Positions 1-64,000 of a DNA stretch of 64,000 nt are shown here, one piece after another. Under the pieces are notes generated by a model. That model was given only the letters and a program-made list of their open reading frames with translations. It did no database searches and was not told the origin of the DNA. Every line of letters starts with the position of its first letter. Within the stretch, counting starts at the first letter, position 1. A program made the translations under genes and the position numbers. This DNA comes from Paraescarpia echinospica (Eukaryota > Annelida > Polychaeta > Sabellida > Siboglinidae): the NCBI GenBank assembly GCA_020002185.1, contig CM034539.1, forward strand, positions 558,001 through 622,000, in the 5' to 3' direction.

Positions 1-604
1 TGGTATGTTATAATGAAACCATTCAAAAATATTGTTTCACTGTATAATATATTGTGTTGTCATGTAGATGTTACTTTAATTTAATTACATTTCATTAGAT
101 AATTTATTGACGTATCTGCTATTGGAGAAATTGTCTGACCATCCATCTGGACGGTAAAACAGTTTATAAATTACGATTTAATTTTCATCTGCAAGATGTT
201 AAACTAACATAACATGAAATGACTGACTAAATTGAATGTCTTTTATTATTCTAAACAATAACTATTTGAAATTGATACATTTGTGCAGTTTTTAGTGTAC
301 ATTAAATTAATTAAATAATTATTTAAATAAAAGGAGTTACTTGAAATGTGTGCAATTTCACGTTTTCACGTAGTGTTGACAGAATGTATTTTTAATCATG
401 TTTGTGAGCATGAAGCTAAAACAATCAACAGGAAGTGAACCTGTCACTGGATACACAGCTGTTTTGTATGTCTGTTGGCACCTCTACCTATGGACAGACG
501 TGTTCAAATGTAACAATATGCCATTTGCTAGCACCATTTTGGCCAAAGTTTTGTAAAATTAATGGCAAGTTATTATATATCATGTTAATCCAGTCATTAT
601 TCCT
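1..604. other. AT-rich sequence, nothing recognised
   Basis: No exon, repeat array or transposon end is recognisable here. It has no visible counterpart beside the right copy, where the equivalent position is satellite or gap. Confidence 0.5.
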
Positions 605-790
605 GGTCAAAACACTTTACATTTATCTCCCTGGCAGACCTGTTCAACCGAACACCATCTTGACTTCTTTTAGAAGTACTCAGCCACACTGCAATTACTA
701 CAGGAAGATTATTTGCACACAAATATGAAATGTCCACTGTCAATAGCCAGGTACTGAGTGAACTGGAGCAATGTGCAGGGACTGATCTTG
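605..790 (+). repeat. Dispersed repeat, also at 58575-58860
   Basis: The segment containing GGCAGACCTGTTCAACCGAA resembles 58640-58760 at many positions, through the stretch around ACAAATATCCACCACTGTC. The second copy is preceded by TTATATAGCGC...GCTCAAAGCG, a tail common to invertebrate SINE or MITE families. The family is not identified. Confidence 0.55.
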
Positions 791-1838
791 CCTAAGGCTT
801 GTCATGACAAGAGTATTTAAACTAGTACAATGTTGACCGAGAGTCTGGCACTCTAACTAGCATGTTATTGTGCCCCAAATATAAATCTCCATTTTTGTCC
901 AAAAAATTATACACAAACAAATCACACAACAGGCAAACCATGTGACCAACTTTCATCATAGCTAAACAACAGTTGGTATCATTCAGTGGGTGTCAAGCAA
1001 TATCACACAACCATGTCTAGTCTATGTGTATCTACAAATGCAGTCTTCATTCAGCAATGCTACAAACCCTTACAAGAAAGTAGACAACAAACAGTGATGA
1101 TTCCTGCATGCCTCCATCCCTGCAACAAGTCTGGTCGCCCTATGTTAGCTGATACTCTAGAAGCTGGTTAAAACCACTGGAAATGTTTGGTCAAAGGCAA
1201 GACCTAACATTTCCAGGTGGAGCATTGAATACTTCTTTTATTGCGCAGGTTAGTTATCTTTATCGACCATGCCAACTAATCTACATTATGTTGTAGTACT
1301 AGTAGTGGTAGCGATACACCTTCTCCCTGGCCGATAAAGACCCCCACACGTCCCCAGTATACACTGTAACTGGGATTAATGTTTCAAAAAAATTCACTGC
1401 AACTACAAATCATTTTATTATGCTCACACTAATACTAGATAGCACTCAATTGTCATATGAGATACAAATTGTTAAACACTAGTTTATATTATTGTCAGTA
1501 TGGTTTTTAATATAATCTAAAGTTATGATTGGATGTATGTATTTGGTAAAGTGCCTGAGAGCAATCTTGATTGATTGGATACTACATAAATATTTATTAT
1601 TATTATTAAAGATAGAAAGATACAGCCTAAAAAGAACCTCTGCAACACTACATAATCATACATAACATTTACAAAGTTCACGTTTCTTCTAAAAGTTGTG
1701 TGTGTGTTGTACTACTAGAAAGGAATATGTCGTAGACCATATATCCTTGATCATTGTTAGCAGTCAGAAGGCACTTGTTCAGGCAGGTTGCAGAAGTTCA
1801 CAAAGGCTCAAACACATAGAGCATTATGCACTGGTGGT

Positions 1839-1945
1839 CGGTGGGTGGACAGTTGTGGGTGGTGGGTGGACAGTTGTAGGCGGTGGGTGGACAGTTGTGG
1901 TCAGTGGGTGGACAGTTGTGGTCGGTGGGTGGACAGTTGTGGGGG
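1839..1945 (+). repeat. 20-bp minisatellite, left copy
   Basis: About five units around GGTGGGTGGACAGTTGTGG. The right-copy counterpart is 19495-19600. Confidence 0.85.
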
Positions 1946-3572
1946 AAACAAATTGTTACTGTGGCGCCACCTATGGAGTGGAAAATATAGGGTCAAAGTC
2001 AAGTGTTTATTCAAACAAATTAGACGTACTAATGAATTATACAAAACATATTGGCGAAAAGTTCGAAAGGAGAAACTTAGAAATAAAAACAGTTATAAAG
2101 TCACGCTTCTCCTTGGTCGACAATTTCTTGCAGCTTTTAAGTTAATTAGTGATACAGACATGGCAATCATTACTTATGTTTTGGGCGCTTGCTATGAAAC
2201 TGAACAATGTGAAATTATATCTGCATACAATAACTTTTATTTAATACAAATTGATGCTAACATAGCTATTTTGGAATGCTCAAAATGTTATGTCTGTTTC
2301 AGTGGGAGTGGGTGCTGGTTTGAACCGATACAAAATTAATGGTTTTTGGACATTGTGAACCTTTGAGTGACCCCTGGCAGTGAGAAGCGATTGACTAGCG
2401 ACATGCGAACTGTGTAATGTTTTGAGTCTTACCACAAGTTTCCAGCCCCGTGGACTGCGAGACGTGGCTACGTTAACCTGCAGTGAGAGCAACGGTGCAA
2501 GAAAGACGACAAAGAACACAGCAACCAGAGAAAAACCACAACATCCACCAGGGCCACGTTCAGAGTTCGCGCTGCAACATCGCGATCCGTCATGGTTCAC
2601 CACCAGAAGTTTAACAGTTAACTTATATGTACTGCGACGTTCGCCGCATTCAGAGTGACTCGGTTAAAAGTAGACGTTGTGCGTTTGATGCTACCGATTT
2701 CAAAAGTGTCTCTCCAAGAAAATACAGACATCCCTAACATAAGGAACAGTTTGGTTTAATTAAAAGCTCAACTTGTCATCCCATTAAAAACAATACCCTT
2801 CAAATCCCAAACCAAGTATGGATGCCGTTTTGGAGACGTGCTGGCTTGGCACACGTCACAACGTAACTTTGAACGGCACTATCGACTTCCGGGGCAAAAC
2901 ATAATGTAACGGCGAGGTGCGAACTCTGAATGCGGCCCTGAGTTAGGGTCAAGTACGTATTGCATCTAAAAAAGCAATTGTTGAATGTGTATATAACATT
3001 TGTGTTTGATCAAATGTACTTGCATTTTAAAATAGTGTGTATTTGTATTTTAAAGGCAACATATTTTCTTGAGTAAACAAATGTATTTGACCCCAACCAG
3101 ACAGAGCTGAAACAGATACACAAGAACAGAAATGAAAGTGAAAAGATAGCACTAGACGTCTTTATATTGTGTGAAACAGGCAATGGCAGTCTATACATGG
3201 CATAATAAATATATACACATAGGATATACTTTACACTGAAGCTGTTCAGATTCTGTCATATGGACAGTACCAAATTAAAGGTGTAGCTAGTTCTGTCTGT
3301 AGACAGGTGTGTTCACTTTGGTCTTAACTAACAGATGGCGAATTAGTCGGATTTATACTTTTGTGAGAATGTCATGACATTGTAATGTGATTAGACAACA
3401 CAAGTTTTTTAGATTTGTGGGATAATGTTCTGAATGTGACTCAGATGAAATCTATTGCCAACACTCAGCAACTGTAGTTCAATGGCATCTTGTCATTGAG
3501 TCATGTTTTAGGTCTATTAAACTATTAAACATTCATGTTGCACTGTGTATTGCCTATTATGCTACTGTTTTT

Positions 3573-3675
3573 AAGATATCCTTTGTTTATTGTTATTGTT
3601 TCAAGATATCCTTTGTTTATTGTTATTGTTTCAAGATATTCTTTGTTTATTGTTATTGTTTCAAGATATCCTTTG
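3573..3675 (+). repeat. 30-bp minisatellite, left copy
   Basis: Three to four units of AAGATATCCTTTGTTTATTG plus TTATTGTTTC. The right copy has two to three units at 21233-21308. Confidence 0.85.
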
Positions 3676-4112
3676 TTGATACTTGCACCAAAGAAGATAT
3701 ACAGAACTACTGATCCTTGTCTTCAACCAAGCTAAATATGGCAGAAACTTTACCAAGTTACACATTCAGTAAGAAAACTACAGTTAGCTTGGAGCAAGTT
3801 CTCAGTGAGCAGCTTAGGAAAGATATAAAACAGTACTACAGGATGAAAGACAAACACTTGAGCATTTAACCAGTAATGTGTGGCATGGTTCCATGCCAGT
3901 GATGGTAATGATGTGGGTTAGATTAACCACAAGGAGCTTCAACAAACTCAAAGGCAGCTTCACTCAAGGGAGGTATAATTGTAATACAAACATTTCATAA
4001 ACACAATGGTGTGTAAGTTCACACTTTAAACAATCTTGTCATGATGCCAGGTATTTACAGGAAAATAACACAGCAAAGACGTAAAAGTTCACATATCATA
4101 AACACCACGAAC

Positions 4113-7100
4113 CTTAGAGTAGCCGCTTTTCTGGTAGACCTGTTGCATCATGGCGATCTCCTGGAGAGCCTTCTCAGTCCTGGAACACACAGTCACTGCA
4201 GTCATTACATCAAATGGTATCAGCTGCAGCTGGAATGAAGATTGTGGCAATCCCACTCATTATGATGTTGCATCATGGCGATCTCCTGGAGAGCCTTCTC
4301 AGTCCTGGAACACACAGTCACTGCTGTCATTACATCAAATGGTATCAGCTGCAGCTGGAATGAAGATTGTGGCAATCCCACTCATTATGATGTTGCATCG
4401 TAGCTCAAGTCGGGATTGGCGCAAGTCAATAGGTCACACTTGCCGTGTCTAGACATGTTGCTTGTGTAAACGCATGCCCAAGACAAGCTGCATCTGTCAC
4501 TGCATCAAAGACCAACTGGTGAAATTACTACTTGTTCGTTTTTTTATAGTGTAAACAACCATCTGTTTCTTTCATTCCCTTGGTAGCAACTACCCAGTAA
4601 GCCACTGTCAGAGCACGCTGGACTTCACCCACCTGTTTCCATCCACGGAGCCAGCGATGATGAAGCCAAGAGCTTCCACAGCATCGACTGACAGACACAT
4701 CTCCTTCGACTCACTCGAACCATCTACACACAACACACAAGTACCAGTTCTGAAATCATGTAAACGCAGTCTTCAGTTTCACTGACAAAACTGTGGCGCA
4801 TGTGTGTGATTCTTGCAGCGCAATATACACAATATTCGCAATACATGTACTTCAGGAAAGCGGCCCACAATCATAGTTCAACTGTTAGTCCCTAGACACC
4901 ATGTGTTGTGAATGTATCATAATCTTGTTTGGGGTACCGAGGTTATCAAGCAGAAATAATCACCAACACTTAACGCTACGTGGCATTAACGTGCCAAAAT
5001 GGAAGTATCCTGTAAGATCCCGTCATTGTGCAGTCAGAGATTATATTTTAATCCTGTTACTTGTAAATTTTATGATACACTCTGTAGCTGAGGTGCACCG
5101 TTTTCCAATGAAATCGCATCAGCTCGTGCACTGGCAGCTCACAACCATAGTTCAAAAATAAGTCACCAGGTGGCATACATGTTATGAGAGAACGTATGAC
5201 TAATGTCCACTGCACAACACTGTCTATGTCACTCAATTAATGTCAGTGTCCACTGTCTAGTTTACCATCAATGATTTTTAGGTCCAATTTGTTGAGTGAC
5301 ATAGACAGTGTTGTGCAGTGGACATTAGTCATACGTTCTCTCATAACATGTATGCCACCTGAACTATGGTTGTGAGCTGCCAGTGCACGAGCTGATGCGA
5401 TTTCATTGGAAAACGGTGCACCTCAGCTACAGAGTGTATCGTAAAAACTACAAGTGACAAGATTAAAATATAATCTCTGACTGCACAGTGACGGGATCTT
5501 ACAGGATACATTTTGGCACGTTAATGCCACGTAGCGTTAAGTGTTGGTGATTATTTCTGCTTGATAACCAATTAATGTCACAGTGTCCACTGTCTAGTTT
5601 ACCATCAATGATTTTTAGGTCCAATTTGTTGAGTGCTTCAACATGTTTGCCTAAATGTCTAGTGCCAAATTGTACAGTACTCTGAGATAGACAATAAGTG
5701 CTATAAACTATTAATATGACAAGTTTATCATTCCAAGAGCACCAACCTGGCTCTGCCAACAGGTCCAATATTTCCCTGAGATTGTTCAGCACAAATGTCA
5801 TGTGAGAATGCTCATCAAGACTCTGAAATAAAACATTTAAAACATTAACAAATTATACAAACAACTTTTCTTGAATATATCTGTTTAATGTGTCTTGCTA
5901 CTGTAGGTATACAGTTGAACTCACTATTACGGTCACCCTCTAGAGGGCAGAAGTGACCTGATTGGTGAAGTGACCTGATTGCTAAAATGATAGTGTTAGT
6001 GAGACTAATTACCTATACTTTGAAAGAAAACATGTGATACTATGTTGGGATGACCTTAATTGCGAGGTGGCTGTATTAATGGGGTGACCTTAATTGTGAG
6101 GTGGCTGTATTACCAGTGACCATAAAGTGAGGTTCAACTGTCTATGTATTGCTATTACACATACCGGTACATATCACTCTTCTAAATGACATTATATATT
6201 TTCCCTTGCTATAATACTAAATAAAAGTATATATAATTAATACTAAAAATATGCATAAACCACACACTGTACTAACAGTACAACCTCGTTATTAAGGTCA
6301 CTCTTTGGATTGGCAAAAACTGACCTGAATAGCAAGTTGACCATATAAGTGGGAATGATTTCATATACTTTACTTTAAATAAGTTTGATTGTCGTGGAGT
6401 TACCTTAATTGCAAGGTGGTTATATTACTAGGGTGATCATAAACAGAGGTTTGACTGTACATTAAATGACTGCATGGATGATTAAAATCTGGAATCTTGT
6501 GTTTCACCAGTGTTACTCATAACAACACATCTGGAATCTTGTGTTTCACCAGTGTAACTCATAACAACACATCTGGAATCTTGTGTTTCACCAGTGTTAC
6601 TCATAACAACACATCTGGAATCTTGTGTTTCACCAGTGTTACTCATAACAACACATCTGGAATCTTGTGTTTCACCAGTGTTACTCATAACAACACATCT
6701 GGAATCTTGTGTTTCACCAGTGTAACTCATAACAACACATCTGGAATCTTGTGTTTCACCAGTGTTACTCATAACAACACATCTGGAATCTTGTGTTTCA
6801 CCAGTGTTACTCATAACACAACTGGAATCTTGTGTTTCACCAGTGTTACTCATAACAACACATCTGGAATCTTGTGTTTCACCAGTGTTACTCATAACAA
6901 CACATCTGGAATCTTGTGTTTCACCAGTGTAACTCATAACAACACATCTGGAATCTTGTGTTTCACCAGTGTAACTCATAACAACACATCTGGAATCTTG
7001 TGTTTCACCAGTGTTACTCATAACAACACATCTGGAATCTTGTGTTTCACCAGTGTTACTCATAACAACACAACTGGAATATTGTGTTTCACCAGTGTTA

Positions 7101-10100
7101 CTCATAACAACACAACTGGAAAACTTAGAGAAAATTACGTGAGACGTTGGACAACATAAAACTTCAACAAGGCCCTGTGCCATGTAACACACCTAGTGTT
7201 TGTGTCCGATAGTCCTACCTTTCCCCTGGAGGATGAAGCCCTCGTGTCCAACTCTGGGGGTTGGGATGTCACTGGCCATCTGGTCACGTTGAGGACACAC
7301 ACACAACTACTACCAAAACATATCTCATTACTTGTTTTAGAGATTCACACTGCCCCGGACGAATTTCAAAAAAATCGCAATCTGTGAACACTACTCATAA
7401 TCAACTAAATTTGAATTCATTTATGTCCAAAAAATTAATATACAGAACAATAATTCACAGGCTGCTGTTTAAATATTTGCGAATAGAAACATTGGTGAGA
7501 TGTTATACTTTACAAAACATCATTAATAATTTATGTCTGCGAGTACATAAGAACAAAGGTAATATGGTACACAATAATAATTAATTTTGTAAATAATTAA
7601 TTTTGTAAATTTCTAGGATGTCCCAAAACAGTCACTGCAGTAGTGCCAGGTGAGTGTGAAGTGAAAACAAGGATACTCGACGTTGCCTGACACAAGGGAG
7701 GAACGCAGAGAGATCTTGTGGAAGTGTTGTAGGTAGAGGAAGAGGACAAACCGCAGCAGAGGCACCGACATCCGACTCTTGCACTGCTCTACAAAGTAAC
7801 ACTTGGTGTAAGACATCCGACTCTTGCACTGCTCTACAAAGTAACACTTGGTGTAAGACATCCGACTCTTACACAGGTTTACACAGTAACACTTGGTGTA
7901 AGACATCCGACTCTTGTACTGCTCTACAAAGTAACACTTGGTGTAAGACATCCGACTCTTACACAGGTCTACAAAGTAACACTTGGTGTAAGACATCCAA
8001 CTCTTGCACTGCTCTACAAGGTAACACTTGGTGTAAGACATCGGACCCTTGCACAGCTCTACAAAGTAACACTTGGTGTAAGACATCAGACTCTTGCACT
8101 GCTCTACAAGGTAACACTTGGTGTAAAACATTGAAATCTTGCACTGCTCTACAAGGTAACACTTGGTGTAAGATATCGGACTCTTGCACAACTCTACAAA
8201 GTAACACTTGGTGTAAGACATCCGACTCTTGCACTGTTCTACAAGGTAACATTTGGTGTAAGACATCTGACTCTTGCACTGCTCTACAAGGTAACACTTG
8301 GTGTAAGACATCCGACTCTTACACAGGTTTACACAGTAACACTTGGTGTAAGACATCCGACTCTTGTACTGCTCTACAAAGTAACACTTGGTGTAAGACA
8401 TCGGACTCTTGCACTGCTCTACAAGGTAACACTTGGTGTAAGACATCGGACTCTTGCACTGCTCTACAAGGTAACACTTGGTGTAAGACATCGGACTCTT
8501 GCACAGCTCTACAAAGTAACACTTGGTGTAAGACATGTTTACATTAGTGAAAATTCATCATGTTGGAAGAATTATTTAATTATTATAAAGAAAATTTGAT
8601 TTGAGTTGTACGTTTACATCAACAGTCACTGACGTGCCACACTAGTACTGCCACCTAGCGAGCAAATATTTCCTATATTTAAATATAAACTTATCGTACA
8701 ATTGTGAAAATGTTCACCAGGTTGGAAAAATAATTAAATATAGAAATGTTCTTTTTTCACAACTAGAAAATTTGACTCACATCGACCTTTCGACCGCCTG
8801 CTTGCCACACCATCTGGCGAGCAGAGGAAGAACAGTTCATGATGAAGGTCACCGAAGGTGGTCGAAACGTTGATGTGAGTCAAATTTTCTACTTGTAAAA
8901 TAAGAACATTTCTGTATTTGATCATACAATCAATCATTGATCGGTAAAGCCAAATTGATGTTCGATTACGAAAATAAAATCTATCCCTAGCAGTAATATG
9001 AATTGTTGCAGTGCGCACCTAATTCCTGCTGCGAGGAGCACTGGGCAAACATGTCATCACGATCCAGTCGCTCTTCTGGCTCTGTCACAACCAGCATGTC
9101 AAACGTCACAAAGTACCTGCAAGTCAACACGTCACCGGTCAACAGCTGGTGACACTTGATTTAGTGAACTACCGCCCAGTGATGTGAGCATATAACATAA
9201 TTAATTTTATTATATAATTTTTATGTCAATATTCTACTAGTTTTACTATGCATTTTATCTATGACATAACAAGTAATGTTTCTATTACAACGTATGATTC
9301 TTAACACATTTGTTTGTGTCTCTGTAAAGCGCTGTGAGCTACATTGGATGTAGCACTATATAAAATAAATCTTATCCTTATGTGCCACCCCGGGGCATGA
9401 AGAGGATAAGATTCAACAATTCACCAATTAATTTGTGTCCCTGTTTTATCATAATAATAAAAGAACTTTTTTGCGCCTCACAAACCAAATTCAGAGGTGC
9501 AACAAGAGAAAGGGTTGGTTCATCTCAAAATCAACAAGCCATATAAAAGTTGTCAACACATAAATGGATGTGCTAGATTGCTAAGATTAAAATGCTTACT
9601 TACTCGGGCAGTTACAAATGTACTGTTTTACTATTGTTTGAGTCTGTGTTACATGATGACTGTAGCAATTTGCTATATATTGACACATAGACTGAGACAA
9701 GAACACTTGCACATGTGGATTTGACAAACTGCATTAACTAACAGTACCAACCCTTCACACCTAAAGTCATTTTATGAAACGCTCTCTGAATCCTTGCAGA
9801 GTCTGAACAAAATCACCATCACATGGGTGCTTCTAGTTTTTGTAATTAACTTTGTTGTACTTGGTTTCCTAATATCGCAAGTTGTGCTTATGTTAAAGAT
9901 AATTGAATTCCACACAAGACAATGTTAAATGTATAAACCAAGTTTGTAATTAAACATGCGAAATGCAATACCCTGTGCCTGGGTGTGTTTGCAAAGAATG
10001 CAATGCATATCTACAAACTCCTTGTTAGTTTATATTTTAAAACAGCACCCATTCAAAAACTTCCAATACAAAGCCATATAAAAAATACCCTTTGCACAGT

Positions 10101-13100
10101 AGATACACTAAAGACTCCAGTGACACAAGTTAAGTAAGTATCCAGAAGATAACGCCACCTCTACGTGATATCAAAGTTAGAAAAAGTTTGTGGCTGTTTG
10201 CGGCCGCTCAAGGAAATAGGCACCTGACTACTTTCAGCTGTTCAACATCTGAAGGGTTAAAGTATCACCGAGTTGAACTGACAATAAAACAGTTTTTCCA
10301 TCCCTAAATTGGTTATACTGACACCTATGGCATTGCTATAATTGTGAAAAATGTTATTTCCATCATGCGTTGTGTCAGTGTCAGATGCTGTACTTACAAC
10401 CATGCCAAGTCCATTGGCAGCTGAAGCTTGTTGCAGGCGATGTTCTTCCATACGGAGTATCTGAAAGTTGGCAACATCCTTGATAACCAGAGTTAATGGC
10501 AACAACAAACTGGTTAAGTCAATTCTGAAGTCAATGAACCTCCCAGTCCAAGTCAAGTCACAAGTCCATGACCTCCCAGTCCAAGTCAAGTATCAAGTTA
10601 ATGAACTCCTAGTCCAAGTCAAGTCTCAAGTCACTGACCTCCCAGTCCAAGTAAATCATCATACGTGTCATCTTTCTGAATTCTAAGTCAAGTCATAAGT
10701 CACTGGGGCTCACCGTTCAAGTGTCATTTCAAATATCTTGAAACATCAATGATAACGTTTTCACTAGATGTTTGTAGTGTGAAATGAAATAAAGATCGTA
10801 AACTTCACCGCATTTGCATGCTGGTAATCATGGCAACACGATACAGCAAGGTATCTGTGTCATACATAAACTTTGGAATTTGAGTGCCAAAATGTGCAAA
10901 TATTATCTTCTTCTTTCTGTTTGCATACGTAGATAACAGGTAATTGTGTGATGAATATGTTTAGTTCCAGATAATCCTCTATTTGCATTCCATTGGAGGA
11001 AAGGAACATAATAAATTTTTGCTTCTGAAAATTTATTATGTATCATCCTTAGATAAGTACCCTTTTGTGTGCAGTGGCATATTCAAAACAACGCATAAAA
11101 AACTGGTAAAAATGTCAGCTATCTAGCATTAAAACTATTCCATTGGTCTTTACACAGATGCACATTTTGGCATCTGAACCCCCCTCCCCCCGTTTATGCA
11201 TGACACAAGAGTTAGTTTATAAATGTTTGCCAAGTAACCAACATACAAATGAATTTAACATCACAATTTTGCCTTCATTTCCACAAGTAACATCTTTTAA
11301 AAATGTCATAATTATTTGATGAATAAGGTGAAGATGTTTGTGGCCTTAAAAGTTGCTGTAAAACTTACCCGAGTCTTGGAAAGCCTGATTTACCCTTTGA
11401 CTTTGCATATGGAATTATCTTCTTAATATTCTAAAAAAAGAAAACACAAAGAGTTAAGACGGGTGATGGAGAGTGGAGACGGGTGATGGAGAGTGGAGAC
11501 GGGTGATGGAGAATGGAGAGGGGTGATGGAGAGTGGAGACGGGTGATGGACGGTTTAGACGGGTGATGGAGAAATGGAGACGGGTGATGGAGTGGAGACA
11601 GGTGATGGAGGGTGGAGACGGGTGATGGAGTGTGGAGACGGGTGATGGAGAGTGGTGACGGTGATTGAGAGGGGAGACTGGTGATGGAGAGTGGAGACGG
11701 GTGATGGAGAGTGGAGACGGGTGATGGAGATGGGTGATGGAGGGAGGAGACAGCTAATGGAGAGCGGAGACGGATGATAGAGAATGGAGACGGGTGATGG
11801 AGAATGGAGACAGGTGGTCGAGGGTGGAGATGGGTGATGGAGGGTGGATACAGCAACAAAACAGAAACAGTGACAAGGAATATAAAAAATGGTCCAAGTG
11901 GCCCTGAAGTCCTTTGGACTAATACGTCTATATGTGAACCCGGCTGATCAAATGAGTGATAAGTCAGAAAAATTGTAACATTGTTTTCTTACATCCTTAT
12001 AAAGGTTTGGTAGGGTGCTTTACATGGTTTCAAAAATTATATGACTGCCACAAAAATTGGTGAAGTTATGGAACATTGAACATGGTAGGGGTCAAAAAGT
12101 GAAAATGAAGAAAACGGCTGTTGAAATTATATATGCAAATGGATTGCATGGAAATATTACATGCACAACATTCAAACGTGGCACACAGTATGTAATATGT
12201 ATGTTATGTTGCAATGATACACTGGAAGTACAAATGTGCTGCTACAAAGACTTATCAAGTTATGCCAGATTATGTCTTTATGTGTAAAACTAACAGGACA
12301 GATTATTTGAGAGCAAAAGGTAGACTCACTGTTTGACCCAGTTTAAAACCTACTGGCAACTGTCCAGTTTAACAGGGGTCTAGTGGCTTAATGCTGTCTG
12401 TTGACACAAGCTTCTGCCAGTGACCAATTACAGATTAGTCACAGTTTCCATCAAACAATAGCAGGCAGAGAATCTTAGCTCCACAGCTGGGTGTAATACA
12501 CAACAAGTTATAAATATAGCTACTCTGAGGTAGACAATTAATTTTAGTTAGCAAATTTAGCATTTTAGGGGACCTTTGGTGCCCTTAGAATGAATCAATC
12601 AAATACAGATTTATTGTGTATAGTGGCACTACCACATGAAATGTCTATGAAAAATTAAAGAAAAAGTTACTGAACAGTTTAAACAAAAATTAAAAATGGG
12701 TCAGCTGGACGGTGATAGACGGTTTGAAATTGAAGCCTTTGTAAAACTTTTGTCTCGACTTCACCGAAGGCGGTGTCCTGCTGTCAGAACTTCGAAGGTG
12801 TTACTCACCTAACTTACAAATATATAGGGAGCTAATGGAGAGGCCCATCACAATCCATAGCACTACAAAATGAAGTATCTGAAAGTCACTTCATATACTG
12901 AGTGACACATCTCGTACTGTCTCTCTGCACTGTCGCAATGTCCAATAGTTTCCTATCACAACCCTCGTGTACAATATACCAAAGCTATATATTTCTAACA
13001 CCACAACATATGTATTATCATTGGATAGGTAATTGAATAATCTTTCAGATGAATGCAACTTGTAGCAGCAGAAAATGAAGCATACAAAAGTTACACCGCA

Positions 13101-15151
13101 AACAATGACATGCATTCTCAAAATGTGATTCATTCAAAAATTAGTGCTATATAATAGTAGTTTGTCAAAATGTAAACAAACTCAAAGACAGTTGCAGCTT
13201 AGTGCCCACCAAGCAGTAGCAGAGCAGTTTTATAATAATAATAATCCACAAGTTAAGTGGCAGTGATCTTCCTTTTATCATTCATGTGATGTTTATTGTG
13301 AGCAGGGCAGACAAATGGTTATCATATGTAGAAAGAAATATGTACAGAAAGAAACTGAAATTTTCTATAAAAAGAACACTTTTGCCTATCAATGGCATGT
13401 ATTTCCTATTGTTGCTGTTTCTGTCGGGCAGAAACAGTTTCTGCCCGGCATAAATCAAACAACCCTGTAGGTAATTATTAATCAAATGTTTTTTCGTGAA
13501 TCATAGTTACAGATCATTAAGGGTTACGATGGAAGTAAAATGTTTGCATGTTTACTGTTCACTGAAAAAAACAGCTCCACAGACCTAATTATAGTTATCG
13601 TTAAGATGTTTAACCTAGTTCCATTATCTGACATTGTGCCAACAGATTGGTGTATTGGGATCATTAAGCCTATCTAATTATTATATAAACATAGCAGCAG
13701 ACACTGGGACAGTGTGACTGCTGCCTGGCTAAATGGATGCAATGGTGCTTTGAAGTTAGTTCTTCTGCCAACTATCCTTTTCACACAAGCCTATAGGTTT
13801 AGTAGCTGCCAGCACACTACTGAGCCTAAACTACCATGCAGGTGTGAAAAACGTCCTGATGTATTTGAACTTGATCCACTAATTAACTGTCCACCAAGCA
13901 GTAGCAGAGCAGTTTTATAATAATAATAATCCACAAGTTAAGTGGTAGTGATCTTCCTTTTATCATTCATGTGATGTTTATTGTGAGCAGGGCGGACAAA
14001 TGGTTATCATACGTAGACAGGTACAGAAAGAAACAAAAAATTTATATAAAAAGAACCACACACCTAAACAAAGCGAATGTAATAGGTGAAGAACAGGCAG
14101 TGTTCAGATAGGGGTATTGGTTGAATTGTATTTTCTTTGACACAAAAGGCTTTATTGTGCCTTAACTATGTCAACTCTTCTAATGGTTGACATTTGGTTG
14201 TTTCAGGTGTCAACTATACTGTGAATCTGTAATTATTAGTTTATATTGATACAACTGATTTACACACTACCATGTCTACACAAGGCATGGCAAGCGTAAA
14301 CAGAACAGTAGAATGCATTTGATATAAATAAAGTGTAGGATATTTCACTCTATAGTTGTCCTACAGGTGACAGAATATTAATTTTCTATGTTTGTCACCT
14401 ACAGGTTTCTACAGACAATACATCTTTAACCAATAGACACCACAGTCACACCATTTTATAATAATTAAATGAACATCAACATAAACACAACTTGCAATTA
14501 TAGAAAATCAATAGTTTTGAAGATACAGTTTAAAAGTGTTAGGCAACTGTTCAGTCTAACAGGAGACAAGACACCACAGTCACACCATTTTATAATAATT
14601 AAATGAACATCAAAATAAACACAACTTGCAATTATAGAAAATCAATAGTTTTGAAGATACAGTTTAAAAGTGTTAGGCAACTGTTCAGTCTAACAGGAGA
14701 CAAGACACCACAGTCACACCATTTTATAATAATTAAATGAACATCAAAATAAACACAACTTGCAATTATAGAAAATCAATAGTTTTGAAGATACAGTTTA
14801 AAAGTGTTAGGCAACTGTTCAGTCTAACAGGGATCAAGTGTGTCTATTCTGCCTGGGTGCTGTGACCAATGAAAGATTAGTCAAGGTCTCAATGGACTAG
14901 GCTGTCACGTCAAATTTTGTTCTGTATACACCAAAAAGCAACATGATGAAAACAATAGTTCCATCATTACGTCCAATTATGAAACCAAAAGTACATTGTA
15001 AGAGAGCAAACTACGCACTGGGTAAGATCTAATAACACCTTGTTGTACTCACATGCACCGACAGCCTGGGATGAGGTGGAACTGGAAGGGCGCCGTAGGC
15101 AAACAGCTCCGACCTCACCCACAGGTTAATCTTTGTCTTGAATGTTGCCAT
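4113..15151 (-). CDS. TBCCD1: TBCCD1 (TBCC domain-containing protein 1), left copy, coding exons 1-9, 3' part missing
   Basis: Nine minus-strand exons with AG/GT borders and matching phases: 15053-15151 (ATG at 15151), 11369-11430, 10398-10460, 9019-9116, 7677-7788, 7219-7279, 5747-5822, 4633-4723, 4113-4179. Together they give 243 codons ending in phase 0. The product starts MATFKTKINLWVRSELF and contains YSVWKNIACNKLQL, TEPEERLDRDD, LRFVLFLYLQHFHKISLR, HMTFVLNNLREILDLL and VDAVEALGFIIAGSV. These follow the N-terminal half of vertebrate TBCCD1 almost residue for residue, from the LWV..E....GALPVPP start to the SG(Y/F)SK stretch. Vertebrate TBCCD1 is about 557 residues; the missing C-terminal part, including the beta-helical TBCC domain, should lie before base 1. 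In vertebrates the protein sits at the centrosome and spindle poles and helps position centrosome and Golgi. Exon 5's acceptor lies in a minisatellite and exon 9 is partly duplicated upstream. Confidence 0.92.
4141..4390 (-). repeat. 125-bp tandem duplication covering the start of TBCCD1 exon 9
   Basis: Bases from 4141 recur at 4266 with period 125. On the minus strand the extra copy repeats the intron-8 end, the AG acceptor and the first part of exon 9, but not the exon's 3' part or donor. The right copy has a single version at about 22043-22200. Confidence 0.88.
4941..5569. repeat. Imperfect palindrome (inverted duplication), arms of about 290 bp
   Basis: Bases 4941-5236 reappear in reverse complement at 5292-5569, with two small indels. 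A spacer of about 60 bases between the arms is repeated again in direct orientation after the second arm (about 5570-5636). The right copy has only one arm (22752-23056). This lies in TBCCD1 intron 7. Confidence 0.88.
5912..6140. mobile_element. pogo/Tigger-like MITE (left copy)
   Basis: The ends are inverted: CAGTTGAACTCACTATTACGG at the left and a reverse complement starting CAGTTGAACCTCAC at the right. The CAGT..AACCTC ends are typical of mariner/pogo MITEs. There is no coding capacity. Counterpart in the right copy: 23394-23644. Confidence 0.6.
6276..6457. mobile_element. Second pogo/Tigger-like MITE (left copy)
   Basis: The left end CAGTACAACCTCGTTATTAA and the right end (reverse complement CAGTCAAACCTCTG) form short inverted repeats of the same type as the neighbouring element, and TA follows the right end. 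Counterpart: 23780-23961. Confidence 0.6.
6488..7119 (+). repeat. 42-bp minisatellite, left copy (about 15 units)
   Basis: The unit contains GGAATCTTGTGTTTCACCAG and ACTCATAACAACACATCT. A period of 42 keeps a 14-residue frame open on both strands, so it looks coding but is not. It lies in TBCCD1 intron 6, about 100 bases downstream of the exon 6 donor. Confidence 0.95.
7677..7788 (-). CDS. TBCCD1: TBCCD1 exon 5 (left copy), acceptor inside a minisatellite
   Basis: The exon starts after GTAG at 7789-7792 and ends at the donor GTATCC (7671-7676). It carries one incoming base and two outgoing bases, which match exons 4 and 6. The encoded stretch reads EQCKSRMSVPLLRF onward and aligns gap-free with human TBCCD1 (EKQRNQLSVDTLQF). 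The first 20 or so bases of the exon plus the acceptor are the last unit of the adjoining 45-bp array. The right-copy equivalent is 25768-25879. Confidence 0.9.
7780..8537 (-). repeat. 45-bp splice-site minisatellite, left copy (about 17 units)
   Basis: On the minus strand each unit includes ACCAAGTGTTACTTTGTAG followed by AGCAGTGCAAGAGTC. That is the intron-4 acceptor plus the first bases of exon 5; the unit nearest exon 5 is the one used to give the TBCCD1 frame. Units vary at a few positions (AGTCGG, AGTCCG, AACTCTA). Frames are open on both strands because 45 is a multiple of 3. Confidence 0.95.
8742..8914. repeat. Fold-back element in TBCCD1 intron 4 (left copy)
   Basis: The left arm (8742-8799, AGAAATGTTC...GACTCACATCGAC) and right arm (8860-8914, GGTCGAAACG...GAACATTTCT) are inverted. 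The middle carries GAAGGTCACCGAAGGTGGTC. The GTCGAAACG phrase recalls termini of Penelope-like elements, but there is no ORF. Counterpart: about 27786-27957. Confidence 0.6.
10540..10652 (+). repeat. ~31-bp tandem repeat upstream of TBCCD1 exon 3
   Basis: Four imperfect units of CCTCCCAGTCCAAGTCAAGT plus a variable CAAGTCACTGA. It sits in intron 2, about 80 bases before the exon 3 acceptor. Right-copy counterpart: 29599-29711. Confidence 0.8.
11455..11850 (+). repeat. ~20-bp minisatellite just upstream of TBCCD1 exon 2 (left copy)
   Basis: About 19 units of GGGTGATGGAGAGTGGAGAC. On the minus strand the array is pyrimidine-rich (CTCCATCACCCGTC) and ends about 25 bases before the exon 2 acceptor, so it lengthens the polypyrimidine tract. 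Right-copy counterpart: 30515-30910. Confidence 0.92.
13203..14031 (+). repeat. Direct repeat pair of about 145 bp in TBCCD1 intron 1
   Basis: The block beginning CACCAAGCAGTAGCAGAGCA occurs at about 13206-13345 and again at 13890-14031, with nearly identical sequence. The same pair recurs in the right copy (about 32266 and 32950). Confidence 0.8.
14276..14870 (-). repeat. Dispersed repeat with a ~134-bp internal tandem repeat (left copy)
   Basis: Three tandem units begin GACACCACAGTCACACCATT at 14435, 14570 and 14704. The right copy (33524-33790) has two. The whole block matches, in reverse orientation, the inside of the TTAA-flanked element at 42619-43657 (for example ACTATTGATTTTCTATAATT), so it is a mobile-element family member. 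Confidence 0.8.
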
Positions 15152-15425
15152 TCTTCTCTCACTTCCACTGCCTAGTATTCTCAGGCAAGACCCATAAATG
15201 GCATTTCTTCATCTCTAGTCACTGTAAAAAGAAAATACATGCATACATCAAATTAAAAATAGGATCAATTTACCTATGAATGAGCAAAGTTTTTGTGAGT
15301 TTTGGGGCAATAATGTAATATTTTGTTGTTCAATTTTTTCATGGTTAAACACTAATTGTATTGATAATATAATAAAATGTAAATGTGTTGGTGTGAAAAT
15401 TGTGCAAAAATATGTGCTTACTAAA

Positions 15426-16425
15426 NNNNNNNNNNNNNNNNNNNNNNNNNNNNNNNNNNNNNNNNNNNNNNNNNNNNNNNNNNNNNNNNNNNNNNNNNNN
15501 NNNNNNNNNNNNNNNNNNNNNNNNNNNNNNNNNNNNNNNNNNNNNNNNNNNNNNNNNNNNNNNNNNNNNNNNNNNNNNNNNNNNNNNNNNNNNNNNNNNN
15601 NNNNNNNNNNNNNNNNNNNNNNNNNNNNNNNNNNNNNNNNNNNNNNNNNNNNNNNNNNNNNNNNNNNNNNNNNNNNNNNNNNNNNNNNNNNNNNNNNNNN
15701 NNNNNNNNNNNNNNNNNNNNNNNNNNNNNNNNNNNNNNNNNNNNNNNNNNNNNNNNNNNNNNNNNNNNNNNNNNNNNNNNNNNNNNNNNNNNNNNNNNNN
15801 NNNNNNNNNNNNNNNNNNNNNNNNNNNNNNNNNNNNNNNNNNNNNNNNNNNNNNNNNNNNNNNNNNNNNNNNNNNNNNNNNNNNNNNNNNNNNNNNNNNN
15901 NNNNNNNNNNNNNNNNNNNNNNNNNNNNNNNNNNNNNNNNNNNNNNNNNNNNNNNNNNNNNNNNNNNNNNNNNNNNNNNNNNNNNNNNNNNNNNNNNNNN
16001 NNNNNNNNNNNNNNNNNNNNNNNNNNNNNNNNNNNNNNNNNNNNNNNNNNNNNNNNNNNNNNNNNNNNNNNNNNNNNNNNNNNNNNNNNNNNNNNNNNNN
16101 NNNNNNNNNNNNNNNNNNNNNNNNNNNNNNNNNNNNNNNNNNNNNNNNNNNNNNNNNNNNNNNNNNNNNNNNNNNNNNNNNNNNNNNNNNNNNNNNNNNN
16201 NNNNNNNNNNNNNNNNNNNNNNNNNNNNNNNNNNNNNNNNNNNNNNNNNNNNNNNNNNNNNNNNNNNNNNNNNNNNNNNNNNNNNNNNNNNNNNNNNNNN
16301 NNNNNNNNNNNNNNNNNNNNNNNNNNNNNNNNNNNNNNNNNNNNNNNNNNNNNNNNNNNNNNNNNNNNNNNNNNNNNNNNNNNNNNNNNNNNNNNNNNNN
16401 NNNNNNNNNNNNNNNNNNNNNNNNN
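15426..16425. other. Assembly gap of exactly 1000 N
   Basis: The run is exactly 1000 N, a placeholder length rather than a measured gap. The left contig stops in unique TBCCD1 upstream sequence that continues in the right copy at 34374. The right contig starts inside a satellite array. Confidence 0.99.
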
Positions 16426-18660
16426 CACACAATGTCACACAACCACGTCTAGTCTATGTGTGTCTACCTTTCATCATAGCTGAACAACAGTTGGTATCAT
16501 TCAGTGGGTATCACACAATATCACACAACCACGTCTAGTCTATGTGTGTCTACCTTTCATCATAGCTGAACAACAGATGGTATCATTCAGTGGGTATCAC
16601 ACAATATCACACAACCACGTCTAGTCTATGTGGGTCTACCCTTCATCATAGCTGAACAACAGTTGGTATCATTCAATGGGTATCACACAATATCACACAA
16701 CCACGTCTAGTCTATGTGTGTCTACCTTTCATCATAGCTGAACAGCAGTTGAGTATCATCATTCAATGGGTATCACACAATATCACAGCCCGCGTCCTAG
16801 TCTATGTGTGTCTACATATATGGCTGAACAACAGTTGGTATCATTCAGTGGGTATCACACAATGTCACACAACCACGTCTAGTCTATGTGTGTCTACCTT
16901 TCATCATAGCTGAACAACAGTTGGTATCATTCAGTGGGTATCACACAATGTCACACAACCACGTCTAGTCTATGTGTGTCTACCTTTCATCATAGCTGAA
17001 CAACAGTTGGTATCATTCAATGGGTATCACACAATATCACACAACCATGTCTAGTCTATGTGTGTCTACCTTTCATCATAGCTGAACAACAGTAGGTATC
17101 ATTCAGTGGGTATCACACAATATCACACAACCATGTCTAGTCTATGTGTGTCTACCTTTCATCATAGCTGAACAACAGTTGGTATCATTCAGTGGGTATC
17201 ACACAATGTCACACAACCACGTCTAGTCTATGTGTGTCTACCTTTCATCATAGCTGAACAACAGTTGGTATCATTCAATGGGTATCACACAATGTCACAC
17301 AACCACGTCTAGTCTATGTGTGTCTACCTTTCATCATAGCTGAACAACAGTTGGTATCATTCAATGGGTATCACACAACCATGTCTAGTCTATGTGGGTC
17401 TACCTTTCATCATAGCTGAACAACAGTTGGTATCATTCAGTGGGTATCACACAATATCACACAACCACGTCTAATCTATGTATGTCTACCTTTCATCATA
17501 GCTGAACAACAGTTGGTATCATTCAGTGGGTATCACACAATATCACACAACCATGTCTAGTCTATGTGTGTCTACCTTTCATCATAGCTGAACAACAGTT
17601 GGTATCATTCAGTGGGTATCACACAACCACGTCTAGTCTATGTGGGTCTACCTTTCATCATAGCTGAACAACAGTAGGTATCATTCAATGGGTATCACAC
17701 AATATCACACAACCATGTCTAATCTATGTGTGTCTACCTTTCATCATAGCTGAACAACAGTTGGTATCATTCAATGGGTATCACACAATATCACACAACC
17801 ATGTCTAGTCTATGTGTGTCTACCTTTCATCATAGCTGAACAACAGTTGGTATCATTCAGTGGGTATCACACAATATCACACAACCACGTCTAGTCTATG
17901 TGTGTCTACCTTTCATCATAGCTGAACAACAGTTGGTATCATTCAGTGGGTATCACACAACCATGTCTAGTCTATGTGTGTCTACCTTTCATCATAGCTG
18001 AACAACAGTAGGTATCATTCAATGGGTATCACACAATATCACACAACCATGTCTAGTCTATGTGTGTCTACCTTTCATCATAGCTGAACAACAGTTGGTA
18101 TCATTCAGTGGGTATCACACAATATCACACAACCATGTCTAGTCTAAGTGGGTCTACCTTTCATCATAGCTGAACAACAGTTGGTATCATTCAGTGGGTA
18201 TCACATAATGTCACACAACCATGTCTAGTCTATGTGGGTCTACCTTTCATCATAGCTGAACAACAGTTGGTATCATTCAGTGGGTATCACACAATATCAC
18301 ACAACCATGTCTAGTCTATGTGTGTCTACCTTTCATCATAGCTGAACAACAGTTGGTATCATTCAATGGGTATCACACAATATCACACAACCATGTCTAG
18401 TCTATGTGTGTCTACCTTTCATCATAGCTGAACAACAGTTGGTATCATTCAGTGGGTATCACACAACCACGTCTAGTCTATGTGGGTCTACCTTTCATCA
18501 TAGCTGAACAACAGTTGGTATCATTCAATGGGTATCACACAATGTCACACAACCACGTCTAGTCTATGTGTGTCTACCTTTCATCATAGCTGAACAACAG
18601 TTGGTATCATTCAATGGGTATCACACAATATCACACAACCACGTCTAGTCTATGTGTGTC
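16426..18660 (+). repeat. 86-bp satellite array, about 26 units
   Basis: The unit includes AACCACGTCTAGTCTATGTG and GAACAACAGTTGGTATCATT. Variants switch CACG/CATG and CAGTG/CAATG, and a few units are shortened by loss of the TATCACACAA stretch. The left copy carries only one unit (about 950-1033). The array touches the gap, so its true length is unknown. Confidence 0.95.
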
Positions 18661-21375
18661 TACAAATGCAGTCTTCATTCAGCAATGCTACAAAACCCTT
18701 ACAAGAAAGTAGACAACAAACAGTGATGATTCCACAAACCTGCATGCCTCCATTCCTGCAACAAGTCTGGTCAACCTACATTAGCTGATACTCTAGAAGC
18801 TGGTTAAAACCACTGGAAATGTTTTGTCAAAGGCAAGACCTAACATTTCCAGGTGGAGCACTGAAGACTTCTTTTATTGCGTAGGTTAGTTATCTTTATC
18901 TACCATGCCAACTAATCTACATTATGTTGTAGTACTAGTAGTGGTAGCGATACACCTTCTCCCTGGCCGATAAAGACCCCCACACATCCCCAGTATACAC
19001 TGTCACTGGAATTAGTGTTTCACAAAAATTCACTGCAACTACATATCATTTTTAATATGCTCACACTAATACTAGACAGCACTCTATCGTCATATGAGAT
19101 ATGAATTGTTAAACACTAGTTTATATTATTCTTGATGTGGTTTTTAATATAATCTAAAGTTATGATTACATGTATGTATTTGGTAAAGTGCCTGAGAGCA
19201 ATCTTGATTGATTGGATACTACATAAATATTTATTATTATTATTAAAGATAAAAAGATACAGCCTAAAAAGAACCTCTGTAACACTACATAATCTTAACA
19301 TTTACAAAGTTCCTGTTTCTTCTAAAAGTTGTGTGTGTGTTGTACTACCGGTACTTGCTACCACGAGAAACCAGAGAGAAAGGCATATGTCGTAGGCCGT
19401 ATATCCTTGATCATTGTTAGCAGTCAGAAGCGCAATGGTTCAGGCAGATTGCGGAAGTTCACAATGGCCCAAACATGTAGAGCATTATGCACTGGTGGTT
19501 GGTGGGTGGACAGTTGTGGTCAGTGGGTGGACAGTTGTGGGCGGTGGGTGAACAGTTGTGGTCAGTGGGTGGACAGTTGTGGTCGGTGGGTGGATAGTTG
19601 TGGGGGAAATAAATTGTTACTGTGGTGCCACCTATGGAGTCGAACAAAAATAGGGTCAAAGTCAAGTGTTTATTCAAACAAATTAGATGTACAAATGAAT
19701 TATACAAAGCATATTGGCGAAAAGTTCCAAAGGAGAAACTTAGAAGTAAAAACACTTATAAAGTCACGCTTCTCCTTGGTCGACAATTTCTTGCAGCTTT
19801 TAAGTTAATTAGGGATACAGACATGGCAATCATTACTTATGTTTTGAACGCTTGCTATGAAACTGAACAATGTGAAATGATATCTGCATACAATAACTTT
19901 TATTTAATACATATTGATGCTAACATAGCTATTTTGGAATGCTCAAAATGTTATGTCTGTTTCAGTGGGGGTGGGTGCTGGTTTGAACCGATACAAAATG
20001 AATGGTTTTTGGACATTGTGAACCTCAGAGTGACCCCTGGCAGTGAGAAGCAGTTGACTAGCGACATGCGAAGTGTGCAATGTTTCAAGTCTTACCACAA
20101 GTTTCCAGCCCCGTGGACTGCGAGACGTGGCTACGTTAACCTGCAGTGACAGCAACAGTGCAAGAAAGACGACAAACAAAGAACACAGCAACCAGAGAAA
20201 AACCACAACATCCACCAGGGCCACGTTCAGAGTTCACGCTGCAATGTCGCGATCCGTCGTGGTTCACCACCAGAAGTTTAACAGTTAACTTATATGTACT
20301 GCGACATTCGCCGCATTCAGAATGACTCTGTTGAAAGTAGATGGTGTGCGTTTGATGCTACTGATTTCGAAAGTGTCTCTCCAAGAAAATACAGACAACC
20401 CTAACATAAGGAACAGTTTGGTTTAATTAAAACCTCAACTTGTCATCCCATTAAAAACAATACCCTTCAAATCCAAAACCAAGTATGGATGCCGTTTTGG
20501 AGACGTGCTGGCTTGGCACACGTCACAACGTAACTTTGAACGGCACTATCGACTTCCGGGGCAAAAAACAATGTAACGGCGAGGTGCGAACTCTGAATGC
20601 GGCCCTGAGTTAGGGTCAAGTACGTATTTGCATCTAAAAAAGCGATTGTTGAATGTGTATGTAACATATTTGTGTTTGATCAAATGTACTTGTATTTTAA
20701 AATAGTGTGTATTTGTATTTTAAAGGCAACATATTTTCTTGAGTAAACAAATGTATTTGACCCCAACCAGACAGAGCTGAAACAGATACACAAGAACAGA
20801 AATGAAAGTGAAAAGATAACACTAGACGTCTTTATATTGTGTGAAACAGGCAATGGCGGTCTATACATGGCACAATAAATATATACACACAGGATATATT
20901 TTACACTATGAAGCTCTTCAGATTCTGTCATACGGACAGTACCAAATTAAAGGTGTAGCTAGTTCTGTCTGTAGACAGGTGTGTTCACTTTGGTCTTAAC
21001 TAACAGATGGCGAACTAGTAGGATTTATACTTTTACGAGAATGTCATAACATTGTAATGTGATTAGACGATACGTTTATCAGATTTGCGGGAAAATGTTC
21101 TGAATGTGACTCAGATCAAATTCATTGCCAACACTCAGCAACTGTAGTTCAAAGGCATCTTGTCAATGAGTAATGTTTTAGGCCTATTAAACTATTAAAC
21201 ATTCATGTTGCACTGTGTATTGGTACTGTTTTTAAGATATCCTTTGTTTATTGTTATTGTTTTAAGATATCCTTTGTTTATTGTTATTGTTTCAAGATAT
21301 CCTTTGTTGATACTTGCACCAAAGAAGATATACGTAACTACTGATCCTTGTCTTCAACCAAATATGGCAGAAACT

Positions 21376-21715
21376 TTACCAAGTTACACATTCAGTAACA
21401 AAACTACAGTTAGCTTGGACCAAGTTACACATTCAGTAACAAAACTACAGTTAGCTTGGACCAAGTTACACATTCAGTAACAAAACTACAGTTAGCTTGG
21501 ACCAAGTTACACATTCAGTAACAAAACTACAGTTAGCTTGGACCAAGTTACACATTCAGTAACAAAACTAGTTAGCTTGGACCAAGTTACACATTCAGTA
21601 ACAAAACTACAGTTAGCTTGGACCAAGTTACACATTCAGTAACAAAACTACAGTTAGCTTGGACCAAGTTACACATTCAGTAACAAAACTACAGTTAGCT
21701 TGGACCAAGTTCTCA
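21376..21715 (+). repeat. 41-bp minisatellite, right copy only
   Basis: About eight units containing GTTAGCTTGGACCAAGTTAC. The left copy has only one unit at about 3765-3800, so the array expanded or contracted on one copy. Confidence 0.9.
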
Positions 21716-22014
21716 GTGAGCAGCTTAGGAAAGAAATAAAACAGTACTACAAGATGAAAGACAGAAAGTTGAGCATTAACCAGTAATGTGTGGCATGGTT
21801 CCATGCTAGTGCTGATAATGATGTGAGTTAGATTAACCACAAGGAGCTTCAACAAAGGCAGCTTCCCTAAAGGGAGGTATAATTGTAATACAAACATTTC
21901 ATAAACACAATGGTGTGTAAGTTCACACTTTGAACAATCTTGTCATGATGCCAGGTATTTACAGGAAAATAACACAGCAGACGTAAAAGTTCACATATCA
22001 TAAACACCACAAAC

Positions 22015-34102
<12,088 letters not shown>

Positions 34103-34374
34103 TCTTCTCTCACTTCCACTGCCTAGTATTCTCAGGCAAGACCCATAAATGGCATTTCTTCATCTCTAGTCACTGTAAAAAGAAAATACATGCATACATC
34201 AAATTAAAAATAGGATCAATTTACCTATGAATGAGCAAAGTTTTTGAGTTTTGGGGCAATAATGTAATATTTTGTTGTTCAATTTTTTCATGGTTAAACA
34301 CTAATTGTATTGATAATATAATAAAATGTCAATGTGTTGGTGTGAAAATTGTGCAAAAATATGTGCTTACTAAA

Positions 34375-34884
34375 AAACTTATACAAAAAGCAATATATCT
34401 AAAAACAATAGTTCTAACTGATTGTAGTCGCTAATGGAAACATTATCAATTACTTGAAAGTTGAATACAGATGATATTGATTGAGTACCTTAAATGTCAC
34501 GGGTATTGTCTTGTCAAGTGACAAGTAAATAAATTATGTATGTTTGGTTTTTCCCTTGCTTTCTCTTGCAGCCTTAAACTTGTGCCTTATAAATATCAAT
34601 GTTCAGGTATGCAGGTTGTCCCATGGACCTGTACACCTCACTTGTATACTGACAGTGACAGTGTGCCTGACTCGCTTAAATGTAGTCAGTGATGATAGTT
34701 AATATTGGCACATGGACCCTGCCAATTATTAAAGTCAACAATTGAGCTAACTATTACAAAAATTCAATTTACCTGCCACCTGGCTACTCCTAAAAATGGG
34801 GCGAAATGCATGCTCAGGAATGAGCCAAGGCACGCACACATGCAGGCATATATGTTTGAGTTGCAAGTAAACGTATTGTAATGT
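34375..34884. other. Sequence upstream of TBCCD1, nothing recognised
   Basis: Unique AT-rich sequence between the end of the duplicated block and the first hAT element. It may hold the TBCCD1 promoter, but I see no distinctive motif. Confidence 0.5.
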
Positions 34885-36239
34885 ATGGCTAACAGAGATG
34901 GAGTGATTACAATACAAATGTAATCGAGTATGATTACTATGAAGGTATATGAATACGATTACGAGTATGATTACTATGAAGGTATATGAATACGATTACG
35001 AGTATGATTACTCAGAAAACAAATGTAATCGATTACGAGTATGATTACTCAGAAAACAAATGTAATCGATTACGAGTACGATTACTTTAGCATGTAATCA
35101 TGATTACTTTCATGATTACTTTAAAAACAGATAGCAGATCACAATATATCACATAGACAGTTGGAAACGAAATGAACTCCACTTCTTAGGTTTGAAGCAT
35201 TTACAGTGAAACATTGACTGGCCCTGTTGAACTGCAGGCTTAGTGGCCCTAGCTCAGTAGTGTCATTGGGTTATACATTCATGGCTTCAGATAAAACTGC
35301 TTAATGAAAGAATGTAGGAGTAGCAAGCCAATGACTTGACTGTGTTGTGTTGGGGTGGCAAGCCAGCTATGGCATCCTCACTGACACACACAAACACTGA
35401 GCTCAGTTACAGGTTACCCAGTTACAGATCTCTGCAAGCAAGCCAGTTGCAATTCGTATACTAACTATATTGAGAAAAACAGGGGTGGGGACAAACAAAT
35501 ATGGTTTCTGAATCAAATACAAATATGTTGCATTTAAAAATGTCAAATACCCTCTTTTTTTAATGGCAAATACAAATACAGTGGCTGTACACATGATCAA
35601 ATACATTACACTAATAACATTTCAAATCCAGGCGATCAGATTCAAAAGGATATCCGATTCAGATATTGCAGTATATTAAAAGGGACAAACACAGAATACA
35701 GTGGTGAACTTAGACAGGTTTACAGTTTACACTTAAACATACTAGACAGGGATTTAGCAGCTAACCACCCACTGGCACCCAGTCAGGACTCAGGAGGTAG
35801 GAACCATGACCAATCATTCACACCATACTAACAGTGCTAACAGTACAAGTGGCATGTCTTCTAAAATTACAAAGCAATATGGTAGGGGAGGCTTATTTAC
35901 TGCACTGGTTCCCAGAGACTGTCACTATTATAACTTTGTACAACTACAGTAAGCAGGAGGGTCATGTGGCTAGGACTGGCTTCTCTGGGGAGAGAAAGTA
36001 TTAATTAGGGAAATCTAACTGAATGTTTATGCAACTGAAATGCTCAATAGTAATAGGAAAGTAATAGCTCAATTAATATTACATTTATTACATTACCTCT
36101 GGTATTGCCATTTATATCTGTCTAATCTATTTGCTTGCAACTGTTTATATGAAAAAAAACTGTAATTGTGATTAAGTAATCATGATTACGATTACTTTGG
36201 TAATGTAATCGAATACGATTACGATTACTTGGCTTTTTT

Positions 36240-36500
36240 TACCAATGTAATCGAGTACGAGTACGATTACTCAAAACGTACGAGTACGATTACCACGAGT
36301 ACGATTACAGAGTACGATTACCACGAGTACGATTACAGAGTACAATTACCACGAGTACGATTACAGAGTACGATTACCACGAGTACGATTACAGAGTACG
36401 ATTACCACGAGTACGATTACAGAGTACGATTACTCACGAGTACGCATTACAGAGCACGATTACCCGAAATGATGATTACAGAGTTCGATTACGAGTAATG
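36240..36500 (+). repeat. GATTAC-type tandem array inside the hAT element
   Basis: Repeats of CACGAGTACGATTACAGAGT (about 28-bp period) decay towards 36640 and resume at 38009-38045 after the retroelement insert. Related repeats occur at the other end (34920-35120). Confidence 0.85.
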
Positions 36501-36639
36501 GAGGAGAATGATTACGAGTGCATTTACGAGAGTCACGATTACGGCGGACATAGAGCATTGCACGACGGAATTTTACGAGGCGGATGCGAGTACGATTGCA
36601 GACAGAGGTATGATATGATTACAGAGTACGCATTAGCGA

Positions 36640-37256
36640 GACTGCCTGACATTGCCACCCAGAGAATTAACTCTAGGTGGCAGGTGGACAAGGAAGCCCT
36701 TTGGCTTATCGAGAGTCCGACCCTTTTATCTATGTGTATCCCGCCCGTCTGAGGTATGTGTCGATTTTATTTTTAAACATATTCACGCTACTAGCACCCA
36801 CACAATCAGCAGGTAATCTGTTCCATTCATTTACAGTCCTTTGTGAAAATGAAAACTTTCTTATATCCAATCTACTCTGCTCCTTTGCTAATGCAAGTTC
36901 ATGTCCTCTAGTCCTTCTATCTTTCTTAACTGAGAAAAACATATTTCTATCAATATTTTCATAACCCTTCAATATTTTAAACACTTCTATCTGATCTCCT
37001 CTCAATCTCCTGGTCTCTAGTGTTGTTAAACCGCATTTTTTAGGCGTATTTCGTAACTAAGATCCCTCAGATTTGGTATCATTTTAGTTGCTCTCCTCTG
37101 CACTCTTTCTAGCACATCTATGTCCTTCCTGCGATATGGCCTCCACGCTTGAATACAATATTCTAAATGAGGCCTAACTATTGTTTTGTACAGCGGTATT
37201 ATTAGCTCTTTTTCCTTATACGTTATGTTTCGCCTAATTAATCCAAGGATTTGATT
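36640..37256 (-). pseudogene. LINE (CR1/L2-like) 3' fragment fused to the Gypsy fragment
   Basis: It encodes the post-RT tail of a non-LTR element (NQILGLIRRNITYKEKELII, RPHLEYCIQAWRPYRRKDID, then VFKILKGYENIDRNMF in another frame). The same tail occurs, in plus orientation, at the end of the LINE at 41040-44640, and both share a 3' end around CTCTCRATAARCCAAAGG. Frame breaks occur near 37030. The integrase ORF runs straight into it. Confidence 0.88.
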
Positions 37257-38008
37257 TCCTACTATGATGAGTATCATACGTCCCTCGAACGGTCCCGCAT
37301 AATCAATGTGTATTCGATGCCACGTTCGTCCCGGCCATTCCCATGGATGCAGTGGTGCCACTGGTGGTTGTTTGCTGTGTATTTGGCATGTCGTGCAGTC
37401 CTTAACACACATCTCGATTTCAGCGTCCAAACCTGGCCACCAGAGGTAGCTTCGGGCTAACGCCTTCATCTTCACTATGCCCGGATGCGTCTCGTGTAGT
37501 TCTTTCAACAACGTGTCACGACCCTTTGGTGGTACGATGACTCTTGCTCCCCACATCAGCACCCCGTGTTGGACACTCAGTTCGTCTTTCCTTCGAGTGT
37601 AACTCTCCCACTCGCGTGGTACATCGCTAGGCCATCCTCCTTCCACGAACCGTAGAACTTGTGACAGTATCGGATCGATTGCTGTCCATTTAGCGATGTG
37701 TTCTGCCGTGATGGGTGTATCGTTCATGGATGTAAGTGCTCCGGGACTGGTACTCGTTCAGGAGTGTCTGGTAGCGGCAAGCGACTCAATCCGTCTGCAT
37801 GACAGATACTCGTACCCAGTCTGTACTCTAGATGGTACTGATAGTTACTTAGTGTTAATGCCCATCTCTGAATGCGTGCACTAGCCATTGCGGAGATGGC
37901 ACGATCTTCCTTCAACAGCCCGATCAACGGCTTGTGGTCTGTCTGCAACGTGAAGTTCCTCCTGTAAAGGTACTTATGGAACTTGGATATCCCAAGTTCC
38001 ATAAGTAT
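37257..38008 (-). pseudogene. Ty3/Gypsy retrotransposon fragment: RNase H and integrase N-terminus
   Basis: Two minus-strand pieces are visible. 37724-38008 encodes an RNase H portion (FTLQTDHKPLIGLL, then LEYRLGTSICHADGLSRLP). 37257-37727 encodes the integrase zinc-binding domain (LHETHPGIVKMKALARSYLWWPG, His pair at residues 78 and 81, Cys pair at 111 and 114) and the first catalytic-core Asp (HIDYAGPF). The reverse transcriptase, protease, gag and LTRs are absent and the integrase core is cut short after about 157 residues. It is a dead fragment. At its 3' side it joins a LINE fragment in frame. Confidence 0.9.
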
Positions 38009-38060
38009 GATTACCACGAGTACGATTACAGAGTACGATTACTCCATCTCTGATGGCTAA

Positions 38061-39130
38061 CAAATAGCACACTACACCCGAGTCATGTGACTTGGATGTA
38101 TTACTAGTTAATCATCCCTGGAATCTGGATAAATCCAATATTGTGAATTTGTGCATTACTGATTTTAATAAATTGTGATTTGTGTACCTATTTCCGGCCC
38201 GGCCCCAGGCCAGAGATTCGATTTGACGCAGTCTCACGACATCACAAATCACAATAATCCATATCACAAAATGCGAACACCAAAAATGGCGTTTGCAGCC
38301 ACAAACTGTCAAAGATGCCATCACTCATTAATCGGCGTTACTGTTACGTTTACGGCAACTTACGGGCTCAGCACACTGTTAGTTTTCCCATTGGCGACCA
38401 TGTTAACATTTTGTGTGATTATAAGAAAACGTGACCTACAAAGTTTCTTAAACTTCTCACCTGCTGTTATTATCATCTCATTGACATGCTGGTCGAGTCT
38501 AGTCAAAATCTAATATTTCTAGCTCTCGTAAAATGCCAGTATGTGTGACACCCGTCAATATTTACAAATGGATGCAGACAGTAATCCGGCTAAAGGGTCA
38601 ACTAGCCAAATTGCTGCCAAATACCCTTCCGCTTAGTAAAATCAGCTACCAATGCACCATTTTACGTCAACGACAACAGTTTCTACAATCATATCGGGAA
38701 ATCTGACTACTCAAATGCACTTATGTCAGAGCAGGTGAATTTCGTAAAAAAATTATTTCTCTAAAATAAATTGCACGTTTTTGTCTGTAACCAAGGAGGG
38801 ATTCCAACAGTGTCCTGACCCCTTACGCCTTGTCAGGCATGTGGTTACTCACTAAACTAGAACAGAGACAGTGACCAGTCAGTGTCAGTGACACTGACCG
38901 AGTCGCCGCAGGCGCAAGTCGGTGTCCGAAAACCTTGCTCAATTTAAACTACACAGTTAACCTACAAACTGGAACAGGTGCCACATTAACTGAATGCAGC
39001 TTCCACACAACAATACGCAAACGTAGAATTCAATAGGTACTATTACTAATACTGCTACTTCTAGTTTACAAGTTTAGACAGCAACAACACAAAACAAACA
39101 TTGTCACACTGTCCGCCGTCGGTTTACTCA
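38061..39130. other. ERP29 upstream region, no gene recognised
   Basis: A 112-codon ORF at 38175-38513 with hydrophobic stretches resembles nothing I know and lacks supporting context. No repeat or transposon end is recognised. Confidence 0.45.
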
Positions 39131-39132
39131 GC

Positions 39133-39139
39133 TATAAAA
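39133..39139 (+). promoter_or_regulatory. TATA-like box of ERP29
   Basis: TATAAAA within GCTATAAAACGAG, about 110 bases before the ERP29 ATG. A CCAAT motif follows at 39163-39167. No transcription start can be read from sequence alone. Confidence 0.45.
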
Positions 39140-39186
39140 CGAGAGCGAGGTTGTGCCAAAAACCAATCGTTGCCGCGGTTAGAAAC

Positions 39187-39246
39187 ATGGCACCGGAGCG
39201 CTTTAAACGAAAGGCGTTATATTATTGGTCCACGTCATCACTCTAG
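39187..39246 (+). promoter_or_regulatory. Upstream ORF in the possible ERP29 leader
   Basis: ATG at 39187 opens 19 codons ending with TAG at 39244-39246, five bases before the main ATG. The two ATGs have the same context (AGAAACATGGC). The uORF is only transcribed if the start site lies upstream, for example about 30 bases after the TATA-like box. Confidence 0.4.
39224..39234 (+). promoter_or_regulatory. ERSE-II / UPRE-like site next to the ERP29 start
   Basis: ATTGGTCCACG is an exact match to the ER stress response element II (ATTGG-N-CCACG). With the next bases its complement reads TGACGTGG, the ATF6/XBP1-type core. Such sites drive unfolded-protein-response genes, which fits an ER chaperone. 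It lies 17 bases before the ATG, closer than expected, and could fall inside the leader. Confidence 0.6.
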
Positions 39247-39250
39247 AAAC

Positions 39251-39367
39251 ATGGCGTCAACGCAAGTGTTTGTAGTCGGTGCTCTGCTAATGGTCTCGTT
39301 TTTGCATCATGTAAGAGGTGACATAATTGTGGGAGTAACCCCATTAAATTCTGGAACATTCGACAAG
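39251..39367 (+). CDS. ERP29: ERP29 exon 1: signal peptide and start of the N domain
   Basis: 39 codons end exactly at a codon boundary (TTC GAC AAG, then GTAAGG). The start is chosen because a hydrophobic leader (VFVVGALLMVSFL) follows immediately and the next residues align with human ERp29. Confidence 0.95.
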
Positions 39368-42300
39368 GTAAGGATTTAATGTGAAAGCTTCCCGTTTCTG
39401 TCGATTGCCACATTAATCGTTTGAATGCCCGGCCGGCTTCACTAGCGCATCCCATCACCTGTAATCGGTAGCGTCGTCTGCAATTTGTCGACAAGTCAGT
39501 TGCTACACGACTCAACGTACCTTAATCAGCAGTACTCACTGGTATTGACTCCAATTATATATATATATATATATAGACAGCGAGGGAGACGGGTGAGCAC
39601 GAAGTGTAAGAGCGTCCATTTTCGAACAATCTAGACAAGACTGATTACACCGTCACCAGTGTCGGGAGATTGATACTGATCGCACCAAAATCCGTAGTAC
39701 TGAGGAAAATTATAATCTAAGAAATCTAGTTGTGTATGATGTTGATTTAATATATTAAGCATGTTAAACAGAGAATGTGTTTTAATAACTGCATTTATAT
39801 CGTTGCATGTCTAGGGACAGTAATTTTGTTTCAAAAAAAGGCAAATTCCGTTTCAGAAAATGGAAAATTCCGTTTCAAACGACATTTTCCGTTTCAGAAA
39901 AAGGCAAATTCCCTTTCAAATGACGCATTTGTTTGTGTCAAATGACGCATTTTCCGTTTAAAAATGGCATACTGGCTAAAGAAGCCCATTTCTGTTCAGA
40001 ATTTTTTTTATTTCAAAGTTAACTTTGGAAAATAATACATTCTGTGAAATATCTCAAATATCACAATGTTATGATCTCTGCATCTAAATAATACCGTTTT
40101 ATGGTGTGGCTAACTTTTCTAACATCAATTTGTGTAATATTTGCACCACAGTAACAATCGTACAAAAACAGTTTAGATAATAAAATAATTCCTGTCATAC
40201 AATTACATTTAAATGACTGGTTGTTTCTAATGCAGCAGTGCTTAATATATAAGTTAGCAAATGTAAATTATACAAGCAATCATATTAACAATTATACGTG
40301 TTCAAATCACTGCTGTTTCACTAATAATTTTGTTCAACCATTAAATGCTTAGCTAGCGCTATATATGACGCCATCCAATGGAATTTGTTATAACAACAAA
40401 ACGTGGACTATCTCACTTTGAGCCAATGTAATCTAGGCTGTTGTTACTCCTTCGCAGTTTATGTTAGAAACCGGAATATGTACATTATGCATGGTGTGAC
40501 AACTACATTTTAATTAGCAACATGTCTTCCATGTGCTTAGCGGACAGCCAGACACCGATCGCGAAACGGTTTGTTAGTGCCTTCTGCGTGTATCCCAGTT
40601 GACACGAGGTAGCAAAGGTGCCATGACACTTCGCAATGATTTGCCTTGAGCGTTTTAAAATTCCTGCGTCATTAAAGGGAAACATAAAAGAACTTTTTGG
40701 TGTTATGTTTCCCTTTAATCCACAAAAATAAATTAACATCATTGCATATTAAACATTTGTTTCAAAATATCTCCAGTTAAGGCATTATCGGATGAAAGAG
40801 GCAGTGCTGTTGCTCTTTTTCGCGATCTCGGAGGATCCTTTTGAAAACGCAAATGCCGCGATTTTGTCCATTTTTTGCGATCCCTGAATTTCCATTTGAA
40901 AAGGCTAATTCCATTTCAAAACACTGATTCCGCGAATTCTTCCCATTTTCTGCAATCATGGAAAATCAGTGTCCCTATATGTCCCAAATTCTTGATTCAC
41001 GCTATTCCGTGGCAGTGTGTCAGGCACAGTTGAGTATTTAAACTAGATGCACAGGGGGGATACGTAGAGCCACTTCAAAGAAATAGTACAAACAAATCTA
41101 CAAGGAAAGTAACCATAAAAACGGAATTAGATGTGTATGCTTAGATGCCAAAAGCATAGTAAATAAGAGAAGCGATTTAGATGTCATGATAGCGGATATA
41201 GACCCCGATATAATAGGCTTCACAGAATCATGGACACATGAAGACATGGTAGATGCTGAATTAGCTCTATCGGGTTATATCATGTTTAGAAAGGACAGAC
41301 AAGAGAGAAGAGGTGGTGAGGTCATTCTCTGTATTAAAGAATCCATACAGGCATATGAAGTACAAATGAAAAGGGAAGCAGATTGCAAGGAACCTTTGGG
41401 ATCTAATGATCATAACCAGATCCATTAGTATAAAAATACAATCGGGGAATAATGGTAGAAAGCGATGGAGGAGAAACTTTAACAAAGGCAAATATAAACA
41501 GATGAGAAAATATTTAGCACACATAGATTGGACTGACTTAATGAAGGACAAGACAGCAACAGAATGTTGGACCATTTTGAATGATGAGATTGAGGGCATT
41601 ATTGAAAGATTTGTTCCCCTAAAAAAGCAAGGGAAACGATCTATGAAAAACATCTATCAAAACAAGCTATACGAAAGATTGCTTACAAACAAATTATGTG
41701 GAGAGTTTACAGAAACACTGGAAATATAGAAGACTATAACAACTACAAAGAGGCCCTTAATCTAGCTACAACCAAAAATCCAAACGAACTTTTGAGCAAA
41801 AATTGGCGAATTATATAAAAAATGATAGCAAGAGTTGATATGCTTATGTAAGGAGTAAACAGAAGGTTCGTGATAAGTTAGGACCACTAGAATAAGAAAA
41901 CAGTTCAGGAATCGTAATATCTGATGAGTTTCAAATGGCAGAGGCCATGAATGAGTATTTGAGCTCAGTGTTTACCACAGAAGATATAAATTCACTGCCA
42001 TTACCAGTTAATCAATTTGAGGGGAGTGAATCAAATCAATTAGGCAGTGTTTGTTACTCCTGAAATTATATCAAAGAAAATTAAGATGATGAAAGAAAAC
42101 AAATCACGTGGAGTTGTCGGGATACCACGAAAACTGCTTAAGGAAATTGTAGACCAAATCAGTACACCACTTGCTATATTCTTTAACCTGTCACTTAAAG
42201 AGGGAGTCATTCCACTAGAATGGAAAGAAGGAAACGTTACATCATTATTTAAAACGGAATCGAGGAGCAAGACAGATAATTACAGACCAGTGAGCTTAAC

Positions 42301-45300
42301 ATAAGTTTTATGCAAATTATTAGAAGTCTCTATTAGAGACCACATGGTGGAATTCCTTATAAAACACAAATTAATAAACAAATCTCAACATGGGTCCTTA
42401 AAGGCTAGGTCTTGTGTAACCAATCTCATATGTTTTTTAGAAGAAATTACAAAGTGGGTAGACGATGGGTCACCAGTGGATGTTGTCTACTTAGATTTTC
42501 AGAAAGCATTTTATAAAGTGCCACATCAAAGATTGTTACTTAAACTAAAAGCCCATGGTATAGGGGATGGTGTGATCAGTTGGGTACAAACATGGTTGAC
42601 AGACAAAAGACATATTAACCCATTAGACCCCAGCCAGTTATATTGGCATGTGTCCCTGTTCCCCAGGCTGCTGCCACAGATCTCAACATTTTTGGATGCC
42701 AGCAGTTTGTAAGCTGTATCTTCAAAACTATTGATTTTCTATAATTGCAAGTTTTGTTTAATTTGATGTCCATTGAATTATCTTTAAAATGATATGACTG
42801 TGGTGTTGATTGGTTAAATATATGTTGTTATTTATTGGTGACAAACGTAGAAAATTTATATTCTGGACAACTATAGAGTGGAATATCATACATTTTATTG
42901 ACATCAAATGCATTCTACTGTGTATTTACACTTGCCATGCCTGGCTTAGACATGAAACAATATAAATCAGTTCACTTTGTATAAGTATAGACAGCAAACA
43001 CAGCTTTATAAGTCTTCTATCTTGGTTGCTGTCATTTTACATATGGCTTCTGTGTCGCGTCAAAGTCACTCGTCAGTGTTGACATTGTGATCACTAGCAT
43101 ATTGACACCTGAAACAACCAAATGTTGACTATTAGAACAATTGAATTAGAATACGTACCCTTTTGTTCTAATAAAAAAGACATAATTTTCATATAGTAAC
43201 ATAAAATAAACAGCAGTCTCCGTGCCGAAAACCCATCTGACGGTGACCAAACTTGAACAACGAAACATAAACAAAACCCAAGGCCAATCATCCATTTTAT
43301 CGCTCATTCAGTTGCCTTTCGAACGTAATGTCAATTTACCTTTAGTTTAGTGTCAGAAATGTCCCATCCTTCGAAACAATAGCACAAACTTCGTCATTAG
43401 TAAACAACTATGATGTCCAAGGTGCCACCATTTTTGAAGGTCCACAGGTGGCGAACTTCTATTGCGAAAAACTCAATTTTTTTCGATGCAAGCACATGTC
43501 GAAAATACCCACAATTCATACCTCATATGTCAAGGAATCAGCCAGTATTAATATCTTAAGTATCCGCAAGATGGGGCCACCGCTAGATGCTTTATCTCCA
43601 CCGGGCGCTCTGGGTAGAAAACACCCAGACGCTTTCGGACGCGCTGGGTCTAATGGGTTAATAGTGGAGGGGGAGATTTCAAACTGGAAACCAGTTTTGA
43701 GTGGAATGCCACAGGGGTCAGTTTTGTTATTATTCTTGATATATATATATATATATATATAAATGATTTGGATGATGATGTATCAAGCAAAGTACTGAAA
43801 TTCGCAGACGATACAAAAGTGTTCAGAACAGTTAAAACAGATGCAGTTAAACACACTTTACGGGATGATCTAGCCAAATTGGTCAAATAATCTGAAAAAT
43901 GGCAAATGTTATTCAATTTTGGGAAGTGTAAATGTGAACAAAGAATACATAATTGGGGATACTATATTAGGTAAAACAATAAAAGAAAAGGACATGAAAG
44001 TTTCGGAGCAATGTGGAATTGCTGCTTCAAAGGGTAACCAAATACTAGGGCAAATTAGAAGAAATATCACATATAAGGAGAAACAGCTAATTGTACCACT
44101 GTACAAAGCAATAGTTAGGCCACATTTGTAATATCATATACAAGCATGGAGGCCATATCGTAAGAAAGACATAGATAAGCTAGAAAGAGTGCAACGAAGA
44201 GCAACTAAACTGATTCCTGAACTAAAAGATCTTGGTTATGAAAGACCCCTATTAGAATGTGGGTTGACAACACTAGAGACTAGGAGACTAAGAGGAGACC
44301 AAATATAAGTTTTTAAGATATTGAATGGTTATGAGGATATTGATAGAAATATTTTCTTCAAACTGAAAGAAGTCAATATAACCAGAGGGCACAATGCAGC
44401 ATTAGTCAAGCAACAGTGTAGAGGACAATAAATGACTGGAACAAATTATCCTGATGATTGTGTTAATGCTAGCAGTGTGAATATGTTCAAAAATAGAATT
44501 GACAGTTATCCGGCGAGGACGGGTTGGTTATATGTAGATGGAAAATTGTTGGACTCTCAATAAACCAAAGGCTTCCTTGGCCGCATGTCATCTGGAGCTT
44601 ATAGCCCTGGACGGCAATCTTGTTAAATCTTGTTAAATTTGTAAACTAACACTACATCTACAGATAGTACAGTTGATCACTGAAGGTCAGTGTTTAGAAT
44701 AGAATAGAACATTATTTTATTTGGTTACACATGTCACATTATGAACTGTTCAATTGACACAAGTGTGACTGAGGAGATCCTCTGGAAACTCCTTGGAGCT
44801 TTTGTCGAGGACCACCTGGACAAATAATTATTGATACGTAATACATGAACATTACTACATTTCATTAATGTGTATTTGAATATTATAATTACTACTAACT
44901 ACCACTGAAGTTTCATTAAATTATATGATACTGACTACTACATAAATAATACTAACTACATAAATAATCCCTACTAACACATGAATTTAGTATCTTGACA
45001 GTAATAAATCTCTTAATTTTCTTTTATACTGGTTTAGTGATACAAGCTCTCGTAACTGTTGAGGTAGTGAATTCCAAAATACTGGTCCTGAATAATTTGT
45101 AGTAAACTTCCTGCTGTTTGTTCTCATGTGTTGTATGTAATATCTATTTGCAGTGAACTGACAATGCAGTTTTTCACATAACATCATAACAAAATGTTAC
45201 AAATTTATTTACTAACAAAATAGTTCAGACCTGGGGTGGAAGTACTCTGTACTCGTGCAGGCTGCAAAATAAGGCCGGTCCGATCGTCCCGGACGAGTAG

Positions 45301-48300
45301 TTTCGGAGCTCGGACTAGTCCAGTTTTAGAAGAGCAGTCCCGTCGGACTAGCTGTAATGACGTGAAAGAATGTATACTGTGTGTGTGAAAGTGAAGTGGT
45401 GTGATGAAAAAGCAAAACAATAAGATAACATTTTGTCACTCTGCTAAATTTTGCGTCTGACCATCTCATCCGGTACCGGGATTACGGGACTTGAAAATGG
45501 CCGCTGTTTACATCAGTAAGTGGTGCCTCCTGGCGACCATGAGTGTGGAACCACATGATCAAAATACTCAGTTTGCAGACAGCATCGCGTTCTATCATAT
45601 TATTGTTCGACCATGTCGCAGGGGCGAATCGGTGATTATTTTAGCAAGCTAACAAACTCCAACAAAGACACTAGAACACATGTCAGCACATATAAGGGGA
45701 AATCTAGCACAAAGTTGAGGCTCAAATCGTCTAAGACTAAAGCGAATGACGCAACATCAGCAACCGACATTGTCATCGCCGCCGCCGGTCATTCTACATC
45801 GAAATCATCCGACATTGCCGGCCCTTCTAACTCGACACCTTCCGACATTGGTATCATTGCTGGTCCTTCTGCATCGACATCGTTCGACACTGGAATCATC
45901 ACCGGTCCTTCAACATCGACATCGTCCGACATTGCCGGTCCATCGACATCAACCGACATTGGAGTCATTGCTGGTCCTTCTACACCCACATCGTCCGACA
46001 CTGTGGCTGCCTGTCCATCTACTGTTATCGTCTTGTCCAGTAGTGACTCTACCCATGAACGACATGAACAGATCCAAACTGCACGCATCTCATCTGATGA
46101 CTTTGCACATGTACTGTCGCGGCATCACCTTGTTGCCAATGATGGTCCTGATCATGTGACCAGTCATTCTAACACCACCTGCGTGCCCCAAGCACCAGAA
46201 AACAAAAGTCAGAAGAAGACAATTCGAAACAGAGGTACGAGGGAGTGATGCGAAAGCGGAGGTTTTTGCAATCGTGGACAGAAGAGTTTCCGTGGCTGTA
46301 CAAAGACGAACAGGCAGATAAGATGTTCTGCGGGTGGTGTTTAAGCAAAGGAACTCCACACCCACTTGCTGACAGGAAAAGTCCTTGGGTTCGGGCGGTG
46401 AAGGGAAGTACAAAAAGGACGGGTTGATGACGCATGACCGAAGCCAGGCTGACAAACGAATAGAGGCAGCCCGTAAGACACAAACAGGCCCAATGGATAC
46501 AGTCATCACAAAGATAACCAATGAAAAGACCAATGTCATAAAGCACCATTTCAACACAGCCTACCACGTTGCTAGATATAAATTGCCATTCCGTCATTAC
46601 CAGCCTTTATGTGAGCTGCAAGAGAAGAATGGTGTGTGCATGGGTGGCTGCTATGAAAATGACAAGGCATGCAAGATATTCATAGACAATATCAGTGAAA
46701 CAGAGAGAGACAGGGTCAGAGAGGAGGTGGGAAAGGCAAAGTGGGTATCTGTAATGGCTGATGGAAGTACTGACCACAGCATCACAGAACAAGAAAATGT
46801 TTACGTGAGATACATAAATGAAGATGGTATTCTGAAGACCGAACTTGCAGACATTGTCCCTGTGAAGTCAGCAGATGCCACTGGCGTATTCGATGCCATA
46901 AAGAAGGGCCTGGACAACATTGGTGTGACACTGGGGAAATGTGTGTGCACAAACATGGATGGGGCATCTGTCAATCAGGGCAAAAACAGTGGAGTGGCCA
47001 GGAAGATTGCTAAAGTCATTCCGCACAGTGTTGTTAACATCTGGTGTATTGCACACAAGCTGGAGTTGGCCAGGCTTGATGCTATCAAGGTGTCGAGCAA
47101 TGTCGTAGCTCTTGTAGAAGAGTGCGTTGATTTTGTGTACAGGTTCTACTATCGTTCCTCAAAAAGATGCAGAGACCTCAAGCAAATCGGCGACATCATT
47201 GAGGAAGATGTTGCCTACTTCAGTGCGCCGAAGGGCACTCGCTGGATGGCGAGCAGACAACGCGCCTACTCAGCACTCAGACAGAACTTGGCAGCAATCT
47301 GTCGTCACATGGAAGATGCTGCGACTGGCAAAGGAGAAGAAGTGCAGGGGGTACCTCAAGATAACTGAGGAGTTTGAATTTCAAACAGGCCTTGCCCTTC
47401 ATAATTGATGTGCTGAATGTCCTTGCGGATATCAGCTGTGCCTTCCAGAAGGATGACCTGCTTATCACCGACATTGCTGTGAAGCTGGGAGCCGGATGCC
47501 TGAAATTAAAGGCACTTTGACAGTTGAATGGCAAGGTGTTTGCAGAGTACACTGCCTCGGAGGAGACCTCACCTAATGAACTCCAAACGGCGGGCCTGTG
47601 CAACTTTGTTGATAAGGTTGTTGCCTTCGTTGAGACGAGATTTCAGTTTCTGAAACAGTCACCCTTCTCCAACTTCCAGGTGTTTGATTATCGCGACCAT
47701 TCCACCACAGGTGAAGAGGATTTTGCTAGCTTTGGTAATGCTGATATCGTTACTCTCTGTCAGCATTTCGAGGGCATTCTTGGAAGAGACGCAGATGACA
47801 TCATTGGACAGTGGCCAGAACTGAAGATGTTGTTGTCAAGAAAGCGAAGGCGCTGCCCAACTGAAACGTACACCAGCCTGATGGCTGACACACCAAAGGA
47901 GTTGCAGACATAATGTTGTTGGTGCGACTGGTGTTCACCATGTCGCCATCAACAGCAGCATGTGAACGTGGCTTCAGTGCTATGAACACAATCAAGAACA
48001 TTCGTAGAATGCAAATGTCAGGTGAAACACTTTCCACCTTGATGCGCATCAGTGCTATGTCACAAACCCTGAAGGAATTTGACCCAACCCCAGCTGTCAA
48101 GAAGTGGCTCAACAGCACAAAGAACCTTTGATTGTTGGCTCGGCAATGACCTTGACATGATTCGTTAATGAAGAATGAACATTCAGTCACAACTAACATT
48201 CTACATAACCAGTGGATGGACATTTAATTAAAGACGAACATCAAAGTAGAAAGCGTGTCGTCAGACATTTGCACTGTTCATATTTTCTTAATTTAAACAC

Positions 48301-51300
48301 TATCATTGCTAACAAGCGGATGAACATTTAATTATGGAGGAGCATTGCTAACTAGTTTATGCACATTTAATCATGGACAAGCATTGCTAACTAGTTTATG
48401 CACATTTAATCATGGACAAGCATTGCTAACTAGTTTATGCACATTTAAATTTAATCATGGACAAGCATTGCTAACTAGTTTATGCACATTTAATCATGGA
48501 CAAGCATTGCTAACAAGTTTATGGACATTTCATTGTGGACAAACATTGCTAACAAGTTTATGCACATTAATTTTAATCATGGACAAGCATTGCTAACAAG
48601 TTGATGGACTTTTAATTTTGGACAAATGCTGTTAACAAGCAACAATGTACCCATTAACTGTACAGGTATGTCAATGATAATTCCTTCTATAAATGTTACT
48701 TGAAGAGAGAATCAATTTGTCACCTTCTTGAATAAAAGCACTAACTAATTTTAGTCAAACGATAGGGCAACATGATAGAGCATATATATAGACATATATA
48801 ATTTATGTGTGTGTGTATATGTAATATAATATATGTATATATATATATATCTATATAATGACATTACTGGGTACATTTAAGGACTAGTAAAAAAATTCAG
48901 GACTAGTTGTTTGTGAGTCAGCCAGTCCGACGGACTACCAGCTGGCTAAAAGTATCGTGCACCCTGCTCGTGTACTCAAATACATTTTTGAAGTACTTGT
49001 ACTCATAAAACTTATGGGTCAACAATGAAATTCACTCGTACTGGTAATCAGATTTTATTAGTACTTTCTCAATATGTACTGGGGAAAATTAATTGATTTG
49101 GTTATAAAATGAAAATTTCCTGGAAAATGTTCAACTATTTTTTTATTTAGAACAAGAAATGCCAGTCTTCCTCTAGGAATAAGGTGGCTCAAGTCAGACT
49201 GCCTCCTACACTAGTATAATCCCCATGCCAGCAGCCTGGCTAAAAAGTCCAAAGGGACTTTTGAGCCTGATATGTAGACATGTGCTAACCCTCTCAAAAA
49301 CCAGTAGTCTACGATCAAAAAATATAAAGTGCAAACTTCTAATATCAGCAAATTGCTGATTGTAAAGGTGAACGAAAACCTCACTCAGCCATGTACAGAT
49401 TGTCACAATGACCCACTGCAGTTCTGGAAGGATCAAGGCAACAATTTTCCAACTCTGGCTCAGTTGGTCCCTGACCATCTCAACATTCCAGCCTCATCAG
49501 CCCCAGTTGAAAGGGTATTTAGCATAGCTAAATGGTGCAGCCTGAAAGACACAACCTTTGAACAACTCATGTTCATTCGGTGCAATGGCAAATAGATGAT
49601 AAGATCATAGGATGCCACTGAAATTAATGCAAACAAAGTGAATTTCATTGTTGATGAACTAAAGAGTTTTTTTTTTAGTTTTCCTCAAAAAAATTGATCA
49701 ACTGCCATTGCATATTCACTTGTGCTGAGTTATAAATTAGATTAATTAATCATTTAAAAATGATTAATTAATCTAATTTATATAACTCAGCACAAATGAA
49801 TATGCTATGGCAGTTGATCAATTTTTTATGAGGAAAACTAAAATCCTTTAGTTCATCAACAATGAAATTTACTCGTACTTGTCCATCGTCAAAGTACTCG
49901 TACTCATGAAAATGTACTCTGCCCCAGGTTTCGAATAGTTGGACAGTTATGTTAGTTTTTTACTTAATATTTCTTTGCATTATTTCACTGCTCTACATGC
50001 AGTTGCTAGTCAAATGATGAATACCTGATGATGTCACACTCTAAGACTAAGATCTAGCCATGAAATTGGTCACTTTTGCTGACAAACTTCTCCTGGCGTG
50101 TCTGTAACCAGGTCTGGCTCCAATATTGTATTTGTAATTGATTACAGACAAATGCTGTAATTGTAATTGATTATGTTGTGTAATTGAACCAATTACAGAG
50201 TTTTTTCTGACATCACATAACTTGTCCAAAAAAAACTTCAAATCAGCTCGAACAACACTACTGTTTACTCAGAGAGTACATTAGCACATGTCACCAAGGG
50301 TCAATATCCCCTTTGTTCTTTAGGCCATGTTCACATCTAATGCGGATCAACTAATTTGGTTCTGTTCACATACACAAAGTTAGGCTAGATTAAGCGCTAA
50401 CCGAATTAGTGCACCAGGGGGCGAGGTGTGCGGGTCAAAAGCATTCATACAATTGTCTCGCAAGAGGAGAAGTCAACTTATCAATATGGCGGGTTACCAG
50501 CTTGAAGTTATTTTCCTCATAGTTGTCCTTTTGACTGTAGTAGCTCGTGTACATATTAGCGCGAACATGACATCATATTGAGATGTCGCAGGAACCAACT
50601 GCTTCATGTAGCAAGGTTATGGAGATTTCATACGAAGCTTGTTACAGCAAAGGTCACTTACAGTCTCGCGGTCTGTGCGAGACTACAACCCTCTGTCATG
50701 CAGCAAGGTTACGGAGATTCCATACAAAGCTTGTTACAGCAAAGGTCACTTAAGAGTCTCGAGGTCTGTGCAAGGCTACAACCCTCTGTCATGCAGCAAG
50801 GTTACAGAGATTCCATACAAAGCTTGTTACAGCAAAGGTCACTTACAGTCTCGCGGTCTGTGCAAGGCTACAACCCTCTGTCATGCAGCAAGGTTACAGA
50901 GATTCCATACAAAGCTTGTTACAGCAAAGGTCATTTACAGTCTCGCGGTCTGTGCAAGGCTACAACCCTCTGTCATGCAGCAAGGTTACAGAGATTCCAT
51001 ACAAAGCTTGTTACAGCAAAGGTCACTTACAGTCTCGCGGTCTGTGCGAGACTACAACCCTCTGTCATGCAGCAAGGTTACAGAAATTCCATACGAAGCT
51101 TATTACAGCAAAGGCAGCACAGCAAAGGTCACTTATGGTCTAACGGTCTGTGTGAGACTACAACCCTCTGTCATGCAGCAAGGTTACAGAGATTCCATAC
51201 GAAGCTTATTACAGCAAAGGCAGCACGCCAAAGGTCAATTACGGTCTCGCGGTCTGTGCGAGACTACAACCCTCTGTCATGCAGCAAGGTTACGGAGATT

Positions 51301-54300
51301 CCGTACGAAGCTTATTGCAGCAAAGGCAGTTCGGCAAAGGTCACTCGCGGTCTGTGCGAGACTACAATCCTCTATCATGCAGCAAGGTTACAGAGATTCC
51401 GTACGAAGCTTGTTACAGCAAAGGTCACTTACAGTCTCGAGGTCTGTGCGAGACTACAACCCTCTGTCATGCAGCAAGGTTACGGAGATTCCGTACGAAG
51501 CTTATTACAGCAAAGGCAGTTCGGCAAAGGTCACTCGCGGTCTGTGCAAGGCTACAACCCTCTGTCATGCAGCAAGGTTGCGGAGATTTCATACGAAGCT
51601 TGTTACAGCAAAGGTCACTTACAGTCTCGCGGTCTGTGCAAGACTACAACCCTCTGTCATGCAGCAAGGTTACGGAGATTCCATATGAAGCTTGTTACAG
51701 CAAAGGTCACTTACAGTCTCGCGGTCTGTGCGAGACTACAACCCTCTGTCATGCAGCAAGGTTACGGAGATTCCATACGAAGCTTGTTACAGCAAAGGTC
51801 ACTTACAGTCTCGTGGTCTGTGTGAGACTACAACCCTCTGTCATGCAGCAAGGTTACAGAGATTCCATACGAAGCTTATTACAGCAAAGGTCACTTACAG
51901 TCTCGTGGTCTGTGTGAGACTACAATCCTCTGTCATGCAGCAAGGTTACAGAGATTCCGTACGAAGCTTGTTACAGCAAAGGTCACTTACAGTCTCGCGG
52001 TCTGTGTGAGACTACAACCCTCTGTCATGCAGCAAGGTTACAGAGATTCCGTACGAAGCTTATTACAGCAAAGGTCACTTACAGTCTCGTGGTCTGTGTG
52101 ATACTACAACCCTCTGTCATGCAGCAAGGTTACAGAGATTCCGTACGAAGCTTGTTACAGCAAAGGTCACTTACAGTCTCGCGGTCTGTGTGAGACTACA
52201 ACCCTCTGTCATGCAGCAAGGTTACAGAGATTCCGTACGAAGCTTATTACAGCAAAGGTCACTTACAGTCTCGTGGTCTGTGTGAGACTACAACCCTCTG
52301 TCATGCAGCAAGGTTACAGAGATTCCGTACGAAGCTTGTTACAGCAAAGGTCACTTACAGTCTCGCGGTCTGTGTGAGACTACAACCCTCTGTCATGCAG
52401 CAACACCGCCATCACCGAATCAAGGCAAACGGAGCGTTCACATTGGCTAATCCGCATCCTAATTCACTTGTTTTCCCGCATTAGAATTCGGGTAGCTTAA
52501 TGCGGATCAAGAGTGTTCACATTGCGCTACCCCAATTGGGGTCCGCATCCTAATGCAGATTAAAGTTGTACATGAACGCAGCCTTTGCCAGGCTGCAAGG
52601 TGCCTCTGCTAACTGGCTAAACTTGTCTGAGTCAGAGTATTTCTTCAGAAGATTCCACCAGTTCTTAGCAGTTTGCACTGTTTCTGTTGAGAGCAACAAA
52701 GGCATTTTATTACAGATTTCCTGGCTTAATTTAACATGCCAAGTGAATACAGCATTTTAATTACTTGCAACTAGGGATATTAAGTAAACGTTTTTGACTG
52801 TGATGGTATGCCCCTTGAACGGAAGCGTTTGTGGCTTCAATGTCATCAATGTGCAAGAACTTCATATTTAATTATACAAAATTATCTTTGCACCTCACTT
52901 AGTTACTTAAATTCCAATTTAATTTGTTTTTATAATTTTTATTTCATTCAAATAGAAACCATTTGTTTTTCAATCAATTCTACTTCATAATTGACCCATT
53001 CGACCCTACATGCCCATGGATGCAATGTAACTGATAAACTTTTTGGTAGGTCATGTTAACGCATCTGTAATTGTAATTGAAACCTTAGTGGTGTAATTGT
53101 AATTGATTTGAACATTTTAGAAGTGTAATTGAAATAACAAATGAAAAGTAATTGATTTGATTTTGTGTAATTGGACCCAGCCCTGTCTGTAACACCCAAA
53201 TACAATTTATTGACAGAAAAATCATCAATTCCGTGAGGTGAGACCATGTGTAATAGTCATGCCTCATGTAGTGGGGAATGTTCACAGGCAGTCTTGTGAG
53301 GAATGTTGACTTTGGGCACTTGTGGGTGAATCTTCGCAGTTGAATGTCTCCTTGTTGCTGATGCCTTTAAGCGTGGCTGAATACACATTAATTACCTTTA
53401 TTTTCTCTATATACCTCCAAGCTCACAGCCACTAATGAGCCTCGCGAGAGATCTTTGAGTCAAATATTGGTTGCATTAAACATCATCAGTTTGATATATG
53501 ACACTCCATGTTCAGATCAGTGCTTACGAACAGTACATTCCTGCGCAGTGAACGCCAAAGTTGCAGAATATATGTACACTAAAGTCAAGACAGTAATGAG
53601 TTATAACTTATTTAGTTTTAACTTGAAACGTTAATCTCAAAAACTCTTCTTAAATGTGATAGTCTTAACATCTCCTATCTTTTGATTGTTTTCATCTTTT
53701 GTCTTGTTTGTTGATGTTTCTAGATTGTGCCTAAATTCAAGGCAGTGTTGGTGAAGTTTGACCAAATGTATCCGTATGGAGAGGAACATGACGAGTTCAA
53801 GAAAGTCGCTACTACAGCACAAGTGCAGGAAGAACTGCTCATAGCTGAAGTGAATGTAGATGGTAAGGACCTAGCATTGGCAGTCGGTGTGATTTTCATA
53901 ATCGATCATTGGTTTTGTCAAACCGATCGATGACCACTGATGTAATTTGATTGTGGGCAGCCACTATGGGAAACGTTTGCCCACTCACTGTGTGGTAGTA
54001 CATACATTTAATTTAACCAAACAAAAATGTATGCTCCTGCCAGTAATAACCAATATTTATAACATTTATTGCATGCATGTGGCAGTTTTGTACAATATGC
54101 CTTTTTAAAAAAACGTATTTTGTACAGTTTAAACGAATATCAATCATACAAGATTTTGATTGATTAATTGATTAAAATCATGAACCAAACAGTCATCAAA
54201 CATTTGTTTATTCTTACAACACAATAGGACCTGTTTACATTTAGATATATATATATATATATGTCTCATTTCTCCATGTTCATAATAATGCCAATTGATT

Positions 54301-57300
54301 TATTTTTGTGCTGCAGTTTACATTGATTATTTTATTGGAACACGACCATTTGCTTATTTTCTGCATCTTTCAAATATCCACAGCTTTGATCGTCAGCAAT
54401 GCAGGGTATTTTGCAACTGAGTTTTGTTTGGGTAACTTAAGCATAACCTGAGCAAGACGCTAGGTGCAGGTTTTTATCTTCATTGTGCTTAAAATCTGGA
54501 ATGAACTGTACAGTCACCGTAAAATCTTCTGAAACTATAGCCACCTTCATCAATCTCAATTGTTTTCAAAATTGCATTGCCCTGTTGCCTAGCAATATGT
54601 CTGCCACGCTGTCAAAGATTAATGCAGAACACATGGAGCAGTCAGATATCACACTGTATATTTGGTTGAAATTTTGTGCTCGAACGTTTTCCTTTGAACA
54701 CACAAAAACATAAGACATATTTAAGGCAATACATGTTTTCAGGACTGGTTGATTTAGCAGATGCCTATGTAGTAAAATTTGATGCACATTTATTATTGAC
54801 ATAATACTGTTATCAACAATGTTGGCAACTGGCAAGACAAACCGCGACGGAGATCACACGCATAATTTCTATTATAACACAGGCAAACTGCGACGTACTG
54901 GATCCATCAGTTCTCAGCGGTCCAACATTCTGATGTTGATTTGTTTGATTTTATCTTAATGATTTTGGTTTGTTCTGCATCAGAGCTCTGATTCCTGAGA
55001 ACTCAGGTGTTAGTATATTTCATTATCATTAATAAGAAAACATTGATGAGCTGTTTAATTCCACGTGCACTGACAAAGGTGCTTGTGTGTTCAACAGATA
55101 TCGCAGAACAAGAACAAAACAAGGACCTGGCAAAGCGATACAATGCAAAGAAAGATGACTTCCCTGTATACAAACTCTTCATCCAAGGTCACAGTGATCC
55201 AGTCGACTACACTGGAAATAAGAAAAGTTCTGATGAAATAATACGCTTCATTGTTGCGGAATCAGGTAATATATTTATAACACAGGTTTGTTAGCAAATG
55301 CATTCGAAAGCTTTCGCAATTTCAAATGATGGGCATTCAAGTGCACATTAAAATACAGCCGTGAACATTTTCAATGTGTTTTAACGTAAATATTTGCATT
55401 TTAATATGTTCAGAAAATGTAGCGTCTGAAAAATATAATTTGCACTAGCGTTAATTGAAACATTTGTATTAAAATATATATCAATAATCAAATTGCAAGA
55501 CTGCTGACTGATGTAATTACACAAACTAAGGTATGGTTCCATATTAAAATAAATGACATGTTGTATGAACCTGCCTGGAATTCCTTAAAGGGAAACTCCT
55601 GTGCTACCCCCTAGTGAATATGACAGTTGAATTTTACACTAATGTTATTAACTTACCGTATTAGCCATTGAAAGCTACGTCTATCTGGGACGGACCTGGG
55701 AACCTTACGAAGGGAAACGATCTAGAGGAAGACCGGCAAGACAGTGGAGAGATGAACTAGACAAGTACTGGAAGGGCACCATCTGGCAGAGGATAGCGCA
55801 AGACAGGCAGATTTGGAAACGCCCAGTTACAGGACACTACAGATGATGATGACCATATTATTCCCAACAGACACACACTGTGCGAGTGCAAGGGCTTGGG
55901 TGCGCGTCTATTAAATTATCCTAAGACATACGTAGCTGCCAGCGGTGGACGAACGCACAAACTGCATAAATGTCACGTGTGTGCAACTCTTAAGATAGGC
56001 AACACGTAGTAAAGACTGAATCATCACATCTACCAAAACATCTAGCGTTCGGTCGACAGAAGACGGTACTCAATGCACCACTTGCGACAGACAGCTATGG
56101 CAATGCTTGCAGTTTTATAACTCTGGAGTTCAAACAAATGCCAGATCGATACATTGTGCAGTGCTAAACTGACAATCATCAAGCTAGCCAGAAGACATCA
56201 TTGGGCATTGCAGGATAACCTCCGTCTGTACTGAATCGGCGCTCAAATAATCCAAACCCGTGTACTTGCCAGCAATGCACCGGGGCAAGGCCAACTGCGT
56301 CTGTGAGCGCGAAGGTCAGAAGGGAGCGATTCACGAAGACGTCAAATCAGACATCGGAGCGCGCTTCGTTGTTTTGACCCTTCCTCGTGGCTACAGATGG
56401 CTACGTGACTGTGAATATCACATTATTTCAATACTTCGTCTGCAGTGTTAGGAATGTCTACATGATTAAGACAACATGCCCGACTTTGCGAATAAATTGA
56501 AAGTCCCTCAAATTATAAATGTGGTTCCAACTTACGAAAATAAGTACAATGAATTGTTATCTAGACAGTATCCACAAGGTGGTGCCAGCAGCGGTATTAT
56601 TAGCGTATTTTGCATTTTCAAAGTGCAAAGAGAATCAGTTTTCGTGAGTGGTTTCTCTTCTATAAAAGGGGGATACACGTCTATTAGCCAGTGTGTGTCT
56701 ATAGGGGATAATACAGTATATATATATATATTATAAGAAGCTTGTCTGCAAATGGGTAATATCAACATTATCATATCTTAAAAAACTACTACCCTGTGTT
56801 CTGACCATATTTACTTTGTATAATGTTTGTGAAGAAAAAGAAGGTCTACCTACTTTGACATGATAAGCAATTTGCATGTATGTAACCATAGTAACCATTT
56901 AATTGTAGAAATCCTGATAGTGGTGCTTTTGGGTACACATTGGAATTAAATTCATGTATGTTAACAAACAATATTGTACCATCAATTTGTGCAATGATGC
57001 TAATTAGTTTAAGCTAGTAATTTTTTTCCAATAAAATATGATTGACCATCTTTTCACATGAACAGAAATTTGGTCAGAATAACATGAGTATTTTTTTAAG
57101 ATACACCAAAGTTAATATTACCCATTTGCAGACCCATCATCAAATTCTTCTGGCTGTTATGAATATGTTGCGCTTGTTCATAGGTTTGTGGATTGGTCTT
57201 CCTGGCTGCATGGAAGAATTTGATGAACTGGCGAAGTCATTCTTCAAGGCGACTGGTGATGACAGGAAGACTATATTTGAAAAAGTGGAGAAGGAAGCAG

Positions 57301-57515
57301 CAGGCATTGCTGATGAGAAAAAGAAGCTGTCAGCTGACGTGTATGTGAAAACCATGCAGAAAATCCTTGAGAAGGGCAATGACTTTGTTGTTTCTGAGCT
57401 GACGCGAGTAAATAAACTCGGCAAAGGCAAAGTTAGTGAAAAGAAGAAGGCTCAGCTCAAAAATCGATCCAATATCCTGATGTCTTTCAAGCACCTCTTA
57501 AAAGATGAACTTTAA
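39251..57515 (+). CDS. ERP29: ERP29 (endoplasmic reticulum protein 29), complete, four exons
   Basis: The exons are 39251-39367, 53724-53862, 55098-55265 and 57184-57515 (TAA). All junctions are AG/GT and phases match (0, 1, 1), giving 251 residues against 261 in human. Residues 1-23 form a signal peptide. The thioredoxin-fold domain follows: VLVKFDQMYPYGEEHDEF matches human VLVKFDTQYPYGEKQDEF, with PVYKLF and DPVDYTG after it. It lacks a CXXC motif, as ERp29 proteins do, so it is a redox-inactive chaperone. Exon 4 encodes the all-helical D domain, with the conserved cysteine in GLPGCMEEFD, and ends in KDEL, an ER retrieval signal (human KEEL). ERp29 assists secretory-protein folding and export. 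Intron 1 is 14.4 kb and full of transposons. An ERSE-II motif suggests ER-stress induction. Confidence 0.97.
39812..40977. mobile_element. TIR element in ERP29 intron 1, probably hAT-like and non-autonomous
   Basis: The ends TAGGGACAGTAATTTT and, in reverse complement at the right, TAGGGACACTGATTTTCC are inverted repeats. Sub-terminal sequence is made of TTCCGTTTCAGAAAA-like short repeats at both ends. There is no transposase, and no clean target duplication is seen. Confidence 0.55.
41040..44640 (+). mobile_element. Dead CR1/L2-like non-LTR retrotransposon (LINE)
   Basis: In order: an APE endonuclease start (CVCLDAKSIVNKRSDLD, DPDIIGFTESW), cut short near 41420; a linker; RT blocks (VVGIPRKLL, NYRPVSLT, VVYLDFQKAFYKVPHQRL around 42481-42535); a TTAA-element insertion at 42615-43661; then PQGSVL, NDLDDD and the catalytic FADDTK at 43801-43818; and a C-terminal tail (ILGQIRRNITYKEKQL, IQAWRPYRKKDID). 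Stop codons and frameshifts recur throughout (for example at 42301 and 43888). The 3' end contains a short direct repeat ATCTTGTTAA x2. Same strand as ERP29. Confidence 0.88.
42615..43661. mobile_element. TTAA-flanked piggyBac-like non-autonomous element inside the LINE
   Basis: TTAA at 42615-42618 and 43658-43661 flanks ends CCCATTAGACCCCAGC and, in reverse complement, CCCATTAGACCCAGCG. It interrupts the RT frame exactly between TDKRH and the continuation GEISNWKPVLSG. TTAA duplications with CCC-starting TIRs are the hallmark of piggyBac. There is no transposase ORF. Its inside matches the repeat at 14276-14870 in inverse orientation. Confidence 0.85.
45613..48131 (+). pseudogene. hAT transposase (ZNF862-like lineage), broken by frameshifts
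   Basis: Five ORF pieces in shifting frames make one ancestral product. 45613-46248 has a serine/threonine-rich N-terminus with repeated GPSTSTSSDI motifs. 46245-46427 is a zinc-finger-like piece (LQSWTEEFPWLYK, MFCGWC). 46385-47368 is the RNase H-like core (VSVMADGSTDHS, TNMDGASVNQG, WCIAHKLELA, GTRWMASR). 47524-47913 is the insertion region. 47913-48131 is the hAT C-terminal dimerisation domain (STAACERGFSAMNTIKN). At least four frame changes separate them, so it is not functional as read. Confidence 0.88.
48340..48610 (+). repeat. ~40-bp minisatellite at the 3' end of the inner hAT
   Basis: About six units of CATGGACAAGCATTGCTAAC plus TAGTTTATGCACATTTAAT, one with an internal AAATTT insertion. 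Confidence 0.88.
49329..49595 (+). pseudogene. hAT dimerisation-domain remnant of the outer element
   Basis: It encodes CTDCHNDPLQFWKDQ ... PASSAPVERVFSIAKW, the signature of hAT transposase C-termini (FWK followed by S(S/T)AP.ERVFS). The rest of that transposase is absent. Confidence 0.85.
49639..49871. repeat. Palindrome with arms of about 115 bp
   Basis: TTGATGAACTAAAG...TGATCAACTGCCA is mirrored as TGGCAGTTGATCA...CTTTAGTTCATCAA around a centre near 49756 (ATTAATTAATCATTT). It lies inside the outer hAT just before its right end. Confidence 0.9.
50324..52575. mobile_element. Putative TIR element carrying a minisatellite, nested in the hAT
   Basis: The left end has GTTCACATCTAATGCGGATC. 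The right side has GTTCACATTGGCTAATCCGC, TTAATGCGGATCAAGAGTGT and CCGCATCCTAATGCAGATTA, giving inverted copies of the TAATGCGGAT core at both ends. Exact limits and target duplication are not resolved. Confidence 0.5.
50590..52405 (+). repeat. ~92-bp minisatellite array, 19-20 units
   Basis: The unit contains AGCAAGGTTACAGAGATTCC, GAAGCTTGTTACAGCAAAGG and AACCCTCTGTCATGC. Some units carry an extra ~20 bases (AAGGCAGTTCGGCAAAGG). Several long frames stay open across it; none looks like a protein. Confidence 0.95.
53724..53862 (+). CDS. ERP29: ERP29 exon 2
   Basis: Acceptor TTTCTAG at 53717-53723, donor GTAAGG at 53863. It carries the beta-strand IVPKFKAVLVKFD and the YPYGEEHDEF surface loop, part of the dimer or peptide-binding region in known ERp29 structures. 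It ends after the first base of an Asp codon. Confidence 0.97.
55098..55265 (+). CDS. ERP29: ERP29 exon 3
   Basis: Acceptor TTCAACAG, donor GTAATA at 55266. It completes the split Asp codon and encodes the rest of the thioredoxin-like domain (DDFPVYKLFIQG, DYTGNKKSSDEIIRF). Confidence 0.97.
55697..55846 (+). pseudogene. LINE reverse-transcriptase C-terminal fragment in ERP29 intron 3
   Basis: The frame reads KRSRGRPARQWRDELDKYW, then WQRIAQDRQIWKR and a stop at 55844-55846. The RGRP..RW.D(E)(L/I)...W...A.DR..W pattern is the usual C-terminus of RTE/Jockey-type LINE ORF2 proteins. Only about 50 codons remain. Confidence 0.78.
57184..57515 (+). CDS. ERP29: ERP29 exon 4: helical D domain and KDEL
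   Basis: Acceptor TTCATAG at 57177-57183. It encodes the D domain (EEFDELAKSFFKA, YVKTMQKILEKGNDFV, ELTRVNKL) and the terminal HLLKDEL followed by TAA at 57513-57515. Confidence 0.97.
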
Positions 57516-57703
57516 ATATGCACAACCCTTACAGAAGTAAGCTGACTGTTATTTTAAAAACAAACAGTTGGTGTGTTTTTATGTAGATGTGCAGAATATC
57601 TTTCTCTAGTTTTTTACTAACGGCTCTAAATAGATCGAATGCCTTTTTCTTGATTCATTCTATGGCATTTATGATGAGCTACTTCTGACACCTCGAGCAC
57701 CAA

Positions 57704-58210
57704 AATAAACTTTATACAGCAAATGCAGAGACTCGCAGTTTATTTGTTCAGATTCACAGGACCAAATAATGATTGTATCTGAATTGTGGATGCAAAAATG
57801 TAGTTTGAATGTATGTATTGCTTTTTACTAGACAGAATATTTGCTGCTATTTGGTGCATTAACCTTTTTGCTTTGTTGTTCACTGTGAGTGAAACATCGG
57901 TGAGATGTGGAAAAATATCAGAATGGTTACTTGGAAAAGATTGGTGTTTGTTAGATTAGATGTTGCAAATGTAATTGCTAAAGAAGTTTGTTTATAAGTG
58001 TTTGTTTTGTTAGATGTGCATTGGTATCGTTATCAGCGGCTTGTTTTTCAGTGAATCTTGCTAACTAATCAAACATGCTGTTTGTTTTGAAGTTGTGTGA
58101 GAACTGAAGCTGTTACTGACATTGTGACATTCCAATAAACTTGTTCACAAAAGTTCTGCATAGTGCTATCGACCTGTGTGTTGTGTGTACCTTAGAAAAG
58201 TATTAATAAA
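57704..58210 (+). terminator. Candidate ERP29 poly(A) signals
   Basis: AATAAA occurs at 57704-57709, 58134-58139 and 58205-58210. The middle one is followed by a GT-rich stretch (CTGTGTGTTGTGTG at about 58170-58185), the best match to a cleavage-site downstream element. Confidence 0.55.
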
Positions 58211-61200
58211 GATGTATTCTGGCTAAATAGTACTTCAATAGTTTAGTACCATTATGTACTAGGCACTTTCACGTAAGCAACCAACCGTCGTGTTTACATT
58301 CATAGCTTACTCCATTAACAAAAAACCTATCCAGTTTCAATCATCTAGTTCTGACTCTTTGATCTCTGCAGTGTCAACACTCACATTCGAACTAGGGCGT
58401 TTTCCGTTGCATTCCTACACGCCGCTAGGAAAACTTCTCCAGATTTGTTGTGGAATTCCCAGATTGTGGGCTTTTTGGTAAGCCTCAAAGGGGTGCAGTA
58501 GGAGGTTTTTGGTAAATTTCAGGGGGTTCATTTGGAGGTGTCAAGGCAATATAGGGAATTACGCTCTCCCACCCCATAGGCAAAGTAAAGGTAAGTTCTT
58601 ATATAGCGCAGTCCTCGGGACTGCTCAAAGCGTTTACACTTTTCTCCTTGGCAGACCTGTTCAATCGAACACCATCTCAACTTCTCTGGGAGCATTCAGC
58701 CATGCTTCAATTAATGTGCGAAGACTTTGTAAACAAATATCCACCACTGTCACTGCATGTTGGTGGAGCTGAAGCCACTTGCAGTCTAGCCTGGGGGTGC
58801 CTCAGTCGTGCAAGAGTGGCCTGGTCTGTCGCTGTATCTGTTCGCACTGGCTAGGAACAACTTCCTTGCAGGAGAGGTTCAACTTGACATTATACAGCGA
58901 ATTGCCGTATGGAAATCAACCGAGTGAGCGGTCTACCGACTCGTAATGGATGCGTGCAGCGAGTGGACGTCGAACGTGTGTCGTCTGTGTATTTACCCAA
59001 GATCACATCTGTTTAGACACCATGTGTATGTCTCTAAAAATAGAATCGGGAGTGTGTATCACTGTTTATGGAAAATAACAAGGCACTTCGTCAGTGGGCA
59101 TAGTACTGTACATGTAGATGTTACAACCAGGGGCGGATCCGGGACTTCACCAAACTGGGGCGTAAACCACCCATCACCCCTTGAGGCTAATCAGAAAACT
59201 TCAACTGCGCCCCACAAACGGGGATGTGCACCATACACACACGCACACACACACTGGAACCGCAGAATATATCAAACTACCCCATACCCTATTCGCATTC
59301 ATTGCAGCCACGGGGAGGTACGCTCACAGACCCACACACACCCCAGGATCAGCGCTTGACAATACATACTGGTTAAACCTATAGCAACCGTGATGACGAG
59401 AGCATGGGCGGTAACGTGCCGCACAGGACGGCGGTTATTTTAGGCTAAACGAATGTTGCACCTCGGACTCCAATACTCTCCCCCTGACGTCGCTCTTTAT
59501 CTACCTACGCAAACAGACGGCGCTACTACGTAAGGAACTACTAGTTAGTTACCTTTGTTTTTCCACACGATCGTTGTTTAAAACAGGATTGATAGTTTGA
59601 AAATACGCAAGTAATAATACTCGCGCGGGCGTGTGTGGTGTGCGTGCATGTCAGTGTACATCCGCGCATTTATGTGTGTTTGCTTGCGTGCGTGCGTGCG
59701 TGCCTACGCAAGTGCGAAGTGTAGGGTGGGGCAAGGAGTCCTGTGGGGGTAAGAAGACCCCCCTTGTTTTTCCAAGTGCGTATGATGTCTCTGGTGCAAT
59801 GCTGCCACTAAGTGACTACTCTGCCTGGAAAACTGACACAGGCAAACTATATACGTTTAGAAAATATCTGCATTTTAAGTTTTCTTGCATGTCTGATGTA
59901 ATATTTTTGTGTTTGTAATATTTTATTGACACTTAGAGATTGTGCTTAGCGAGGTATATAGCTTCATTCATTGTTATAAAATTAGACGATAATTAGTATT
60001 AGCGCGCGAATTGACATTTGTTTAGATCATGCATCCTGAGGACAAGAAGCCCCCTTACAGTGCGGGGCAAGACGCCCCCTTATAGTGCGGGGCAAGACGC
60101 CCCCATGCACGGGTTTGTCATTATATAATAATCGCGAATAGATCATACTTTCAGTCTACAAAGAGTGCATAAAACGCAGCGGCTGACAACTGGGTCATCA
60201 AATACGAAAGAAGAATCACTGCTTACGGCGTGACAACGATATTCGGAAAGACCGTCCTGCTATCCGCCACATCAGACTTCGGATCATCGACAGCTTTGCC
60301 GACCACCGGATCATCTATAATATTCTTGCCACCGCCTTGCCCCATTAGAACAATATTTTAATTATTAACGATTATTAAAGTTATTGTTCTCAAATGTCAC
60401 TTATTCTTTGGTAAAAGGTAGCAAACCATACGTCAATCGTATGGCAGCGTCAGGACGTCAAAATTACAGGTTTGTGAACAACTATCCAAGCTTGTTAAGA
60501 ACGTAACTCACCAAAACTCTAACATCACCCATCCCCCGAGGTTCACAGGAAATCTCCAACCGAAAAATCAGGGAGCTAAATATATATATCCAGCCCCCAA
60601 ATAAAAATAGGGGTTCAGTTCAGAAGAAATTACTTGAATATTGAATAATAAATATAGACATGTAAGTGTAGAATATATATATATATAGTATCGCAATATT
60701 CTGCACGTCTGTTTGTATTATAGCTCACAGTGTGTTCCATGTACGCCGTGTAGTCGTTAAAAATCATACTTCTTATTCATCACGAATAAAATAAACAATT
60801 TCAGTTTTACTATAAAAACAAAACATTTTAATGTAATTCAAATACATTTAAAACTGCATTGCCAAAACATCTACATTAGAATACGACGCAAAACATTTCC
60901 ATGCAATCCTGTAAAGTGAACAGAAATTGTATTTAAATATGAATAAATCAAAACATTTGCAGCTGCATTCAAATGGGTTTACCTTTAACAAGCTTGGTGA
61001 AATCAGAACTAAACACGGCGCGTGTGACTGAGTGCAACCGCCAACATGCTTACGGCGTGACATGACCGCATAAACAAGTCATTTTCAACGTTTACCGGGT
61101 ATTTCCTACGCATCACCTGGCGCATGCTTCTCTCCACATTACATAATACTTTGTAGAACATGCTACGGACCCGTATTGTTCGAAGTGCCCAACACCCTAA

Positions 61201-61239
61201 CGCTCGACACCTAAATACAGATTTCACAGTTATTAAAGT
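58211..61239. other. ERP29-lyase intergenic region, repeats only
   Basis: It holds a dispersed repeat (58575-58860), a transposon-like end (about 59127, CAGGGGCGGATCCGGG), a run of CA/GT-rich sequence (59225-59345, 59625-59705), three GC-rich 26-bp repeats (60038-60110) and short TA tracts. No exon is recognised. Confidence 0.5.
60038..60110 (+). repeat. GC-rich 26-bp tandem repeat
   Basis: Two full and one partial unit of GTGCGGGGCAAGACGCCCCC, each containing a small inverted pair GGGGC/GCCCC. A related phrase (GGTGGGGCAAGGAGTC) occurs at about 59725. Confidence 0.65.
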
Positions 61240-61460
61240 TCATTGTTTCACCGACAATCGCTGATTGTCATTAAAGTCTTTGTTGTAGTCGATAGCCCTC
61301 TTCTGTACGGCGTGTTTGAATATGTCGACGAGGACATCGTCCATGTCGTGCTGTTGAATGGCGGCGAAGATTTTGCGCAGCGACGTGTCGAGAGCAACCT
61401 CGCCCGTGTAGAAGGGAATGTCCAAAGTTCGACGTATGAAGCGGTACATCTGCCTGGTTC
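61240..61460 (-). CDS. Lyase last exon
   Basis: It begins after the acceptor ACTGTTTCAG (AG at 61461-61462) and encodes GTRQMYRFIRRTLDIPFYTGE through to IFKHAVQKRAID and a polar tail ending in TGA. The region corresponds to the C-terminal helical extension found in eukaryotic PALs and absent from bacterial HAL and TAL enzymes. Confidence 0.9.
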
Positions 61461-63870
61461 CTGAAACAGTATCCACCGTATCAACTGCCAATAAAGGTCT
61501 CAGCAGCTGTAGTTATATCTGAATATGAAAAACATAGTTAACAAATTTAGATAACATAAAATTGCAGACAAATGTTGTGCCCGGATAATTGTATCGTGTC
61601 GCTACATACGCCTGTCTGTTAGGCTATTAATGTAATGAGAAATATATCAATGACAGTCAGTCACATGATATATAATTTATATATATATAAATATATATCA
61701 CAAATCGTTGCCTTAAACTGCAGTCATTCCAAGCACTAAACATACAGTAATCGGCAGTAGGTCTAAAGACACATAAATGTTAAACCAACTACATAAAGGC
61801 CTTGAACAAGTAAATACATATAAAGGCGTGAAAAGGCGTAACAAATGTAAAGCATGAAACTGGGAAACAAACTTAAAAGCTTTTTATAAATAAAAACATG
61901 CTTGGAAAGAGCAGGCGGAATATGTGTATAAGGCCCACGACGATGAAAGACATATTAAAATGTTGAATGGTAACACAGATAGATAGATAGATAGGCCGAT
62001 AATACACATATAATTTACAGGAAAACTTAAACAGATATGAAGGCCTGGAGCGGTGTCACAGACACGTTTCAGCCTTACTACATAGATGGGACATGTCTAC
62101 AGCCGCCATACGACACCATAGTATGCCACACGTCCAAGCACAATACGCTTACCTTGACCGAGGTCTTGGTAGACGTCGGAGTAGCAGTCATTTGTCCTGA
62201 CCCTCGTCGTCAGAGCCTCCATGCGACCCACGACATCGGCAACGAACACGTCGCGTCCTGCTCCAGTGACGCCGAGATCGTCAAACAGTTCAGCAGCAGC
62301 CGCTCTTGGCTGCAGCGCCAACTTGTACCACGGCGTGACGAGACGACGGGAGAGGGCCGGGTCGACGCTGTAGAGAGTCAGGAGGTCGTCGAGCTCACCG
62401 TTCACCCGTCGCTGCAGCCAGCGCAGGTCGACGGCCTGCACCTCGCAGCACAGGATGTTGGCGAGCATCATCTGGAGCACTTCCATCGCCTCCTGTGTTT
62501 TCCTCGCCGAGAGCAGCCCGAGTGAATTGACGCTCTGATTGTGCATCTCTGCGGCGACGACGTGGTTGGTGACGGGGTTCGTGAGCACGTCGAGCTCCGC
62601 CATGTACGAAGCCATCGCAGTGTCGGCGCCCTTGAAGCCGAAGTCGACGTTGTAGTCGCCGCCGGCGATGTTCGGTGGCAGACCGTTGCTCAGTGTCACG
62701 TTGACGATCTCCTCCATCTGGCTGAAGATGAGTTTGCCGCACAGCTGCAGGGCCTGGCGCGCCTGGTCCATCGCCACGGTACTGGACACACCCTGGAAGT
62801 TAGCGCAGTGAATGATGGCGTCGTTCGTATGGTCGATCAGCGGATTGTCGTTGGCGCTGTTTATCTCCGTCTCGACGCGTCTCGTCGACTCCTGGATGGT
62901 CTCGACGACAGGAGCGAGCCACTGCGGCGCCGAGCGCAGACAGTAGCGGTCCTGCTTCAGGCGGCTAGCCTCGTCTTTCTGATCTAGCGACATTCCCTGT
63001 ACGGCGAGCCGGGAGTCGTCCAGTAATGTCGTCAGGTTACTCGCCACTTCCTGTAGGCCGGCGTGCGGCATACAGCGGCCAATGGTCGGATGGAAGCTCT
63101 CGACTCGGCCTTCTAGTGACTCCACGGCCAACGCCGTCGCCACCTGCGTCAACAGAATGGCGACATTGGCGTCGAAGAGAACGCACGCTCCCAGCGACGA
63201 CGCGAATGACGCCGCGTTGATCACCGCCAGTGCCTCCTTGGCCTGGAACTGGACCGGACGTAGCCGGGCCCGCTCCAACGCGGCAAGGGCTGTCGTCTCT
63301 ACACCGTCCACAGTAACCCGGGCATCCTGTCTTCCCATCATGCACGCCGCGATGTATGACGTCGGCATCAAGTCTCCGCTGGCGCTCACTGAACCTCGCT
63401 TTGGAACAACAGGGATGATGTCTTCGTTGAGCATGCTGACGAGCAACTGGACGGTTGTGGGACGTATTCCCGAGAACCCCAGACTGAGACTATTGGCTCG
63501 AACGAGCATCACGGCGCGAACGAGTTCTGGAGGAAATGTCGGACCAAACCCCGCGTTCAAATGCCGGATGAGCGAGTTCTGTAGTTCTACCGTGTCGTCT
63601 GAGCGAACGTCGGCACTGCCTCCGTAGCCCGTGTTGACGCCGTAGATGACCATTCCTTCTCGGATCTTCCCGCTCAAATAATCGACATTTTCTTGCATCA
63701 CACCAACGGACTTGGTCTCGATGGCCACTTTGGTTGACTGTCGGTTGGCCACAGCGTAAATGGCGGCCAGGGTCAACCCTTGACCGTTTAGAACAACACA
63801 GTCTTCCGCCTGTTTGTATTCCTCCAGGGATGATATGGCAGACGCTGCGTGAGTCTTGGTATACGTCGTC
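61240..63870 (-). CDS. Aromatic amino-acid ammonia-lyase (PAL/TAL family), 3' two exons
   Basis: The exons are 63870-62153 and 61460-61240 (TGA at 61240-61242). The 692-base intron has GTAAGC...TTTCAG borders, and the split Gly codon joins DLGQ to GTRQMYRFIRR. This family deaminates Phe, Tyr or His non-oxidatively using an MIO cofactor formed from Ala-Ser-Gly, here at 63375-63383 (VSASGDL). Other hallmarks are YGVNTGYGGSAD (catalytic Tyr), VLNGQGLTLAAI, QDRYCLRSAPQ, EINSANDNPLID and NPVTNH..AEMHNQSVNSL. The His-Leu pair in SLIRHLNAG marks tyrosine selectivity (Phe-Leu in PAL, Ser-His in HAL). Wording such as YGV.TG.GGSAD and the C-terminal GTR.(L/M)YRF(I/V)R extension resembles fungal PAL. 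About 646 residues are visible; the N-terminus lies upstream of the acceptor at 63871-63872. The long exon is GC-rich, unlike its intron. Confidence 0.93.
61461..62152 (-). other. Lyase intron
   Basis: AT-rich, containing a TATATATAAATATATA tract near 61680 and a short GATA repeat (61978-61997). Its composition matches the surrounding genome rather than the GC-rich exon. Confidence 0.85.
62153..63870 (-). CDS. Lyase penultimate exon with MIO active site
   Basis: The acceptor TGCTCCTCAG precedes 63870 and the donor GTAAGC follows 62153. The open frame continues upstream of any in-frame ATG, so this is an internal exon, not a start. It carries the MIO triad, catalytic Tyr, selectivity His-Leu, and the Tyr/Arg of QDRYCLRSAPQ. 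The usual N-G-T after KE(G/A)LAL(V/I) reads N-A-A here. Confidence 0.93.
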
Positions 63871-64000
63871 CTGAGGAGCAGACGACAGACATAGGTTACA
63901 TTAGCGACACCTACCGACGTTCATAATTTCTCGTCAGGTGGCGAACACGTTTCGATTCTAGTCCGAGGACAACCTTTCATTAAGCAGGTTACACGTGTCG

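Follow-up and report, generated by a model that had tools for sequence, protein, structure and literature searches.

The DNA analysed here, to which we refer as the window, is a stretch of 64,000 nucleotides from the tubeworm Paraescarpia echinospica (C9:558001-622000), located on a contig of 63.9 Mb in a genome of 1,083,790,144 bases and 3111 contigs. Close to the end of the window, an open frame of 607 codons is found on the minus strand (62097-63920), in which PF00221 (Lyase_aromatic) is the sole Pfam domain, with 471.8 bits. It belongs to a gene of three exons on the same strand, whose spliced product is a protein of 681 amino acids. The large exon 2 (62153..63870) has 572 whole codons counted from 63869 and a split codon at each end, is bounded by an acceptor AG at 63871-63872 and a donor GT at 62151-62152, and encodes the core of a phenylalanine ammonia-lyase (PAL) together with most of the C-terminal part; this exon alone gives the PF00221 score above and 514.7 bits with TIGR01226. 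After an LGQG motif comes a GT...AG intron of 692 bases in phase 1 (61461..62152), and then exon 3 (61240..61460), which joins exon 2 in frame, encodes the C-terminal end, reading TRQMYRFIRRTLDIPF...LSVKQ*, and finishes with a TGA stop at 61240-61242. On the other side of exon 2, the window holds the 3' end (63871..64000, with a CTCAG acceptor) of an upstream intron of 1003 bases in total. Exon 1, of 107 bases, lies at C9:622874-622980, about 870 bases past the window end, and is followed by a GTGAGA donor; the codon that it shares with exon 2 is split two to one and joined in frame. The initial annotation had described a spliced gene at 61240..63870, of which the exons, the intron and the splicing stand, but the gene drawn there was incomplete, exon 1 being outside the window. 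This exon contributes MSLRVAAVTTCRQWRHLAAARCVCLSAGWMTSPSRR, reading MSLRV...MTSPSRR, to which the start of the Ridgeia protein P0001 is similar. The N-terminal leader is rich in arginine and free of acidic residues, and two Glu are present in that of Ridgeia; the arginine-rich leader could be a candidate mitochondrial signal.

The neighbouring gene is an animal ERP29, whose last exon matches Pfam ERp29 and ends at 57515, at the distance of 3.7 kb from the ammonia-lyase gene that had been given for it. The intron of 692 bases is indeed AT-rich, as had been noted, with 36% GC versus 60% in exon 2 (74% at third positions); the ERP29 exon has 42%, and the surroundings of 62153-63870 have about 38%. 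Several other features were recorded. An open frame of 418 amino acids upstream of the gene (L005:6768-8021, minus strand) contains an OTU protease domain, scored at 28.1 bits, and may belong to a mobile element. An open frame of 331 amino acids at 46373-47368 on the plus strand, with a weak match to DUF4371 below the cut-off (21.5 of 32.1 bits), is probably a transposase remnant. At about 6480-8600 and 23980-27600 there are two sets of open frames with tandem repeats; they resemble each other, flanks included, and lie some 17.5 kb apart, which suggests a large segmental duplication. The region 15425-16430 contains an assembly gap, formed by a run of 1000 N.

Curated family models were scanned with the spliced protein and three relatives. 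The protein reaches 532.6 bits with TIGR01226, the equivalog model of eukaryotic PAL, above the cut-off of 519.15, while exon 2 alone stays just below it; of the relatives, two pass, Lingula P0023 with 529.6 and Mytilus trossulus P0028 with 533.5, and Mya P0024, with 512.4, just misses. All other models are missed: histidine ammonia-lyase (HAL) with 300 bits against a cut-off of 539.15, the Taxus aminomutase model TIGR04473 with 405.7 against 1250, the tyrosine 2,3-aminomutase model TIGR03832 with 253 against 501, the beta-Phe mutase model TIGR04475 with 280.2 against 800, and both bacterial tyrosine ammonia-lyase (TAL) models, FlxA with 252.1 of 700 bits and BagA/FevW with 230.4 of 1000. The TIGR01226 match ends at position 514 of 680, and the stretch between the core and exon 3 is outside the coverage of the model. 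Exon 3 scores 17.6 bits against a profile built from 17 PALs of plants and fungi, whereas the best of 200 shuffles gave 3.0; judging from this comparison, it is homologous to the C-terminus of those enzymes, and the eukaryotic C-terminal extension postulated earlier is thus confirmed. Searched by sequence, the PDB gives Taxus aminomutase entries first, followed by plant PAL, Rhodosporidium PAL and Nostoc PAL, with TAL and HAL lower. An AlphaFold2 model of exon 2 built from 30 sequences (pLDDT 83.7, pTM 0.86) gave the same order with Foldseek, with a TM of 0.84 to 4BAA. By its sequence, the protein is a PAL/TAL-type enzyme encoded in an animal nuclear genome, with histidase excluded, and would most likely be a Tyr/Phe lyase.

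The residues of the active site, all read on the minus strand, agree with this assignment. The Ala-Ser-Gly triad, which by family chemistry we take to be MIO-forming, is at 63375..63383 (residues 163-165 of exon 2), and the Tyr of YGVNTGYGG, presumably catalytic, is residue 76 (63642..63644). Together with the triad, this Tyr and the Asn, Gln and Arg that we assume to be the other catalytic residues of the PAL family are present and invariant in an alignment of 30 sequences. So are the PAL-type Lys of FKG (residue 413, 62631..62633) and the PAL-type Glu of AEMHNQ (residue 441, 62547..62549), each of which is conserved in 85 of the 87 best relatives; taken as a pair, Lys-Glu occurs in 84 of them, with one Lys-gap, one Ile-Glu and one gap.

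The selectivity pair is far more variable. It reads His-Leu in the query (SLIRHLNAG, 63558..63563), as had been pointed out, and this is also the commonest state among the 87 relatives, with 41 cases, followed by LL (18), HV (6), FL (5), gap (5), LV (3) and SV (2), and by VL, HI, FM, AV, HS, TL and FF, seen once each. His occupies the first position in 49 of the 82 relatives having a residue there. Mapped on the tree, this position requires a minimum of 18 changes over 54 rows, and the siboglinid relatives P0001, P0006 and P0004 have Phe, Val and Leu, respectively; the first of them, from Ridgeia, is the nearest tree neighbour of the query and has Phe-Leu, and P0006, from Lamellibrachia, has Val-Leu. 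In the plant rows used for comparison, the pair is FL or CL, and in the fungal rows HV, HL, HT or LL; all of them have the Lys-Glu pair. The pocket of the query resembles that of the grass-type PTAL. The exchange His89Phe in a bacterial TAL is described as switching its use from Tyr to Phe, and maize PTAL has His123 at the matching place (PMC9002059); in bacterial PAL/TAL, the selectivity position is described as fast-evolving (PMC5651878). Since Phe, Val or Leu stands there in close relatives, Tyr specificity is a prediction, and a preference for Tyr is our best guess. Of the original proposal of a TAL-like enzyme, the PAL/TAL type therefore holds, but a Tyr preference does not follow from a pair that varies so widely and whose first residue is Phe in Ridgeia P0001.

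A protein search with E up to 1e-3 yielded 2205 matches, of which the best 120 were considered (7996-7999 candidates were scored per search). Among these 120, the best 87 form one block that scores above plant and fungal PAL. An organism name is attached to 24 of the 87: 10 are annelid (Ridgeia, Lamellibrachia, Capitella, Dimorphilus, Owenia, Helobdella), 3 are brachiopod (Lingula) and 11 are bivalve (Mya, Mytilus, Mercenaria, Dreissena, Ruditapes, Mactra, Pinctada). The closest named ones among the matches listed come from vestimentiferan tubeworms: Ridgeia piscesae, with 85% identity over 99% of the query and a second protein with 90% over 33%, and Lamellibrachia satsuma, with 87-88% identity. 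A profile search with 30 of the sequences placed no further animal ahead of plants and fungi in the best 120 of 2113 matches. Judging by the named animals in both searches, the gene is lophotrochozoan among the matches listed. Of the members of the clade already in databases (Ridgeia P0001, Lamellibrachia P0005 and P0006, Lingula P0023, Mytilus P0028, P0059 and P0075), several are labelled as PAL or aminomutase by the source.

The ends of these relatives also bear on the gene structure. At the (L/M)GxG motif, after which the query has its second intron, 51 of the 87 break at the motif or within about 45 residues after it, 22 read through and 14 are fragments without the motif; in this tally P0047, which reads through, was not counted among the breaks and P0001 and P0034 were assigned to the read-through group by eye. 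The tails of the broken proteins are mutually unrelated or absent, and the read-through ones continue into a homologous last exon. Broken proteins are seen among the annelid-side relatives (P0002-P0004, P0007-P0009) as well as in Mytilus (P0067, P0073). Seven relatives end exactly at the motif and might be cut for another reason, and some of the protein ends may be contig ends. The breaks are best read as one shared intron left in unspliced predictions, so that a shared intron position, which the initial annotation had proposed to look for in related animals, does appear to recur on the annelid and bivalve sides, as seen from protein ends.

Two trees were calculated. The first, of 74 rows, included 41 of the 87 animal-side relatives, 12 plant rows (4 of them assigned to plants by similarity) and 7 fungi, together with a rough HAL and 11 of the 15 bacterial loci that are HAL-like; for the second, of 67 rows, 13 rows with long branches or fragments were dropped and 6 added. 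Neither took in choanoflagellates or other holozoans by name. The animal proteins form one clade in both (42 rows, 100/99; 33 rows, 100/100), and plants, fungi and HAL-like rows form one clade each in the 74-row tree. The query, Ridgeia and Lamellibrachia form a group of 7 rows (100/100) inside an annelid set of 26 rows (99/99), the other large set joins bivalves, Lingula and Owenia (91/86 in the 74-row tree), and row P0086 is basal in the animal clade of the 74-row tree. Where orthologues in related animals had been asked for, the analysis gives clade members from annelids, bivalves and a brachiopod. A position within the HAL clade was not found, as the HAL-like rows lie across a branch of 100/100 that separates them from the PAL side in both trees (62 rows in the first, 56 in the second). 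Fungi are sister to the animals, with 99/89 in the 74-row tree and 95/86 in the 67-row tree, and the earlier view that fungal PAL is closest stands inasmuch as no other non-animal group comes closer in either tree, but this tie is insecure because the AU test rejects none of four alternatives: animal+plant (p 0.176), animal+plant+Omnitrophota (0.421), animal+Omnitrophota (0.142) and fungi+plant (0.123). With strong support on one side and AU p values of 0.12-0.42 on the other, the animal clade is secure in this sampling whereas its sister group is not.

Bacterial donors were also considered. Among 16 loci found in a contig scan, one is PAL-like, from Omnitrophota and with 46% identity, and the others have 28-32%; the Omnitrophota PAL groups with plant PAL (98/90 and 96/90), away from the animals, and was rejected as donor. 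Its MAG contig (JACQQV010000031.1; L012 1-7398, L028) carries one open frame of 6090 amino acids. In the 2466 that were read, a PLP-dependent lyase, an AMP-binding ligase, the PAL, a cupin-like stretch and a 2-hydroxyacid dehydrogenase are fused. The PAL domain is full, with the C-terminal extension and a Phe-Leu pair, and there is a metagenomic relative, P0145, with 53% identity.

A search of the genome with PF00221 recovered, besides the ammonia-lyase gene, three short exons on C1 near 22.28-22.31 Mb, and a profile of 12 bacterial HAL-like proteins gave further pieces, in order, across that region. Their translations have what we take to be animal HAL wording. These pieces indicate a separate, multi-exon HAL-like gene on C1 of the same genome. 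A host histidine ammonia-lyase is on record for Riftia (PMC6918071).

We think it quite probable that the gene is a lophotrochozoan PAL/TAL gene of the tubeworm, old, vertically inherited and coding for a Tyr/Phe lyase. The animal-only clade and the recurring intron point to an old lophotrochozoan gene and make a recent acquisition by the tubeworm unlikely; the gene, for which acquisition or ancient retention had been considered at first, is no lone acquisition but a member of a clade that annelids, bivalves and a brachiopod share. The composition of exon 2 does look foreign at first when set against the ERP29 exon. Recent transfer or assembly contamination is nevertheless very improbable in our judgement, and we consider it ruled out by the spliceosomal introns, the size of the contig, the animal gene next door, and the single clade with other annelids, Lingula and bivalves. 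Whether the whole clade stems from a fungal (or bacterial) PAL transferred long ago into an early lophotrochozoan, instead of one retained from the opisthokont ancestor, is a much closer matter, and we place the transfer a little short of evenly balanced. It would explain why all animals named among the matches listed are lophotrochozoan and why fungal PAL is sister in both trees, but all seven fungal rows form a separate clade beside the animals with none within it, the fungal tie is insecure by the AU test, and losses elsewhere would mimic the same pattern.

As to activity, the same gene and clade might comprise an enzyme that prefers phenylalanine or another aromatic, the His of the pair being indecisive here. 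This seems to us rather unlikely, though it deserves to be kept in mind: the siboglinid residues and the many changes at the first position favour it, as does the fact that PAL is the best curated model and the bacterial TAL models stay far under their cut-offs, while the predominance of His-Leu and the effect of the bacterial His-to-Phe exchange (PMC9002059) count against it. An aminomutase, which would shift the amino group to the beta carbon and had been named as an alternative, is improbable, since the three curated aminomutase scores fall far short. Taxus aminomutase structures or variants make up most of the top PDB matches in both sequence and fold, but this similarity is to be expected because the Taxus enzymes are PAL-derived plant proteins. 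Animals do carry HAL, but that the gene is an ordinary animal histidase has practically no chance, and we regard it as excluded by the HAL score, the separate HAL-like gene and both trees.

The old lophotrochozoan enzyme that we favour can be compared with several known systems. It shares with plant PAL (parsley PcPAL 1W27/6F6T; Sorghum 6AT7) the fold, the MIO triad, the pocket Lys and Glu and, in part, the C-terminal extension, but identity is about 33-34% in the fold alignment, the tubeworm protein has His instead of the plant Phe at the selectivity position and a shorter C-terminal part, and it falls in the animal clade. The grass bifunctional PTAL presumably has, like the tubeworm protein, a PAL-type pocket. 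The His-Leu pair is common to both (Zea His123; PMC9002059), but the lineages are independent and the tubeworm activity is predicted. Fungal PAL and PAL/TAL (Rhodosporidium 1T6J; ascomycete P0100, P0102, P0122) are the nearest non-animal clade, with His in some rows, although identity to 1T6J is 30% in the fold alignment and fungi keep to their own clade, insecurely placed by the AU test. Taxus phenylalanine aminomutase (4BAA, 3NZ4, 2YII) gives the top PDB match but differs in its curated score, and animal HAL shares the superfamily and MIO chemistry but is a separate multi-exon gene on the other side of the 100/100 branch.

Thus, we think of a nuclear gene of P. echinospica that encodes a eukaryote-type phenylalanine/tyrosine ammonia-lyase, predicted to be functional and presumably expressed, of a clade that would have been present in the common ancestor of annelids, brachiopods and bivalves and inherited vertically since. 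The protein would fold as PAL and make its MIO group from Ala-Ser-Gly, and it is predicted to convert L-tyrosine to p-coumarate and, to a lesser or equal extent, L-phenylalanine to cinnamate, as grass PTAL does. As to the role, we can only guess that the animal may dispose of aromatic amino acids in this way, setting ammonia free, or may use the acid as a phenolic precursor.

Plants, fungi and certain bacteria are said to have PAL, "but not animals" (PMC4102242), and another source likewise has it "but not in animals" (PMC6357058). Our literature search, in which subscription journals are thinly covered, found no study of an animal PAL/TAL among the matches listed, and the word "ammonia" is absent from the main text of a compendium of metazoan transfers (PMC13342648). 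The present gene is, on the evidence of its sequence, likely a functional and old lophotrochozoan gene for an enzyme of known type, one that animals are said not to have. A broader proposal, on which our opinion is evenly divided, is that lophotrochozoans have had their own entry enzyme into phenylpropanoids ever since their common ancestor, or for longer, repeatedly switching it between Tyr and Phe use through one pocket residue, and so can make p-coumarate and cinnamate themselves. The variation of His, Phe, Leu and Val among near-identical proteins makes such switching of specificity directly testable. If the animal clade holds, some animals would be able to produce hydroxycinnamates on their own, independently of plants, microbes or diet, and a third branch, next to plants and fungi, would have to be added to the origin of PAL in eukaryotes. 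For gutless tubeworms, bivalves and brachiopods, this raises the question of what use is made of the product.
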